Made by a program: the position numbers and the translations under genes
Assembly (NCBI RefSeq): GCF_014207595.1
Contig: NZ_JACHGY010000001.1
Span: 496,001 to 560,000, forward strand
DNA length: 64,000 nucleotides
Source: Algisphaera agarilytica
Lineage (GTDB): Bacteria > Planctomycetota > Phycisphaerae > Phycisphaerales > Phycisphaeraceae
Reading direction: 5' to 3'
The notes under the pieces: generated by a model
What the model saw: only the letters and a program-made list of their open reading frames with translations
Told to the model about the DNA's origin: nothing
Database searches by the model: none
Shown here: piece after piece, positions 1-64,000 of the stretch
Layout of the letters: every line of letters begins with the position of its first letter
How positions within the stretch are numbered: position 1 is the first letter of the stretch

Positions 1-1
1 C

Positions 2-814
2 TACGAACTGAAAGACCCCTACAACTCCAAGGCCACCGAGTTCGTTGAGGTCATCGCCGACACCGGCGATTTCATCTCGCTCCAGCACATCCTCGTGATG
101 CAGCCCCGCGACGAAGAAGGCAACCTCAAGGAAGACGCCGAGGCCGTGGTCGTCAAGCACTGGCGGCAGGACTGGACCTACCAGGACACCGAGCTGCTCG
201 AGTTCCGCGGCAACCAGACCTGGGAAACCGTGACCGTCGATCCGGCCAAGGTCCAAGGCACCTGGAGCCAGGCCGTCTACCAAGTCGACGATTCGCCGCG
301 TTACGAGGCCTACGGCACGTGGGAACACGTCGGCGAACGCTCGGCCTGGAACTCCGAAACCACTTGGCGTCCCCTGCCCCGCCGTGAATTCTCCAAGCGG
401 TCCGACTACCAGGTCCTGGTCGCGCACAACCGCCACACCATCACGCCCGAAGGCTGGGTCCACGAGCAAGACAACCACAAGCTTGTCCTCGACGACCAAG
501 GCCAACCGCTCAAAGTCATCGCCCACGAATCGGGCCTGAACGTCTACGACCGCACCGACGACGTCGACTTCACCGCCGGCCGGGTGTACTGGGAAAAGAC
601 CGCGGCCTACTGGGAAGACGTCCGCGAAATCTGGGCCGACACCTTCGAGCAAAACGCTTCGTTCACGTTGGCGAAAGAAATCGACGGCGAAAAGCTGCAC
701 AGCGCCTTGTTCAAGATCGCTTCGGACGCCAAGGACAACGGCCACTCCGAAGAAACCAAGGCCGCGGCCAACGACACCGTCCTGGCCTACCTGACCCAAC
801 CCGCCGCAGACTAA
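2..814 (+). CDS. DUF6607 family protein (5'-truncated by window edge)
   Basis: The reading frame is open from base 2 through the left edge, so the N-terminus lies outside the window; the internal GTG/ATG near 95-100 is not the true start. The visible 270 residues carry the family's tryptophan/tyrosine-rich pattern: a W-RQDW stretch, then VYQVDDSPRYEA, PLPRREFSKRSDY, NRHTITPEGWVHEQDN and a C-terminal W-DVR-W segment. This matches DUF6607, a secreted family of unknown function seen in Bacteroidetes and Planctomycetes. A signal peptide would be in the missing part. The gene ends 23 bases before a strong terminator, so it closes its transcript. Function unknown. Confidence 0.8.
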   Translation, partial: YELKDPYNSKATEFVEVIADTGDFISLQHILVMQPRDEEGNLKEDAEAVVVKHWRQDWTYQDTELLEFRGNQTWETVTVDPAKVQGTWSQAVYQVDDSPRYEAYGTWEHVGERSAWNSETTWRPLPRREFSKRSDYQVLVAHNRHTITPEGWVHEQDNHKLVLDDQGQPLKVIAHESGLNVYDRTDDVDFTAGRVYWEKTAAYWEDVREIWADTFEQNASFTLAKEIDGEKLHSALFKIASDAKDNGHSEETKAAANDTVLAYLTQPAAD

Positions 815-837
815 CACGGGGCGGAGGAAGAACCATC

Positions 838-877
838 AGCCCGACGCGACACCCCGTCGCGTCGGGCTGCTTTTTTG
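838..877 (+). terminator. Rho-independent terminator after the DUF6607 gene
   Basis: A perfect 13-bp stem (838-850 with 856-868), 5-base loop, then a T-rich tract at 871-876. It ends rightward transcription from the DUF6607 gene. Confidence 0.85.
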
Positions 878-938
878 TGTTTCTGTAGCCGTTGCTCAAC
901 GAGCGGATCAACTGATCTCACCGAACAGGTTGATTGAA

Positions 939-1232
939 TCAGTGCATGATCCACTGCGCATCGCTGACGAGACACAAGCCGCCGAAGCGTTTGAGGATGG
1001 GTTTGATCTTCTTGACCGCCGGGTCGACGAGGGATTCGTCGCAGGCCGAGATCACCATGCAGTTCTCGAACGCGCCCGACACGCCGTCGATCCGCCGGGT
1101 GCCGCGGTCGCCCGAGCCGGACACGCCGTTGATGACGGTGTAGCCGGTGACGCCGACACTTCGCAGTGCCTCGATGACCCGATCGGCGTGGACGGTGCCG
1201 ATGACGATTTCCATGCGTTTGATTGGTTTCAT
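939..1232 (-). CDS. sbtB: SbtB-like PII-family signalling protein
   Basis: This 97-residue protein has the PII fold pattern. The short variable loop contains GYTVINGVSGSGDRG, resembling the GYTV-GKGSR stretch of cyanobacterial SbtB rather than the glutamine-sensing T-loop of GlnB/GlnK. SbtB proteins bind adenine nucleotides (cAMP, AMP, ADP, ATP) and control the bicarbonate transporter SbtA by docking on it. The gene follows sbtA by only 4 bases on the same strand, so translation is probably coupled. The C-terminus (VSDAQWIMH) lacks the Cys-Gly-Pro-x-Gly-Cys redox clasp of cyanobacterial SbtB, so redox regulation is not expected. A second possible start is Met7. Confidence 0.8.
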   Translation of the reverse strand: MKPIKRMEIVIGTVHADRVIEALRSVGVTGYTVINGVSGSGDRGTRRIDGVSGAFENCMVISACDESLVDPAVKKIKPILKRFGGLCLVSDAQWIMH

Positions 1233-1236
1233 GGGG

Positions 1237-2262
1237 TTACGCCCAGAGCGCCTCGATGATCGCCAGGTACAACGGGATCCCGACGGTGATGTTGAAGGGG
1301 AACGTCACCGCCAACGACATGGTGACATAAAGACCGGGGTTGGCTTCGGGCACCGCCAGACGCATGGCAGCCGGCACCGCGATGTAGCTCGCGCTGCCCG
1401 CCAGGACCGCCAGCAGCAACGCATCGCCCTGCCCCACGCCCAGCAGCCACGCCACCGCGATGCCCAGCGATGCGTGCAGCGGCGCACTCAGAATCGCAAA
1501 GGCGATCAGCGACGGACCACAGCGACGCAGGTCCGACAACCGCCGCGCGGCAACCAGACCCATGTCCAACAGAAACAGGCAGAGCACGCCCTTGAACGGC
1601 GTGTAGACGAACGGCTGGATACTGTCCCACCCCTTCTCGTCGATCGCGATGCCGATGAGCAGCGACCCCACCAGCACGATCACCGCGCCGTTGAAAAACG
1701 CTTCCCGCAGCAGCTCGCCCCAGTCGATCTTGCCCCGGTCCTCTTGGGGCAGCGGATCGGAGGAGGAATCGCTGTCCTTGGCGGGGGACGCGAAGTAGCG
1801 GGCGAGCAGTACGCCGACGACGATCGCCGGGCTTTCCATGAGCGCCATCGCGGCGACCATGTAGCCGCCGGGGGTGTAGGCCGGGTCGGTGCTGTTGAGC
1901 GAGTCGAGGAAGTTGGTGGCGGTGATGAAGGTGACCGCGCTGATCGAGCCGTAGGTCGCCGCCATCGCCGCGGCGTTGGGCACGTCCAGCTTCAGCCGCA
2001 GGACGAAGAACGACCAGAGCGGCGTCGCTGCCGACAGCCCCACCGCCGCGAGAAGAATCAGGACGACCGAGGTGTCGATCTCGCTACGCATCAGCTCGAC
2101 GCCGCCGTGCAGCCCAATGGCCATCAAGAGGTAGACCGACAGGAACTTCGGGATGGGTTGCGGCAGCGCCAGGTCCGACCGAACGACCGCGGCGAACACG
2201 CCCAGCCCGAAGAACAGGATCGCGGGGGTTCGCAGGTTGTCGAGGAGTAGAGAAACATCCAT
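1237..2262 (-). CDS. sbtA: SbtA-type sodium-dependent bicarbonate transporter
   Basis: The 341-residue membrane protein is predicted to import bicarbonate with sodium across the inner membrane. It shows the SbtA layout of two inverted five-helix halves joined by a hydrophilic linker (roughly residues 160-180, rich in D/S/E/K). Recognisable stretches are LMAIGLHGGVEL in the first half, TYGSISAVTFITA, and VTFPFNITVGIPLYLAI near the end. Length fits the family. It sits between the carbonic-anhydrase-like gene (57 bases upstream) and sbtB (4 bases downstream), as expected for an inorganic-carbon uptake operon. No carbon-fixation genes are visible nearby, so supply of bicarbonate to carboxylases is one possible role. 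Confidence 0.85.
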   Translation of the reverse strand: MDVSLLLDNLRTPAILFFGLGVFAAVVRSDLALPQPIPKFLSVYLLMAIGLHGGVELMRSEIDTSVVLILLAAVGLSAATPLWSFFVLRLKLDVPNAAAMAATYGSISAVTFITATNFLDSLNSTDPAYTPGGYMVAAMALMESPAIVVGVLLARYFASPAKDSDSSSDPLPQEDRGKIDWGELLREAFFNGAVIVLVGSLLIGIAIDEKGWDSIQPFVYTPFKGVLCLFLLDMGLVAARRLSDLRRCGPSLIAFAILSAPLHASLGIAVAWLLGVGQGDALLLAVLAGSASYIAVPAAMRLAVPEANPGLYVTMSLAVTFPFNITVGIPLYLAIIEALWA

Positions 2263-2319
2263 GTTGATTCACACCATAGCGGTTTCCAAACCGCACGCCC
2301 CCCAACCCGTCCGACGAAC

Positions 2320-2802
2320 TCAGTTCGTGGAAACCGCCTCCGGATGGACTTCCTCAAACTGCACCCGGTCGCCCACCAGCCGTGCGAATATCGTCAACAC
2401 CCGCAGGCTCGGGCGCATCTTGCGCAGCTCCGCCGCAGCCGCGCCCAGATCGAGGTCCTGGGCGGGCTTGATCTGCTCGAACTGCTTGCCCGGCATCGCG
2501 TGGGCGTAGAACGCGCAGTTGTGGTGCTGGATCAGGACGATGGTGTTGAGGTTGTGGGCTTCGATCAGAAAACGGATCTGGGACTTGATCCCGATGAGTT
2601 CGTTTTCGCTGGTGTAGTGCCCCGCCAGACACGCCGGGCCGCCGGGCACCGCGAGGCGGTCGTATCGCGGCAGGCATAAATGGTGGTGGAGGAAGTCGTC
2701 GAACTGTTCGCCGAATCGGCCGTCTGAGCAGTAGATGGCCAAGGCGTTGATGCGTTCGGCTTCGAACGGCTCGGGGCTGGTGAAAACCGGGGAATCGGGC
2801 AT
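2320..2802 (-). CDS. Beta-carbonic-anhydrase-like protein
   Basis: The 160-residue protein carries the zinc-site signature of beta-carbonic anhydrases: C-x-D-x-R in AIYCSDGRF, a VPGGPA loop, and H-x2-C in LIQHHNCAFY. It probably interconverts CO2 and bicarbonate, but it is shorter than classical enzymes (about 200-220 residues), so activity is unproven. I chose ATG at 2802 because the in-frame extension to 3108 overlaps the divergent membrane gene and has no family similarity. A GGAG-like site precedes this start. It is first in the operon with sbtA and sbtB. Its neighbour on the right is divergent, so the promoter should lie in 2803-2959. Confidence 0.7.
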   Translation of the reverse strand: MPDSPVFTSPEPFEAERINALAIYCSDGRFGEQFDDFLHHHLCLPRYDRLAVPGGPACLAGHYTSENELIGIKSQIRFLIEAHNLNTIVLIQHHNCAFYAHAMPGKQFEQIKPAQDLDLGAAAAELRKMRPSLRVLTIFARLVGDRVQFEEVHPEAVSTN

Positions 2803-2959
2803 GGGCGTCGATCTCCGCAGAGACATGTAGAAACCACTCGCCCCATGATGGAAGGAAAACGCCACCAAGTCCAATGCGGAATTCTTGGCCTGAGTGTTTT
2901 CCCCTGATTCGTTGTCCGAGGGGCCTGCCTCTCTCGGCAATGGGAAGTAAAGTGTGCAT

Positions 2960-3847
2960 ATGCCCGAAGATGCCACCCCGCCCGCGGATACAAAGGTAGC
3001 GACGCCCGAGAGCACCCCGTCTGCTGCAGGAGGCGATTCCGCGATGGCCAAGAAACCCCCCAAACCCAAAAAGGTCAAGCCCCCGATCCGGCAGGTGGTG
3101 TTCCACACCTACCCGAAGCTGCTGTTCATCTGGCCGTTGATCGTGGCGGGTTTCATCCTCTGGCCGACCGTGGCGATGTGGGACTGGAACGCGGAAGTGA
3201 TCGGCTGGATCTACCTCATCACGATCGTGGTGGTGGTCCTGACCGTGGGGGTGGACCTCGAACGCGACCACGCGGTGTTCTGGCTGGTCGTGTTCCTGGC
3301 GCTGTTTTTCCTGGGCAAATGGCTCGATGCGCGGTTCGATAGCCTGACCGTGGTGGGCGACGCTTACCGCTGGCTGGCGAACCGGGATGTGCAATACGAC
3401 CCGTCGTTTGGGCTGTGCCTGAGTCTGCTGTTGCTGCCGCCGTACGCGACGATGCTGGTGTACGCCCGGCTGCAGCACCGCTGGCGGATCACGCACAACG
3501 AGTTCGAGCACTACTCGTGGGGCCGAGCCGACGACTCGCTGGCCCGCGGAGCCAAGCGGGTGCGGAGCACGTTCCCCGACCTGCTGGAGCTGCTGCTGTG
3601 CGGCGCGGGGACGCTGGTCGTGTACTCCGCGACCGGGCGGACCGAGCTGCGGCGGATCCCGCACGTGCCGATGATTTTCCTGGTGCGTCGACGGATCAAC
3701 AAGCTGCTGGAGACGACCTCGGTGGTGACCCGCAGCGAGAAATATCAGAACGAACTCTACGAAGAAGAGGCTGATACCGAGCAGGACGAGGAAGACGCCC
3801 TGCCGGGCGAGGAGAGCCGGGGGATCGGCGGGCGTGATCCGCTCTGA
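2960..3847 (+). CDS. Membrane protein with PH-like C-terminal region, unknown function
   Basis: I do not recognise a named family. The 295-residue protein starts with about 40 hydrophilic residues rich in P, A and K, followed by hydrophobic segments near residues 55-75, 80-100, 110-125 and 145-165. The region after that (HRWRITHNEFEHYSWG ... GAGTLVVYS ... IPHVPMIFLVRRRI) looks like a bacterial PH-type beta-rich domain, as found after membrane helices in several envelope proteins. The tail is strongly acidic (EEEADTEQDEEDALPGEE). ATG at 2960 is preferred to GTG at 2954; ATG at 3044 is another option. It is transcribed away from the sbt operon. Confidence 0.6.
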   Translation: MPEDATPPADTKVATPESTPSAAGGDSAMAKKPPKPKKVKPPIRQVVFHTYPKLLFIWPLIVAGFILWPTVAMWDWNAEVIGWIYLITIVVVVLTVGVDLERDHAVFWLVVFLALFFLGKWLDARFDSLTVVGDAYRWLANRDVQYDPSFGLCLSLLLLPPYATMLVYARLQHRWRITHNEFEHYSWGRADDSLARGAKRVRSTFPDLLELLLCGAGTLVVYSATGRTELRRIPHVPMIFLVRRRINKLLETTSVVTRSEKYQNELYEEEADTEQDEEDALPGEESRGIGGRDPL

Positions 3848-3917
3848 TTTTTCGACACAACCTTCTTTGGAATAAAAGATTACGACCCGTCTGATTGACG
3901 AGGTTTCGTTAAAGCCA

Positions 3918-3992
3918 AGAAAAAACCCACGCGAGTTCAGGAAGAACTACGCGCGGGCTTCCGGGGGTCGAATTTGGGGGTAATCCCTTAGT
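3918..3992 (-). ncRNA. Candidate ~75-nt small RNA
   Basis: On the minus strand a good sigma70-type promoter (3999-4026) is followed within about 75 bases by a strong intrinsic terminator, with no usable ORF between. The predicted transcript starts near 3992, forms a small hairpin (TCCCT/AGGGA), and ends with the terminator stem and U-tract. Nothing coding is served by this promoter, so an independent small RNA is the simplest reading. No known RNA family was recognised, and expression is inferred. Confidence 0.4.
3920..3957 (-). terminator. Rho-independent terminator, minus strand
   Basis: The plus-strand bases 3926-3938 pair with 3944-3957 (one bulge). Read on the minus strand the stem is followed by six T residues (3920-3925). 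The T-tract lies only on the minus-strand exit side, so it does not terminate the plus-strand gene ending at 3847. Confidence 0.7.
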
Positions 3993-3998
3993 GAGGGA

Positions 3999-4026
3999 AG
4001 TATAGGCACGAATTCAGGCGGGTCAA
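3999..4026 (-). promoter_or_regulatory. Sigma70-like promoter, minus strand
   Basis: TTGACC (4021-4026, read on minus) and TATACT (3999-4004) are separated by 16 bases. This is one of the best consensus promoters in the window and points at the candidate small RNA. Confidence 0.55.
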
Positions 4027-4077
4027 ATCCGACGCTTTAAAAAGTTCCCATCTGCCCCACCGAAGGCGTTTTCTAGC

Positions 4078-4251
4078 TATAATATTGCAGTCTGCTCGAC
4101 AGGCAGCCGATAGCGCTTCGGATGGGATGCCCGGGTTGAGAGCCGGGCGAACGCTCCCAGGGGATTGATTTACTGTCCTTCTGTGATACTTCTTGGGTCC
4201 GACCGGCGATTCTGCTGGCGTACGCCCCATCCGTTTGTACTAGACCGTTTT
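4078..4251 (+). ncRNA. Candidate structured leader or RNA upstream of the DUF3553 gene
   Basis: A TATAAT box lies at 4078-4083, without a convincing -35. About 35 bases on, CGGATGGG (near 4119) can pair with CCCATCCG (near 4225). The enclosed ~100 bases hold further hairpins, the clearest being GCCCGG with CCGGGC (about 4129-4148). A short T-tract follows at 4247-4251. The arrangement resembles a multi-branched leader element, but it matches no riboswitch or housekeeping RNA I could recognise. The DUF3553 gene starts about 75 bases downstream. Confidence 0.25.
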
Positions 4252-4324
4252 TGTGTTTATCCATGCTGTGGATGCTCGGCCCCGCCGGCACCAGCCTGAC
4301 GTACCCTTTTTGTAGAGCTACCCC

Positions 4325-5041
4325 ATGACAACCCCGATTCGTTTCGCCCAAGGCGATACGGTCCGCCACCCCAAACGCCCCGAGTGGGGCGTGGGTACCG
4401 TACGCAGCATCCAGGCCATCGCTCAGCCCGACGGCACCCGTGCCCAGCGGCTCACCGTCGATTTCGCCAACCAGGGCCGAAAGAACATCAACACCGCCAT
4501 CGCCCCGCTCATCCGCGAAGGCGAGGCCAAGCCCGTCGCCCCCGCCAAGCCCAAGACCCGTCGCAACACCCCCCAGCCCCCCCTGCCCCAGCCAAAAACC
4601 GCCAAGGCCGCCGCGTCGGTCACCCCCAACGGCGACGGATCCGCGGGCAACGGCTCCAGCGGCAGCGGTTGGCTCGACGCCATGGACCCCGACGGCGCCA
4701 AGTCCAACGAACTCTGGGACCTGCCCGACGAGCTCTCCGACCCCTTCGCCAGCCTCCCCGAACGCCTCGCCGCCACGCTCAAGACCTACCGCTTCTCCAC
4801 CGAGCCGCGGGCCCTCATGGACTGGGCCGTCGTGCAGACCGGCCTCAACGACCCGCTGTCCAAATACACCCGCTCCGAACTCGAGCAGGCCTTCCCCCGC
4901 TACGTCCGCGACCGCGACGCCCACCTCAAAGACCTGGTGCGTCAGCTCAAGCGCGAAAACAACTTCGCCGCACTGAAAGACGCCGGCCGAGGCCTCTTCC
5001 CCGCCGCCCAATCGGCGTTGGACAAAGCGATCCGGAATTAA
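4325..5041 (+). CDS. DUF3553-domain protein
   Basis: The N-terminal ~60 residues (FAQGDTVRHPKRPEWGVGTV ... LTVDFANQGRKNI) form the small beta-barrel DUF3553 domain, also found in UvrD/PcrA-type helicases and other nucleic-acid proteins, where it may bind nucleic acid or protein. A proline/alanine/lysine-rich linker follows (residues ~65-105), then a helical C-terminal region of about 130 residues with no recognised domain. The 238-residue protein is cytosolic. Upstream is a long, possibly structured leader; no clear Shine-Dalgarno precedes the ATG. A terminator lies between this gene and ligA, so the two are probably separate transcripts. Function not assigned. Confidence 0.7.
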   Translation: MTTPIRFAQGDTVRHPKRPEWGVGTVRSIQAIAQPDGTRAQRLTVDFANQGRKNINTAIAPLIREGEAKPVAPAKPKTRRNTPQPPLPQPKTAKAAASVTPNGDGSAGNGSSGSGWLDAMDPDGAKSNELWDLPDELSDPFASLPERLAATLKTYRFSTEPRALMDWAVVQTGLNDPLSKYTRSELEQAFPRYVRDRDAHLKDLVRQLKRENNFAALKDAGRGLFPAAQSALDKAIRN

Positions 5042-5077
5042 CCAGTAGGGAGCAGGCAAACGTATTGGCACAAATGA

Positions 5078-7384
<2,307 letters not shown>

Positions 7385-7472
7385 TTCGGCGGGTTCAAAT
7401 GTCAAAGAGCGAATCCGTGTCCCCCGCCTCACCCGCTGCCGTGGCCGGCGTGGGGTGGGCGGGTTGGGTTGT

Positions 7473-7607
7473 CGTTTCGATCCGATCGCGGAGCTTCAGA
7501 GACGCGGAGACGCGGAGCAAGGCAGGAAGACTTTGGTTTAAAAACCTATTGCCTTGGTTTTCCTCCGCGCCTTTGCGTCTCCAAAGCTCCGCGATCGGAT
7601 CGAAACG
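7473..7607. repeat. 135-bp imperfect inverted repeat
   Basis: The outer arms 7473-7505 and 7575-7607 are inverted copies matching at 31 of 33 positions. The sequence inside continues to mirror itself more loosely (CGCGGAG and AAGGCA tracts on both sides) around an AT-rich centre near 7535-7550. It encodes no protein. It could be a fold-back nonautonomous element or a decayed bidirectional terminator after ligA. No transposase or target duplication was identified. Confidence 0.7.
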
Positions 7608-7930
7608 AATCCCAGAACACGGACCCTCGACCAACGACGACGGGTTCCGACCTTGAGCGATCCCGGCAAGGTGGTGAGCTCAAGTGTCGCCACGCACCCG
7701 ACGTGTGCGTCAGCCCGGCTCCACGGATATGGGCGTGCTTGGTGCCTTGCCTGTGCGACCTTCACGCCTGAAGTGCCACCGTGGTCCGACATTAGGGGAC
7801 AGAGCGGGCCAGGTGTGCGCACAGAAAAGTCGCTGATTTCACGGAGATGAGCAATGACAAGGAGTAAGAATTTTTCTGCGTTGATGTTTTTCTGCGTTCG
7901 GGCGTGCCCCGTTGTGCGCACGGATCCGAC
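7608..7930. other. Noncoding stretch without recognisable genes
   Basis: Only short overlapping shadow frames occur here. The palindrome GTGCGCAC appears twice (7815-7822 and 7914-7921) around an AT-richer segment. I see no family-level coding signal, tRNA or terminator. Confidence 0.5.
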
Positions 7931-8081
7931 TTTAGCCCGGGGTCAATGACCCCGGGCCGCCGCGGGGGGCAATGACATGATCGTGGCATCCACTCAAACC
8001 ATACGAAACGGATTCATTGGCTCGGACCACGCAAACCCAACACGTCTGCCGCAGCAGCCCCGGGTCATTGACCCGGGGCTA
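7931..8081. repeat. REP-like paired palindromes with TTAGCCC / GGGGCTAA ends
   Basis: Two perfect palindromes lie about 100 bases apart: GCCCGGGGTCA-A-TGACCCCGGGC (7935-7957) and AGCCCCGGGTCA-T-TGACCCGGGGCT (8056-8080). As a pair they face each other with TTAGCCC at the left end and GGGGCTAA at the right end. Similar ends occur in the palindromes in mfd (12461-12528) and between infB and rbfA (31775-31838). A further GGGGCTAGCCCC palindrome follows at 8089-8100. Confidence 0.7.
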
Positions 8082-8163
8082 AGGGGGCGGGGCTAGCCCC
8101 CAATTCTGCGAGTCGGCCTCGCTATCGGCCGATGTCTGAGTATGCTGGGGGGGCAACTCCCGT

Positions 8164-8184
8164 GGGGCGTTCTGCCCCGTTTTT
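8164..8184 (+). terminator. Small GC hairpin with T-tract before the exonuclease-like gene
   Basis: GGGGC (8164-8168) pairs with GCCCC (8174-8178), followed by GTTTTT. It lies 22 bases upstream of the next start codon, so it may be a leftover terminator or an attenuator; the stem is short. Confidence 0.35.
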
Positions 8185-8206
8185 CTGTCTCGATGGGGCT
8201 GGGTCC

Positions 8207-8827
8207 ATGTCCGTACCCGAAATCTATATCGCCACGGCCATCGAAACCGACGGGCCGATCCCAGGGCCGCACTCGATGCTGAGCCTGGCGTCGGCGGCGT
8301 ACCAGAAGAACAAGACGCTCGTCTCGACGTTCACCGCCAACCTCGAGTTGCTGCCCGAGGCCGAGGGCGACCCCGACACGCTGGCGTGGTGGAAGAGCAA
8401 GCCCGATGCGTGGGCGGTCTGCCGTCACGAGGCCGAGCCGGTGGGGCCGGCCATGCGCGAATACGCCGAGTGGGTCGAGCACCTGCCCGGCCAGCCGATC
8501 TACGTCGGCCACCCCGCGGCGTCGGGCTACATGTTTGTGACCTGGTACCTCCACCGCTTCGTCGGCCACAGTCCGTTCGGCCGGGGCGCGCTGGACCTGC
8601 GCACCCTCGCGATGGCGTTGCTGCACAAGCCCTACCGCGGCTCGAAGATGCGCCACATGCCCGACGCCTGGCTGCACGACTCGCCGCCGCGCACCTACGT
8701 TGCGCTGGATGATGCGCTGTCGGTCGGGCGATTGATGTGCCATATGTTCGACACGTGGAACACGCTGCCTCCTTTGTCGTTCGAGAAACTCGAAGCGGAA
8801 GACCTGCCGCTGCGCTGGTCGGAGTGA
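8207..8827 (+). CDS. DEDDh-type 3'-5' exonuclease-fold protein with altered catalytic residues
   Basis: The 206-residue protein matches a family of small RNase-H-fold exonucleases whose members begin with a D-x-E-T-D-G-PIPGPHSMLS block. Here the block reads A11-I-E13-T-D-G-P-I-P-G, so the first catalytic Asp is Ala. The second catalytic Asp position reads Gly107 (HPAASGYMF), and the catalytic His of the final H-x4-D motif is Tyr164 (TYVALDDA). Glu13, Asp130 and the last Asp pair remain. Metal-dependent hydrolysis is therefore unlikely, although the fold appears intact, so a binding or regulatory role is plausible. I chose ATG 8207 over the in-frame ATG 8132 because homology begins here and a hairpin lies upstream. 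Confidence 0.7.
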   Translation: MSVPEIYIATAIETDGPIPGPHSMLSLASAAYQKNKTLVSTFTANLELLPEAEGDPDTLAWWKSKPDAWAVCRHEAEPVGPAMREYAEWVEHLPGQPIYVGHPAASGYMFVTWYLHRFVGHSPFGRGALDLRTLAMALLHKPYRGSKMRHMPDAWLHDSPPRTYVALDDALSVGRLMCHMFDTWNTLPPLSFEKLEAEDLPLRWSE

Positions 8828-8937
8828 GGGGGTGACAAAACCATTGAGATTCTGGGGGATTTCGCTGGGATCAACGTCTTTCGATTTCAGCGATCGGTGT
8901 TAGCATGCGGTCTTTGTCTATAAACCGGGAGACCACG

Positions 8938-9390
8938 ATGAAACTTGCAGAAGCTCTGATGTTGCGTTCGGACCAGGAAAAGAAGATCGCCTCGCTGCGC
9001 GAACGGATCGCCGCCAACGCGGTGGTGCAGGAAGGCGAGACCCCGCACTAAGACCCCGCCAAACTGATCAAGGAAGCGGTCGGCGTGCTCAAGGAAAACG
9101 AAAAACTGATTGCGCAGATCAACACCGCCAACCTCGCCAACACCCTGCCCGACGGCCGGACCATTACCGAAGCGATCGCGGCGCGCGATCGGCTGACGCA
9201 GCACCACGCGTTGCTGCATACCGCCATCTCGGGAAGCCAGCGTGAGCCCGACCGCTACAGCATGAGCGAGATCAAGTGGATCGCGACGCTCGAGGTCGGC
9301 AAGCTGCAGAAGCAGGCCGACGACCTGTCGAAGAAGATCCGTGAACTGAACGCGATGATCCAGCAGACCAACTGGAACGTCGAACTGTAA
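8938..9390 (+). pseudogene. DIP1984 family gene interrupted by an in-frame TAA
   Basis: Translation from ATG 8938 (GGGAG site upstream) gives MKLAEALMLRSDQEKKIASL..., the start of the DIP1984/septicolysin-like family. After 37 codons a TAA (9049-9051) interrupts the frame; the same frame then continues to 9390 with the rest of the family (INTANLANTLPDGRTITEAIAARD ... LQKQADDLSKKIRELNAMIQQTNWNVEL). No shift is needed, so one base change (GAA to TAA is simplest) would restore a 150-residue helical protein. It is a pseudogene, a sequencing error, or is read as two pieces with restart at GTG 9085. The function of the family is unknown. Confidence 0.8.
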
Positions 9391-9640
9391 TTGAGAGTCC
9401 CGGGCGTGCGCCAGACCCCGGCTCGAGGCCGAGGGGTTGAAAATATATCGGGCTCGATTAGCGGCGCTGCGGGCGGCGCCACCCTCCTTACCCCTCCGCC
9501 CCGCACCCCTTCATGTGCAAACCGGCCCAAAAGGCCGCTTCTCCTGCACCGCTCACCACCGGGCGCAGACGGGGCTCTCTTGCGCCCAGCGCGAGTAAAA
9601 ATTTTTCGGAAGACACTGGAAATATTGCGGCTGGTGTATA
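9391..9640. other. Noncoding leader region upstream of the pirin gene
   Basis: About 250 bases without a credible gene on either strand. It contains GC-rich short hairpins (for example GGCGCTGCGGGCGGCGCC) and becomes AT-rich after 9590, where the pirin promoter probably lies. Confidence 0.4.
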
Positions 9641-9673
9641 TAGTTGTTTAAACAACTAAATGGCCGATCGGCC
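9641..9673 (+). promoter_or_regulatory. Tandem palindromes, candidate operator of the pirin gene
   Basis: A perfect 18-bp palindrome TAGTTGTTTAAACAACTA (9641-9658) is followed after 3 bases by the perfect 12-bp palindrome GGCCGATCGGCC (9662-9673). Both sit 16-48 bases before the pirin start, where a dimeric repressor could block transcription. Pirin genes in other bacteria are often controlled by MarR/HxlR- or LysR-type regulators; no regulator gene is adjacent here. Confidence 0.5.
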
Positions 9674-9688
9674 GAAAGGACCCCCAAA

Positions 9689-10408
9689 ATGAACACCACC
9701 CCCACCACCGAACTCCGCCCCGCCGACGAGCGCGGCACCTCGAACCTGGGCTGGCTCGACTCGAAGCACAGCTTTTCCTTCGGCGGGTACCACGACCCAC
9801 GCCGGATGGGCTACCACGGCCTGCGCGTGCTCAACGACGACCGCGTCGCCCCGGGCATGGGCTTCGATACCCACCCCCACCGCGACATGGAGATCCTCAC
9901 CTGGGTGCTGGATGGCGAACTGGCCCACAAGGACTCGATGGGCCACGCCAGCAGCCTCGGGGCCGGCGGCGTGCAACTTATGTCCGCAGGCACCGGCGTG
10001 ACCCACAGCGAATTCAACGGCCGCAGCGATGCGCCCGTGCACTTCCTGCAGGTCTGGATCATACCGCGCGAGCGCGGCACCAAGCCGCGCTACCAGGAAG
10101 CCATCCCCGACGCCGCGACCCGCGACGGACAGTTCGCCGCGCTCGCCACCCCCGATGGCCGTGACGGCTCGCTGGTGATCGGCGCGGAGGCCGAGGTGTA
10201 CGTCGGCGATTTCGCAGATGGCCAATCCACAACGCTGTCGATCCCCGATGGCCGAGTGGAATACGTTCACGTCGCCACGGGCAGCGTGACGGTCAACGGC
10301 GAACCCGCCCAAGCAGGCGATGCGATCACCTCGGACGGCGACGCCACGATCGAGATCGCGGGCGTGAACCCCAAGAGTCAGGTGCTGGCCTTCGTATTGC
10401 CGGCGTGA
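9689..10408 (+). CDS. Pirin family protein (quercetinase-like bicupin)
   Basis: The 239-residue protein is a bicupin of the pirin/YhhW family. The N-terminal cupin carries the metal-binding set in HPHRDMEILTWVLDGELAHKDSMGH (three His and one Glu), followed by MSAGTGVTHSEFN; the second cupin is degenerate, as is usual. Bacterial pirins have quercetin 2,3-dioxygenase activity in vitro or act as metabolic regulators; the physiological substrate here is unknown. Met at 9689 is chosen because AAAGGA precedes it by 8 bases and the family starts here, not at the longer frame from 9644. Two palindromes upstream suggest repression. Confidence 0.92.
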   Translation: MNTTPTTELRPADERGTSNLGWLDSKHSFSFGGYHDPRRMGYHGLRVLNDDRVAPGMGFDTHPHRDMEILTWVLDGELAHKDSMGHASSLGAGGVQLMSAGTGVTHSEFNGRSDAPVHFLQVWIIPRERGTKPRYQEAIPDAATRDGQFAALATPDGRDGSLVIGAEAEVYVGDFADGQSTTLSIPDGRVEYVHVATGSVTVNGEPAQAGDAITSDGDATIEIAGVNPKSQVLAFVLPA

Positions 10409-10421
10409 CACCTGCTCCCTA

Positions 10422-10456
10422 CCCCCGCACCGACATACACCCGGTGCGGGGGGTTT
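10422..10456 (+). terminator. GC-rich hairpin after the pirin gene
   Basis: An 11-bp stem pairs 10422-10432 with 10442-10452, followed by only TTT. It is probably the pirin terminator, though weak in its U-tract; it lies just upstream of the acetyltransferase start. Confidence 0.5.
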
Positions 10457-10476
10457 CGCATGGTTACAATGGCCGC

Positions 10477-11073
10477 ATGATCCGACGCGCGACGATCACC
10501 GATGTCCCGGCGATGGGGCGAATCATCAATGACGCGGCTGAGTTTGGGCTGATGCTGCCCAAATCGACCGCGGCGTTGTATGAGAACGTGCGCCAGTTCC
10601 ATGTGGTCGAGGATGACGACGCGGGCTCGCCGACGCACGGCGAGGTGGTTGGGGTGTGTGGGCTCTCCATCATCTGGGCGAACCTCGCAGAGGTGGTGTC
10701 GCTGGCGGTGTCGCCCTCGCAGCGGGGCAAGGGGCTGGGCAAGCGGCTGGTCGAGGCGTGTCTGGATGAAGCGAAGCAGCTCGGGATCAAGCGGGTGATG
10801 TCGCTGACCTACGAGCAGAAGTTTTTCGAGCGGCTGGGTTTTTCGGTGGTGGACCGGCAGAACCTGCCACTGAAAGTCTGGGCGGACTGCGTGCGGTGCC
10901 CGAAGCACGACGCGTGCGACGAGATCGCGATGATCCGGGTGTTTGATGATGTGCCCGAGCCCGAGGGTGCCCCCGCGACGCCGAGCACGGCCCAGGGGGC
11001 GCGGTTCGAGGTGCCGGTGGTGATCACGACCACGGCGGTGGGGAAAGACGGCAAGCCACTCATCGGGGACTGA
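10477..11073 (+). CDS. GNAT acetyltransferase of the short N-acetylglutamate synthase type
   Basis: The acetyl-CoA binding motif is clear: VVSLAVSPSQRGKGLGKRLVEACLDEAKQLG (residues ~67-100). The following block FFERLGFSVVDRQNLPLKVWADCVRCPKHDACDEIAM is typical of short, single-domain N-acetylglutamate synthases, which acetylate glutamate in the first step of arginine synthesis. The protein is 198 residues with an extra ~40-residue C-terminal tail. Start at ATG 10477 fits the domain; the longer frame from 10405 overlaps the pirin stop. No other arg genes are adjacent, so specificity rests on the sequence block alone and another amino-acid substrate cannot be excluded. Confidence 0.75.
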   Translation: MIRRATITDVPAMGRIINDAAEFGLMLPKSTAALYENVRQFHVVEDDDAGSPTHGEVVGVCGLSIIWANLAEVVSLAVSPSQRGKGLGKRLVEACLDEAKQLGIKRVMSLTYEQKFFERLGFSVVDRQNLPLKVWADCVRCPKHDACDEIAMIRVFDDVPEPEGAPATPSTAQGARFEVPVVITTTAVGKDGKPLIGD

Positions 11074-11109
11074 AGCCAGCCGAAATCATGGCCCGGGATC
11101 ACACGGCCT

Positions 11110-11135
11110 AATAAATAAGATTTAACTTATTTATT
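11110..11135. repeat. AT-rich palindrome before mfd
   Basis: AATAAATAAG (11110-11119) and CTTATTTATT (11126-11135) form a 10-bp stem around a 6-base loop. It stands out in a GC-rich genome and may end the acetyltransferase transcript or lie in the mfd promoter region. Confidence 0.45.
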
Positions 11136-11206
11136 TATCATTTTAACGCCCACGTCTTCTCAGAACCGAATAGCCCGCGGCGGCCGGGCTACACTAACGC
11201 GAACCG

Positions 11207-14200
11207 ATGTCCGTTGAAGCGACCGCCTGGCACGATGTGGTGTGTGGGTCCGCGCCCGTTGGCGCGCTGGCCGAGGCGGTAGCGCGCGGGGACTCGGCGG
11301 CGGCGAACGGAGCGCGGGGGTCGGTCGCGGCGCTGGTCGCGGGCGGGGTGGCGCGGGAGCTGGGGCGGACGGTGCTACTGGTGGTGGCCCACCTCGACGA
11401 GGCGGACGATGCGCTGGACGACCTGGAGGGGTATGCCGAGGCGGCGGGCAGCCCGACGGGGTTGGTGGTCGAGCGGTTCGGGGCGCTCGAGGTGTTGCCG
11501 GGCGAGTCGAGCGTGAACCTGGAATTGCTGGCGGAGCGGCTGCAGGTGGTGCAGCGTGTGGTCGAGGGGCGTTACGCCAGTGCGACGAACGATGCCGCGG
11601 GCGGTGCCGCCCCACTGGCGAACGTGATCGTCGCGCCGATCCAGGCGTTGATGCAGGCGGTGCCTGAGCCGGACGCGCTGGGCGGTTTGACGCTGACGCT
11701 GCGGGCGGGGGAAGACATGCCGCCGGGCCGACTGCTGGACTGGCTGGACCGCGCGGGTTACTCCCGGCAGGACGCGATCGATCAGCCCGGCGACTTCGCC
11801 ACCCGCGGCGGGATCATCGACATCTACCCCGTCGCGGGTAAGGTGCTGACCGAGACCGATCAGCCCGGACCCGTCTCGCCGATCCGCCTGGACTACTTCG
11901 GCGACGAGATCGAAACGATCCACCGCATCGACCCCGACACGATGGGCTCAGGCGAGATGCTCCGCAGCGTCGGCCTCGTCGGCGGCACCGAGCACCAGGT
12001 CCAGTCCGACCACGGCACCGCCAACGTCCTCGACCTGCTGCCCGACGACATCGTCCCGGTCCTCCACGAAACCCTCGAGCTCAACGAGCAGGCCCGCGGC
12101 TACTTCGAACGTCTCACCAAGTCGGACGGCATCACGCCGCCCAAAGACGTGTTCAAGAAACTCACGTCGATCCCGCACCTCGAGCTCAACGCGTACTCCC
12201 AATCGTCCAACCCGCTGGCCAAGCGGATCGACCTGCCCGTCGCCGCCCTGCCGAGCTTCCACCAGGACGCCAAGACCGCGATCCGTGACCTGGGTGACCT
12301 CGCGGGAACGCCGGGCGTGGGCGTGACGGTGTTGTGCGGCAAGCCGGCCGAGCGCGATCGGCTGGTGGAGCTGCTCATCGAGCACGTGCCCGACCACTTC
12401 CGCAAGGTGGATGTGCGCGTCGGTTCGTTGCACCGCGGGTTTGTGTGGGAAGGTCTGTCGTTAGCCCCTGGCTCTGCCGGGGGGCGTGAGTTTAAGATTA
12501 ATCGCCCCCCGGCAGAGCCGGGGGCTAAGGGGGATGGCGGCCATTACTTCGTCCCGCACCACGAGCTGTTCCACCGCTACGAGACCCGGCGGCGCGTCCG
12601 CCGCGTCATGTCCGCCGCGTCGGGCAGTGCCTCGGGCGGCGATGCGTTCCTCGACCTCGACGTCGGCGACTACGTCGTCCACATCGATCACGGCATCGCC
12701 AAGTTCACCGGCCTCAAAACCATGCGCCCCCGCAAGAACGCTAAGGGCGAGATGACCGGCGGCGGGGAATACCTCACCCTGCAGTTCGCCGACCAGGCGT
12801 TGCTGCACGTCCCGGCCGGGCAGATCGACCTGGTACAGAAATACGTCGGCGGGTTCCAGGGCCGACCGCCGCTGTCGGTGCTGGGCGGTAAGCGGTGGAA
12901 GAAGCAGAAGGAATCCGTCGCGGATGCGGTGAAAGACCTCGCCGCAGAATTGCTTCGTGTTCAGGCGGCACGCGAGACGCAGCCGGGCGTGCGGTACCCC
13001 GGCGACACGGCGTGGCAAAAAGAATTCGAGGCCGAGTTCCCTTACGACGAAACGGAAGACCAGCTCGCCGCGATCGCCGCGATCAAGTCGGACATGTCCG
13101 ACGAGACGCCGATGGACCGGCTGATCTGCGGTGACGTGGGCTTCGGCAAGACCGAGGTCGCGATCCGGGGGGCGTTCAAGTGCGCCGAGTTCGGGAAGCA
13201 GGTCGCGGTGCTCGTGCCCACCACGGTGCTCGCCGAGCAACACGAACGCACGTTCCGCAGCCGGCTGGCCGACTACCCGTTCCGTGTGGAGTCGCTGTCA
13301 CGGTTCAAGACCGCCAAGGAGCAGCGCAAGACCCTCGACGCCGTCGAGCGTGGCGAGGTCGATGTGCTCATCGGCACCCACCGCATCCTGTCGGAAGATG
13401 TCAAGTTCGCAGACCTCGGCATGGTCATCATCGACGAGGAGCAGCGCTTCGGCGTCGAGCACAAGAACAAGCTGCTCGGGCTGCGCATGACCGCCGAGAT
13501 CCTCACGCTCACCGCGACGCCGATCCCGCGGACGCTGCACATGTCGATGGTGGGCTTGCGGGACATCAGCTCGCTGACGACTCCGCCGGTGGACCGCCGA
13601 TCGATCGTCACGGAAGTCATCCCGTACAACGAGCACCGCATCAAGCAGGCGCTCACCCGAGAGCTGGCCCGCGAGGGGCAGGTCTATTTCGTGCACAACC
13701 GCGTGCACAACCTGCAGACCGTCGCCGACGACCTGCAACGCCTCGCGCCGGGCGCCCGCATCGTCATCGGCCACGGCCAGATGCCGCCCAAAGAACTTGA
13801 AAAGGCCATGCTGACCTTCATGCGGCGCGAGGCCGACATCCTCGTGAGCACGACGATCATCGAGTCGGGCATCGACAACCCGCACGCCAACACGATGTTC
13901 ATCAACCAGGCGGACCACTTTGGGCTCGCCGAGTTGCACCAGCTGCGAGGACGAGTGGGTCGCTACAAGCACCGGGCGTACTGCTACATGCTGCTCCCCC
14001 CGGACCGCACGGTAAACGAGGTCGCCGCGAAACGGCTCAAAGCCATCGAGAACTACTCGATGCTCGGCGCGGGCTTCAAGATCGCGATGCGAGACCTGGA
14101 GATCCGCGGCGCGGGCAACCTCCTCGGCGCAGAACAGTCCGGCCACATCGCCGCGGTGGGCTACGAGATGTACTGCCTACTGCTGGAACAGGAAACCAAG

Positions 14201-14680
14201 AAACTCCGACACGAGCCGATTATCGAAGCCAGCAAATGCCACCTCGAGCTCCCGCCGCCCAAGCCCGGCAGCTCGATCCCCAAGCGCTACGTCCCCAGCG
14301 ACAAGCACCGCATGGAGGCCTACCGCAGGCTCACCCGCGTCGACACCCTCGACCAGCTCGACAAGGTCGTCGAAGACCTCACCGACGCCTACGGCAAGCC
14401 CCCCGCCGCCGCGCAGAACTTCATCGACCTCATGGAGATCCGCGTCGCCGCCAGCACCCAGCGCATCGACAAGATCCAGCTCGAAAAACCCGACCTGATC
14501 TTCACCACGGCCAAAACCAAACAAGTCCTCGGCCTGTTCAAAGGCGCCCCCGGCCGAGCGACCGAGCTCGACAACAACCAGGTCTACTACCGCCCACCCG
14601 CGAATTACCTCGAAGACCCCGCCACGCTCATCGCGGTCTTACGTAAGCTGTTGGTGCGTCCGCTTCGCGATTCCGCATAA
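11207..14680 (+). CDS. mfd: Transcription-repair coupling factor Mfd
   Basis: Mfd displaces RNA polymerase stalled at DNA damage and recruits UvrA. The 1157 residues follow the family order: UvrB-like N-terminal part; RNA-polymerase-interacting CarD-like domain near residue 483 (DLDVGDYVVHIDHGIAKFTG); superfamily 2 translocase with Walker A GDVGFGKTE (642-650) and Walker B DEEQ (743-746); TRG-like region with GRVGRYKHRAYCYML; and a C-terminal TRCF D7 domain. An unusual feature is a REP-like palindrome inside the gene (12461-12528), read in frame as residues 419-441 between the UvrB-like part and the ELFHRYETRR segment that precedes the CarD-like domain. The gene stands alone. Confidence 0.96.
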   Translation: MSVEATAWHDVVCGSAPVGALAEAVARGDSAAANGARGSVAALVAGGVARELGRTVLLVVAHLDEADDALDDLEGYAEAAGSPTGLVVERFGALEVLPGESSVNLELLAERLQVVQRVVEGRYASATNDAAGGAAPLANVIVAPIQALMQAVPEPDALGGLTLTLRAGEDMPPGRLLDWLDRAGYSRQDAIDQPGDFATRGGIIDIYPVAGKVLTETDQPGPVSPIRLDYFGDEIETIHRIDPDTMGSGEMLRSVGLVGGTEHQVQSDHGTANVLDLLPDDIVPVLHETLELNEQARGYFERLTKSDGITPPKDVFKKLTSIPHLELNAYSQSSNPLAKRIDLPVAALPSFHQDAKTAIRDLGDLAGTPGVGVTVLCGKPAERDRLVELLIEHVPDHFRKVDVRVGSLHRGFVWEGLSLAPGSAGGREFKINRPPAEPGAKGDGGHYFVPHHELFHRYETRRRVRRVMSAASGSASGGDAFLDLDVGDYVVHIDHGIAKFTGLKTMRPRKNAKGEMTGGGEYLTLQFADQALLHVPAGQIDLVQKYVGGFQGRPPLSVLGGKRWKKQKESVADAVKDLAAELLRVQAARETQPGVRYPGDTAWQKEFEAEFPYDETEDQLAAIAAIKSDMSDETPMDRLICGDVGFGKTEVAIRGAFKCAEFGKQVAVLVPTTVLAEQHERTFRSRLADYPFRVESLSRFKTAKEQRKTLDAVERGEVDVLIGTHRILSEDVKFADLGMVIIDEEQRFGVEHKNKLLGLRMTAEILTLTATPIPRTLHMSMVGLRDISSLTTPPVDRRSIVTEVIPYNEHRIKQALTRELAREGQVYFVHNRVHNLQTVADDLQRLAPGARIVIGHGQMPPKELEKAMLTFMRREADILVSTTIIESGIDNPHANTMFINQADHFGLAELHQLRGRVGRYKHRAYCYMLLPPDRTVNEVAAKRLKAIENYSMLGAGFKIAMRDLEIRGAGNLLGAEQSGHIAAVGYEMYCLLLEQETKKLRHEPIIEASKCHLELPPPKPGSSIPKRYVPSDKHRMEAYRRLTRVDTLDQLDKVVEDLTDAYGKPPAAAQNFIDLMEIRVAASTQRIDKIQLEKPDLIFTTAKTKQVLGLFKGAPGRATELDNNQVYYRPPANYLEDPATLIAVLRKLLVRPLRDSA
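12461..12528. repeat. REP-like palindrome inside the mfd coding sequence
   Basis: Arms 12461-12486 and 12503-12528 are inverted copies matching at 25 of 26 positions around a 16-base loop. The ends TTAGCCCC and GGGGCTAA are the same as in the infB-rbfA palindrome (31775-31838). The mfd frame stays open through it. Confidence 0.85.
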
Positions 14681-14712
14681 CACCCTCGGCCGTTTCCGCA
14701 ACCCACAACCCC

Positions 14713-15210
14713 ATGGAAGCGACACACCACGACATCCTTTTCCGGCACGTAAGAACGTCGCGACGTGAGGCATTTCATTTAGTCACGGGCACCTTTTTGA
14801 TTGGCAGCTTGTTACTAAGCCTCGGCTATTACCTGACCTCACCCGACGCCAAGCTATTTCGCCTGATCGCGCTGTGCGTCGTGTCACTGATTTGCCTGTA
14901 TGTCTTTGCCTACGCCGTCTACCTCCTAAAGACCGGGGGCACTTTCACCGTCGAGCTAAGCAGCGATCGTCTAAGGGTCGACTCACCGGTCAATGACGGA
15001 ATGCCGAGTATTGAGATTCCACTCGATACGATCAAGGGGGTGGAGTGTCATAACTTCCGATCCTCAGATTCAGATCCCAGGTACGTGCTTCGATATGGAG
15101 ACGCAGGCGAGTACACCTTGTGGGCTAATTTTGGTATTAATCCTCGGAAACTAGCGAGGCTGATTGCCAATCAAACCGGCCACGACATCATCGACCTCAA
15201 CAAGCCTTAA
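14713..15210 (+). CDS. Small membrane protein, unknown function
   Basis: The 165-residue protein has two adjacent transmembrane segments (about residues 24-42 and 52-74), followed by a ~90-residue domain with alternating beta-like stretches (FTVELSSDRLRVDSP ... IEIPLDTIKGVECHNF ... YVLRYGDAGEYTLWANFG) that resembles a PH-type or YdbT-like domain. No catalytic motif is visible. Its GC content is clearly lower than that of the flanking mfd and fucosidase genes, and its codon use differs, which may mean lower constraint or transfer. It starts 32 bases after mfd and could be co-transcribed with it. Function not assigned. Confidence 0.55.
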   Translation: MEATHHDILFRHVRTSRREAFHLVTGTFLIGSLLLSLGYYLTSPDAKLFRLIALCVVSLICLYVFAYAVYLLKTGGTFTVELSSDRLRVDSPVNDGMPSIEIPLDTIKGVECHNFRSSDSDPRYVLRYGDAGEYTLWANFGINPRKLARLIANQTGHDIIDLNKP

Positions 15211-15290
15211 ATTTCGCATCGGTGTTAGCGCACTTCCTTTAAACTCCACCGCCTCCGCCTTCCTGCCACTTCAGTTCCCCCGGATTCCCC

Positions 15291-16766
15291 ATGAGTGACC
15301 AACCCGTTTCCGACCCGTCCTTCCGCTACGAGCCCGACTGGGACTCGATCCGCAGCCGCTACGAATGCCCCGACTGGTTCCGTGATGCGAAGTTCGGCAT
15401 CTTTGTGTTCTGGGGCCCCGCCTGTGTGCAGGCTGTGGGCGACGACAAGTACGGCGCGTGGATGTACACCAAGGACTACGCCCCCGCCGGGCTGAAGGTC
15501 CGCGAGTACCACGAGAAGCACTTCGGCCACCCGTCGAAGTTCGGCTACAAGGACTTCTTCCCGCAGTTCACCATGCACGACTACGACCCCCAGTCCTGGG
15601 TGTCGCTGTTCAAAGAGTCGGGCGCGAAGTACATCGTCCCCGTCGCCGAGATGCACGACGGCTACGCGATGTACGCCTCGAAACACACCCGCTGGAACGT
15701 CTGCGACGTCGGCCCGAAGCGCGACGTGATGCGCATGCTCGTCGACGAATGCCGTAAGCACGACTTCAAGGTCGGCCTGTCGTCGCACTTCGCGCTCAAC
15801 CGCGAGTTCTTCCCCAAGTGGGACCCGACGTTCGACACCAATGACCCCGAGTTCTACGACCTCTACGGCAAGCCCTGCGAGAAAGACGATCCGCCGACGC
15901 AGGAGTTCCTCGACCACTGGTGGGACCGCACGACCGACATCGTCGAGCAGTACGAGCCGGACATCCTGTGGTTTGACTTCGGGCTGGACAAGCCGGGCTT
16001 CGAGCCGGTGCACAAGAAGATCCTGGCCTACTACTACAACAAGGGCCTGGAGTGGAACAAGCCGGTCGTGTTCCAGGACAAGAACATGAACTTCGACTCG
16101 TTCCCCGAGGACCTGATCGTCCTCGACATCGAGCGCGGCCGACTCACCGAGAGCAGTCCTAACCCCTGGCAGACTGATACGGCCGTCGGCAAGGTCTCGT
16201 GGACCTACATCGTCAATGAGAACTACAAGACCTCGGCCTTCCTCATCAGCGAGTTCGTCGACATCGTCAGCAAGAACGGCAACCTGCTCTTGTCCATCGG
16301 CCCCAAGGCGGACGGCACCATCGGCGAAGACGAGGCCCGCATCCTCCGCGACTTCGGCCAGTGGCTGGAGCTCAACGGCGAAGGCGTCTACGGCACCCGC
16401 CCCTGGAAAACCTTCGGCGAAGGCCCCACCGTCTACGGCACCCAGAAAGTGCCCGAGCACACCTTCAAACACAACCACCACACCGAGTACTTCGACGAAG
16501 ACCCCGACGCCCGCGACATCCGCTTCACCACCAAGGACGGCGTGCTCTACGCCTTCGCCCTGGGTTGGCCCGAGGACAACACGTTCCGCATCGAGTCGCT
16601 GAAGATCGGCAACGCATACGAATCGCGGGCGGTGGCGTCGGTCGATGCGTTCTGCACGGCGGGTGAGGTCAAGTGGCAACAAACCGACACCGCCCTCGTT
16701 ATCGAGACCGACGGCCAACCGCTGGGGCAAGGCGCCTTCGGCTTCGCCATCCGTTTTGCCGAATGA
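15291..16766 (+). CDS. Alpha-L-fucosidase, glycoside hydrolase family 29
   Basis: GH29 enzymes release terminal alpha-L-fucose with retention of configuration. The 491-residue protein has the family's (beta/alpha)8 landmarks: WFRDAKFGIFVFWGP at the start, PQFTMHDYDPQSWVSLFKESGAKYIV, KHTRWN, and the nucleophile block DILWFDFG with Asp229 as the likely nucleophile. A C-terminal beta domain follows. KNGNLLLSIGPKADGTI is also characteristic. There is no signal peptide, so cleavage of imported oligosaccharides in the cytoplasm is likely unless export is unconventional. The nearby sulfatase and zinc dehydrogenase suggest use of sulfated, fucose-containing marine glycans; that link is inferred from position. 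Confidence 0.92.
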   Translation: MSDQPVSDPSFRYEPDWDSIRSRYECPDWFRDAKFGIFVFWGPACVQAVGDDKYGAWMYTKDYAPAGLKVREYHEKHFGHPSKFGYKDFFPQFTMHDYDPQSWVSLFKESGAKYIVPVAEMHDGYAMYASKHTRWNVCDVGPKRDVMRMLVDECRKHDFKVGLSSHFALNREFFPKWDPTFDTNDPEFYDLYGKPCEKDDPPTQEFLDHWWDRTTDIVEQYEPDILWFDFGLDKPGFEPVHKKILAYYYNKGLEWNKPVVFQDKNMNFDSFPEDLIVLDIERGRLTESSPNPWQTDTAVGKVSWTYIVNENYKTSAFLISEFVDIVSKNGNLLLSIGPKADGTIGEDEARILRDFGQWLELNGEGVYGTRPWKTFGEGPTVYGTQKVPEHTFKHNHHTEYFDEDPDARDIRFTTKDGVLYAFALGWPEDNTFRIESLKIGNAYESRAVASVDAFCTAGEVKWQQTDTALVIETDGQPLGQGAFGFAIRFAE

Positions 16767-16802
16767 TTTGATGTCGCCAACACTTTTTCCGGAGACCGTT
16801 CG

Positions 16803-17279
16803 ATGCCGTCACACTCGCCCGAAGACATCCAATCATGGGACCGCTGGTTTGCGGTCGAGTGCAACAACCATGCGTGGGACGCCGCCGATGCGGTGGACCC
16901 GAGCGATGAAGACGCGGTGGAAGCGATGGTGCGTTGCGCGTTCGCTTCGGCGTATCACTGGGCACGAGCGGGCGACACGGTGAACTTGTTGCGGGCCGAC
17001 CAGCTGTTGGCCTGGGTCCACGCGGTCGCCAGGCGGCTCCCCGCGGCCGAGCGCTACGCCGCAAGCAGCCAGGCGTATCTCAACCAGGGAGTGGGCGGCA
17101 TTGGCGACTGGGACCGGATTTTCCAAGCGTTGGTTCAGGCGATGATTTCCGCCATCGCGGGGGAGAAAGCATCAGCAGACTCCGCTATTGCACAAGCCGA
17201 TGCCCTCGCGTCCGATTTGGATCACAACAGCCGCGAGATTTTCGATAAGTACCGCGCGGCCGTTCGTGCTGCGGGGTGA
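16803..17279 (+). CDS. Small helical (TPR-like) conserved hypothetical protein
   Basis: The 158-residue protein is almost entirely alpha-helical and alanine-rich, with a pattern of Trp/His residues (FNNHAWDAAD ... AFASAYHWARAG ... LLAWVHAVARRLPAAERYA) typical of a family of small TPR-like proteins in Planctomycetes and Actinobacteria. No signal peptide, membrane segment or catalytic motif is visible. It lies 36 bases after the fucosidase and 62 before the sulfatase on the same strand and may share their transcript, but the family is not known to be linked to glycan use. Function not assigned. Confidence 0.6.
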   Translation: MPSHSPEDIQSWDRWFAVECNNHAWDAADAVDPSDEDAVEAMVRCAFASAYHWARAGDTVNLLRADQLLAWVHAVARRLPAAERYAASSQAYLNQGVGGIGDWDRIFQALVQAMISAIAGEKASADSAIAQADALASDLDHNSREIFDKYRAAVRAAG

Positions 17280-17341
17280 CCGATTTATCCGATCGAGACA
17301 CCCACTCCAAGACTTTGTCTCTCACCCGTTAAACTTTATCT

Positions 17342-18760
17342 ATGGCCAACACCCCCCCGAATTTTTTGTTTCTTGTCGGCGAAGACGTCGGCCGACACCA
17401 CGGCTGCTACGGCGACGACTTCGCGCACACCCCCCACCTCGACCGCCTCGCGACTGAGGGGTGTTTGTTCCGTAATGCCTACACCACCGCCCCGGTCTGT
17501 TCGCCCGCCCGGAGCACGATGGTGTCGGGTCAGGACCCGCGGAAGATCGGGTCTCACCTGCACCGCTCAAAGCTGGCCAAGCCGCCGCGTGTGTTCACCG
17601 AGGAACTGCGTGACGCGGGGTACTTCGTGAACTGGGCTAACAAGACCGACTTCAACTACGACGAAGAGGCAGACAACTTCAAAGAACGTTTGGCCGATAC
17701 GCGGACCGATTGGCGGAAGGATTTGGCGGCGGGCAAGCTGCCGGATCAGCCGTGGCTGTTTTTCTACAACTTCAACATGACCCACGAGAGCCAGCTCTGG
17801 CCGTCGGACGCCGAGGCGAACGTGCCCAAACCCGACCCGCAGCGGGATGACGCGGAGCTGGACGAGCTTCCCGGGCTGGAGGTGCCGCCCTACATGCCCG
17901 ACACGCGGTCGACGCGGGCGTCGCTGGTGCGGTATTACAAGAACCTCGAAGAGCAGGACCGGCAGATCGGGCACGTGCTCGAAGACCTTGAGAATCAGGG
18001 GCTGGCCGACAACACCGTGGTGATCTACATCTCCGACCACGGCCGGGGGTTGATCCGCGAGAAGCGCTGGTGTTACCCGGCCGGTGTACGGATGCCCATG
18101 ATCGTGCGGGCCCCGGGGCTGACCGAGCCCGCTTCGGTGCGTGACGATTTGGTGTCGTGGGTGGACATCGCGCCGACGATCCTGGCGCTGGCGGGCGTAG
18201 AACGTCCTGACAATTACGACGGCCGACCGCTGTTGGGCCCCGACGCCGAGGCGGAGCCGGACTGCGTGTTTTTCGGGCGCGACCGGATGGACTCGTCGCA
18301 CGACCGCGTCCGCGGCGCCGCCGACCGGCGGTACCTGTACCTGCACAACGATCGGCCCGACATCCCCTACGCCCAGTGCAACCGGTACATGGAGACCAGT
18401 CCGGTGACGACCGAGACACGCCGCCTGTCGCTCGAAGGCAAGCTGCGTTTCCCCGACAACGTGTGGATGCAGCTCACCAAGCCGCAGGAAGAGTTGTACG
18501 ACCTGGTGTCGGACCCGCACGGCGTGCACAACCTTGCCGACCGCGAAGAGTACGCCCAGACGCTAAGCACGCTGCGCGACGCGGTGGCGGATTGGTGTGA
18601 GCGGATCGACGACAAGGGCCGCAAGACCGAACGCGAATTGATTGATCAGGGGCTGATCCTGGATGACCTTGCGGGGCTCCAAGAACGCAAGGGCATGATT
18701 CTGCCGGAGCTCGATCCAGAGGGGGTGTTCTCGACGCGGTTTGATGCGGACAAGGTGTAG
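17342..18760 (+). CDS. Formylglycine-dependent sulfatase (S1 family)
   Basis: This 472-residue enzyme removes sulfate esters, probably from a carbohydrate. The activation motif C-S-P-A-R (Cys53 in TAPVCSPARST) is converted to formylglycine by a maturase not present here. Metal-binding positions are visible in the N-terminal GED block, where the usual DD is Glu-Asp, and in ISDHGRGL (Asp-His near residue 230). There is no signal peptide, unlike most planctomycetal sulfatases, so the substrate is probably imported or the N-terminus is atypical. It is in line with the fucosidase. Convergent with the zinc dehydrogenase, separated by an inverted repeat. Confidence 0.92.
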   Translation: MANTPPNFLFLVGEDVGRHHGCYGDDFAHTPHLDRLATEGCLFRNAYTTAPVCSPARSTMVSGQDPRKIGSHLHRSKLAKPPRVFTEELRDAGYFVNWANKTDFNYDEEADNFKERLADTRTDWRKDLAAGKLPDQPWLFFYNFNMTHESQLWPSDAEANVPKPDPQRDDAELDELPGLEVPPYMPDTRSTRASLVRYYKNLEEQDRQIGHVLEDLENQGLADNTVVIYISDHGRGLIREKRWCYPAGVRMPMIVRAPGLTEPASVRDDLVSWVDIAPTILALAGVERPDNYDGRPLLGPDAEAEPDCVFFGRDRMDSSHDRVRGAADRRYLYLHNDRPDIPYAQCNRYMETSPVTTETRRLSLEGKLRFPDNVWMQLTKPQEELYDLVSDPHGVHNLADREEYAQTLSTLRDAVADWCERIDDKGRKTERELIDQGLILDDLAGLQERKGMILPELDPEGVFSTRFDADKV

Positions 18761-18790
18761 GCGCGGCGATATTTGATCGCCGGCTAAACC

Positions 18791-18859
18791 GTAGGTCAGG
18801 CATGCTTGCCTGACACGAGCCTTCTAAAAACCACGTCAGGGCAAGCATGCCTGACCTAC
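18791..18859. repeat. Inverted repeat between convergent genes
   Basis: Arms 18791-18814 and 18835-18859 are inverted copies that differ by one inserted base; the core GGTCAGGCATGCTTGCC is itself nearly palindromic. Its position between convergent genes suits a bidirectional terminator or a REP element of a different family from the TTAGCCCC type. Confidence 0.75.
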
Positions 18860-18868
18860 AGAACAGCT

Positions 18869-19888
18869 TTAGAAACTCACCACACCCTTAAGCATCGCGG
18901 CCTCGGGCTTGAGCCAGTCTTCGAAGATGCCCGGGAGTTCCTGCGCGGTCGTGCGGTGGGTGATCCACGGGGCGACGTCGATTCGGCCCGCTTCCATGTG
19001 CTCGATGATCTCGCGGAAGTCCTGGGCGGTGGAGTTGCGGCTGCCCATCAGCGTGAGCTCTTTGCGGTGGAAGGATGGGTCGTCGAACGAGATGTCGCCC
19101 ATGAGCAGGCCGATGAAGACCAGCGTGCCGCCCTGGCCGGGGAGCTTGAACGCGGCCTGCATCGAGTGGCGGTTGCCGGTGGCGTCGAAGACGGCGCGGG
19201 GCAGTTCGCCGAGGGTGGCTTCCCACTGTTCTTCGAGGGGCACTTCCGTGTTGAGGCTGAGCGTTTCGATTTCGGGGTAGAGCTGTTTGGCGGTAGCGAG
19301 GCGTTTCTCGCTGAGGTCGATGCCGACAACTTTCGCGCCGTCGAGCAGGGCGAACTGGATCGCGGTCAGGCCGATGGGACCCAGGCCGATGACGGCCACG
19401 GTGTCGCCTGCTTCGAGACGGGCGCGGCTGACGGCGTGCTTGCCGATGCCCAGCGTTTCAACCAAGGCGAGGCTTTCCAGCGGCAGCTTGGCCGAGGGGT
19501 GTAGGGTCGAGGCGGGGAGCACAAAGTGTTCCCGCATGCCGCCGTCGCCGTGGACGCCCAGCACGGTGATGTTGCCGCAGCAGTTGGTCTTGCCGCGGAC
19601 ACACGCCGCGCACTCGCCGCAGTAGAGGTAGGGCTCGACGGCACACTTGTCGCCGGCCTTCACGTTGGTCACGCCTTCGCCGACCGCGGTGACCTCGACG
19701 CCGAGCTCGTGGCCGAGGATGCGGGGGTATTCGAAGAACGGCTGGTTGCCGCCGTAGGCGTGGATGTCGGTGCCGCAGATGCCCACGTGGTGGACGCGGA
19801 CGGCGGCCTCGCCGGGGCCGGGCTCGCCGGGCTGGTCGGTCTGGGTGAATTCGAGGCGGCCGGGTTCTTGGAGGATGAGGGTGTTCAT
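18869..19888 (-). CDS. Zinc-dependent alcohol (sugar-acid) dehydrogenase
   Basis: The 339-residue protein is a medium-chain dehydrogenase. Catalytic-zinc residues appear in VGICGTDIHAYGG and GHELG, the structural-zinc cysteines in CGECAACVRGKTNCC, and the nucleotide-binding motif in VIGLGPIGLTA. The GITVLGVHGDGGMREH region resembles dehydrogenases acting on hexonates such as L-galactonate or on L-fucose-derived acids. With the fucosidase and sulfatase close by and a DgoD-like dehydratase at 45 kb, a role in deoxy-sugar or galactonate breakdown is plausible, but the substrate cannot be read from sequence. It is transcribed toward the sulfatase and apparently alone. Confidence 0.85.
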   Translation of the reverse strand: MNTLILQEPGRLEFTQTDQPGEPGPGEAAVRVHHVGICGTDIHAYGGNQPFFEYPRILGHELGVEVTAVGEGVTNVKAGDKCAVEPYLYCGECAACVRGKTNCCGNITVLGVHGDGGMREHFVLPASTLHPSAKLPLESLALVETLGIGKHAVSRARLEAGDTVAVIGLGPIGLTAIQFALLDGAKVVGIDLSEKRLATAKQLYPEIETLSLNTEVPLEEQWEATLGELPRAVFDATGNRHSMQAAFKLPGQGGTLVFIGLLMGDISFDDPSFHRKELTLMGSRNSTAQDFREIIEHMEAGRIDVAPWITHRTTAQELPGIFEDWLKPEAAMLKGVVSF

Positions 19889-20023
19889 GTGCAGGCTCGG
19901 GGGCGTGGGTGGGGTATAGCTGACGGCGGCTCGGGCTAGCGGACTCGGCCGAGACGTTCCATGATAATGGCCTTAACCGCGTTTCACACGGCGGGGCCGA
20001 TCGCGACCCGCTACATTGCCGCC

Positions 20024-20488
20024 ATGCTCCACCTGGTCCTCTACCACCCCGCCATCCCGCAGAACACCGGCAACATCGCCCGCACCACCGTGGGCATGGG
20101 CGCCCACCTGCACCTCATTCACCCGATGAAGTTCGAGATCACCGAACACGCGGTCAAACGCGCGGGCCTCGACTACTGGCCCTCGGTCACGCTGACCGAG
20201 CACGCAAGCGACGAAGCGTTTCTCGAGTGGCTCGGCGACCGCCAGCCGTGGCTGGTCACGAAGTTCGGCAAGCACCGCTTCGACCAAGCCGAGTACAAAG
20301 ACGGCAACGTGGTCATCCTCGGCAACGAAAACACCGGCCTGCCCCAAGCCTGGCACAACCGCTGGCCCGACCGCACGATCCACATCCCCATGCCCGGCCC
20401 GATCAACGGCGGCGAAAACATCCGCAGCTACAACCTCGCCAACGCCGCGGCGATCGTGATGGCACATGCGACGATGAGAAACTATTAG
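20024..20488 (+). CDS. trmL: tRNA (cytidine(34)-2'-O)-methyltransferase TrmL
   Basis: TrmL methylates the wobble nucleotide of tRNA-Leu isoacceptors using SAM. The 154-residue protein is a minimal SPOUT methyltransferase with all family blocks: HLVLYHPAIPQNTGNIART at the start, FGKHRF, VILGNENTGLP (knot, SAM-binding) and IHIPMPGPINGGENIRSYNLANAAAIVMAHA. ATG 20024 is chosen because it puts the first beta strand at the N-terminus; the longer frame from 19961 has no homology. The gene stands between divergent and convergent neighbours and so is probably transcribed alone. Confidence 0.93.
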   Translation: MLHLVLYHPAIPQNTGNIARTTVGMGAHLHLIHPMKFEITEHAVKRAGLDYWPSVTLTEHASDEAFLEWLGDRQPWLVTKFGKHRFDQAEYKDGNVVILGNENTGLPQAWHNRWPDRTIHIPMPGPINGGENIRSYNLANAAAIVMAHATMRNY

Positions 20489-20583
20489 CTCGGATGAATC
20501 GGATTTATTCGGATAAAGACAACGAAAACGTGTTAACGGAGACTAAGTTTTTCCCAATCCGATTCAATCCGATCCATCCGAGC
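20488..20583. repeat. Inverted repeat between trmL and the macrodomain gene
   Basis: Arms of about 31 bases (20488-20518 and 20553-20583) are imperfect inverted copies built from repeated GGATTCAATCC-like units; the outer 17 bases match at 16. It lies between convergent genes and may terminate both. Confidence 0.6.
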
Positions 20584-20600
20584 CAAACCAAATCAACAAC

Positions 20601-21317
20601 TCACACCCGCCGGCGGTTGGTCATCCAGTCGGCGCGGTTCTGGATGATCTCGCGATAGACGTTGGCGTCTTCTTCACTGAAGCAGACGAACAAAACCTTG
20701 TGGGGGAACTCGGGCGCGGGGCGGGTGGCGAAGTGGCCGAAGACGTGGGCGAAGGCGATCTTGGCGGCGCGTTCTTTGGGGAAGCGGTAGACGCCGGTGC
20801 TGATCGCGGGGAAGGCGACGACCTTGGCTTCGTGTTGCACCGCCAGGCGGAGGCAGTTGAGGTAGCAACTGGCCAGCAACGTGTCTTCATGGAGGTAGCC
20901 GAGCTGCGCGGCTTCGCCGAGGGGAGCGCCGGGCATGGCGTAGGCGGCGGCTTCGCTGGAACCCGGATCGTTCCAGACCGGGCCGACGGTGTGGAAGATG
21001 TGCTCGATGCCTTGGGATTCGAGGTCGAAGGCGGGGGATGCCTTGGCCAGACCGGTCGGGCAGCCGTCGAGGGTGCGGTTGAATTCGAGCAGGCGCGGGC
21101 CCGCCTCGCGGTGGATCGCGCCATCGACGCCCCCGCCGCCGAGCAGCGATTCGTTGGCGGCATTCACAATTGCTGTTACACCCCAACCCGAATCGGGCTG
21201 CGTGAGATCGCCGACGACCAGATCGATGCGTGACACCGGATCGTTGAGCGCCCGCTCCACGCCGTCGGCCTGGGGAAGCGAAAGATTGAAATCGTTGGGA
21301 TCGGAAGCGTCAGCCAT
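20601..21317 (-). CDS. Macrodomain protein (ADP-ribose-type)
   Basis: The 238-residue protein is a single macrodomain. The ribose-binding block IVNAANESLLGGGGVDGAIHREAG and the second loop AFPAISTGVYRFP are intact, as in O-acetyl-ADP-ribose deacetylases of the YmdB/MacroD type. Such enzymes remove acetyl or ADP-ribosyl groups from small molecules or proteins. Two features are unusual: about 45 residues precede the usual start of the fold, and an insertion near residues 125-150 (GSSEAAAYAMPGAPLGEAAQLGYLHED) lengthens a loop beside the active site. No ADP-ribosyltransferase gene is adjacent, so a toxin-antitoxin pairing is not indicated here. Confidence 0.88.
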   Translation of the reverse strand: MADASDPNDFNLSLPQADGVERALNDPVSRIDLVVGDLTQPDSGWGVTAIVNAANESLLGGGGVDGAIHREAGPRLLEFNRTLDGCPTGLAKASPAFDLESQGIEHIFHTVGPVWNDPGSSEAAAYAMPGAPLGEAAQLGYLHEDTLLASCYLNCLRLAVQHEAKVVAFPAISTGVYRFPKERAAKIAFAHVFGHFATRPAPEFPHKVLFVCFSEEDANVYREIIQNRADWMTNRRRV

Positions 21318-21362
21318 GGCGTGAGCTTAGGCGTCGAGGGTGTTACTGCAAACCCGCAAGAC

Positions 21363-22241
21363 TCAAAACGCCAGCGGGTCGCGCTCGGCCACGGGGCGAT
21401 CCAGCACTTCCTTGAGGATGAACGCCCGGCGGAGGTCCTTCTTGCTCAGCTTGGCGAAGTCGATGAGCTGGAGCGGGCTGCCCTGCTGGGCGAGTTCGGT
21501 GTCTCGACGAGCCGAGCCGACCTTCTGCACCGCGACATCGTCAACCATGCGGTGCACGCCTTCGTGCGGCTTGACCGACGTGGGGTGCGGCGTCTGCACC
21601 GGGGGGAGCGGTCGGCGTTGGGTGGGCGCGGGTTGAGGTCGGGCGGGTTGCGGGTGGTTGCCTTGAGCGCGTTGAGCTCGTGCCTGTTCGACCTGGCGTT
21701 GCCGAGCGGCGAGGGCTTCACGCCGCTGCTGCTGGCGTTGCAACTCGCGTCGGCGGAGCGCCTCGGCCCGCTGCTGCTGGGCCTGAGCGCCGCGGGCCGC
21801 CGGCGCGGGTCGCGGCTCGGCCCGGCGTTGCGGCTGCACTTCGCTGGGCAACGGGTTGCTTGAACGGGCCTGGGGCTGCTGACCCCGCTGAGCGGCGCGG
21901 GCCCGGGCGATGCGCTCGGCCATGCTCAGGTTCGCATCGCCTGCGTTCGCTTGGCTCGACGCCGCAGGTCGGCCGCCACGCTTTTGGGACATCTGTTGGA
22001 GCTGGGCGCGTCGCCGAGCCTTGATCTCTTCGAGCGACGCACCGCCGCCCTCCTCTGCCATGCCTGGGGGTCGCGCTTGCTGCCCTTTCTTCTTCTGCGT
22101 TTCCTTGATGGCGTTCTTGATCATCGTGCTGAAGAAGATGACGCCGAACACCGCCGCCGCCAGGATCTGGATCGCGGAGAAACCAGAGCCGGATCCAGAG
22201 CCGGAGCCTTGAGCAAGTACGGAATCAACCGGGATCATCAA
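21363..22241 (-). CDS. Membrane-anchored basic Q/R/P-rich protein, unknown function
   Basis: The 292-residue protein starts with a short extracytoplasmic stretch containing a GSGSGSGSG linker, one transmembrane segment (about residues 23-40), and then a long cytoplasmic low-complexity region rich in Q, R, A and P (residues 50-215) that could be coiled or disordered. The last 50 residues are more ordered and end in RRAFILKEVLDRPVAERDP, a tail I associate with small planctomycetal conserved proteins. No enzyme motif is present. It is downstream of the ABC ATPase gene on the same strand (32 bases between them), so co-transcription is likely. Confidence 0.55.
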   Translation of the reverse strand: MMIPVDSVLAQGSGSGSGSGFSAIQILAAAVFGVIFFSTMIKNAIKETQKKKGQQARPPGMAEEGGGASLEEIKARRRAQLQQMSQKRGGRPAASSQANAGDANLSMAERIARARAAQRGQQPQARSSNPLPSEVQPQRRAEPRPAPAARGAQAQQQRAEALRRRELQRQQQRREALAARQRQVEQARAQRAQGNHPQPARPQPAPTQRRPLPPVQTPHPTSVKPHEGVHRMVDDVAVQKVGSARRDTELAQQGSPLQLIDFAKLSKKDLRRAFILKEVLDRPVAERDPLAF

Positions 22242-22273
22242 TACGCCTTTCTTCGGAACAGGCGAGCGAACGC

Positions 22274-23152
22274 CTACCCCTCAAGTGTATCGCAGCCGAA
22301 GCCGTTTGGCGGATTTTTTGTGACCAATACCGCCTGCCCGTCGTGTTCGATCCGGTCCAGCTCCAGGCCGTACACCGGCGACAGCACCTCGGGCTTCAGC
22401 ACCGACTCGGCCGAGCCCGACGCGACGATCCTTCCGCGGTCCATCAGCCAGACCTCGTCGGCCCATCGCGTCGCCAGCTCCAAGCCGTGCAACACCACCA
22501 GGACCGCCCGGCCCTGCTCCGCCAACCCGCGGAACATCGCCATCGCCTCGTGGGCGTGCCGCAGGTCAAGACTCGACGCGGGCTCGTCGGCGAGCACGAC
22601 GTTGACCGCCCCATCCCCCGCCTCGGACGGGGTCGACTGGCTCTGCGCCCAGGCCCGCGCGATCAGCACCCGCTGCTGCTGTCCGCCCGATAGCTCGTTA
22701 AACGCACGGCCCGCCACGTCCGTTAACCCGCACTTTTCAATCGCTTGGTCCACAAACGCTTCATCCCGAAACGCAAACCGCCCCATCGCGATGATCTGCC
22801 GCACCGTGAACGCAAAACCCACCTCCCCACGCTGCGGCACATAGCTCACCCGCCTCGCCAACGGCTCGCCGAGCAGCGGCGACACCGCCTCCCCGCCCAG
22901 CTCCACTTCCCCCGCCCAGGGCTTGAGCTGCCCAAGCATCACCCGCAGCAGTGTGGACTTACCGCACGCGTTGGGCCCCAGCACCACCGTCACCCGGCCG
23001 GGTTTGAGCTCGGCCGAAACCCCCGACAACACGGGATCGCCTTGCCGTTTGGGGTCGTATCCAAACGTCACATCCCGCACGACCAGCGCGGCGCTCAGCC
23101 CCTCGGCCGTTCCGGGGGTCGGGGTTATCGGGGATGGATCAACGTCATTCAT
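22274..23152 (-). CDS. ABC transporter ATP-binding protein (iron-siderophore/B12 type)
   Basis: The 292-residue ATPase has a complete nucleotide-binding domain: Walker A GPNACGKST, Q-loop QRGE, signature LSGGQQQR, Walker B VVLADEPASSLD and the switch histidine in VVLHG. The closest motif pattern is the FecE/BtuD/HmuV group, which energises uptake of ferric siderophores, haem or cobalamin. No permease or binding-protein gene lies next to it, so it must work with subunits encoded elsewhere or with an unknown partner. The neighbour downstream is the basic membrane protein. Substrate not assigned. Confidence 0.85.
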   Translation of the reverse strand: MNDVDPSPITPTPGTAEGLSAALVVRDVTFGYDPKRQGDPVLSGVSAELKPGRVTVVLGPNACGKSTLLRVMLGQLKPWAGEVELGGEAVSPLLGEPLARRVSYVPQRGEVGFAFTVRQIIAMGRFAFRDEAFVDQAIEKCGLTDVAGRAFNELSGGQQQRVLIARAWAQSQSTPSEAGDGAVNVVLADEPASSLDLRHAHEAMAMFRGLAEQGRAVLVVLHGLELATRWADEVWLMDRGRIVASGSAESVLKPEVLSPVYGLELDRIEHDGQAVLVTKNPPNGFGCDTLEG

Positions 23153-23292
23153 AGGGGTTATCGCTTAGCCGTGTGAAACTATCCGGACCTTGGCGTTGAG
23201 ATTTTACGGTTATGCCGCTCAGGTGACCCGCGCCGCTCGCCGATGATCCAATGTCGACTGATATCCGCATCCGATCTGGTGAGAGGCTTGTC

Positions 23293-26200
23293 ATGGCTGA
23301 CCAACCCCAAACAAACGGTTCAGAACCCACCGCGTCCATCCCCCCCGCTCCGCCGGCTTCGATCAACCCCAACGAAGCGTTGGACCTGTTGGGCGATCTC
23401 GAGGCCCGCTTGGGTGCGCTCAAGGATTGGCAGGCTCAGAACGACAAGCACGCCGAGGAAGTCACCGCCCAGGCCGAGCAGATCGCCGAGCAGGAAAACC
23501 AGCTCGCCGAGCGCCAGGCCCAGCTCGACGCCCAACGCAGCGAACTCTCCAACGAACGCGAACAACTCGACACCGAGCGCAACCAGCTCGCCTCGCAGCG
23601 TGACGGCCTCCAGGCCGACCGCGATCAACTCCAAACCCAACGCGAAGAACTCGAGCAGCAACGCCAGTCGATCCTCGACGAGCAGCAGCAGCTCGAGTCC
23701 GACCGCACCGCCCACGCCGACCAGGTCTCGCAGCAGCAAGCCGAGCTGGACGGCAAGTGGTCGGAGTACAACGACAAAGAACAAGCCCTACAGCAGAACC
23801 TGAGCGAAGCCGACCAACGCCTCGCCGAAATCGAGCAGCGCAACGCCGCCTGCGACGAACGCCAGGCCCAACTCGATCAGCAGCAGGCCGATCTCGCATC
23901 CAAGCAGGAAGAGCTGCAGAACGAACTCGACCAGATCCAAACCAAATGGGATCAGGTCAACGCCGAGCGTGAAGAGCTCGACCAGGCTCAACAACAACTC
24001 GAAGAAAGCAAGCAGAGCCTCGACGAACAGCGTCAAGCCCTCGAAGGCGACCGCGCTGCGTTCGACGACGAGCGTGCCGAGTTTGCCGAGCAGCGTCAGC
24101 AGCTCAAGGAACGCAAGAAAGAGCTGTCCAAGGCCCACATGGACCTGAAGCTGCGTCAGGACGCACTCGACGCGCAACAGGCCAGCCTCGACCGCGCCCG
24201 CGAGGAGTTGACCGAACAGGCCGGCGACCTCAACAACGACACGCTGATGCCCGGGTTCATCCCCAGCCTCGACGATCTGGACCGCAAGGCCGACGTTTCG
24301 CAAGGCGACGACCAACTGGCCCAACGCCGAGCCGAGCTCGACGCCCGCGCCAAGGAACTCGACGCCCAGCAGGCCGAGATCGACCGCCAGCGTGAAGAGC
24401 TGACTCAGGGCAATATCCCCGACAGCCTGCAGGAACTCGAGCGCAGCCTCAACGACCGCGAAGCCGAGCTGACGCAGAAGGAAAACATGTTCCGGGAGAC
24501 CCTGGAGCAGGGCAAAGCCAAGGTGCTGACCGCCCGTGAGAAAGTTCAGGAAGACGAGCAGGCCGTCGCCGAGATGAAGGCCGAGCTCGACGCCGAACGC
24601 GCCGAACTCGACGAAAAGCAGGCCGCCTGCGAAGCGCGTCAGTCCGAACTCGATGCCCGCGCCGCCGAGCTGGATCAGCTCAAGAGCGATTTCGATTTCA
24701 AGACCGACTCCGCCGATACGGTGATGGGCGTCTCCACCTTCACGGAAGACGCCGACACCGAGCAGCAGGCCGACGACCTGGCCAGCCGCGAGGAAGAATT
24801 CCGTGCGAAGAAGCACGAGTTCCGCGAGAAACTCGAGCAGGACAAGCGCGAACTCGAGGCCGAGCGTTCGGAACTCACGACCCGGCAACAAGAAATCGAG
24901 GCGCTGGTTCAGGAACTGGAATCGCGTCAGTCGGCGATCAACGAGCGTGAAACCGAGCTCAACGCCTGGGCCGTTCGTCTTGAAGACCAGTCCAAGGAAC
25001 TCGACCTGCGTGCCGAGTTGGCCGAGCCCAGCGAACCCGCGGCTGAAGCCGAAGGCGAAGCCCCGGCCGACCTGACCGAACGCATCGCCGAGCTCGACCG
25101 CCGCGAAGCCGAGCTGGATCAGCGTGAAGCCGACCTCGCCGAGCAGGAAGCCGACCTGCTGTCCCGCATCGATCAGATGGACAACGCTCCGCAGAGCGAC
25201 GACGAAAAAGACCAGGCCATCGCGCAACTCCGCGAAGAACTCTCGGCCTTCAAAGCCAAGTACGAAAAACGCAAGGCCCAGATGATCAAGGCCGACGAGG
25301 TCATCAAGAAGCGCCGCGACAAGGTCCGCAAGTACCTACACCAGCTGCGTGAGCAGGCGGACAAGATCCAGGCCGCCGAGTCGCAGGTCGAGTCGAGCAG
25401 CGCCCAGTACGCGGGACTCGACAAAGAGCGTCGCAACCTGGTCGAGGTGAAGAAGTTCCTCGAATCCAGCGAAAAAGCGATGGTCCAGAAGTGGGCCACC
25501 CGCTCGACCGCCAGCATGGTCGCGCTGATGATCCTCGCCTTGCTGGGCGCAGCGGTATTCAGCTACTTCGTCGGCAAGCAGTTGGCGGTGCCCGTGTGGC
25601 AGTCGTCGATGGCGATGTCGTTTGAAGCCGAGGCCCTGGGCACGGCGTCGGTCGGCGAGGCCGCGACGACCAACGTCGACGCGCTGCGTCGTCCGGGCGT
25701 GGCCGCGGAAGCCGCCGTCGAGGCGCTCAACCAATCGATCAACGACGGCACCCTCGTGACCGAGCCGGGCGCTGAGCCGGGCGACGAACCCGCCACCGAA
25801 GCCGTGGCCGCGGCGCCCGCGACCAACTGGATGGCCGAGTTCCGCCAGTTCATCACCAGCGACGCCGTGATGGTTGCCACGCTTAATCAGCTCGACCAGC
25901 GTGGCATCCGCATGTTCACCAGCCCCGGCCAACTCGCCAGCCACTTCAACGAGTCGCTGGAACTGGCCGGCAACCCGTCACGCATCGAGTTCACCTACAC
26001 CAGCGAACAGCCCGAGTACGTCGTGGGCGTCCTGGACGCGTTGGGCAAAGCCATCGTCTCCCGCCAGATGTCGATCGACCGCTCCGAGGGCCGTGACGAA
26101 AACACCGCCCGCATGCTGCAGTCGGCCGAGCGCAACAACACCGCCGCCCGCGACGACACCATGCTCTACGCCGGCATCAGCCTCGCGGCCATCGCCGGCG

Positions 26201-26355
26201 TGGCGTTGATCCTGGGCCTGATCATCCGCGTGGCGTTGGGCCGCTCCAAGAAGATCATGGACGAGGCCGACGGCATCCCCGCCTTGGCCACGCTCGACAA
26301 GCCGGGCACCTGGTCGCCGGTCGGCAGCGAACCCGAAACCAAAGAAGCGGCGTAA
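23293..26355 (+). CDS. Giant coiled-coil protein with Wzz-like membrane C-terminus
   Basis: The 1020-residue protein has a cytoplasmic N-terminal region of about 700 residues, almost entirely heptad-like coiled coil rich in E, Q, L, A and D. A transmembrane segment (about 736-758, MVALMILALLGAAVFSYFVG) follows, then a ~200-residue extracytoplasmic part, a second transmembrane segment (about 956-982) and a short tail. The region between the helices (SDAVMVATLNQLDQRGI ... SRIEFTYTSEQPEYVVGVLDALGKAI) and the tail IPALATLDKPG resemble polysaccharide co-polymerases (Wzz family). I start at ATG 23293 because GAGAGG precedes it; ATG 23251 is possible. It lies alone, divergent from the ABC gene. A cell-envelope scaffold is plausible. 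Confidence 0.7.
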   Translation: MADQPQTNGSEPTASIPPAPPASINPNEALDLLGDLEARLGALKDWQAQNDKHAEEVTAQAEQIAEQENQLAERQAQLDAQRSELSNEREQLDTERNQLASQRDGLQADRDQLQTQREELEQQRQSILDEQQQLESDRTAHADQVSQQQAELDGKWSEYNDKEQALQQNLSEADQRLAEIEQRNAACDERQAQLDQQQADLASKQEELQNELDQIQTKWDQVNAEREELDQAQQQLEESKQSLDEQRQALEGDRAAFDDERAEFAEQRQQLKERKKELSKAHMDLKLRQDALDAQQASLDRAREELTEQAGDLNNDTLMPGFIPSLDDLDRKADVSQGDDQLAQRRAELDARAKELDAQQAEIDRQREELTQGNIPDSLQELERSLNDREAELTQKENMFRETLEQGKAKVLTAREKVQEDEQAVAEMKAELDAERAELDEKQAACEARQSELDARAAELDQLKSDFDFKTDSADTVMGVSTFTEDADTEQQADDLASREEEFRAKKHEFREKLEQDKRELEAERSELTTRQQEIEALVQELESRQSAINERETELNAWAVRLEDQSKELDLRAELAEPSEPAAEAEGEAPADLTERIAELDRREAELDQREADLAEQEADLLSRIDQMDNAPQSDDEKDQAIAQLREELSAFKAKYEKRKAQMIKADEVIKKRRDKVRKYLHQLREQADKIQAAESQVESSSAQYAGLDKERRNLVEVKKFLESSEKAMVQKWATRSTASMVALMILALLGAAVFSYFVGKQLAVPVWQSSMAMSFEAEALGTASVGEAATTNVDALRRPGVAAEAAVEALNQSINDGTLVTEPGAEPGDEPATEAVAAAPATNWMAEFRQFITSDAVMVATLNQLDQRGIRMFTSPGQLASHFNESLELAGNPSRIEFTYTSEQPEYVVGVLDALGKAIVSRQMSIDRSEGRDENTARMLQSAERNNTAARDDTMLYAGISLAAIAGVALILGLIIRVALGRSKKIMDEADGIPALATLDKPGTWSPVGSEPETKEAA

Positions 26356-26385
26356 CCCACGCCACCCACAAACACAGAAACCCAA

Positions 26386-26415
26386 TCGGGCCCGTCGATC
26401 CCTCGGCGGGCCCGA
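26386..26415 (+). terminator. GC-rich hairpin after the coiled-coil gene
   Basis: TCGGGCCCG near 26386 pairs with CGGGCCCGA near 26407. No real T-tract follows, so termination is uncertain. Confidence 0.35.
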
Positions 26416-26510
26416 CGTCGTCTTGGGGTTGCTCGCAGGTTTATCGCGGGCAGGCCGGGCTTTACACTGGGTGGGACTCTTCTTCCCCGCCGTTCGGCCG
26501 AGACCGCGAC

Positions 26511-27044
26511 ATGTCCACCCGTTCCCTGCGCCCGTCCTTCCGCCTCCCGCTCTCCCACCCGCCCGACGAGGCGATCGGCTCGCTGGAGTCATTCCTCGAC
26601 CGCACCGACCAGCCGATCCAATCCCAGCGGGCAGGGCGACACATGACCTTGACGGTCACCCCGGCGGTCCGGCACTTCTGGTCGCCGTGGCTGAACCTGG
26701 AGTTTGAAAACGCGGAAAGGGCTGAAGACGCAGCAGACACGGCCATCCACACCTCGGTCCACGCCCGCTTTTCGCCCGCCCCCAGCCTCTGGACCGGGTT
26801 TATGGCGGTCTACTTCAGCCTGGCCACCGCGGGGTTTTTCGCGGCGATGTGGGCCCTGGCCCAGTGGACCATGGGCAACCGGCCGCTGGCGTTGTGGGTG
26901 GTGCTGGCCTGCGTCCTGGGATGCGGGGGGCTGTGGTGGGTCTCGATGATCGGCCAACGCCTGGCCCGGGAGCAGATGCACCTGCTCCAGGACGCCCTCG
27001 AAAACGCCTTGGTTTCGCCCGCCGACCCACCCGCCCAATCTTGA
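26511..27044 (+). CDS. Small membrane protein, unknown function
   Basis: The 177-residue protein has a ~90-residue N-terminal domain beginning with a basic leader (MSTRSLRPSFRLPLSHPPDEA), then two close transmembrane segments (about residues 97-118 and 125-146) and a short helical tail. The N-terminal part (LTVTPAVRHFWSPWLNLEF) may form a beta sheet, but I recognise no family. A promoter for the nusA leader overlaps its stop codon. Its relation to the coiled-coil gene 155 bases upstream is only positional. Confidence 0.5.
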   Translation: MSTRSLRPSFRLPLSHPPDEAIGSLESFLDRTDQPIQSQRAGRHMTLTVTPAVRHFWSPWLNLEFENAERAEDAADTAIHTSVHARFSPAPSLWTGFMAVYFSLATAGFFAAMWALAQWTMGNRPLALWVVLACVLGCGGLWWVSMIGQRLAREQMHLLQDALENALVSPADPPAQS

Positions 27045-27068
27045 CAACCCCCAGCTAAACCCTAACCT
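27041..27068 (+). promoter_or_regulatory. Sigma70-like promoter of the nusA leader
   Basis: A perfect TTGACA (27041-27046) and TAACCT (27063-27068) are separated by 16 bases. The -35 overlaps the stop codon of the upstream gene. Confidence 0.5.
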
Positions 27069-27074
27069 TATGGG

Positions 27075-27391
27075 TTCGCCAATGGGCATAGGGCTCGTTG
27101 GCGGCTTGAGGTTGACCGGATGCAATACGCACACGCGATCCACGGCATGGAACGGCTCAGCAAGTAATGGGTGGCGCAACCACCCAACTTGGTCAGCTCC
27201 CCCCTGCCCACGGCCCCCAACGGCTCGGCGAACCCCGCGACACGCAGGGCACGCCCCAACCCACGGAGGCCGCGACCATGGCTTAACCGCCCGCGCTGCA
27301 TCCCTCCGCCCCTCGTGTGTTTCAGGACCACCTGAATCACGAGACAAGGCACGACCTCAAGCCACGAGCGAATTTCGCCTCGTGGTTTTTT
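27075..27391 (+). ncRNA. Structured leader or independent RNA upstream of nusA
   Basis: About 315 noncoding bases run from a promoter to a strong terminator located 67 bases before nusA. GGGTTCGCC near 27071 complements GGCGAACCC near 27232; a second hairpin is formed by GCCAATGGGC with its near complement up to GTTGGC, and a third by GGGTGG-CGCAA-CCACCC. This may be a nusA attenuator leader or a separate structured RNA. The AACTTGGTCAG stretch recalls SRP RNA, but the conserved apical GGAA and AGCAGC are absent. No family assigned. Confidence 0.45.
27312..27391 (+). terminator. Terminator with competing upstream hairpin (attenuator candidate)
   Basis: The terminator is CCACGAG (27362-27368) with CTCGTGG (27379-27385) and six T residues. 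Just upstream, CTCGTG (27312-27317) and CACGAG (27338-27343) close another hairpin. The two hairpins share complementary arms, so CTCGTG of the first could capture CACGAG of the second and prevent termination. Confidence 0.6.
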
Positions 27392-27458
27392 CATTCCGCC
27401 GAGAACGCCTCGGCAGCCTCGACATCCCGACACAACTCGATACGTACAGGACAACCAT

Positions 27459-28886
27459 ATGAACGGCCCCGAAATGCTCCGCCTCGTCGACTCGATCTCC
27501 CGCGACCGCAACGTCGACAAAGAAACCCTGCTGACCGACCTCGAACAGGCCATGGTTTCGGCTGCCCGTAAACACTTCAACGCCGTTGACACCGAAGACT
27601 TCTCCTGCGAGATCGACCGCCTCAACGGCGAGATCAACGTCTTCCGCGGCGAAGAGTACATCCCGCTCGAAGAGCTCGGCCGGATCCCCGCGCAAACCGC
27701 CAAGCAGGTCATGATCCAGCGCTTCCGTGAAGACGAACGCGCCAGCATCTTCAACGAATACATCGACCGCGTCGGCGAACTGGTCACCGGCATGGCCCAG
27801 CGCTACGAGGGCGGTGCCCTGGTCGTGCAGATCGGCCGCGCCGAAGGCTTCATGCCCCGCAGCGAGCAGATTCCGGGCGAACAACACCAGCCCGGTGAAC
27901 GCGTCCGCTGCCTGATCCTCGACGTCCGCGACGCTGGCAACCAGGTGAAGATCGTCCTCAGCCGGGCCGACCCGAAGATGATCCAACGCCTCTTCGAAGT
28001 CGAAGTCCCCGAAGTCGCCGAGCGCATCATCGAGATCCGCGCCATGGCCCGTGAACCCGGCCACCGCACCAAGCTGGCCGTTGCCTCGGTCGACTCCAAG
28101 GTCGACGCGGTCGGCGCCTGCGTCGGTGTCCGCGGCTCGCGCATCAAGAACATCGTCGACGAGCTCGGCGGCGAGAAGATCGACATCGTCCGCTGGAACG
28201 ACTCGTCGCAGCTGCTGATCCAGAACGCCCTCAAGCCCGCCGAAGTTGTAGAGATTTCGCTGTGCTTCGAACTCGGCCGGGCGACCGTCGTGGTCAATGA
28301 TGACCAGCTGTCGCTGGCGATCGGCAAGCGTGGCCAGAACGTCCGCCTCGCCGCCCGCCTGACCAACTGGGACGTGGACATCCTGACTCCGCCGGAGTTC
28401 ACCAAGTCGCTGGACATCATGGAAGAAACGCTCAAGGCCATCGACGGCATCAGCGAAGAGCAGGTCGACCGCCTCGCGGCCCTGGGCCTGATCAGCGTGT
28501 TCGATGTCGAAGAAGTCGGCCCCGAGTACCTGGCCGAGACGCTGGGCGTCGACGAGGCCAAGGCTCTGGAAGTCATCGGCGTGGCCAGCGAGAAGGGCAA
28601 GGAAGTTGCCGAACAGCAGGCCCAGGAGAAGGAAGAAGCCGAGGCCCGCAAGAAGGAAGAGCTCAAGACCCAGCAGGCCGCGTACGCCGGCGGCGGCGCC
28701 ATCGACGACCTGCTCGGCGGTGCGGCGGCCGACGCCCCCGCCCCAGCCCCGACCGACGCGCCGGCCGACGGCGAAGGCTCGATCATCGACATGCTCGAGT
28801 CACGCGACGATGCGGCGGAACCCGTCGCCTCGGACGCCTCGGCCGAAGCAGAATCCGCTGACGGAGACAAACCCCAGGACGCCTGA
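27459..28886 (+). CDS. nusA: Transcription termination/antitermination factor NusA
   Basis: NusA binds RNA polymerase and modulates pausing, termination and antitermination. The 475 residues contain the N-terminal polymerase-binding domain (1-~105, LTDLEQAMVSAARKHF), an S1 domain (~107-175, VTGMAQRYEGGALVVQIG), two KH domains (ACVGVRGSRIKNIVDELGGEKIDIVRW; LSLAIGKRGQNVRLAARLT), a helix-hairpin-helix-like segment (~325-375) and an acidic alanine-rich tail. It heads nusA-infB-rbfA; the rimP gene usually found before nusA is missing here. The leader with a terminator suggests control of this operon, perhaps by NusA itself. Confidence 0.95.
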   Translation: MNGPEMLRLVDSISRDRNVDKETLLTDLEQAMVSAARKHFNAVDTEDFSCEIDRLNGEINVFRGEEYIPLEELGRIPAQTAKQVMIQRFREDERASIFNEYIDRVGELVTGMAQRYEGGALVVQIGRAEGFMPRSEQIPGEQHQPGERVRCLILDVRDAGNQVKIVLSRADPKMIQRLFEVEVPEVAERIIEIRAMAREPGHRTKLAVASVDSKVDAVGACVGVRGSRIKNIVDELGGEKIDIVRWNDSSQLLIQNALKPAEVVEISLCFELGRATVVVNDDQLSLAIGKRGQNVRLAARLTNWDVDILTPPEFTKSLDIMEETLKAIDGISEEQVDRLAALGLISVFDVEEVGPEYLAETLGVDEAKALEVIGVASEKGKEVAEQQAQEKEEAEARKKEELKTQQAAYAGGGAIDDLLGGAAADAPAPAPTDAPADGEGSIIDMLESRDDAAEPVASDASAEAESADGDKPQDA

Positions 28887-28988
28887 GCCGCGTCTTAGCC
28901 ACGGCCCGGGCACGTTGCCCGGTGCCGAACCCACGAACCACCTGATCTGATTTCACGATCGTCTGACTGCCTTATCCCGGAGCGCCTC

Positions 28989-31766
28989 TTGCCACCGAAA
29001 AACCTACGAGTCCACCAACTAGCCAAAGAACTCGGCGTCAACAGCAAGGTGATCGTCGCCAAGTGCGAAGCCGAGGGTGTGCCCGGCATCACGAACCACA
29101 TGTCCGTGGTGAAGCTGGGCCTCGCCGCGACCGTCCGCGAGTGGTTCTCCGGCGACGGCGCCGACGCCGAGCACAACGCGGTCGAGACCGCCGCCCCGGT
29201 GGACCTGGAGAAGGTGCGTAAGCCCGCCAAGCGTAAGGCCGCCAAGAAGAAGACCGAAGAGCCTGTCGAAGAGGCGCCGGTCGCGGTCGAAGAGAAGCCG
29301 GTTCCCAAGAAGAAGCGGCCCACCCGTAAACCGGTGGAACCCATCGTTGAACTCGAGGCCCCCGAAGCGCCCGCCGAGGAAGCACCCGCTGAAGTCGAAG
29401 CCGCGGCCCCCGCTCCCGAAGCGCCCGCCGAACCCGAAGCCCCCGTCGAACCGCCCAAGCCCGCGGGCCCCGCGGGTGTGCAGAACGTTCCGGACCGCCC
29501 CGATGTCGTCAAGCCCGCCGGCGAACAACTCGAAACGCCCAAGAAAGCCAAGCTCTCCGGGCCCAAGGTCATCCGTGTCGAGAAGCCCGAACCCGATGCC
29601 GCGCCGCGCCCGCGTCGCACCGGTGGCGGCCCCGGCGGCGGCCCACGCGGCGGCCGTGACTCGGGTGGCGGCATGGGCGGCCAGGTCGAAGGCATCAGCC
29701 GATCCCGCGGCCCGGTCCGCGGCGGCGGCGTGCGTGGCGGCGGCGGTGGTGGCGGCGATGAACAGCGCGGCAACAAGCGTCGCGGCATGAACACCCGCCG
29801 TGGCCGTTCGGCCGACGCCCTGCTCACCGGCCCGACCCAGCTCTCCAAGGCCGACGCCGACGAACTCGATGCCCGCCTCAAGGGCTCGACCGGCTACATG
29901 AAGCAGCGCCGGCGCGACCTGCGCAACAAAGGCACCGCCGCCACCGGCTTCCAGGCCCAGACCGCCGTCCAAACCGGCGGCAAGGTCGAGATCGAAGAAC
30001 CCATCACCATCAAGGGCCTCTCCTCCGCTACCGGCATCAAGACCGCCCAGATCATCAAGTTCCTCTTCAAGCAGGGCGTGATGGCCACGGTGAACTCGGC
30101 CATCGGCACCGAGGCCGCGATGGAAGTCGCGATGGAATACGACATCGAGCTCGAAGTGAAAGAGCTCGAAACCGCCGAGGAAAAAGTCGAGAAGCAGTTC
30201 GCCGAACGCGAAAAAGTTGACGAGCAACCCCGCCCGCCGGTCGTCACCGTGCTGGGCCACGTCGACCACGGCAAGACGTCGCTGCTCGACCGCATCCGCC
30301 AGGCCGACGTCGCCGCCCACGAAGACGGCGGCATCACCCAGCACGTCGGTGCGTACCGCGTCAGCGTGGAAGGCAACGACGGCGCGAAGAAGACCGTCGT
30401 CTTCCTCGACACGCCTGGCCACGAAGCGTTCAGCACCATGCGGGCCCGCGGTGCGAGGATGACCGACCTGGTCGTCCTCGTGGTCGCCGCCGACGACGGC
30501 GTGATGCCCACCACTATCGAGGCCATCGCCCACGCCAAGGCCGCCGAGGTGCCGATCATCGTGGCCCTCAACAAGATCGATACGCCCCAGGCGACCGACG
30601 AGAACATCCGCAAGATCTACGGACAACTCGCCGAGCACGGGCTCAACCCCACCGATTGGGGTGGCGAAACCGAAATCATCAAGACCTCGGCCACCGAAGG
30701 CACCGGCATCACCGAGCTGCTGGAAATCCTCGACTACCAGGCCGAGCTCCTCGAGCTCACCGCCGACTACGGCGGCCCGGCCCGCGGCACCGTCATCGAA
30801 GCCGAGATGCAGACCGGCCGCGGCTCGGTCGCTCGTGTCTTGGTCCAAGACGGCCAAGTCAAAGTCGGCGACTTCATCGTCTCCGGCCGTGCCTTCGGTC
30901 GGGTCCGTGACATGATCAACGACCGCGATCAATCGGTTGCGGACGCCGGCCCCGCCACCCCGCTCGAACTCTCGGGTATCGACCTGGTCCCCGATGCCGG
31001 CGACAAGTTCTTCGTCACCGACTCGCTCAAGCGGGCCGAGGAAGTTGCCCTGCAGTACCGCGAAACCGAACGTCAGCAAACCCTGGCCAGCAAGACCAAG
31101 GTCACGCTGGACAACTTCGCCGACGCCGTGGCCGCGGGCAACATCAAGGACCTACGTGTGGTCATCAAGGCCGACGTCCAAGGCTCGATCGAGACGCTCA
31201 CCAGTAGCCTCGAAAAGATGGGCAACGACGAAGTCACCGTCAAGGTCCTGCACTCGGCGGTCGGCGGCATCACCGAGGGCGATGTGCTCCTGGCCGACGC
31301 ATCGGACGCGATCATCCTGGGCTTCCACGTCACCGCGACGCCAGCCGTCCGCGAGATCGCCGATGAACGCAAGGTCGACATCCGCACTTACCGCGTGATC
31401 TACGACCTGACCGACGACGTGAAGAAGGGCCTGGAAGGCATGCTCACGCCCGACCGCTCCGAAGAGGAAGTCGGCCAGGCCGAGGTCAAGGAAGTGTTCC
31501 GCATCGGTGGTGTGGGTGCCGTGGCCGGCTGCCTGATCACCGAAGGCACCGCGTTGAAGGACGACGTGAAGGTCCGCGTGTCCCGCGACGGTGTGGTGGT
31601 CACCGACGACCGCGACGTCGAGAGCCTCCGCCGCGTGAAGGACGAAGTGAAGCGGGTCCAGGCCGGTACCGAGTGCGGTGTCCGCGTGGCCAACTTCGAC
31701 GACCTCAAGTCGGGCGACGTCCTGATCTTCTACAAAGTCATCGAAGTGCAACGCACGCTGGACTAA
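28989..31766 (+). CDS. infB: Translation initiation factor IF-2
   Basis: IF-2 is the GTPase that places initiator tRNA on the ribosome. The 925-residue protein begins with an IF2_N domain ([26 protein letters not shown]), followed by a long disordered region of K/E/P/A and glycine-arginine repeats (about 75-290). A second IF2_N domain ([21 protein letters not shown]), the G domain with GHVDHGKTS (about 423), DTPGHEAF and NKID, and the C-terminal domains follow. The start is TTG 28989, supported by GGAG seven bases upstream and by the family N-terminus. It is 102 bases after nusA. A REP-like palindrome follows directly. Confidence 0.95.
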
Positions 31767-31774
31767 CCCCCCCA

Positions 31775-31838
31775 TTAGCCCCGGGCTCTGCCCGGGGGCT
31801 CCATCACACTCACCTCCCCGGGCAGAGCCCGGGGCTAA
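31775..31838. repeat. REP-like palindrome between infB and rbfA
   Basis: Arms 31775-31797 and 31816-31838 are perfect 23-base inverted copies with TTAGCCCC and GGGGCTAA ends and an 18-base loop. It starts 8 bases after the infB stop and ends 14 bases before the rbfA ATG, so it lies in the operon mRNA and may reduce or stabilise downstream message. Confidence 0.85.
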
Positions 31839-31852
31839 CGGTGAACCGCCGC

Positions 31853-32296
31853 ATGACCCAACGCCAGAAACAAGTCGAGTCCCTGCTGCAACGCGCCGTC
31901 GCGTCGGCGCTGCAGCGTGGCCTGGCCGATCCCCGGCTGCAGGGCGTGCTCGTCAGCGTGACCCGAGTCGACGTCAGCCCGGACCTGCGCAACGCCAAGA
32001 CCTTCGTCTCGATCACCCCCGAGAAGTACGAGTCCCGTGCGATCCACGGCCTCAAAGACGCGACCATGCACATCCAGCAGCAGGTCAAGAAGAACGTCGC
32101 TTTGCGTTCCGTCCCCCACCTCCGCTTCGAGATCGACCACGACCTCAAGAAACAGGCCGCGATCTTAGAAGCCATCGATCAGGGAATGAAACGTACCGAA
32201 GCCTCATCCGCTTCAACCGAACAACCCAACCCGGAGGCTGCGGAGCACAGCGACAACGCCCCGGATACGGATCCAACCACCCCTCAAGAGAATTAA
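31853..32296 (+). CDS. rbfA: Ribosome-binding factor A
   Basis: RbfA is a KH-fold maturation factor of the small ribosomal subunit. The 147-residue protein has the family pattern: QKQVESLLQRAVASALQRGLADPRLQGVLVSVTRVDVSPDLRNAKTFVSI, the long helix region, and LRSVPHLRFEIDHDLKKQAAIL. An acidic tail of about 30 residues (ASSASTEQPNPEAAEHSDNAPDTD) is extra. Start may be ATG 31853 or GTG 31841; both lie just after the palindrome and neither has a good Shine-Dalgarno, so translation may depend on coupling to infB or on the hairpin. The next gene begins 3 bases after the stop. Confidence 0.92.
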   Translation: MTQRQKQVESLLQRAVASALQRGLADPRLQGVLVSVTRVDVSPDLRNAKTFVSITPEKYESRAIHGLKDATMHIQQQVKKNVALRSVPHLRFEIDHDLKKQAAILEAIDQGMKRTEASSASTEQPNPEAAEHSDNAPDTDPTTPQEN

Positions 32297-32299
32297 CCG

Positions 32300-33085
32300 T
32301 TGGCCAAACAAGACCCTGCCACCGCCAAGAAATTCGCCGCCCTGCTGAAGAAGAGCATCACCGCGTACAAGGGTGAAGACCCGCCGCCGCGTGACCCCGT
32401 GGCACAGCTCATCGTCAGCTTCATGCAATGGGACTCGACCCGCACCAAGGCCGAGGACGCCTTCGTTGCGCTGATGGAAGAGATGATCGACGTCAACGAC
32501 CTGCGCGTGAGCCACCCCCACGAGCTGGTCGAGGTCATCGGCAAGGACTACCCCAACGCCGTCAACCGCGTGATCCGTCTGCGTGAATCGCTGCACGAGG
32601 TCTATGCCCGCGAGCACGACATCCAGATGCACTCGATCGCCGGCAAGGGCAAGAAAGAGCAACGGGCCTACCTCGACTCGCTGCCCGGCATCGCCCCGTA
32701 CATCGCGGCCCAGGTCACGCTCCTGTCCTTCGGCGGCCACGCCATGCCGATCGACGACAAGCTCCTGGCCCTGCTGATCAACGAGGGCTGCCTCCACGAG
32801 GGCACCTCGATCGCCGACGCCGAGTCGTACCTGGTCCGCCAGATCAAAGCCGGCGACGCACTCGAAGCCCACCTCGCGTTGCAAGCCTGGGCCGACAAAC
32901 GCAAGGCCCCCGCCGCTAAGGCTCCCGCCAAGACGACGAAAACCACCAAGGCCAGCAAAACCACCAAGTCGACTAAGACTACGAAGAAGAAAACGACCAA
33001 GACCACCAAGGCGACCAAGTCGGCCCCGAAGAAGAAGGTCGCCAAGAAGAAGACCACGAAAAAGAAGGTCACCAAGAAGAAGTAA
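32300..33085 (+). CDS. HhH-GPD (endonuclease III-like) protein with lysine/threonine-rich tail
   Basis: Residues ~1-205 follow the HhH-GPD fold of base-excision glycosylases: YLDSLPGIAPYIAAQVTLLSFGGHAMPIDDKLLALLINEG contains the helix-hairpin-helix and the conserved aspartate. The catalytic lysine of endonuclease III (LPGVGRKTA) is absent, and there is no iron-sulfur cysteine cluster, so a monofunctional glycosylase or a DNA-binding relative is more likely. The last ~55 residues are repeats of K, T and A (TKKKTTKTTKATK...), like histone H1-type tails, and should bind DNA non-specifically. Start is TTG 32300, 3 bases after rbfA, so translation is coupled. Confidence 0.75.
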   Translation: MAKQDPATAKKFAALLKKSITAYKGEDPPPRDPVAQLIVSFMQWDSTRTKAEDAFVALMEEMIDVNDLRVSHPHELVEVIGKDYPNAVNRVIRLRESLHEVYAREHDIQMHSIAGKGKKEQRAYLDSLPGIAPYIAAQVTLLSFGGHAMPIDDKLLALLINEGCLHEGTSIADAESYLVRQIKAGDALEAHLALQAWADKRKAPAAKAPAKTTKTTKASKTTKSTKTTKKKTTKTTKATKSAPKKKVAKKKTTKKKVTKKK

Positions 33086-33206
33086 TTTTGGAACTTGGGG
33101 ACTTGGGGATTGGGGAATTAGACGAGAACTAAACCTCGCCAAGACTCCATCACGCCAAGTTTTCTTCCCAAGCCCCCAACACCTAAGTCCCTAACACCCA
33201 CACCCC

Positions 33207-34091
33207 ATGACCACCGATCCCTCCAAACTCCGACTCGGCATCCCCAAAGGCTCGCTCCAGGACCCCACCGTCGACCTGTTCTATCGGTCCGGCTACCGCA
33301 TCAACGTGTCCAGCCGGTCGTACTACCCCGAGATCGACGACCCGGGCATGTCCGCGATGATGTTCCGCTCTCAGGAGATGTCACGCTACGTCGAAGACGG
33401 CGTGATCGACTTCGGCATCTGCGGCCACGACTGGGTCGTGGAAAACAACAGCGACGTCCACGAGGTCTGCGAACTCGAATACTCCCGCGCCACGTCCAAC
33501 CCCATCCGCTGGGTCCTGGCGGTGCCCGAGGAGTCGGACATCCACAAGCCCGAGGACCTCGCCGGCGGCATCATCGCCACCGAACTCAAGCAAACCGTCA
33601 AGCGGTACTTCGAGGGCAAGAACATCCCGATCAAGAAGATCGAGTTCTCCTGGGGCGCGACCGAAGTCAAGGCCCGACTGATCGACGGCATCGTCGACTG
33701 CACCGAGACCGGCTCGTCGCTGCGGGCCAACAAGCTGCGCGTCCTCGACACGCTGCTCACCTCGACCACGCGGATGATCGCCAACCACGACGCCTGGGCC
33801 GACCCCGCCAAGCGGGAAAAGATCGAAGACATCGCGCTGCTGCTGCAGGGCGCGATTTCCGCCAAGAGCCAAGTCGGCCTCAAGCTCAACGTGCCCCGTG
33901 CCAAGCTCGACGCCGTCCTCGCCCAGATGCCCTCGGCCCAGTCGCCGACGGTCAACGAACTGGCGGACAAGGACTGGGTGGCGGTGGAAGTGATCGTGGA
34001 CCGCACGGTCGAACGCGAACTGGTGCCCAAGCTCTCCCGGGCCGGTGGCCAGGCGATCTTCAGCTACCCGCTGAACAAGATCATCCCCTGA
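33207..34091 (+). CDS. hisG: ATP phosphoribosyltransferase, long form
   Basis: HisG condenses ATP and PRPP in the first step of histidine synthesis. The 294-residue length and C-terminal ACT-like regulatory domain (DWVAVEVIVDRTVERELVPKLSRAGGQAIFSYPLNKIIP) identify the long, histidine-inhibited form that needs no HisZ. Other landmarks are LRLGIPKGSLQDPTVDLFYRSGY, GVIDFGICGHDWV, and the PRPP-binding block IVDCTETGSSLRANKLRVLDTLLTSTTRMIAN. It is 121 bases from the HhH-GPD gene; the other his genes are elsewhere. Between them lie T/G-rich direct repeats of no clear function. Confidence 0.95.
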   Translation: MTTDPSKLRLGIPKGSLQDPTVDLFYRSGYRINVSSRSYYPEIDDPGMSAMMFRSQEMSRYVEDGVIDFGICGHDWVVENNSDVHEVCELEYSRATSNPIRWVLAVPEESDIHKPEDLAGGIIATELKQTVKRYFEGKNIPIKKIEFSWGATEVKARLIDGIVDCTETGSSLRANKLRVLDTLLTSTTRMIANHDAWADPAKREKIEDIALLLQGAISAKSQVGLKLNVPRAKLDAVLAQMPSAQSPTVNELADKDWVAVEVIVDRTVERELVPKLSRAGGQAIFSYPLNKIIP

Positions 34092-34169
34092 AATCCGCCT
34101 CGGCTTTGACATCTCAGGTTTTCCGCGCTCACCTTTTCCCCGCGACCGGCCTCGGCGTAGAATCAGAGG

Positions 34170-37100
34170 ATGTTCTATCGAAGTTGTTGCATTGCTGTGT
34201 TGCTTTCCGGGGCCCTGCTGCTGGCGTCCTGCGCCTCCGACCCCTCCAGAGACCCGGGCTCGGCGTCCGGCGATGCATCGCTCTCGTCCGAGCCGATCCG
34301 CCTGACCGACGTGCCCCCGCCGCCCGGCGTCCCCGCCGCGACGCTGACTCCGTTCAACGACACCCAGATGGGCCTCGCCCAGCTCTCTCGGGCGGAAGTC
34401 CTCGATTCACTGGCCACGCCCGCTTACCTCGAAAACCTTGGCCAAACGCCGGAAGAGCGAAATATCGAACCCCCGCTGGCCGCGCAGAAGTTCTACGCGG
34501 CGGGCCGGCAAGCCCTGTTGGAAAACGACAACTTCCGGGCGGTGCAGCAGCTCGAAAAGGCGCTCCGCCTTTCGCCGGGTGAGCCGAAGATCCTCAAGTC
34601 GTTGGCCGAGGCGTGGACCCGCTCGGGCAACCGGGTTTCCGCCTCCAACTTCTACCGCCAGGCGGTCGCCGCCGACCCGACAGACCTCAACAGCCTGTTC
34701 ATGCTCGGCCGGTTTGCGCTCGACGAACGCCGCTGGGACCAGGCGGTGATCAATCTCGACGCGGCGCTGCAACTCGCCGAACCCGACTACGAAAACGCCG
34801 ACGCCAAAGCCGACCCGGAAGCGGCCCACCTCATCCGCTACTACCTCGCCAACGCGCTCAACCAGGCGGGGCACAGCCGAGCCGCGGCGGAGATGTTCGA
34901 CGCCTACCTCACCGACCGCCCGAGGCTCTCGGCCCTGACGCCCTACACCCGCGAGATCGCGGTGCTCGGCAACCAGCGCGGCGAGACGCTCATGCTCGTC
35001 GGCGACCTGTACCACCGCCTCAACGAGCCGCGCACCGCCTGGCAGGCCTACTCCGCCGCCGCGGAGGTGGGGGTGCTCAACCCCGACACGTTGCTCCGTC
35101 GGTTGCTCTACACCCGTTTGCGTCTGGGACAGACGCGGGCGGCCCAGGAACTGGTCACCCAGGCGGTCGCCGATTCGCAGGGCAACGCCAAGTCGCTCGC
35201 CTTGATTCCCTATGCCGTGCAACAAGGCGTGTCGGCCGAGGCGCTGTCGGCTCAACTCACTGCGCTCTACGAAGACCGCGGCCGCCCCGCGTCTTTGGCC
35301 CTGGCGATGGCCGATGTCCTGCCCCCCGATGTCGCCGCCCCGCTGCTGCAGCAACACCTGGCAGAACACCCCGACGATGACATGGTGTTTGGACGCTTGT
35401 TAGCGCTGTTGCTGGGCGACGCCCCTTCGGATGAAAACCGTCAGCAAGCCGTGGCCGCGACGATCAATGCGATGTCGGCCTCGCCCGATCTCGCGGAAGC
35501 CTACGCCGACCAACTGCTGGCCAACACCGATCAGCCCGCGGCACTGTCGGCGTTCTTGCCCGAGCCGCCGACCTCGGCCTCGCTCACGCTGCGGGGGAAA
35601 CTCTTCCTGGCCGATGCGCAGACCGACGAGGCTTTCGCGTCGTTCAGCCAAGCCCTCGAACTCGACCCCGAAGCCGACCTCGCGCGTTTTGAGTTGGCGG
35701 CGTTGCAGCTCCAGCGTGGACAGATCGAAGAGGCCGAGGCCTTGCTCGAACCACTCGCCGATTCCAACCATCCGCGGGTGACGATGCTTCGCGTCCAGGC
35801 CCTGACCCAGACGGGCAAGACCGAAGAGGCCCTGACGCTGATCAACGAGGTGCTACGCCGCACCCCGCCCGGCAGCCCGCTGATGCTCGACAAGGCCGAC
35901 CTGCAACTCCGGCTTGGCCGTGTCCAGGAAGCCGAGCGCACCCTGCTGGACGCGCTCAACGCCCGGCCGACCGACGAAGCGATCTACGAAGCGTTGCTGG
36001 ATATCTACAGCCAAAACGGCAACATGATCCGCAACTACCAGCGTCTGGTCCGGCGCATGGTGGACACCATCCCCAACGCGCGGATCACCCGCCTGATCCA
36101 GTTGGAAACCCTGATCGCCAACCGGCAATACCCCCAGGCCCTGGCCCTCATGGACACGCTCGAACCCACTGGAAAAGACCGCTTGCTGCTGCAGCGCCTT
36201 CGTCTCGAAGCCTTGATCGGCACGAATCAAGGCGACGCCGTGTCGTCGCTGATCGATCAGCACCTCGCCGAGGCCAGCGCCGCGCAGGTCGCCCCGAGCG
36301 AGGAGATGCTCACGCTCGCGGTTCGCTATTTCACCCGCAGAGGCGAGCAGGACAAAGCCCTGCAACTCGAACTCACCCGTTGGGAAAACGCCCCGCCCAG
36401 CACGCAGCGCAGCGGCACCCTGGCCAGTATCTACTTCCTGCAGGAGCGTTACGCCGACGCGGTCAAGGTGACCCAGGAAGCGTTTGACCAGGGCCTCGCC
36501 GACAACGATCCGTTGCAGATGATGGTGTTGCTGGTCAACTCGCTGTTCGAGTTGGAGCGTTTCGAAGACGCCGAGCAACACGTCAAAGACATCACCAAGA
36601 AGTTCCCCGACCTCGGTGGCGAACCCGCGATGTTCCTGGCGGTGATCTACGAGCAACGCGGCGACACCGAGGCGTCGCGCCGCGTGATGGAAGAAGCCCT
36701 CGAAGACTTTCCCGACCACGCCGGGCTCAACAACTCGCTGGGTTACGGCCTGGCGAACGAAGGGATCCGGTTGGACGACGCCGAGCGGATGGTCGCCCGC
36801 GCGGTCGCCGCCGAACCCGACGTCTCGGCGTACCTCGACTCGATGGGCTGGGTGTTTTACAAGAAAGCCGAGTTCGAACGTGCTCTGGAGTGGCTGGAGC
36901 GGAGCCTGAAGGCCGACAGCGGCAACCACCCGGTCATCATCGATCACCTGGGTGACACGTACTACCGCCTGGACCGCCCCGCCGAGGCCGTGCGCATGTG
37001 GAACCGTGCCCAACAGGTCATGATGGCGGACGGCTACGAGTCGATGGACCCCGAAGAAGCCGACCTGCCCGAGCGTCTGAACAACAAGATCAACGCGGTC

Positions 37101-37277
37101 GCCCAGGACCAACCCGCCCCCGTTGCGGACCTCGGCGAGGGCGTCGAAATCCCGGTCCAACCCGAATTGCCCGACACGCCCGAAGCGCTGCCGACCACCC
37201 CCGAAAACCCTGCCGCCGAGCCGGTGCTACCTGCCGTAGACCTGCCCTCCGAAGAAGCGGCTCCAACAGCCCCGTAA
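34170..37277 (+). CDS. Large TPR-repeat lipoprotein
   Basis: The 1035-residue protein has a lipoprotein signal (MFYRSCCIAVLLSGALLLASC, lipobox LLASC, acylated Cys at about 21) and so is anchored to a membrane facing the periplasm. The body is tetratricopeptide repeats in at least two arrays (about 105-330 and 440-960), such as FYAAGRQALLENDNFRAVQQLEKALRLSPGEPKIL and AYLDSMGWVFYKKAEFERALEWLERSLKADSGNHPVIIDHLGDTYYRLDRPAEAVRMW. The C-terminus is acidic and proline-rich. TPR lipoproteins of this size usually organise protein complexes in the envelope or secretion machinery. Partners are unknown; the neighbours hisG and gyrB give no hint. Confidence 0.75.
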   Translation: MFYRSCCIAVLLSGALLLASCASDPSRDPGSASGDASLSSEPIRLTDVPPPPGVPAATLTPFNDTQMGLAQLSRAEVLDSLATPAYLENLGQTPEERNIEPPLAAQKFYAAGRQALLENDNFRAVQQLEKALRLSPGEPKILKSLAEAWTRSGNRVSASNFYRQAVAADPTDLNSLFMLGRFALDERRWDQAVINLDAALQLAEPDYENADAKADPEAAHLIRYYLANALNQAGHSRAAAEMFDAYLTDRPRLSALTPYTREIAVLGNQRGETLMLVGDLYHRLNEPRTAWQAYSAAAEVGVLNPDTLLRRLLYTRLRLGQTRAAQELVTQAVADSQGNAKSLALIPYAVQQGVSAEALSAQLTALYEDRGRPASLALAMADVLPPDVAAPLLQQHLAEHPDDDMVFGRLLALLLGDAPSDENRQQAVAATINAMSASPDLAEAYADQLLANTDQPAALSAFLPEPPTSASLTLRGKLFLADAQTDEAFASFSQALELDPEADLARFELAALQLQRGQIEEAEALLEPLADSNHPRVTMLRVQALTQTGKTEEALTLINEVLRRTPPGSPLMLDKADLQLRLGRVQEAERTLLDALNARPTDEAIYEALLDIYSQNGNMIRNYQRLVRRMVDTIPNARITRLIQLETLIANRQYPQALALMDTLEPTGKDRLLLQRLRLEALIGTNQGDAVSSLIDQHLAEASAAQVAPSEEMLTLAVRYFTRRGEQDKALQLELTRWENAPPSTQRSGTLASIYFLQERYADAVKVTQEAFDQGLADNDPLQMMVLLVNSLFELERFEDAEQHVKDITKKFPDLGGEPAMFLAVIYEQRGDTEASRRVMEEALEDFPDHAGLNNSLGYGLANEGIRLDDAERMVARAVAAEPDVSAYLDSMGWVFYKKAEFERALEWLERSLKADSGNHPVIIDHLGDTYYRLDRPAEAVRMWNRAQQVMMADGYESMDPEEADLPERLNNKINAVAQDQPAPVADLGEGVEIPVQPELPDTPEALPTTPENPAAEPVLPAVDLPSEEAAPTAP

Positions 37278-37366
37278 ACCCTTGTTTTTCAGCATATTGA
37301 AGGCCTTCCGGCAGCCCGCCCCCACGTTGTGAGAGGAGCGGTTTTCTGCTAAAATGTTTGGCTTGA

Positions 37367-40048
<2,682 letters not shown>

Positions 40049-40084
40049 GTCAAAGCGGCCAAGGGGCCGAGAAGGATCGTGTTC

Positions 40085-41311
40085 ATGCCATGGATGTTTC
40101 GGGGCTTGCTGGCCGTGCTGCTCGTTCTGGGCCATGGCCATATCGTCGCCCAAGAGGAAGCGGCCAAGTTTGATTTCGCGGCGGTCTTCGAGGGCAAGAC
40201 ACTAGACCCGGCTGCGATTCCTCCCGATGTTCCGGTCTTTCTCGACAAGTTGAACGATGCGCTACGCCGCCACGATGCCAACGCGGTCGCCGCGCTCTTC
40301 GACTCCGACGCCTGGCTTCAGCAGGTGCGCCACGCCTACCCCAATATCGATATCGATCAACCGGTTTGGCAAGCGGTCAAAGAACAAACACCCCACATCT
40401 TTGGTCAAAACCTCACCATCCCTCAGGCCAATATGGCTTGGGTCCGTGGCGAGATCAAAGCCATCAACCAGACGCACGTCGCCAACGGTTTCTCGGTCAC
40501 GATGCGTCACTGGGACTCAGATGGCATCTCGTCAAAGAACATCCTCGATCTGGTCCGCACCCCCGAGGGCCTGCGTTTCTACGATCTGACTCAACTCGAC
40601 CTGGGCTGGCGTTGGTCCGACCTCTTCGCGGCCTCGATCGCGGTGGCCGAACTCGATCGCCCCGGCACACAGCAGTCCCTCGTGATGATGTACGGCGGCG
40701 TGCAGGCCCTGGCGGAAGGCAACGCTGAGCTCGCCCTGCAGCAATTAGAGCGGGTCAATCTTGAGCTCCTGCCCGCCTCGCTTCGACCGATGGCCCTGAC
40801 CAGCCTGTGCGAAACGCACTACAACCTCGGCAATCTGGATGCGGCTCTGGGCCACGTCACCGAGTCGCTGACGCTTTACCCCGAGCACCCGCAGCCTTTG
40901 GCCCACCTGTATCGCGCCATATGCCTGATCGAACTGGATCGACCGGACGAAGCTTTAGTCGAGGCCAAGCACTACGCCGAACAAGTGGGTATGGACGCCG
41001 ACGTCTGGGTGGTGGTGGCTGACGCCTACTTCCTGCAGGGCCGTCACGAGACCGGCCTGGCCAGCTACGCCAAGGCGTTAGACGACGATCCACAACATTA
41101 CGAAGCGCTGCTGTATTACATCTATTACCTCGACGACGACCGAAAGGCCGAGTTTCGACCGCGTTACGAGGCGGTCGATAACCGTTCCGAGATCGGGGCC
41201 CTGCTCGCCGAAGACCTCGAATGGTTGGAAGCCCCCGAAGCCTTGGCGGCCCTGTGTGCGATGCATCGCGAACTCCACCCCGACGACACGTGGCCCGCGG
41301 ATTACGAATGA
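40085..41311 (+). CDS. Secreted TPR-repeat protein, unknown function
   Basis: The 408-residue protein has a signal peptide (MPWMFRGLLAVLLVLGHGHIVAQ) and is probably periplasmic. Residues ~50-190 form a domain with a repeated W/Y-rich pattern (DAWLQQVRHAYP ... NGFSVTMRHWDSDGISSKNILDLVRTPEGLRFYDL), possibly an SnoaL/NTF2-like or DUF4878-like fold. TPR-like helices follow (LCETHYNLGNLDAALGHVTESLTLYPEHPQPLAHLYRAICLIELDRPDEAL). ATG 40085 is chosen because AGGA lies 8 bases before it, while GTG 40079 would be too close. It may be co-transcribed with gyrB. No family assigned. Confidence 0.65.
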   Translation: MPWMFRGLLAVLLVLGHGHIVAQEEAAKFDFAAVFEGKTLDPAAIPPDVPVFLDKLNDALRRHDANAVAALFDSDAWLQQVRHAYPNIDIDQPVWQAVKEQTPHIFGQNLTIPQANMAWVRGEIKAINQTHVANGFSVTMRHWDSDGISSKNILDLVRTPEGLRFYDLTQLDLGWRWSDLFAASIAVAELDRPGTQQSLVMMYGGVQALAEGNAELALQQLERVNLELLPASLRPMALTSLCETHYNLGNLDAALGHVTESLTLYPEHPQPLAHLYRAICLIELDRPDEALVEAKHYAEQVGMDADVWVVVADAYFLQGRHETGLASYAKALDDDPQHYEALLYYIYYLDDDRKAEFRPRYEAVDNRSEIGALLAEDLEWLEAPEALAALCAMHRELHPDDTWPADYE

Positions 41312-41346
41312 ATCTTTGGGCCGCTAAATTCCAGTTACTCAACCCG

Positions 41347-42060
41347 CTACGGCCTCAAATCTTCCACGGCTCCATGGAGTTGTTCAGAGACTGCGCTCCA
41401 GCCGGCTTTGTCGTTGGCTTGGTCAGCAAATCGTAACGGTGGGCCGATCGTTACTTTCAGTGTCCTCGGACGCGGAACCGCCGACCCCTTAGGCAGGGCG
41501 TGGTACGCGCCATCTATATAGCAAGGAACGATCGGCACGTCGGTGCCGGCGACGAGCATGCCCACCCCGGCACGGAATTTTTTCATGACGCCGTCGGGGC
41601 TGCGGGTGCCTTCGGGGAAGAGGATGAAGCCCGCATCGCCCGCGGCGAGTCGTTCGCGGAGTTGGCCCATGGCGTGTCGGCCGGCGTTCTTCCGCCACAT
41701 GGGTAACGCGTTGAGGCAGAGGGCCGAGAACGCGGTGGCGAACTTGGTTTCAAAAAACACGTCGCCTGCTGAGATCGGAAAGACGTACCGCCGGTGCCTG
41801 GCCGGCAACGCGGCGGCGAGGGCCAGCGCGTCGAGGTGGCTGCTGTGGTTGGCCACCAACACGAACGGCGGCTCGGCGGGCAGGTGCTGCCGCCCCTCGA
41901 TCGCCAGCCGATGGAACAACTTCAAGTAGACCCGGACCACGCCCCACCACGCGTGGCTCGCCAGCAACGAGACCAACCCCGGCTCGCGCTGCAGACTCTT
42001 CGCACGTTCGGCTTCGGGCAGGCCCAGGTCCTTGGCGGGTTGGAGGTCGAAGTCTCGCAT
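41347..42060 (-). CDS. 1-acyl-glycerol-3-phosphate acyltransferase-like (PlsC family)
   Basis: This 237-residue protein has the acyltransferase H-x4-D motif in NHSSHLD and the acceptor-binding block FPEGTRSPDG, plus VPCYIDGAYHALPKG. PlsC-family enzymes transfer acyl chains to lysophospholipids or related alcohols at the inner membrane. ATG 42060 starts the homologous part; the 32-residue upstream extension is low in similarity and unlikely. It is the third gene after the CDP-alcohol phosphotransferase and CdsA-like genes on the same strand, so the trio probably makes or remodels one lipid. The exact acceptor is unknown. Confidence 0.82.
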   Translation of the reverse strand: MRDFDLQPAKDLGLPEAERAKSLQREPGLVSLLASHAWWGVVRVYLKLFHRLAIEGRQHLPAEPPFVLVANHSSHLDALALAAALPARHRRYVFPISAGDVFFETKFATAFSALCLNALPMWRKNAGRHAMGQLRERLAAGDAGFILFPEGTRSPDGVMKKFRAGVGMLVAGTDVPIVPCYIDGAYHALPKGSAVPRPRTLKVTIGPPLRFADQANDKAGWSAVSEQLHGAVEDLRP

Positions 42061-42162
42061 CGTGAGGGATGAGGGGTGAGGTTGGAGGAATGAGGGTTCA
42101 GCGAGAAAGTCTACGAAAGTCCGCAGATGGCGCAGCCTGCTGCACGGCTCCACCATCTGTAC

Positions 42163-43170
42163 CTACCCACCCGTCAGCACCCGCGCCGGCTGATCCAAGC
42201 CGATTCCCCGGAAGTACGCCACAAAATAGAAAATCACCGGTGAGGCGAGTAGCAGGCTGTCGAATCGGTCAAGCAACCCGCCGTGACCCGGCAGGATCGT
42301 CCCGGTGTCCTTGATCCCGATATCGCGCTTCACCGACGACAACACCAAGTCGCCCATCTGCCCAGCGATGCTCAGCAGCACGCCCGCCGCCAGCAGGTGC
42401 AGCCGCCACACCTGCATGCCGTCGGCGACCACAAAATGCCCCAGGCATACGACCAGCGTCGTCGTGCACACCACCGCCCCGACCGCGCCCGCCACCGTCT
42501 TGTTTGGGCTCGTGTTCGGGCAGAGCCTGCGTTTGCCCATCGTCTTGCCGCACAGGTAGGCGAAGACGTCGTTGCCCTGTACCGCGGCGATGATGATGAA
42601 CAGCATCGGGCGGTACTGGGCGTCGTTGGCAAAGAACGCGAGGTGGCCGAGCCCCGTCCCGAACAACGCGAAGCCGAGGATACCCAGCGCCACGCGCTGG
42701 ACGTACCCCGACGGCCGATCGCTGAGGATCGCCGCCGCGAGGATCAGCACCGCAGTGATCGGCGTCACCGCGGCGAACATCGTGTACCAGTTGTCCAGGA
42801 TCGCGAAATACAAGGCGAGCAGTCCGAGGTAGGCCGCGCCCATGACCATCGGTTCGCGGAACACGCCGGTGATCCGCCCGAATTCACGCAAGCAGAGGGC
42901 CGACAACACAAACATCATCCCGATCCACCACGCCGCGCCGAGCAGCACCGGCACCAAGAGCGCTGGGGCGATCACCGCCCACGACCCGCAACGCAGCATC
43001 AGCTCCTTGCGCAAGTCCGCGTCGATCTTCCCCGCCCTGGACAACAGCAACACCAACAACGGCGAGAAAACCAGCAACGCCGCGACCACCACCGTGCCCC
43101 ACAACGTGATCGGCCAATCAAACACATCACTCACCCCAAACAAGCGGGCTCGGCTGACCGGGTCCATCAC
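42163..43170 (-). CDS. CdsA-like phosphatidate cytidylyltransferase
   Basis: The 335-residue integral membrane protein ends with the CTP transferase signature: GDLVLSSVKRDIGIKDTGTILPGHGGLLDRFDSLLLASPVIFYF, including the Asp residues that bind metal. CdsA converts phosphatidic acid and CTP to CDP-diacylglycerol. About eight to nine hydrophobic segments are visible. The start overlaps the stop of the CDP-alcohol phosphotransferase gene by 4 bases (ATGA), so the two are translationally coupled. This pairing resembles E. coli ynbA-ynbB, suggesting a dedicated copy rather than the housekeeping cdsA, although it may be the only one. Confidence 0.88.
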   Translation of the reverse strand: MMDPVSRARLFGVSDVFDWPITLWGTVVVAALLVFSPLLVLLLSRAGKIDADLRKELMLRCGSWAVIAPALLVPVLLGAAWWIGMMFVLSALCLREFGRITGVFREPMVMGAAYLGLLALYFAILDNWYTMFAAVTPITAVLILAAAILSDRPSGYVQRVALGILGFALFGTGLGHLAFFANDAQYRPMLFIIIAAVQGNDVFAYLCGKTMGKRRLCPNTSPNKTVAGAVGAVVCTTTLVVCLGHFVVADGMQVWRLHLLAAGVLLSIAGQMGDLVLSSVKRDIGIKDTGTILPGHGGLLDRFDSLLLASPVIFYFVAYFRGIGLDQPARVLTGG

Positions 43171-43907
43171 GCCACTCCTTTATGTAGACGGCGCGAAGCG
43201 CGATGCAGCCGACCGATCGACGTCACGACACATCCGATCAACACGATCCACAGCACGCCTTGCAACACCCCCCAAGTCGGCCATGTCAGCTTGGGGCCAA
43301 CTTCCTTCGGCCCCCAGAACGGGAGTTGCCACGCCTCGGGTGAAAACGCCATGAACAAGCACACCACCGCGACCAATTGCATACGCACGGGTTTACTCAT
43401 CAAGCCTCCGTAATCCTGACCAGCCCCCGACACCGCCGCTTGTGCCCGAACGTAGGCGACGAACACCGCCGCTGCTGCCGCCGCCCATCCCAGCTCCGGC
43501 GTTGATCCCGCCGCGTAACCCAGCCCCACCAGCATCAACACATCTGAGATACGGTCGGGCACCTCGTTGTACAACTCCCCCACCGGCGACGCGGTCTGCG
43601 TCTCCACCGCCACCATCCCGTCCAGCAGATTGCAGAACGCCCGGAGCTCCACACCCGCAGCCCCTATGAACCAAAGTGCCCGCTGCGCAAACCCTTCGGC
43701 GCTGTAGGTAAAAACCGTGGCGGCGGCTCCGAGGCTGGCAAACACCACGCTCAATACCGAAACTGCGTTCGCCGACAGCCCCAGCCTGATCGCTAGGTTG
43801 GTGAGCCAGCGCATCACCGCCCACTCCCGCGGCGGCATCGGCCGGCGGTCACGCACTTCATATTCCGGGTGGGGTGGGGTGTCCTGCATCCTGGATCTCA
43901 ATGCCAT
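43167..43907 (-). CDS. CDP-alcohol phosphatidyltransferase family protein with altered motif
   Basis: This 246-residue membrane protein belongs to the family that joins CDP-diacylglycerol to an alcohol. The canonical motif D-x2-D-G-x2-A-R-x8-G-x3-D-x3-D reads N93-L-L-D96-G-M-V-A-V101-x8-G110-x3-N114-x3-D118: spacing is perfect, but the first and third Asp are Asn and Arg is Val. This resembles the YnbA subgroup, whose substrate is unknown. Six transmembrane helices are likely, after a ~35-residue cytoplasmic leader. It is the first gene of a three-gene operon with the CdsA-like and PlsC-like genes, and is divergent from a membrane protein. Confidence 0.82.
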   Translation of the reverse strand: MALRSRMQDTPPHPEYEVRDRRPMPPREWAVMRWLTNLAIRLGLSANAVSVLSVVFASLGAAATVFTYSAEGFAQRALWFIGAAGVELRAFCNLLDGMVAVETQTASPVGELYNEVPDRISDVLMLVGLGYAAGSTPELGWAAAAAAVFVAYVRAQAAVSGAGQDYGGLMSKPVRMQLVAVVCLFMAFSPEAWQLPFWGPKEVGPKLTWPTWGVLQGVLWIVLIGCVVTSIGRLHRASRRLHKGVA

Positions 43908-43999
43908 CTACCGGCACGGAGATCGAAATCAAACCGCCCGGCCCTTTCATCGCTATAGTCTCTCTCCGACCTCACTCCATTGTCAATGACGAAACCGCC

Positions 44000-44671
44000 A
44001 TGACCGACAAAGCCCCAGACGACAACGCGACCGAACACAATAAGCCCTCCCGCTTGTGGTACGCCATGGCACTCGCCCTCATGATCCTCGGCGTCGTGGG
44101 CTTTGTGGTGTCGCTGAACATCGCCAAAGAACAAGTGGATTCCAAGCTCGAGGCGATGCAGCGGATCGTCGCCCCCGGCAGCGGCGAGCTGTCCTTCGAT
44201 GAGCCCGGCGACTACCTGATCTATTACGAGAAAGTCGGCAGCTTCAACGGCGAAAACTTCGACACTACCCAAGTCTTCCGCGAGGCCCCGGCCTTCGAGA
44301 TCACCATCCAGCACGAAGCCAGCGGCGAGTTCCTCACGATCCGCCAAGCCAAGTACGACAAGGGCGAGTCGCAGATGTTCAACCGCGGCCAGGCCAACAG
44401 CGAGTTCGTGTTTTCCGTCCCGCTGACGCACTTCGACGAAAACGCCAACACCACCGGGAAGTACACGATGACGGTCGCCCACGAAAACGAGGGCATCAAG
44501 GACCGTGTGCTATTGGCGGTGGGCCCGCCGGTGGTCGGCACGCTGATGTCCGACTGGCGTGGACCTTTCGGCGGCGCCGCCCTGCTGGCGTTTTCGTTTG
44601 TGGTGAGCGCGACCACCGTGCTCGTCACCTGGATGCTGCGCAACGGGAAAGTCACCCGGCGTGACGACTAG
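44000..44671 (+). CDS. Bitopic membrane protein with extracytoplasmic domain, unknown function
   Basis: The 223-residue protein has a short cytoplasmic start, a transmembrane helix (about residues 22-42), an extracytoplasmic domain of ~130 residues rich in beta-like strands (GELSFDEPGDYLIYYEKVGSFNGENFDTTQVF ... GKYTMTVAHENEG), and a second helix near 190-213 followed by a basic tail. The FDEPGDYLIYYE pattern looks like a sandwich fold. I recognise no family. ATG 44000 begins the plausible protein; the longer frame from 43874 overlaps the divergent gene. It is convergent with the DUF1569 gene, the two stop codons overlapping by 4 bases. Confidence 0.6.
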   Translation: MTDKAPDDNATEHNKPSRLWYAMALALMILGVVGFVVSLNIAKEQVDSKLEAMQRIVAPGSGELSFDEPGDYLIYYEKVGSFNGENFDTTQVFREAPAFEITIQHEASGEFLTIRQAKYDKGESQMFNRGQANSEFVFSVPLTHFDENANTTGKYTMTVAHENEGIKDRVLLAVGPPVVGTLMSDWRGPFGGAALLAFSFVVSATTVLVTWMLRNGKVTRRDD

Positions 44672-45147
44672 GACGCGGCCGGGTGGATGAAGCCGAAATG
44701 AAGCTCGGCGTGGCGGCAGTTGAGTTTGATCGCTTCGTCGGGGGTGAGCTTGCCAAAGAGCGGGCTGGGGTGATTCATGCCGTGCTCGTTGGCGTAGGCG
44801 ACCTCATCGCGCAGCTTCTGTACCGCGTCTGCCAACGTCACGTCGGCGGGCGGGGCGAAGGCGTCGGCGACTTTCTGGGGCGGCTTGATCCCGGGGTTGA
44901 AGGGTTTGACGTGGGCCCCGAAGAGCTTGAGGGTGCGGCCGAAGAGTTTCATGGGCAGCGGGATCTTCAGGTCGACGCCGTGGTTGAGCATGCCGATGGC
45001 GAAGGCAACGTGGTAGATGTTCTGGGCGGGTGACCAGTTGCCGGTCGAGGTCGATTGCTCGGTGAACGTCTGGGCCTCGGCCAGGACTTCGTCGAGGGAA
45101 TCGAAATGCAGTTCGCGACGATCGGCTTGCTTGACATCTACGGCCAT
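44668..45147 (-). CDS. DUF1569 (DinB-like) protein
   Basis: The 159-residue protein matches DUF1569: GNWSPAQNIYHVAFAIGMLNHGVD near residue 40, PFNPGIKPPQKVADAF, and a C-terminal HPLFGKLT-x-DEAIKLNCRHAELHFGFIHP-like block. These are four-helix bundle proteins related to DinB, which can bind a metal through three histidines; suitable His residues (46, 56 region and RHAELHF) are present. They may act as thiol-dependent transferases, but function is unproven. It is apparently monocistronic. Confidence 0.8.
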   Translation of the reverse strand: MAVDVKQADRRELHFDSLDEVLAEAQTFTEQSTSTGNWSPAQNIYHVAFAIGMLNHGVDLKIPLPMKLFGRTLKLFGAHVKPFNPGIKPPQKVADAFAPPADVTLADAVQKLRDEVAYANEHGMNHPSPLFGKLTPDEAIKLNCRHAELHFGFIHPAAS

Positions 45148-45259
45148 GGGGTGCGTTCCCTTACAAGAATCAAGAAGTACAGGACATCGGTCTACAGTTT
45201 AGCCACGACAAATTGGCCGAGGCTGTCGGTTCTTGTGATACGCAAGGTATATTGTCGCC

Positions 45260-46453
45260 ATGAGTATCACCCCATCGTCCGACAAGATCGCCCGTTACGA
45301 ACTGTTCCGTGTCACGCCTCGCTGGTTGTTCCTGCGTATAAAAACCGCCAACGGTGTCGTGGGCTGGGGCGAGCCGGTGGTTGAGGGGTATGCCGAGTCG
45401 GTGGAGTCTGCGGTTCACGTGATGATGGAGTCGCTGATGGGCAAAGACCCCGCACGGATCCACTACCACTGGCAGACGATCGCCAAGGGCGATTTCTACG
45501 GCGGGCTCGGCCCGGTGATGATGTCGGCCCTGGCGGGGATCGACCAGGCGCTCTGGGACATCAAGGGCAAGACGCTGGGCGCGAGTGTGGTGGACCTGCT
45601 GGGCGGCGCGGTGCGTGACCGGCAGATGGTCTACGGCCACGTTGCTGCCGACTTCGAGCCCGACGACGTCGCCGCCGCCATCGCCAAGCAGCGCTGCGAC
45701 GACTACGGCTTCAAGCTCATCAAGCTCTGCGGTTCGCCGCCGATGGGTTACACCGATATGCAGGGCTCGATCGAAGCGGGCGCGGCCCGAGTCGCGGAGG
45801 TGCGCAAGGCCGTGGGCCCCGATATCCAGATCGCGGTGGACTTCCACGGCCGGTGCAAGCTGCCGATGGTGCGCAAGCTGATCCGCGCCCTTGAGCCCTA
45901 CGACATCGCGTTCTTCGAAGAGGTGGTGCACCCCGATTTCAACGACGCGATGCCGGACCTGGCCAACTGGACCGAGGTGCCGTTGGCGACCGGCGAGCGG
46001 ATGTTTCACTACGCCGAGTTCTACGACCTGTTGCGGAAGCCGGGCGTGTCGATCATCCAGCCCGACCTGTCTCACGCCGGCGGGATTACGCACTGCCTGG
46101 ACATCGCCCGGCTCGCGGAACACCGCGACGTGGCGCTCGCCCCCCACTGCCCGCTGGGCCCGATCGCGTTGGCGGCGTGCCTGGCGGTGGACTTTGTCTG
46201 CCTCAACGCCGAGTACCAGGAGTCGGGCATCGGCCTGACTTACACTGCCGAGGACGGCGGGCGGGGCGTGCTGGATTACGTGCTCAACGCTGACGACTTC
46301 AAACTCGACGACGATGGCATGATGCCCCCGCTGCCGGGGCCGGGCTTAGGCGTCCAGATGAACGAAGAAGTGATCCGCGAAGTTGCGGCGGACGCGCACA
46401 AGTGGCGTGGACCGATCGAGCCGTTGCCCGATGGTTCGCCGACGCGTTGGTGA
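45260..46453 (+). CDS. dgoD: Mandelate racemase/enolase-family sugar-acid dehydratase, galactonate dehydratase-like
   Basis: The 397-residue protein belongs to the enolase superfamily and resembles D-galactonate dehydratase, which converts galactonate to 2-keto-3-deoxygalactonate. Metal and acid-base residues occur in order: AVDFHGR (Asp and His), FFEEVVHPD (Glu), LATGERMF (Glu), and the catalytic His in [35 protein letters not shown] at the start is typical of DgoD. No kinase, aldolase or regulator is adjacent. Substrate is inferred from motif pattern; related sugar acids such as L-fuconate are possible. TATATT lies 7 bases before the start, which would require a very short leader. Confidence 0.85.
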   Translation: [397 protein letters not shown]

Positions 46454-46466
46454 TCCGCAGGCTCAT

Positions 46467-46904
46467 TCAGAATCGCTTGCCCAGGCTCACTACGGCATCT
46501 TGGGTGTAGCCGAGCTTCTCGTAAAACCCGATGACTCGCGTGTTGGAGGAACGCACCTGGAGATTCAGCTTCGGGCAGCCGCGTTCACGCAGCCACTGCT
46601 CCGCGTGCTCGACTAGTACACGGCCAAAGCCTTGTCGCTGGTACTCGGGATCTACCGCCAGGTAGTTGACCCAACCACGGTGTCCCTCGTAGCCCACCAT
46701 GACACTCGCGACGAGTTGCCGGCATTCACCCGTGTCGACTTCGCCCACAACTAATCCGTCCGGATCACGATCTAACTTCAACTGGATGTCGCGGCTGGGA
46801 TTGTTCACGGGGACCACAAGGCCACATCGACGCCATAGCTCAACCAACGCATCGTGGTCGCTAGCAACATAGGTCCGAAGTATCAATTCACAGTCCCGAG
46901 ACAT
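46467..46904 (-). CDS. GNAT N-acetyltransferase (YpeA-like)
   Basis: The 145-residue protein has the GNAT core: VNYLAVDPEYQRQGFGRVLVEHAEQWLRERGCPKLNLQVRSSNTRVIGFYEKLGYTQDAVVSLGKRF. The NLQVRSSN-x-VIGFYEKLGY block is typical of YpeA. Acceptor unknown. ATG 46904 is chosen because homology begins at residue 7; the frame from 47072 would overlap rpsI. GC content is lower than in the ribosomal genes next to it. The terminator at 46939-46967 separates it from rpsI, so it should have its own weak promoter or depend on read-through. Confidence 0.82.
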   Translation of the reverse strand: MSRDCELILRTYVASDHDALVELWRRCGLVVPVNNPSRDIQLKLDRDPDGLVVGEVDTGECRQLVASVMVGYEGHRGWVNYLAVDPEYQRQGFGRVLVEHAEQWLRERGCPKLNLQVRSSNTRVIGFYEKLGYTQDAVVSLGKRF

Positions 46905-46938
46905 CTCAAACTCCCAATCACTAACGCAAAGTGAAGGC

Positions 46939-46967
46939 AAAAAAAAACCCACGGCAGGTGCCGTGGG
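46939..46967 (-). terminator. Rho-independent terminator after rpsI (minus strand)
   Basis: CCCACGGCA (46948-46956) pairs with TGCCGTGGG (46959-46967); on the minus strand a nine-T tract (46939-46947) follows. It ends the rplM-rpsI operon. Confidence 0.85.
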
Positions 46968-46995
46968 TCGGGTGAATCCATGGGGGACGAAACGA

Positions 46996-47538
46996 TTAAC
47001 GCTTCGAGAACTGGAACCGACGACGGGCACCGCGTTGGCCGTACTTCTTACGTTCGACCTTACGGGGGTCACGGGTCATGTAGCCCTTGTCGCGGAGGGT
47101 CTGCTCGAGGGCGGGGTCGTAGCCGACCAGAGCCCGGGCGACGCCCAGCAGGATGGCTTCGGCTTGGCCGGTGATGCCGCCACCGGTGGTGGAGACGAAC
47201 ACGTCGAGGTTGCCGAGGGTGCCGGTCGCTTCGAGGGGAGCGAGGCAGGCGTTTTGGTGTTGCGGTTCGCTGAAGAACTCTTCAACGGTCTTGTTCTTGG
47301 CCTTGGGGCCGGAGATCAGGAACTTGCCTTCGCCCTTGGCGGCGGGCTTGACGCGGACCCGGGCGATCGCGGACTTACGACGGCCGGTACCCCAAACGAA
47401 GCCGCCCTTGTCGGGCTTGGCGGGCTCGCGGAGCGGGCGGGGCTCGGCAGCGGTTTCTTCAACGCCTTCGGCGATGGGGGATTCAACGGGGGCTTCCGAG
47501 GAGAGGCCGTCGAGGGTGGCGGTGGTGGTGTCTTCCAT
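46996..47538 (-). CDS. rpsI: Ribosomal protein uS9 with N-terminal extension
   Basis: S9 sits in the 30S head with its basic tail reaching the P site. Residues ~46-180 are standard: GFVWGTGRRKSAIARVRVKPAAKG, GGITGQAEAILLGVARALV, and the tail RDPRKVERKKYGQRGARRRFQFSKR. About 45 extra N-terminal residues (acidic, T/E/P-rich, MEDTTTATLDGLSSE...) are not part of the usual protein; no better downstream start lies before the S9 fold except codons inside it, so the extension appears real. It is the second gene of the rplM-rpsI operon, 87 bases after rplM. Confidence 0.95.
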   Translation of the reverse strand: MEDTTTATLDGLSSEAPVESPIAEGVEETAAEPRPLREPAKPDKGGFVWGTGRRKSAIARVRVKPAAKGEGKFLISGPKAKNKTVEEFFSEPQHQNACLAPLEATGTLGNLDVFVSTTGGGITGQAEAILLGVARALVGYDPALEQTLRDKGYMTRDPRKVERKKYGQRGARRRFQFSKR

Positions 47539-47625
47539 GGTTCTTTAATCGGTTGAGCGTTTGGTCCGGGGCTTTGTCGCGGTGCTCCGCAGCCCTCGGC
47601 TTGAGCGGCATGGTGAGTGGGGAAA

Positions 47626-48069
47626 TCAGGCGGACTGGAGTTCGTAGGGCTTAGGCTGTTGTGCGGCGTGGGGGTGTTCGGTGCCGACGTACACGTTGAG
47701 CTTCTTGGACATGGCCACGCCCAGGCGGTTCTTGGGCAGCATCCGGCGGACCGACTCTTCGATCAGACGCTCGGGGTGGCTGGCCATGACTTCGCGGAAG
47801 CTCTTGACCTTGCGGCCCGAGGGGTGGCCGGAGAAGGTCTCGTGGAACTTCTGGTCGAGCTTGTTGCCGGTGACGCGGATCTTCTCGGCGTTGAGCACGA
47901 TGACGAAGTCGCCCACGTCGTGGTGCGGGGTGTAGGTGGGCTTGTCTTTGCCCATGAGGATGGTGGCGATCTGGGTCGACAGGCGGCCGAGCACTTGGTC
48001 GGCGGCGTCGATGATCACCCACTCGCGGGGCACTTCGTTGTTCTTGGCAAGGGTGGTCTGACGGTTCAT
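47626..48069 (-). CDS. rplM: Ribosomal protein uL13
   Basis: L13 is a primary 23S rRNA-binding protein of the 50S subunit. The 147 residues contain REWVIIDAADQVLGRLSTQIATILMGKDKPTYTPHHDVGDFVIVLNAEKIRVTG, the GHPSGRKVKSFREVMASHPERLIEESVRRMLPKN core and the VYVGTEHPHAAQQP tail. ATG 48069 is supported by homology; the extension to 48276 is noncoding leader. The long (about 190-base) leader behind a strong promoter might hold an autoregulatory site for L13. Confidence 0.96.
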   Translation of the reverse strand: MNRQTTLAKNNEVPREWVIIDAADQVLGRLSTQIATILMGKDKPTYTPHHDVGDFVIVLNAEKIRVTGNKLDQKFHETFSGHPSGRKVKSFREVMASHPERLIEESVRRMLPKNRLGVAMSKKLNVYVGTEHPHAAQQPKPYELQSA

Positions 48070-48264
48070 GGGGCGTTCCGGGGTTGGTGTCCAGAGCTTT
48101 GGGGGGAGGCGTCGGGCGAGTGGTCTTGCCCTTGACGCTCCGATTCCGAAGCGGGGTGGTCCATCAAGCAAGCGCTCCAGCGAGGGCTTGCAGGCCAATT
48201 CAAGGCGGATGCGGGCGTGTCGAGCGAAGAAATCCTGCTCAGACCCGGCTTTGCCGAGCCGGAA

Positions 48265-48292
48265 AGTGTACCGCAACCCGCCCCGCTGTCAA
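48265..48292 (-). promoter_or_regulatory. Promoter of the rplM-rpsI operon
   Basis: On the minus strand TTGACA (48287-48292) and TACACT (48265-48270) are separated by 16 bases. The -35 is a perfect consensus. Confidence 0.65.
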
Positions 48293-48345
48293 CCGTTGGC
48301 CCCGATCCCGACTTCGGGCAGGCCGAAAACGAAATTCAGCGGGAC

Positions 48346-48374
48346 TTGCATTCGGTGGCGGACCTCGGCATAAT
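48346..48374 (+). promoter_or_regulatory. Promoter of rpsT
   Basis: TTGCAT (48346-48351) and CATAAT (48369-48374) with a 17-base spacer, about 145 bases upstream of the rpsT start. Confidence 0.45.
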
Positions 48375-48519
48375 GTGCGGCTCGCCGGTGCGCGGGACTC
48401 GCTGATCCGACTCGTTTCAGCCTCCGTGCCCGCTAGACCGCGAATTTTACCGATTTTTGACCCTCGGGGCTTTTGCTCCGCACAGCCCCGGAACCCGGAA
48501 CCCCGGAAAACAGACCACC

Positions 48520-48792
48520 ATGGCCAACTCCCCTTCCGCCAAGAAACGTATCCGCCAGAACGCCAAGTCCCGCGCCCGCAACCGCTGGACCAAGGCCGGC
48601 TACCGCACCGAGATCAAAGAGTTCCGCGAAACCATCCTCCACGGCACCGTGGAAGAGGCCGAGAAGCAGCTCCAGGGCATCTACAAGACCCTCGACCAAG
48701 CCGCCTCCACCCCGGCCCTGCACAAGAACACCGCCAGCCGGTACAAGAGCCGCCTCGCCGCGAAGCTCAACGAAAAGAAAGCCTCGGCCTAA
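48520..48792 (+). CDS. rpsT: Ribosomal protein bS20
   Basis: S20 binds 16S rRNA early in 30S assembly. The 90-residue protein is typical: MANSPSAKKRIRQNAKSRARNRW at the start, two long helices, and TPALHKNTASRYKSRLAAKLNEKK at the end. ATG 48520 is chosen because the family begins with MAN; the 21-residue upstream extension has no homology. A strong terminator follows 28 bases after the stop, so it is monocistronic. Confidence 0.95.
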   Translation: MANSPSAKKRIRQNAKSRARNRWTKAGYRTEIKEFRETILHGTVEEAEKQLQGIYKTLDQAASTPALHKNTASRYKSRLAAKLNEKKASA

Positions 48793-48820
48793 TCCGCAGA
48801 GCGATCATCCCGAAATAAGA

Positions 48821-48846
48821 ACCTCGCTGTTTGGCGAGGTTTTTTT
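48821..48846 (+). terminator. Rho-independent terminator after rpsT
   Basis: ACCTCGC (48821-48827) pairs with GCGAGGT (48834-48840), followed by a seven-T tract. Confidence 0.85.
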
Positions 48847-48869
48847 ATGCCCACTTGGAGTTCACTGCG

Positions 48870-49073
48870 ATGCCCTACATCAACGTCAAAGTCACCCGCG
48901 ACGGCGTCACCGCCGAGCACAAGGCCGAGATCGTCCGCCGCTTCACCGACACGCTCGTCGACGTGCTGGGCAAGAAGCCCGAGCACATCCACATCGTCTT
49001 GGACCTGGTCGATGAAGAAGACTGGGGCTTCGCGGGCATGCTCACCACCGAGTACCGGAAGACCCGCGAGTAG
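48870..49073 (+). CDS. 4-oxalocrotonate tautomerase family protein
   Basis: The 67-residue protein begins with Met-Pro, so Pro1 would be the catalytic base after Met removal. The family pattern MPYINVKVTRDGVTAEHKAEIVRRFTDTLVDVLGKKPEHIHIVLD is clear, and an arginine used by 4-OT for substrate binding is at the end of helix 1. These enzymes isomerise enols of keto acids; the substrate here is unknown. TTGGAG lies 9 bases before ATG. The rpsT terminator separates it from rpsT, and it lies alone. Confidence 0.85.
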   Translation: MPYINVKVTRDGVTAEHKAEIVRRFTDTLVDVLGKKPEHIHIVLDLVDEEDWGFAGMLTTEYRKTRE

Positions 49074-49108
49074 GTTTCGCTCGCCCCTGGTTCCAACCCG
49101 CCCGCCGA

Positions 49109-49542
49109 CTAGCGACCCCTGCGTCGTTGGTCTCGCTTGCCGGTCAGGACCATCCAGCCGATCGCCGCGACCGTCAGGCCCACGAAGACCAACGGCATGA
49201 TCCACATCGGCTTGCCCGCGGGGCGCGAGTCGGCCCCGCCCGGGATGTACTGGACTCGCAACTGCGCGGGGGCATGACGCTGCGGCTGAACTCGATGACC
49301 TTGTTGCGGTATTCACCGCTTTCAGCATCTCGCCAGCGGTACGTCCCGTACGGGCGTTGGCCGGCTCGCCCATCCGAGGCGTTTACCCGCTCGGCCACCG
49401 CGGTCTCGCCGCTCCGCAGGTATTTGATCTCGCCGCAGGACATCAGCCCCGTCGCGCACCAGACCACAAAGACGCCCAGCCACACCCGGAACCGCGCGAC
49501 CTCGGGGTCTTCACCCATCATCTTCCGAAACATCGCACTCAT
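49109..49542 (-). pseudogene. DUF3592-like membrane protein gene with a one-base frameshift
   Basis: Reading leftward from ATG 49542, the frame gives a transmembrane segment (WLGVFVVWCATGLM) and a beta domain (GEIKYLRSGETAVAERVNA ... YRWRDAESGEYRNKVIEFS), then becomes nonsense after VMPP. The +1 frame restores a typical end: QLRVQYIPGGADSRPAGKP followed by a second transmembrane helix MWIMPLVFVGLTVAAIGWMVL and a stop at 49109. One extra C in the five-base run (49268-49272, plus-strand G) would join them into a 144-residue DUF3592-like protein. It could be a pseudogene, a phase-variable gene or a sequence error. Function unknown. Confidence 0.75.
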
Positions 49543-49559
49543 TGGGTTTCCTCGGAATT

Positions 49560-49639
49560 CCCGGTATCAAGGTGTTCGTTCGCTGCACCGGGTGCTACCA
49601 TAACCCCCCCGCCGACCGGTGTCAGGTCGGTTTCTTTTT
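49560..49639 (+). promoter_or_regulatory. metY leader: hairpin with possible pseudoknot and intrinsic terminator
   Basis: CCCGGT (49560-49565) pairs with ACCGGG (49587-49592) around a 21-base loop; loop bases GGTG (49571-49574) could pair with TACC (49596-49599). Twenty bases on, CCGACC (49612-49617) and GGTCGG (49625-49630) with TTTCTTTTT form a terminator, 110 bases before metY. A terminator in a methionine-gene leader suggests attenuation, possibly SAM-responsive, though no known SAM riboswitch consensus is convincing. Confidence 0.4.
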
Positions 49640-49731
49640 CGCCAAAAGGTGCGAGTCTTCCCGCTCAAACCTCCGGCCCAACCATTCGACCCCCGCCCCC
49701 GGAAGTATCCACTTCTCGCACGGCCGGGTGA

Positions 49732-51057
<1,326 letters not shown>

Positions 51058-51080
51058 TTCCACTTCGTTGACACGCACCA

Positions 51081-51117
51081 GCCCACGCATGATCTAAAAT
51101 CATGCGTGGGCTTCTTT
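51081..51117 (+). terminator. Rho-independent terminator between metY and metX-metW
   Basis: A perfect 13-bp stem (51081-51093 with 51099-51111), 5-base loop, then TTCTTT. It ends 5 bases before the metXW start codon, so either metXW has its own regulation or read-through controls it. Confidence 0.8.
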
Positions 51118-51122
51118 CACTT

Positions 51123-52889
51123 ATGAATGACTCTTTCGCCAGCTCCGACGACCGCCGCAGTGGCGATCGGTTGAAACACCTGCAAAAAGCGGTGTTTCCC
51201 GAGGCACTGATCCTTGCGCTGGGCGGTGAGCTGCCGGGGGTGGAGTGTGCGTATGAGACGTGGGGCACGCTGAATGCTGAGGCGAGTAATGCGGTGCTGG
51301 TCTGCCATGCGATCTCCGGCGACTCGCACGCGGCACAACACGATGCCGACGACGACCCCGGCTGGTGGGACGAACTCATCGGGCCCGGGCCCGATTTCGC
51401 GATCGATACCGAGAAGTTCTTTGTGGTCTGCAGCAACGTGTTGGGCGGGTGTCGCGGCACAACCGGGCCGGGCACGATCGATCCCGCGACCGGCGATCCC
51501 TATGGGGCCGACTTCCCGGCGATCACAGTCGCGGACATGGTCGCCGTGCAGACCCGGCTCGCGGATCACCTGGGCATCACGCAATGGCGAGCCGTCGTCG
51601 GCGGCTCGCTCGGCGGACACCAAGCGCTCACCTGGGCGACACGGCACCCCGAACGGGTGAAGACCTGCATGGCGATCGCCACCTCGCCGCGGCTCACCTC
51701 GCAGGCGCTCGCCTTCGACATCATCGCCCGCAACGCCATCCAGACCGACCCGCACTTCCACGGCGGGCAGTACTACGACCAACCCACCCAGCCGAACACC
51801 GGCCTGGCCATCGCACGCATGCTCGGCCACATCACCTACCTCTCCTCCGAGGCGATGGACGCCAAGTTCGACCCCGACCGCCACGACCCCCGCAAGCTCG
51901 CCACCTCGTTCGAAGAACGTTTCTCGGTCGGCTCGTACCTCGCGCACCAGGGCACGAAGTTCACGCAACGGTTTGACGCCAACAGCTACGTCGCCATCTC
52001 CATGGCCTTGGATTTGTTCGACCTGGGCCGGACCCGCGAGACGCTGATCGAAACGTTCCGCGGTTCGTTGTGTGATTACCTGATCACCAGCTTCAGCAGC
52101 GACTGGCTCTTCACGCCCCAGCAGTCCCGCGATATCGTCAATGCGCTGACCGCGCTCGACCTGCCGGTGACCTATGCCGAGATCACCTCGGCCGCCGGCC
52201 ACGACGCGTTCCTTCTTCCCGATGAGATTTCACAGTACGGCCCGCTGGTCGCCGCCAAACTCGGCCACACCAACGATCAACCCCCCGCTCTCCGCCACGA
52301 CGACGACATGGTCCTCGATCTCATCCCCGAAGGCTCGAGCGTGCTCGACCTCGGCTGCGGCAGCGGTCGCCTGCTCGCGACCCTCAAGCAGCGCGGCCAC
52401 GAACACCTCGTCGGCGTCGAAGTCGCCCAGCCCAAGATCATCGAAGCCGCCGCCCGCGGACTCGACATCATCGACTACGACCTCAACCGCGGCCTCCCCG
52501 CCTTCACCGACAACCAGTTCGATTTCGTGATCCTCAGCGCCACCCTGCAAGCCGTGGCCAACGTCGAACAGCTTTTCGACGAGATGCTCCGCGTCGGCCG
52601 ACGCGTGATCGTCAGCTTCCCGAACTTCGCCTACAAAGCCCTGCGCGAAGACTACGTCGAGCGTGGCCGAAGCCCCAAGGCGACCGGCGAATACGACCAC
52701 GAGTGGTACAACACCCCCAATCGCCGCTTCCCCAGCATCGCGGACGTCGAAGACCTCTGCCGCGACAAGGGTGCCACCATCCACGACGCGGTCTACCTCG
52801 ACAGCCAAACCAATCAGCGCATCCCCGCCACCCCCGACGGCGATCCGAACCTCGATGCGGATACCGCGGTGTTGGTGATTAGTCGATAA
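51123..52889 (+). CDS. metX: MetX-MetW fusion: homoserine O-acetyltransferase with MetW methyltransferase-like domain
   Basis: Residues 1-~380 are MetX, an alpha/beta-hydrolase that acetylates homoserine: catalytic Ser162 in VVGGSLGGHQAL, Asp in FSSDWLF and His in AAGHDAF. From about 394, a SAM-binding Rossmann domain of the MetW type follows (VLDLGCGSGRLLATLKQRGHEHLVGVE ... RRVIVSFPNFAYKALR). MetX and MetW are usually adjacent separate genes, MetW being needed for MetX function in several bacteria; here they are one 588-residue chain. ATG 51123 is chosen; ATG 51102 lies inside the terminator hairpin. The start has no Shine-Dalgarno. Confidence 0.92.
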   Translation: MNDSFASSDDRRSGDRLKHLQKAVFPEALILALGGELPGVECAYETWGTLNAEASNAVLVCHAISGDSHAAQHDADDDPGWWDELIGPGPDFAIDTEKFFVVCSNVLGGCRGTTGPGTIDPATGDPYGADFPAITVADMVAVQTRLADHLGITQWRAVVGGSLGGHQALTWATRHPERVKTCMAIATSPRLTSQALAFDIIARNAIQTDPHFHGGQYYDQPTQPNTGLAIARMLGHITYLSSEAMDAKFDPDRHDPRKLATSFEERFSVGSYLAHQGTKFTQRFDANSYVAISMALDLFDLGRTRETLIETFRGSLCDYLITSFSSDWLFTPQQSRDIVNALTALDLPVTYAEITSAAGHDAFLLPDEISQYGPLVAAKLGHTNDQPPALRHDDDMVLDLIPEGSSVLDLGCGSGRLLATLKQRGHEHLVGVEVAQPKIIEAAARGLDIIDYDLNRGLPAFTDNQFDFVILSATLQAVANVEQLFDEMLRVGRRVIVSFPNFAYKALREDYVERGRSPKATGEYDHEWYNTPNRRFPSIADVEDLCRDKGATIHDAVYLDSQTNQRIPATPDGDPNLDADTAVLVISR

Positions 52890-52905
52890 CTATCGGGGAT
52901 TAGCT

Positions 52906-53373
52906 ATGAACAAGAACACAGTTAATCGTTGGCTACGGATAACTGCCGTAATCTCCATTCTTCTTTTTGTCGGCTTCCTCATTCGAGGGCTGTTGTTCGA
53001 CTTAAAGGCTCGAAATAGTCTTGATGAAAAAGTGGCTTCGCAAAGCCAAATGAAGCAAATCTATCTCGGCTTATACGTCTATTTCACGGATTATCAATCC
53101 TTACCGCCGAGTCTGTCTTATCCTGCATTCAAGATGTACATGGGGGTTCCCAATAATGCCGAATTTCAGAACACCCCCCTAGCCAATCCTCGAAAAGGGT
53201 TTCAAACCTATTATCTGCGTCAACCAAAAGAATCTTTTGGTCAGCTAATGGATTCTTCTGATGTGGGAATCCTGTTCGAAGTTCGGGATGATGAAACGGT
53301 AGCCTATGAATCAGGTGTAATTGGCTACGCCGACGGACATGTGAAGTATCACGAAGAATCCGAAACCGACTGA
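52906..53373 (+). CDS. Membrane-anchored pseudopilin-like small protein, unknown function
   Basis: The 155-residue protein has an N-terminal transmembrane helix (ITAVISILLFVGFLIRGLLF, residues ~12-31) and an extracytoplasmic part. SQMKQIYLGLYVYFTDYQSLPPSL and the C-terminal GVIGYADGHVKYHEE resemble planctomycetal DUF1559-type prepilin-like proteins, which end in a DGHV block, but the prepilin cleavage site is missing. GC content is far below that of the genes around it, with AT-rich codons throughout, which suggests recent transfer or relaxed selection. It starts 16 bases after metXW and may be read from it, without evident functional connection. Confidence 0.6.
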   Translation: MNKNTVNRWLRITAVISILLFVGFLIRGLLFDLKARNSLDEKVASQSQMKQIYLGLYVYFTDYQSLPPSLSYPAFKMYMGVPNNAEFQNTPLANPRKGFQTYYLRQPKESFGQLMDSSDVGILFEVRDDETVAYESGVIGYADGHVKYHEESETD

Positions 53374-53376
53374 CAC

Positions 53377-53958
53377 TTAGTGATGAAGTTCGATTTCAAT
53401 ATCCACAAAACACAGGGCTACGGTTACTGCGAGCAGAATCCACGCGAGCCAATGACTGCGTAGACGCGAGAGGCCGAACCGTGCCCCGAGGCCATGCCAC
53501 ATGAAAAAGCCAAACGGGGCTGTGATCGCGCCAAACAGCCACAACACCCACTCGGGTGTGCCGGTGCTGAGCATGACGTCGACATCGCCGACGCGCTCGA
53601 ACGTGCCCAGCGCGATGTACGCGCCATTGGCCACGAGACAGAAACCGGCGAAGAATCGCATCGCGGGTTCGAAGTAAGACAACTTCGGAAGACGCGACAA
53701 GCCCCACATCGCCAGCGGCAGCAAGACCCCTATCACGGGCCCGGCCCACACCACGATGCCCGGCGAGGGGTTGGGTTTCACGTCGGTCCGTGAAAAGCCC
53801 AGTACGGGCAAGACCACGCGTTGCACGGTGCCGCCGGTGAGCATGCCGCCGATCACATGGCCGAGTTCGTGGACCACCATCATGCCCACCCACGACAGGC
53901 CGAGCATGGCGATCGCCAACGCGATCTGATGAACCGTCATCTTGTTGGAATCGGACAT
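53377..53958 (-). CDS. M50-family-like membrane metalloprotease
   Basis: The 193-residue protein has HELGH (His30-Glu31-Leu-Gly-His34) inside the first transmembrane segment and a GPVIGVLLPLAMWGL helix, then NGAYIALG-x-FERVGDVDVML, where the GD corresponds to the third zinc ligand of site-2-type proteases. Five hydrophobic segments are visible. It lacks PDZ and cytoplasmic domains and is shorter than RseP, so it fits small M50-like intramembrane proteins whose substrates are unknown. It is convergent with the pseudopilin-like gene and 22 bases downstream of the arginine-rich protein gene. Confidence 0.78.
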   Translation of the reverse strand: MSDSNKMTVHQIALAIAMLGLSWVGMMVVHELGHVIGGMLTGGTVQRVVLPVLGFSRTDVKPNPSPGIVVWAGPVIGVLLPLAMWGLSRLPKLSYFEPAMRFFAGFCLVANGAYIALGTFERVGDVDVMLSTGTPEWVLWLFGAITAPFGFFMWHGLGARFGLSRLRSHWLAWILLAVTVALCFVDIEIELHH

Positions 53959-53980
53959 GATGTTGTGAGTGACTTGACCG

Positions 53981-55042
53981 TCACTCCCCGGTCGGGAATT
54001 CGAGGTGGTAGTCTTCGAGACGCTCTTTGAGAATATCGGTAGCGTCGCGAGCAGTCACGTCTTCTTCGAGCTCCGCCTTCTCCAGCAGGTTCCACTGCCG
54101 AGCGTAGTCGAGGTAGATCGACGCGACTACTTCGCCCGCTTCGAACGCACGGCTGAGCTGCAAAGCCAGGAAAAACGAGAACGGGTGCGGGCGACGGCGG
54201 TAGTTCACGCGGAACGGCGGGATCACCGGCTCACGGCCCTCAGCTTTCATCGCCGCGGCAAAACGCAGGATTTTGAACGCCACGATCGGATGCACCCGGC
54301 CGAAGTTCTGGTTGAGGTGGCCCTGAGTCACGCGGACGATCCCGCCGATCATGTCGAGCAGGCCCAGGTGGGTGATCTGGATCTCGCTGCCGAGGAACCA
54401 CGCCTGGTTGACCGTGACTTCGCGGGTGGTGAAATAGTCTTTGGGGGTGACGATGGCTTCGACCTTAGCGTCGCCGTGGATCAGGTCGTCGGTCATGTAC
54501 TTTTCAGCGAGTTCGCGGTCGTGGTCGGCCGAGGTGTCGGCGGCACGCAACAGGTCGATGTCACGCACCGCTGCGGTCGAGATCGGCAGACGTAGCGTCC
54601 GGGCGACGGCCTTGCGGGCCACCCCGCCCTTGTAGCCGTAGCCTTCGGGAAGCGGCGGGTAGCCCGCGACATCATCGTCGTTGACATGCAGGATCACCGT
54701 GTGCGACGCGACCTCGTAGACTTCGTGCGGTACATCCAGCGCCTCCATGAGTTCATCGATCGTGTCTTCGATCCACTCAAACGATGGCCGGTTGGATGAG
54801 GGCTTTTTCGACGATTTGCTGCGGTTGCGCCCACCCCGGCGACGGCGTCGCCGACGCCCCGCCAAGGTGTCGGCGGACTGGCGTGCAAACTCGACAATGT
54901 CCTCGGGCAGCTGCGCGGGCTCGCCGTCTTGTATCACGGAGTGCGAACGCAGAGACGCGTAGTCTTCGGGTTTGGCGGCGTTGGCCCAGAGGCGGTCGAT
55001 GTCCTCGACGGTGAGCACAGGCGTCGGTTTGGGTTGGGCCAT
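53981..55042 (-). CDS. Conserved hypothetical protein with arginine-rich segment
   Basis: I do not recognise this 353-residue protein. After an ordered start (VEDIDRLWANAAKPEDYASLR) is a highly basic linker with RRRRRRR and GGRNRSKSSKK (about residues 62-82), which could bind nucleic acid. The remainder contains RTLRLPISTAAVRDIDLLRAAD, a possible but unproven nucleotidyltransferase-like strand, followed by an extended alpha/beta region with aromatic patches (HPFSFFLALQLSRAFEAGEVVASIYLDYARQWN). No signal peptide or transmembrane helix. It may be co-transcribed with the downstream protease gene. Confidence 0.5.
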   Translation of the reverse strand: MAQPKPTPVLTVEDIDRLWANAAKPEDYASLRSHSVIQDGEPAQLPEDIVEFARQSADTLAGRRRRRRRGGRNRSKSSKKPSSNRPSFEWIEDTIDELMEALDVPHEVYEVASHTVILHVNDDDVAGYPPLPEGYGYKGGVARKAVARTLRLPISTAAVRDIDLLRAADTSADHDRELAEKYMTDDLIHGDAKVEAIVTPKDYFTTREVTVNQAWFLGSEIQITHLGLLDMIGGIVRVTQGHLNQNFGRVHPIVAFKILRFAAAMKAEGREPVIPPFRVNYRRRPHPFSFFLALQLSRAFEAGEVVASIYLDYARQWNLLEKAELEEDVTARDATDILKERLEDYHLEFPTGE

Positions 55043-55100
55043 GTCACTACAACCTGTGGCAGCCGCGTATGGGTTCGCGGCGATTCAATCCCCGGAAGGT

Positions 55101-56516
55101 TCAGACCCGCTCGGCCACGTAGGCCTGCACCGCGGCGAGGTCGTTGGGCAGAACGTCGTAGCGTTCTTCGCGCTCGTACAGATCGCCGAGGAACTCGGGC
55201 AACGGCGGGGTCTGGCCGGTCGCGCGTTCGACGGCGGCGGGGAACTTCGCGGGGTGGGCGGTACCCAGCACGACCATGGGCGTGCTCGATTCGCTGGGGT
55301 GGGACTGCATGTCGGCCAACGCGGCGACGACACCGATCGCGGTGTGCGGGTCCAGCAGCTCGCCGGTGACGTCGTGGGCCCGCTTCATGGCGTCGAGCGT
55401 TTCCTGCTCGTCCGCCCGGTGGGCGCCGAAGAGGCCACGGACCGTATCGAGCGAAGCCTCGGGCAGCGTGAAGGTGCCGTCGTCTTTGAGTTGGCTCATC
55501 TTCTGCGCCACCGCCCCGCCGTCTCGGCCGAGCATGTCGAACATCAGGCGCTCGAAGTTACTGCTGATCTGGATGTCCATCGACGGGGCGATCGTCTTGG
55601 CGACGGGGCCGAGCGTGTGCTCGCCGGTGTTCATCACACGGGTAAGGATGTCGTTCTGGTTGCTGGCGATGACCAGGCGTTCGACGGGCAGGCCCATCTT
55701 CGCCGCGGCGTAGCCCGCGTAGATGTCGCCGAAGTTGCCGGTGGGCACGCTGAAGCTGGTGGGCTTGGTCGCGGCGTCGGGGCCGTGGAGTTTCAGCGCG
55801 GCGATGAAGTAGTAGACGATCTGCGGCATCAGGCGTGCCCAGTTGATGCTGTTCACGCCGGACATGCTGACGCGGTCGCGGAAGGTCTCGTCGTTGAACA
55901 TCGCCTTGAGCAGGTTTTGGCAATCGTCGAACGTGCCTTCGAGCGCGATGTTGAACACGTTGGGCGCATCGACCGTGGTCATCTGCTTGCGCTGCACGTC
56001 CGACGTTCGGCCGTGGGGGTGCAGGATGAATATTCTCGCCCGCTCCCGGCCGCGGACCGCTTCGATCGCGGCGCTGCCGGTGTCGCCCGAGGTGGCGCCG
56101 ATGATGGTGACGCGTTCGTCCCGCTTGGCGAGCACGTGTTCGAACAGCCCGCCGAGGACCTGCATGGCGACGTCTTTGAACGCCAGCGTCGGGCCGTGGA
56201 AGAGCTCCATGAGGTGCAGGCCGTCCTGGATCCCGCCCAGCGAGATCATGGGGGTGACCGCGTCGCTGCGGAAGGTGCCGTAAGCCTTCTCGATAATCCC
56301 CGGCAGTGCCTCGGCCAGCTCGGCGGGCACAAAGGGCTGCATGATTCGCTGGGCGACCTTCTCGTAGGGCCAATCCGCCATCGCCGCGATCTCATCGGGG
56401 CTGATCGTCGGCCACGACTCGGGCACGTACAGCCCCCCGTCGCGGGCCAGGCCCTCGAGCAACACGTCTTCGAATTCGAGCGGGGCCGCAGCGCCGCGGG
56501 TGCTGATGTAACGCAC
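55101..56516 (-). CDS. thrC: Threonine synthase
   Basis: ThrC converts O-phosphohomoserine to threonine with PLP. The 471 residues show RYISTRGAAAPLEFEDVLLEGLARDGGLYVPESWP, the PLP lysine in ELFHGPTLAFKDVAMQVLG, ATSGDTGSAAIEAV, SINWARLMPQIVYYFIAAL and PTGNFGDIYAGYAAAKMGLPV. The start is GTG 56516, because GGAAGAGG lies just before it and the family begins with Met-Arg/Lys-Tyr here; the ORF extension to 56630 is not homologous. It follows the toroid-fold gene by 79 bases and could share its transcript. It competes with MetX for homoserine-derived carbon. Confidence 0.95.
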   Translation of the reverse strand: MRYISTRGAAAPLEFEDVLLEGLARDGGLYVPESWPTISPDEIAAMADWPYEKVAQRIMQPFVPAELAEALPGIIEKAYGTFRSDAVTPMISLGGIQDGLHLMELFHGPTLAFKDVAMQVLGGLFEHVLAKRDERVTIIGATSGDTGSAAIEAVRGRERARIFILHPHGRTSDVQRKQMTTVDAPNVFNIALEGTFDDCQNLLKAMFNDETFRDRVSMSGVNSINWARLMPQIVYYFIAALKLHGPDAATKPTSFSVPTGNFGDIYAGYAAAKMGLPVERLVIASNQNDILTRVMNTGEHTLGPVAKTIAPSMDIQISSNFERLMFDMLGRDGGAVAQKMSQLKDDGTFTLPEASLDTVRGLFGAHRADEQETLDAMKRAHDVTGELLDPHTAIGVVAALADMQSHPSESSTPMVVLGTAHPAKFPAAVERATGQTPPLPEFLGDLYEREERYDVLPNDLAAVQAYVAERV

Positions 56517-56595
56517 GGGTTGGCTTCCTCTTCCGGTGAGCCGCACAGTGTAGCAACCCGGAGGCCCCTTTGACCGCCCCCTCGGCCTCCCTCGG

Positions 56596-57537
56596 CTACG
56601 CCTCGATCCGCCCGAAGTTTCGAAGCACACGCAACATCTGCTCGGTCAGGAGACCCTTCGCCGCCCGAGCGGCGTGGGGCCACTCGTCGGTATGCAAGCC
56701 GTGCCAGTCCCAGGACGGCGCCCAGGCCCCGTCGGTTCCCTGCCCATCGATGTCGTGGTCCAGCATCGCGTCCAACAGCCCCGAGGGAAGCTCTGCCAAG
56801 GCCGGATCGCCCGGGGCTTCAGCCACACCCCAGGGGCGCAGGCCGTAGGCGGTCCACTGGGCCGGGTCGGTTGGCACTTGAGTGGCCGTTTCCCGGGCCA
56901 CACGTTCCATCAACTCCGCCGCCCACTCGGGCTCGAGGCCGGGCGTCCGCGCCAAGCGGGCCACGCACATGAGATCGTGCATCTCCAGGGCGTTGCGGTG
57001 TTGGCCAAGGTATGCCCGGACGGTGCTTTCGGCTTGTTCGATAAACGGCGGCTGCGCGTCTCCGCCAAATTCAATCCAATACCCCAAGGCCTCGGCCGTC
57101 GGGTTCAAGGCCCCCTCGGCCACTTTCTCCGCCCAGTGCTCGGAATCGCGATACGTCCACCACGGCGCGGCGGGCGTGCCCGCGGGCATCATCGGCCGGA
57201 TGGGCCAAAGCCCGAGCTCAGAGTCGAATGCCGATTCGAGATACTCCAGAGCCTGCTGCACCTGCGGGTGGTCCGGCGCGGTCTTGAGCCGGCGAAGAAC
57301 CTGCAGGGCACAGGTGGTGTCGAGCACTGAAGACAACGCGCTGCGGGCATCGGGTTCCAGCCCGTGGCCGTAGCCACCGTCGTCGTTCTGATACGCGGCG
57401 AGCTCACGCAGCACGTCTTCGGCCGAACCTTTGCTTTGCTCCAAACGAAACAGCTCTCGCTCCAACGGCCGCGCGTTTTCCTGCATAAAGATCACGGCGG
57501 CGTCTAAACGTTCCGGGCAAAGCATCTTCATCGCCAC
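56596..57537 (-). CDS. Alpha/alpha-toroid (prenyltransferase-like) protein
   Basis: The 313-residue protein has repeats of the kind seen in prenyltransferase beta subunits and squalene cyclases: LAAYQNDDGGYGHGLEPDARSALSSVLDTTCALQVLRRL, ALEYLESAFDSELGLWPI and DGAWAPSWDWHG. QNDDGGYG resembles the QW motif. No catalytic DDxD or zinc site is obvious and there is no signal peptide, so enzyme activity is not indicated. It is separated from the divergent amidotransferase-like gene by only 28 bases, so their promoters overlap. Confidence 0.65.
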   Translation of the reverse strand: MAMKMLCPERLDAAVIFMQENARPLERELFRLEQSKGSAEDVLRELAAYQNDDGGYGHGLEPDARSALSSVLDTTCALQVLRRLKTAPDHPQVQQALEYLESAFDSELGLWPIRPMMPAGTPAAPWWTYRDSEHWAEKVAEGALNPTAEALGYWIEFGGDAQPPFIEQAESTVRAYLGQHRNALEMHDLMCVARLARTPGLEPEWAAELMERVARETATQVPTDPAQWTAYGLRPWGVAEAPGDPALAELPSGLLDAMLDHDIDGQGTDGAWAPSWDWHGLHTDEWPHAARAAKGLLTEQMLRVLRNFGRIEA

Positions 57538-57565
57538 AGCCTAACCCACCCGGTACAGTAAGCCC

Positions 57566-58282
57566 ATGCTCCGTCCGCTCATCGGCATCACACTGGATAA
57601 CGTCGAGAACACCCTCGCCTCGGGCAAGTACGAGGTCGGCGTGGGCTACAGCCGTGCGGTGGCCGAGGCGGGTGGCGTGCCGGTGCTGCTGCCGCACGAG
57701 ATTTCGCGGGTGCCCGATTACGTTCAGCGCTGCGACGGGTTGATCCTCACCGGCGGAGTCGATCCCGACACGTCCACGCTTCCCGCTGATTGGCCGGGCC
57801 ACGCTCCGGTCCACCCCAAGGCCCGAGTGATGGACCCGGCCCGCCAAGCGTTTGAGCTGGCGTTGCTAGCCGAATGGGACCACGTGAAGCCCCAAGGCCC
57901 GCTGCTGGGCGTCTGCCTGGGTATGCAGCTGCTCACCCTCCACCACGGCGGCACCCTCAACCAATACCTGCCCGACACCCACGCCTCCGACGTCGTCGAA
58001 CGCCACCGCAAGAACGACCACGCCATCCGCGTCACGGTCGACGACAGCGTGCTCCAGCCCCCCACCACCGAGGCCGAGGCGATCACCCACTCCAACCACC
58101 AACAGGCCATCGCCGACGCGGGCACGCTGCGCGTGGTGGCGGTCGCGGAAGACGGCATCATCGAAGCGGTGGACAACCCCGGTCGCCCGTTCTATCTGGG
58201 TGTTCAATGGCACCCGGAGCGAGGCGACAACGGCCCCCTGAGCCGAGGCCTCATGGGTTCCTTGATGAATGCTTTGCGTTAA
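57566..58282 (+). CDS. Class I glutamine-amidotransferase-like hydrolase (peptidase C26, PuuD type)
   Basis: The 238-residue protein resembles gamma-glutamyl-gamma-aminobutyrate hydrolase. The nucleophile Cys is in GVCLGMQLLTLHHGGTL, the His-Glu pair in GVQWHPER, and DGLILTGGVDPD marks the substrate-side loop. Such enzymes cleave gamma-glutamyl amides, as in putrescine breakdown, but no other puu genes are near, so the substrate is open. It lies alone, divergent from the toroid gene and convergent with lspA. Confidence 0.85.
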   Translation: MLRPLIGITLDNVENTLASGKYEVGVGYSRAVAEAGGVPVLLPHEISRVPDYVQRCDGLILTGGVDPDTSTLPADWPGHAPVHPKARVMDPARQAFELALLAEWDHVKPQGPLLGVCLGMQLLTLHHGGTLNQYLPDTHASDVVERHRKNDHAIRVTVDDSVLQPPTTEAEAITHSNHQQAIADAGTLRVVAVAEDGIIEAVDNPGRPFYLGVQWHPERGDNGPLSRGLMGSLMNALR

Positions 58283-58324
58283 TGCTGCCGGGATTCAACC
58301 GGAGTGTGCCGATCGGCCTCGGCG

Positions 58325-59017
58325 TCAATCCGCAGAATCCGTGGCGAGCTTTTCTTTCGCGGCGGACTTGGCCGACGACTTCGAATCCACTTCGGTCTTC
58401 CACGTCAGGATCAACACCAGCCCCACCCCCGCCAAGAGCGCGACATCCGCGATGTTGAAGATCCACGGCCAGACCTCGGTGATGCCGCCCGGCCACGCCA
58501 AGCCAAACGGCAGATGCACACCCGGGAACATGTGCAGCATGTCACGAACCGCCCGGTAGAGCACCCGGTCGTAGAGGTTCCCCAGCGCCCCGGCGAGGAT
58601 CATGCCCAGTGCCAAGTGCAAGAGCCACGCCCTTGCGGGGCTGCGCCAGAACATCAGGCCGATGACCGCGGTGGCCACGATACTCACGGCGATGAACGCC
58701 ACGCGGTTGCCTTTGCCCAGACCGAAGACAGCCCCGGTGTTGGTCGTGAGGCGCAGCTCAAGGACTTTGGGCACCACGACGGTCGCGTCGTGGGGGTACT
58801 TGCTCCAGAAGGCGCGGTGGTCTTGCGTGACTTCCTCGGTGAGCACCACCTTGCGGCCCGCGACATGGTCAAACGACCAATACTTCAGGCCGAGGTCGAC
58901 GCCGAGGGCCACGATGATCACCCCAACAAAAAACACAATCGCCCGGCCGCTGCGCCCGGCCAGACGGATCGGCTGAGCTTGCTCGGGTGTCGATTGATCG
59001 GGTGACGTGTCGGTCAT
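58325..59017 (-). CDS. lspA: Signal peptidase II
   Basis: LspA cleaves lipoprotein signal peptides at the membrane. The 230-residue protein has the aspartyl active-site blocks NTGAVFG, GNLYDRV and FNIADVALL in four transmembrane helices. It is longer than usual (about 165): extra residues lie at the N-terminus, between helix 1 and NTGAVFG (SFDHVAGRKVVLTEEVTQDHRAFWSKY) and in a lysine/alanine-rich C-terminal tail. ATG 59017 is chosen over the frame start at 59092. It follows the DksA-like gene by 71 bases, an arrangement also known in other Planctomycetes. Many lipoproteins, such as the one at 34 kb, are its likely substrates. Confidence 0.92.
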   Translation of the reverse strand: MTDTSPDQSTPEQAQPIRLAGRSGRAIVFFVGVIIVALGVDLGLKYWSFDHVAGRKVVLTEEVTQDHRAFWSKYPHDATVVVPKVLELRLTTNTGAVFGLGKGNRVAFIAVSIVATAVIGLMFWRSPARAWLLHLALGMILAGALGNLYDRVLYRAVRDMLHMFPGVHLPFGLAWPGGITEVWPWIFNIADVALLAGVGLVLILTWKTEVDSKSSAKSAAKEKLATDSAD

Positions 59018-59088
59018 CGTCAAGTGTAGGGGTGTCGCGGGCCTCGGCTGGTTTAGGAGACCGAAATCTCCGCGTTCCAGCGGTCGGG

Positions 59089-60000
59089 TCACATGCGGCG
59101 ACGCTCACGCTCCCGGGCGACTTCGATCGAATACTTGGCCCAGGGCTTGGCTTCGAGGCGCGGCCGGGAGATCGGCTTGCCCGATTCGATGCAGACGCCG
59201 TAGGTCTTGTCGACGATGCGTTGGAGGGCGTCGTCGATCTCGAGGATGGTCTTGCGCTCCGACTCCATGAGGCCGAGGGTGAACTCCTGCTCATAGTTGT
59301 CCGAGCCGACGTCGGCCATGTGCAGGGGCATGTGGCTGATCTCGCCGGAGTTGCCGCTGCGGGCGGCCTCGAGCCCCTGAACGTCGCCGATGATCTCGGC
59401 CCGGCGTTCGAGCAGTTCCTGGCGGAAGAAGCGCAGGTCCTTGGCGGTCAGGCCGGTCTTGATCTTGCGGAGCTGGGCGTTGGTCAGCGGCTCGTGGTCT
59501 TGGGGGTTGTAGGCCGGGGCGGGCGCGGCGGCGAGCGACGCGTAGGGCACGCGCGGGGCCTTGAAGGTGGATTTCTTCTTGGTCGTCTTTTTCTTGGTGA
59601 CCTTCTTCGCCAGCTTCTTGGTCACCGCCTTCTTCGCCGGGGCTTTCTTGGCAACTTTTTTCTTGGCGGGAGCCTTCTTGGTGACGGCCTTCTTTTTCGT
59701 CACCTTCTTCTTGGTGACTTTCTTGGATGCCGCCTTCTTGGCGACTTTCTTCTTCGCCACCTTCTTGACCGCCTTTTTCTTGGTGACCTTCTTGGTTGCC
59801 GCTTTCTTCGCGGGAGCCTTCTTGGTCACCTTCTTTTTGGTGGTCGTCTTTTTAGCGGGGGCCTTCTTGGCGGCTTTCTTCTTGGGCGCAGCCTTCTTGG
59901 TCGACTTCGTGACCTTCTTGGTCACCGCCTTCTTCTTGGTCGTCTTTTTGCGGGTCGCCGACGTTGTGCGAGAGGACTTCTTCTTCGTGGATTTGGCCAC
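59089..60000 (-). CDS. DksA/TraR-type protein with long lysine-rich N-terminal repeat and degenerate zinc finger
   Basis: The 303-residue protein has two parts. Residues 1-~150 are repeats of lysine with T, A, V and P (AKKAPAKK, VTKKKVTKKK), like histone H1 or HupB tails. The C-terminal part is DksA-like: LRFFRQELLERRAEIIGDVQGLE, HMADVGSDNYEQEFTLGLMESERKTILEIDDALQRI, then TYGVCIESGKPISRPRLEAKPWAKYSIE. Of the four zinc-finger cysteines only the first (GVC) remains. DksA-family proteins bind RNA polymerase; the tail should add DNA or RNA binding. Start is GTG 60000, with GGAG 7 bases before it. lspA follows. Confidence 0.85.
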   Translation of the reverse strand: MAKSTKKKSSRTTSATRKKTTKKKAVTKKVTKSTKKAAPKKKAAKKAPAKKTTTKKKVTKKAPAKKAATKKVTKKKAVKKVAKKKVAKKAASKKVTKKKVTKKKAVTKKAPAKKKVAKKAPAKKAVTKKLAKKVTKKKTTKKKSTFKAPRVPYASLAAAPAPAYNPQDHEPLTNAQLRKIKTGLTAKDLRFFRQELLERRAEIIGDVQGLEAARSGNSGEISHMPLHMADVGSDNYEQEFTLGLMESERKTILEIDDALQRIVDKTYGVCIESGKPISRPRLEAKPWAKYSIEVARERERRRM

Positions 60001-60184
60001 CCAATCACTCCATAATACTAGACTTATAAAAATCGGGAGGGCGACAGGAGAAACCCGGAATCGCCCGAGAAGACGCGGGAGTGTATCTCCCTGCCCTCGC
60101 TGCTGCAAGCGATGCAACATGATCGCAACACGGCTATTACGTCAGATTTGACGCAAGGTTCGGATTGAAATCCGACGTTTCGCG

Positions 60185-60212
60185 CAAAAAACAGCCCACG
60201 CTTGGAAGTGGG
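60185..60212 (-). terminator. Rho-independent terminator after the thioredoxin-like gene (minus strand)
   Basis: GCCCAC (60193-60198) pairs with GTGGGC (60207-60212). Reading on the minus strand the stem is followed by TG and a T-tract (60185-60190). It separates the thioredoxin-like gene from the DksA-like gene. Confidence 0.7.
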
Positions 60213-60249
60213 CCGGTGGGGTTCTCACGGAATGAGTGAGACGGCGGAT

Positions 60250-60855
60250 TCAATCGCCGTGTTTCTGGCGGAGCCGGCCGCTCAGACGCAGCAGCAGGTG
60301 GACGCGCTCGAACTGATCGACCCAGTCCTGCACCTCGGCGTCCAGCTCCTCCTGCGGCACCGGGGCGCCAGGCAGCGGGCAGTTGGCCCCCAGGGCCTGA
60401 GCCGCCGCGATGCGGTATCGGCTGAGCAGCTTGTCGCCCGCCCAGCCCACCAGTTCGAAGTCTTCCGCGGCGAAGATCACCACGGGCACGCGGTTGCCGG
60501 CGTTGACCTTGACCTTTTCCTGGAGGTCGATGTGTTCGTCGCGGTCGACCCACTTGAGGTTGACCTTGCCGTTGGACGCCTCGGCGATCTTCTGGATCAT
60601 CGGCCCCTGGCGGACACAGTCGCCGCACCAGATGCCCGAGACGACGATCACGTTGATCTCGCGGACAAACGAGCCCAGGAGCTCTTTCTGCGAATCGGTG
60701 AGCTGCACCTTGTCGTAGATAGCCTGCCATCCCTCGGTCTGCGCGGGCTTGTCGGTGTGCAGGACGTAGTCGGCGTAGACCATGCCGGCCTCGTGCTTGG
60801 CCTTGAGGTAGCTGGCGTCGGTGAGTGCCGCATCGGAAGTGGTGGCGTCTGACAT
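60250..60855 (-). CDS. Thioredoxin-family protein
   Basis: The 201-residue protein has a thioredoxin fold with a CxxC active site in SGIWCGDCVRQGPMIQKIAEAS, an ADE-like strand and a cis-proline block RVPVVIFAAEDFELVGW. There is no signal peptide, so a cytoplasmic thiol-disulfide role is likely. The first ~60 residues are an extra helical region, and the C-terminal helix is long. ATG 60855 is chosen because AAGGAA lies close upstream and the family begins there. Partners unknown. It may be co-transcribed with the small zinc-ribbon gene upstream. Confidence 0.85.
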   Translation of the reverse strand: MSDATTSDAALTDASYLKAKHEAGMVYADYVLHTDKPAQTEGWQAIYDKVQLTDSQKELLGSFVREINVIVVSGIWCGDCVRQGPMIQKIAEASNGKVNLKWVDRDEHIDLQEKVKVNAGNRVPVVIFAAEDFELVGWAGDKLLSRYRIAAAQALGANCPLPGAPVPQEELDAEVQDWVDQFERVHLLLRLSGRLRQKHGD

Positions 60856-60925
60856 TGGTGATTCCTTGGGGAGGCTGAGATTGGTCTTGGCTATGATGAA
60901 AAGCATAGCCCGATTCCCAACAGAC

Positions 60926-61168
60926 TTATTCCTGCGATGAGATTTCTTGGGTTTCTAGCAGCTGAGCGCAACGCCAACAGCGAAGCGGGTCGGGCCCACG
61001 GTCCGCATTGATCTCTGCACCACAATGCGGGCAACTCGGTAATGTCGGATGTTCCGTTTCAGGTTCTGATTTGGGAGGAATAACCCGATCTAGTACAGGC
61101 TGTACGAATCGATCCCAAACCGACTCCATTAAAAATTCGAACAAAATAGAAAACCAGCCCCCTTGCAT
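60926..61168 (-). CDS. Small zinc-ribbon protein with amphipathic N-terminus
   Basis: The 80-residue protein has an N-terminal amphipathic or membrane-touching helix (FSILFEFLMESVWDRFVQPVLDRVI) and a zinc ribbon of the type C-x2-C ... C-x2-C (CPHCGAEINADRGPDPLRCWRCAQLL). Zinc ribbons of this sort mediate protein or nucleic-acid contact. GC content is lower than in leuD. The start (ATG 61168) lies 12 bases after the leuD stop, so it is probably co-transcribed with leuD, with no obvious functional link. No named family recognised. Confidence 0.6.
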   Translation of the reverse strand: MQGGWFSILFEFLMESVWDRFVQPVLDRVIPPKSEPETEHPTLPSCPHCGAEINADRGPDPLRCWRCAQLLETQEISSQE

Positions 61169-61180
61169 GCTATCTCCTGC

Positions 61181-61747
61181 TTAGGCCGAAGGCAGCATCC
61201 CGTTCTCGCGGGCATAGGCGAACACGCCGCCGGCCTCGATGATGGGTTTCACGTCGCCCAGCGGGTTGAGCGGATAGGTCTTGCCGCTGGTGTTGTTGGT
61301 CAGCGTGCCGGCCTCGATGTCCACAGTGCACTCGTCGCCGGTGCTGATTTCTTCGACCAGACGCTGCTGCGATTCGCAGGGCAGCAGGTACCCGCCGTTG
61401 ACGCAGTTGCGGAAGAAGATGCGGGCGTAGAACTCGGCCACCACGACCTGGGCCCCGGCCTCGGCGATGGCGAGCGGCGCGTGCTCACGCGACGAGCCGC
61501 ATCCGAAGTTCTTGCCGCCGATGACGATGGTGTACTCGGTCTTGAACTGGCCCTCTTCGACGAAGGGGGTGTTGCCGTCGGGCAGGCCGCGCTGGCCCTG
61601 GGGCACGCCGATGTTGGCGTACATGCCGAAGAACTTGCGTTCCTCGGGGATCGATGGGTTGTAGGCCAGGTACTCGGCCGGGATGATCTGGTCGGTGTCG
61701 ATATCGTCGCCCAGGACGTAGGCTTTGCCGGTGATTTGGGTTTGCAT
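61181..61747 (-). CDS. leuD: 3-isopropylmalate dehydratase small subunit
   Basis: LeuD is the small subunit of the isomerase in leucine synthesis and works with the iron-sulfur subunit LeuC, which is not encoded here. The 188 residues include KAYVLGDDIDTDQIIPAEYL and GKNFGCGSSREHAPLAIAEAGAQVVVAEFYARIFFRNCVNGGYLLP, both characteristic. The length and the acidic insert (YNPSIPEERKFFGMYANIGVPQ) fit the LeuD2-type or homoaconitase-like small subunit, so a related substrate cannot be fully ruled out. It is 12 bases before the zinc-ribbon gene and 148 after the glycosidase-like gene. Confidence 0.88.
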   Translation of the reverse strand: MQTQITGKAYVLGDDIDTDQIIPAEYLAYNPSIPEERKFFGMYANIGVPQGQRGLPDGNTPFVEEGQFKTEYTIVIGGKNFGCGSSREHAPLAIAEAGAQVVVAEFYARIFFRNCVNGGYLLPCESQQRLVEEISTGDECTVDIEAGTLTNNTSGKTYPLNPLGDVKPIIEAGGVFAYARENGMLPSA

Positions 61748-61895
61748 AGTGCCAGAAGTATAGCGTCACCGGGCGGGCATCGAAATGCCGTGGTTTCACG
61801 GGGGGAGTCGCTGCCGAACAGCGTGCCGGCAGCCCCCTCACCCCCTCCCCGAGTGCCCTTCGCCAACTTAACCCTGCATCTCTCCAGCCTGTGAA

Positions 61896-62930
61896 TCAGG
61901 CGTTCGCCTGGAGCGGGAGGATGACCGCGAAAGAGATCTCGCTGTCTTTGGGCAGCACCGCGATGATCAGTGCTTTGGGTACGCCGTCTTCGGTGTAGAC
62001 CTTGGGCATGTCGGCGGTGCGTTCGCAGAGGGTGGTGCTGCCGTCGGTCCAGTAGAGCTCGCCAGCTTCCAAGACCATGAAATGTTTGGCTGGTTTCCAA
62101 TCCATGCCGGTTGCGTCCGACTCGAATAGGACCGTCGTGCCGGCCGGATAGTCGCCCCAGGATTGGTAGCAGTCCTTGGCGATGCAGTAGTACTTGCCAT
62201 CGACCACCACCTCGACGTGGTCGTCGATGGCAAACAACGCGGTCGGGTGGGTGATGAACGGGACGCCGGTGTCGGTAAACGGCCCGGTCGGCGAATCGCC
62301 GAGGGCAGTAACGTGGATCACCCGGCCGCCGCGGGGTTCGCCGTTGTCTTCAACGTACTTGTAGACGAGCAGGAACTTGCCGTCGGGTCGGCGGGTGGCG
62401 GTGGGCGTCGAGGTGATCAGGCGTCCGGGCTGGATGTCGATCAGCGGTGCGTCGGAACGCTCCCAGGGGCCGTTCAAGTCTTCGGCCACCGCGAGGCCGA
62501 CGCGCTGGTTGTTGCGGTTGACCCACCACTGGTCTTCTTCGAACCCGGGCATGCGCGTCTCGGGGGTGTCGTCCCAGAAGCCGCTGCCGTGGTTGCCCAT
62601 GTGGTAGAGGTAGTACTTGCCTTCGTGCTCGACAACGTGCGGGTTGTGCGTGCAGTCGCCGTCCCAATAGGGCTTGCCGCGCGGAGGCAGGACCAGGTTT
62701 TGGAAACGGTAAGGGCCGGCGAGATGGTCCGACACCGAGTGGGCGATCTCGGAGTGGGTGACCCACGCCATATGCCCCCGGCTCTTGGGCCAACGCGAAT
62801 AGATGGCGTGGTACTTGCCGTCCCGCCCTTTCAGGATGTTCGTCCCCCAAACGTTGTAGTGCTCTTCTTCGAGGATGCCCCGCTTGTCGAACTTGTCGGG
62901 GAGAAGTGCCTGGAGATTCAAATCTTGCAT
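61896..62930 (-). CDS. Five-bladed beta-propeller glycoside hydrolase-like protein (GH43/GH117-like)
   Basis: The 344-residue protein has repeats typical of a five-bladed propeller: NVWGTNILKGRDGKYHAIYSRWPKS, CTHNPHVVEHEGKYYLYHMGNHG, LITSTPTATRRPDGKFLLVYKYVED and VEVVVDGKYYCIAKDCYQSWG. Blade pattern and acidic positions (ILKGRDG, HNPH, the WDGD block) match the GH43/GH117 clan, whose members remove arabinose, xylose or anhydrogalactose residues. No signal peptide, so imported oligosaccharides would be the substrate. ATG 62930 is preferred, though GTG 62942 is also possible. It is the second glycosidase in the window, but it is not near the fucosidase. Confidence 0.7.
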   Translation of the reverse strand: MQDLNLQALLPDKFDKRGILEEEHYNVWGTNILKGRDGKYHAIYSRWPKSRGHMAWVTHSEIAHSVSDHLAGPYRFQNLVLPPRGKPYWDGDCTHNPHVVEHEGKYYLYHMGNHGSGFWDDTPETRMPGFEEDQWWVNRNNQRVGLAVAEDLNGPWERSDAPLIDIQPGRLITSTPTATRRPDGKFLLVYKYVEDNGEPRGGRVIHVTALGDSPTGPFTDTGVPFITHPTALFAIDDHVEVVVDGKYYCIAKDCYQSWGDYPAGTTVLFESDATGMDWKPAKHFMVLEAGELYWTDGSTTLCERTADMPKVYTEDGVPKALIIAVLPKDSEISFAVILPLQANA

Positions 62931-63000
62931 AAAAGAGATCACACTTCGGGGAAAAAATCAGAAGGATGATATCTTCGAGTTTCGCTTGGCGTTCGTCTGA

Positions 63001-64000
63001 TCACGAGGAACCCGCCGATTGAATCTTCTCGTCCAGCAGCCTGAGTTGCTGGGCCAGTTCGGGTTTGATGCCGCCGTCGTTGTTCGGGCCCAGGAGAAGA
63101 CGGAGGCCGTCGCCGATCTGCTTGGCGGTTTCGATACGGCCCAGGTCGGCGGCGCGGTGGCCCGCACGGATGAAGTGGCCCATGAGCGGATCGTCGGTGG
63201 CGGCGGGGTCGATGCCCGCGGGGTTGGTCGGGTCGGCGAAGAAGGCGCGGGCGGCGGTGAACGCGCTATCGATGCGGTCGGCCTGGAGGTAGGCGGGGAT
63301 CAAACCGCGGTAGAGCTGATCCCGTTGGGGGTCGGTCATCTCCGGCAGGCCGTCCTGCAGCAGGTACTCGAAGTCGATGATGGCGAGATCCGGCTCGCCC
63401 ATGGCCAAGCGGTTCTCGGCCCGGGCCATGCGCAGCTCGAGGTAGGAAGCCAACGCCGGGCCCTCGGGGATGCCTTGGTCGATCGCGGCGATGAGGAAAC
63501 GCTCGACCAGGGCCAGGTCTTTGTGATCGGTGGACAGACGCTGGGCGGTGAGCAGTGCATCGCGACGCGGGACCTGGGCCGCCATGGCGACCAGCGCCCG
63601 CTCCCACACCGGCAAGACCTGGGGTTGGCTGGGCGGATTGGCGGCGAGCTTGCGGAGTGTCTCGGGGTCCTGGCCACGCTCGGCGGCGGCGCGGAGCACG
63701 ATCGGCTGGATGATCGGGTCCTCGACCCGCTCGGCCAGGATGGCCAACGAACGCGTTTCGGAGTTGGCCCACGCCTGCGCGGCGGCTTGGCGGATCACAT
63801 CGTCGTTGTCGTCGATCCAGCCCTCGATCATCTTCCAATCTTCGTTTTCACCGACCCGGCCGAGCAGGCGGACGAGCGACGGCGTCGGGCGCTGGCCCTC
63901 TTGGAGATAGCCACGGACCCGTTGTAGTACCGCCTCGGCACGCTTGGGGGTCAGCATCTGCGCCATGCTGATCGAGGCGAGGGTCGCGCTGGCGTCCGAA
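63001..64000 (-). CDS. Helical-repeat (HEAT/TPR-like) protein, open at the right edge
   Basis: On the minus strand the frame ends at 63001 and remains open through the window edge, so the N-terminus may lie outside; Met at 63966 is only one possible start. The visible 333 residues are helical repeats: DWKMIEGWIDDNDDVIRQAAAQAWANSETRSLAILAERVEDPIIQPIVLRAAAERGQ resembles HEAT repeats, and MGEPDLAIIDFEYLLQDG with QLYRGLIPAYLQADRIDSAFTAARAFFADP resembles TPRs. Such proteins are scaffolds. No domain with known activity was seen. It is followed on the same strand by the glycosidase-like gene, 70 bases away. Confidence 0.6.
   Translation of the reverse strand, partial: SDASATLASISMAQMLTPKRAEAVLQRVRGYLQEGQRPTPSLVRLLGRVGENEDWKMIEGWIDDNDDVIRQAAAQAWANSETRSLAILAERVEDPIIQPIVLRAAAERGQDPETLRKLAANPPSQPQVLPVWERALVAMAAQVPRRDALLTAQRLSTDHKDLALVERFLIAAIDQGIPEGPALASYLELRMARAENRLAMGEPDLAIIDFEYLLQDGLPEMTDPQRDQLYRGLIPAYLQADRIDSAFTAARAFFADPTNPAGIDPAATDDPLMGHFIRAGHRAADLGRIETAKQIGDGLRLLLGPNNDGGIKPELAQQLRLLDEKIQSAGSS

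Follow-up and report, generated by a model that had tools for sequence, protein, structure and literature searches.

A REPIN read in frame within Mfd of Algisphaera agarilytica, and other repeats at matching loops in its relatives

The RPE of Rickettsia are palindromic repeats that form translated, in-frame segments of core proteins unrelated to one another, and short tandem heptanucleotide repeats are known from cyanobacteria. The family treated here is closer to REPINs, which parts of Bertels and Rainey (2011; PMC3116915) describe as dispersed inverted doublets of REPs, with doublets dominating and with REPs beside the gene of a RAYT. The main text of another study (PMC3733652) describes REP dimers or groups that lie inside ORFs and encode 20-30 residues, in many genes of DNA synthesis and repair and in some for tRNA synthetases; the hosts include Planctomycetes and the verrucomicrobial O. 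terrae, and in recB of two Xanthomonas species different REPs stand at about one site. Because REP insertions in repair genes are already described there, the view of the original prediction that protein-coding repeats are rare holds only in part, and what is of interest is rather their recurrence at matching loops. None of mfd, ruvB, mutS and Phycisphaera is named in that main text. Among the papers listed, and judged by titles and abstracts, none dealt with REPINs inside Phycisphaerae repair genes, and no paper was found on heptanucleotide tandem repeats in Planctomycetes.

The analyzed stretch, called here the window, comprises 64,000 nucleotides of the A. agarilytica genome (G000), the genus belonging to the Phycisphaeraceae. 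On its forward strand it carries mfd (11207-14680), encoding the transcription-repair coupling factor of 1157 aa, with matches to the UvrB_inter, CarD/RID, DEAD, Helicase_C and TRCF domains. Positions 12461-12528 of this gene form a 68-bp inverted repeat whose 26-bp arms are identical at 25 of 26 positions, precisely where a near-perfect repeat had been predicted. The left REP (12461-12486, forward strand) consists of a TTAG tag and then CCCCTGGCTCTGCCGGGGGGCG, translated as LAPGSAGG. It is followed by a 16-nt hairpin-loop spacer (12487-12502), to which those of other copies appear unrelated, and by the right REP, inverted (12503-12528, reverse strand), with its CTAA end and then GGGGG, translated as PPAEPGAK. 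The frame remains open through the whole insertion, so that, as was also predicted, the palindrome is read as Mfd residues 419-441 (LAPGSAGGREFKINRPPAEPGAK). When folded as single-stranded DNA, it reaches -37.2 kcal/mol, whereas shuffled sequences average -14.65 (z -10.4), none of the 200 shuffles being as stable.

In the whole genome (4.17 Mb), the REP arm pattern is found 41 times with at most three mismatches, and a reversed-pattern control 0 times. The 41 arms make up 22 elements, namely 19 inverted pairs within 150 bp and three single arms, one of which has a diverged partner in its flank. Most arms read TTAG followed by CCCC(C/G)GGCTCTGCC(C/G)GGGG; some cores are TTT or another triplet, and the spacers differ. 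Each REP is itself palindromic with a short 5′ tag (CCCCSGGC-TCT-GCCSGGGG, TTAG before most arms), and the CC ahead of the tag, at -3/-2, is conserved in 34 and 35 of the 38 paired arms. The family is dispersed and mainly extragenic, 17 of the 22 elements having no convincing ORF that spans them, and several intergenic copies are 7-20 bp from a called ORF end. A second copy in the window (31775-31838) is intergenic, 9 bp past the end of an ORF, and is presumably the element elsewhere with which the mfd palindrome was said to share its ends. The mfd palindrome is a REPIN, that is, two inverted TTAG-tagged REPs forming one hairpin; its reading as an inserted and translated REP-like element was right, and is amended here to a REPIN with a linked RAYT-like gene. 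The inverted doublets, the spacers in the hairpins and the REPs next to a RAYT gene are as in the system that parts of PMC3116915 describe; unlike it, the family has few copies (22), five of them in frame in genes, whereas REPs were counted there extragenically. It also differs from the GTAG and CGTC superfamilies as given in the main text of PMC3733652, neither tag being present: at the end where the former carries the tetranucleotide GTAG, these REPs carry TTAG.

Exact arms occur in nine of the 61 genomes compared: 29 each in G000 and G027, 24 in G052, 20 in G008, 13 in G041, five in G028, two in G025 and one each in G016 and G019, with the reversed control at 0 in all. The two congeners, G001 (78% complete) and G002 (91% complete), contain none. 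Elsewhere in the A. agarilytica genome (G000:C1:805993-806616), two REPINs stand 484 bp apart around an ORF of 134 aa which is not a RAYT.

Pfam Y1_Tnp matches three places in this genome. One is an ORF of 163 aa (G000:C1:846421-846912) situated between two REPINs of the family (846304-846413 and 846909-847055). It scores 25 bits, above the Pfam Y1_Tnp cut-off of 23, and 24.5 bits with the NCBIfam model for REP-associated tyrosine transposases (NF047646), below the curated cut-off of 80; it is therefore considered a divergent RAYT. In a RAYT search of the 61 genomes, 30 had a match at E 0.001, and neither congener (78% and 91% complete) was among them. The nearest relative (G041:C34:777-1223, 58% identity) is 70 bp away from a REP that has the variant core of G041 itself, GGTTCTACC. 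When the surroundings of nine RAYT loci were scanned for hairpins, only G010 (48% identity) and G004 (40%) proved to have them on both sides of the gene. At the G041 locus two hairpins are located farther off; five further loci gave none, and neither did G000's own, where the flanking arms are mutually different and fall below the scan threshold. Given what is known of Y1 transposase chemistry, and given the REPIN model in the literature, it is most likely that the REPIN, as a non-autonomous mobile hairpin, was moved in its single-stranded form by this linked RAYT, of the Y1/HUH type.

The mfd copy is not the only one to be read in frame. With genes called by codon usage and identified by Pfam/NCBIfam, high-scoring ORFs run in frame through five of the 22 elements, at residues 419-441 of Mfd, 205-227 of RuvB, 313-333 of LeuRS (leuS), 248-271 of a GT4 glycosyltransferase and 279-301 of an HI0933-like flavoprotein. 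Since in-gene copies were recognized by an ORF running through them, this count misses insertions that break the frame, and the method itself partly selects for copies that keep it. At a sixth element (3001339) the only ORF is antisense, scores lower and has no Pfam match, and this element was left out. The left arm is translated LAPG(S/F)A in four of the five copies, the flavoprotein using the other open frame; a strict preference for the LAPG frame was dropped, as it is used in six of seven copies (four of G000's five, and one each in G041 and G008). The predicted likeness to the Rickettsia RPE stands by analogy: palindromic repeats are read in frame within the unrelated proteins of five genes, as there, but in an unrelated phylum and by a REPIN-like family with a linked RAYT; the likeness is one of mode of working. 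Altogether, the genome offers a clean multi-gene example, in a planctomycete lineage, of protein sequence that arose from a small mobile hairpin, with its likely transposase identified.

Among 64 elements examined from G008, G041, G027 and G052 (six arms of G052 and one of G027 being excluded), five were flagged as in-gene. Two are convincing, in LeuRS of G041 and in a ketoacyl synthase of G008; the other three, namely a fragment of a transposase, a sulfatase in which the REP falls at residue 21 and an ORF with no family assigned, were discarded. We do not lean on an in-gene excess specific to G000, because the result depends on judgement over these discarded cases (5/22 versus 5/64, p 0.115; 3/64 as an intermediate count, p 0.024; 2/64 after the three discards, p 0.011).

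Two of the other host proteins could be compared at the insertion site. The congener G002 has short turns without any insert at the sites of both RuvB and LeuRS; in LeuRS the turn measures 28 residues in G000 against eight in G002, which amounts to 60 nt for an element of 62 bp. Residues 206-232 (27) of G000 RuvB align against two residues of PDB 7x7q, and in LeuRS the insert falls close to where the match to the editing domain (295-500) begins, at a place where PDB 1h3n is shorter. For mfd, an empty site, whose existence had been raised with the original prediction, is inferred only, both congeners having a different filler of 25 residues.

For RuvB and LeuRS, panels of 30 rows each, including G000's own, were drawn from the 40 and 39 of 41 genomes that matched, genomes without a fetched locus being left out. 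In RuvB, both of the two tandem arrays of period 5-11 are in the turn, and both belong to G020, a member of another genus which has an octamer array at the site matching G000's REPIN; with period 12, three arrays lie in the turn versus one outside. In LeuRS, the turn with the G000 REPIN also holds a REPIN in G041, which belongs to another family; the core of the latter is a variant of its own, GGTTTTACC, suggesting that it was inserted independently. LeuRS hairpins scoring at least 11 number four in the 1,269 nt of the turn, one of them G000's, versus eight in 85,761 nt elsewhere; tandem arrays do not favour this turn (two in, three out), and for them LeuRS is a weak case. Similar GGGGCCGA-type octamers were noted in G020 in both ruvB (L212, L314) and mfd (L039, L311), at the two sites that hold REPINs in G000.

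The position within Mfd was examined in an AlphaFold2 model of moderate quality (26 sequences; mean pLDDT 74.6, pTM 0.51). The model predicts strands at residues 412-415 and 445-450, and residues 420-442, between them, have the lowest confidence (pLDDT <50). A separate disordered stretch, residues 457-482, precedes the RID (CarD-like) domain, which Pfam matches from 484 onwards. The insertion therefore lies in a disordered turn (about residues 414-445; 12446-12541, forward strand), about 40 residues ahead of that domain, and outside the linker in which it had been placed. In a profile alignment to an E. coli-type Mfd, the strand after the turn pairs with ...NLALICESDLLG, in a part of the protein that we take to be domain D3, the aligned chain being presumably that of E. 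coli.

An Mfd query at E 0.001 matched all 61 genomes, the match being partial and RecG-like in G035 and a fragment in G003. In all, 143 other Mfd loci were compared; 58 of the other 60 genomes contributed 64 of them, and the remaining 79 overlap with these in part, some loci being duplicates or fragments. None contains both TTAGCCCC and GGGGCTAA, and none the REPIN peptides LAPGSAG or PAEPGAK. Residues 419-441, whose uniqueness was to be checked, are thus without a counterpart among the Mfd compared, and the element is one of five in-frame copies in the genome. With no exact arm in either congener and no REPIN in these 143 loci, the insertion appears, on the sequences compared, to be lineage-specific. 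As separate observations, G005 has, besides its ordinary Mfd, a second Mfd-like match (G005:C1:3606121-3608091; residues 441-1085, 42% identity) that falls within an open frame of 1732 aa, and the mfd genes of G023 (L059) and G017 have one stop codon each within the Mfd match.

After removal of rows with an identical central 120 residues or with either flank missing, 115 Mfd rows remained, including that of the window, and after removal of two further duplicates, 113 distinct ones. The length of the turn ranges between 5 and 75 residues, with a median of 10 and at least 20 residues in 20 of the 113 rows, and in some relatives it holds other repeats. Of the tandem arrays of period 5-11, seven fall in the turn (4,809 nt) and two in the remaining 376,620 nt (binomial p 1.8e-12); including period 12 raises this to nine versus three (p 1.7e-15), both p values being too small because the rows are related. 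The seven arrays are spread over six genomes and are of period 7 in G015 (CCGCCAT), G024 (AAATCCG, two arrays), G025 (CGCCACT), G028 (ATCATCA) and G023 (CAGACCC), and of period 8 in G020 (GGGGCCGA); period 12 adds G004 and G012. That the units are different argues for independent origins, and the tandem arrays are free of ascertainment bias, because there is no such array in the turn of the window itself. The Mfd turn of G008 also shows, by eye, a degenerate array, and that of G041 a short hairpin. Hairpins alone were rejected as proof of capture: at a score of at least 9 they are only mildly enriched in the turn (seven in 4,872 nt versus 252 in 384,345 nt), and the enrichment that appears at higher scores rests partly on the copy from which the search started.

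The dispersed period-7 arrays resemble the cyanobacterial heptanucleotide repeats, from which they differ in that several are in frame in conserved genes, among them those of the Mfd turn. Samples of 60-80 kb contained 17 arrays in G008 (60 kb), five in G024, one each in G015 and G025 and 0 in G028 and G020, against 0 in shuffled controls; since four of the samples, those of G015, G024, G025 and G020, had been selected to surround mfd (and, in G020, ruvB as well), these counts provide no unbiased array rate. The single arrays of G015 and G025 are those of mfd itself. In-gene arrays were found in mfd (two) and mutS (two) of G024, and in the genes of an M17 aminopeptidase and an FKBP-type isomerase of G008. 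The mutS gene of G024 (L301:9041-12139) holds its two heptamer arrays in frame, about 15 kb from the mfd with two more.

Very probably, then, the REPIN inserted in an indel-tolerant turn of Mfd and was kept because it was tolerated. The single-stranded element would have entered the part of mfd that encodes this turn, ahead of the CarD-like domain, and could have survived there since both arms carry open frames and the net length would have preserved the frame. The encoded peptide, rich in Pro, Gly and Ala, would be disordered and would leave the fold intact, with full-length Mfd presumably made and working. Tolerance rather than benefit would best explain the retention, because the turn is length-variable, the arms leave frames open and the peptide is predicted to be disordered. 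Furthermore, tolerance of loops would be the simplest cause of the recurrence of repeats at matching loops.

The same recurrence could be taken as a sign that the inserted peptides are adaptive, repeat capture tuning Mfd, RuvB and LeuRS and lineages refilling the same sites. The concentration of arrays in the Mfd turn would fit with this, as would the different REPIN variants held by G000 and G041 in one LeuRS turn, the octamer arrays of G020 in both the Mfd and the RuvB turns and the two heptamer arrays in MutS of G024. Yet the turn is short in most Mfd, the inserts derive from unrelated repeat classes, non-repair genes hold such inserts too (aminopeptidase, FKBP, ketoacyl synthase, GT4), and plain tolerance predicts the same recurrence; adaptation is thus an unlikely cause. 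A related idea, possible though doubtful, is that the turns of Mfd, the RuvB lid, the LeuRS editing domain and MutS would be standing repeat traps in Phycisphaerae, with peptides that alter activity. If that were true, whichever repeat is active in a lineage, be it a REPIN, a heptamer or octamer array or another hairpin, would be recurrently captured as coding sequence. In turn, comparison across relatives makes it testable whether repeats in repair genes mark selection, or merely any loop that tolerates them.

It seems very unlikely that the hairpin was kept for a role in the DNA or RNA of mfd, such as transcript stability, pausing or attenuation, with the peptide being incidental. The RNA stem is indeed very stable, with -85.3 kcal/mol over 131 nt, which none of 200 shuffles equalled, and, as already mentioned, several intergenic copies are close to ORF ends; but the other four in-gene copies are in unrelated genes, the relatives have tandem arrays in the Mfd turn, five of six with no hairpin beyond a score of 9 (the exception, L038, reaching 15), and the length of the turn varies even where there is no repeat. 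Finally, that residues 419-441 are ancestral protein sequence, palindromic by chance, is suggested by the intact frame and the recognizable domains on either side, but it is rejected as next to impossible by the absence of the segment from all 143 other Mfd loci, distant ones being where it had been proposed to look, and by the census of 41 arms versus 0 for the control pattern.

The window contains other repeats as well. At 7932-8082 there is a long palindrome with 34-nt arms 83 nt apart, whose ends (TTAGCCCGGGGTCAATGACCCC... and ...GGGTCATTGACCCGGGGCTAA) resemble those of the REPINs and whose core is different; it could possibly represent a second TTAG-tagged REP family. A 49-nt inverted repeat at 7472-7608, 88% complementary and with its arms 39 nt apart, is unlike the REPIN family. 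Dense imperfect repeats, spaced mostly at 12-15 nt, occupy 59573-59976 and 32918-33082, and probably encode Lys-rich tails on opposite strands.
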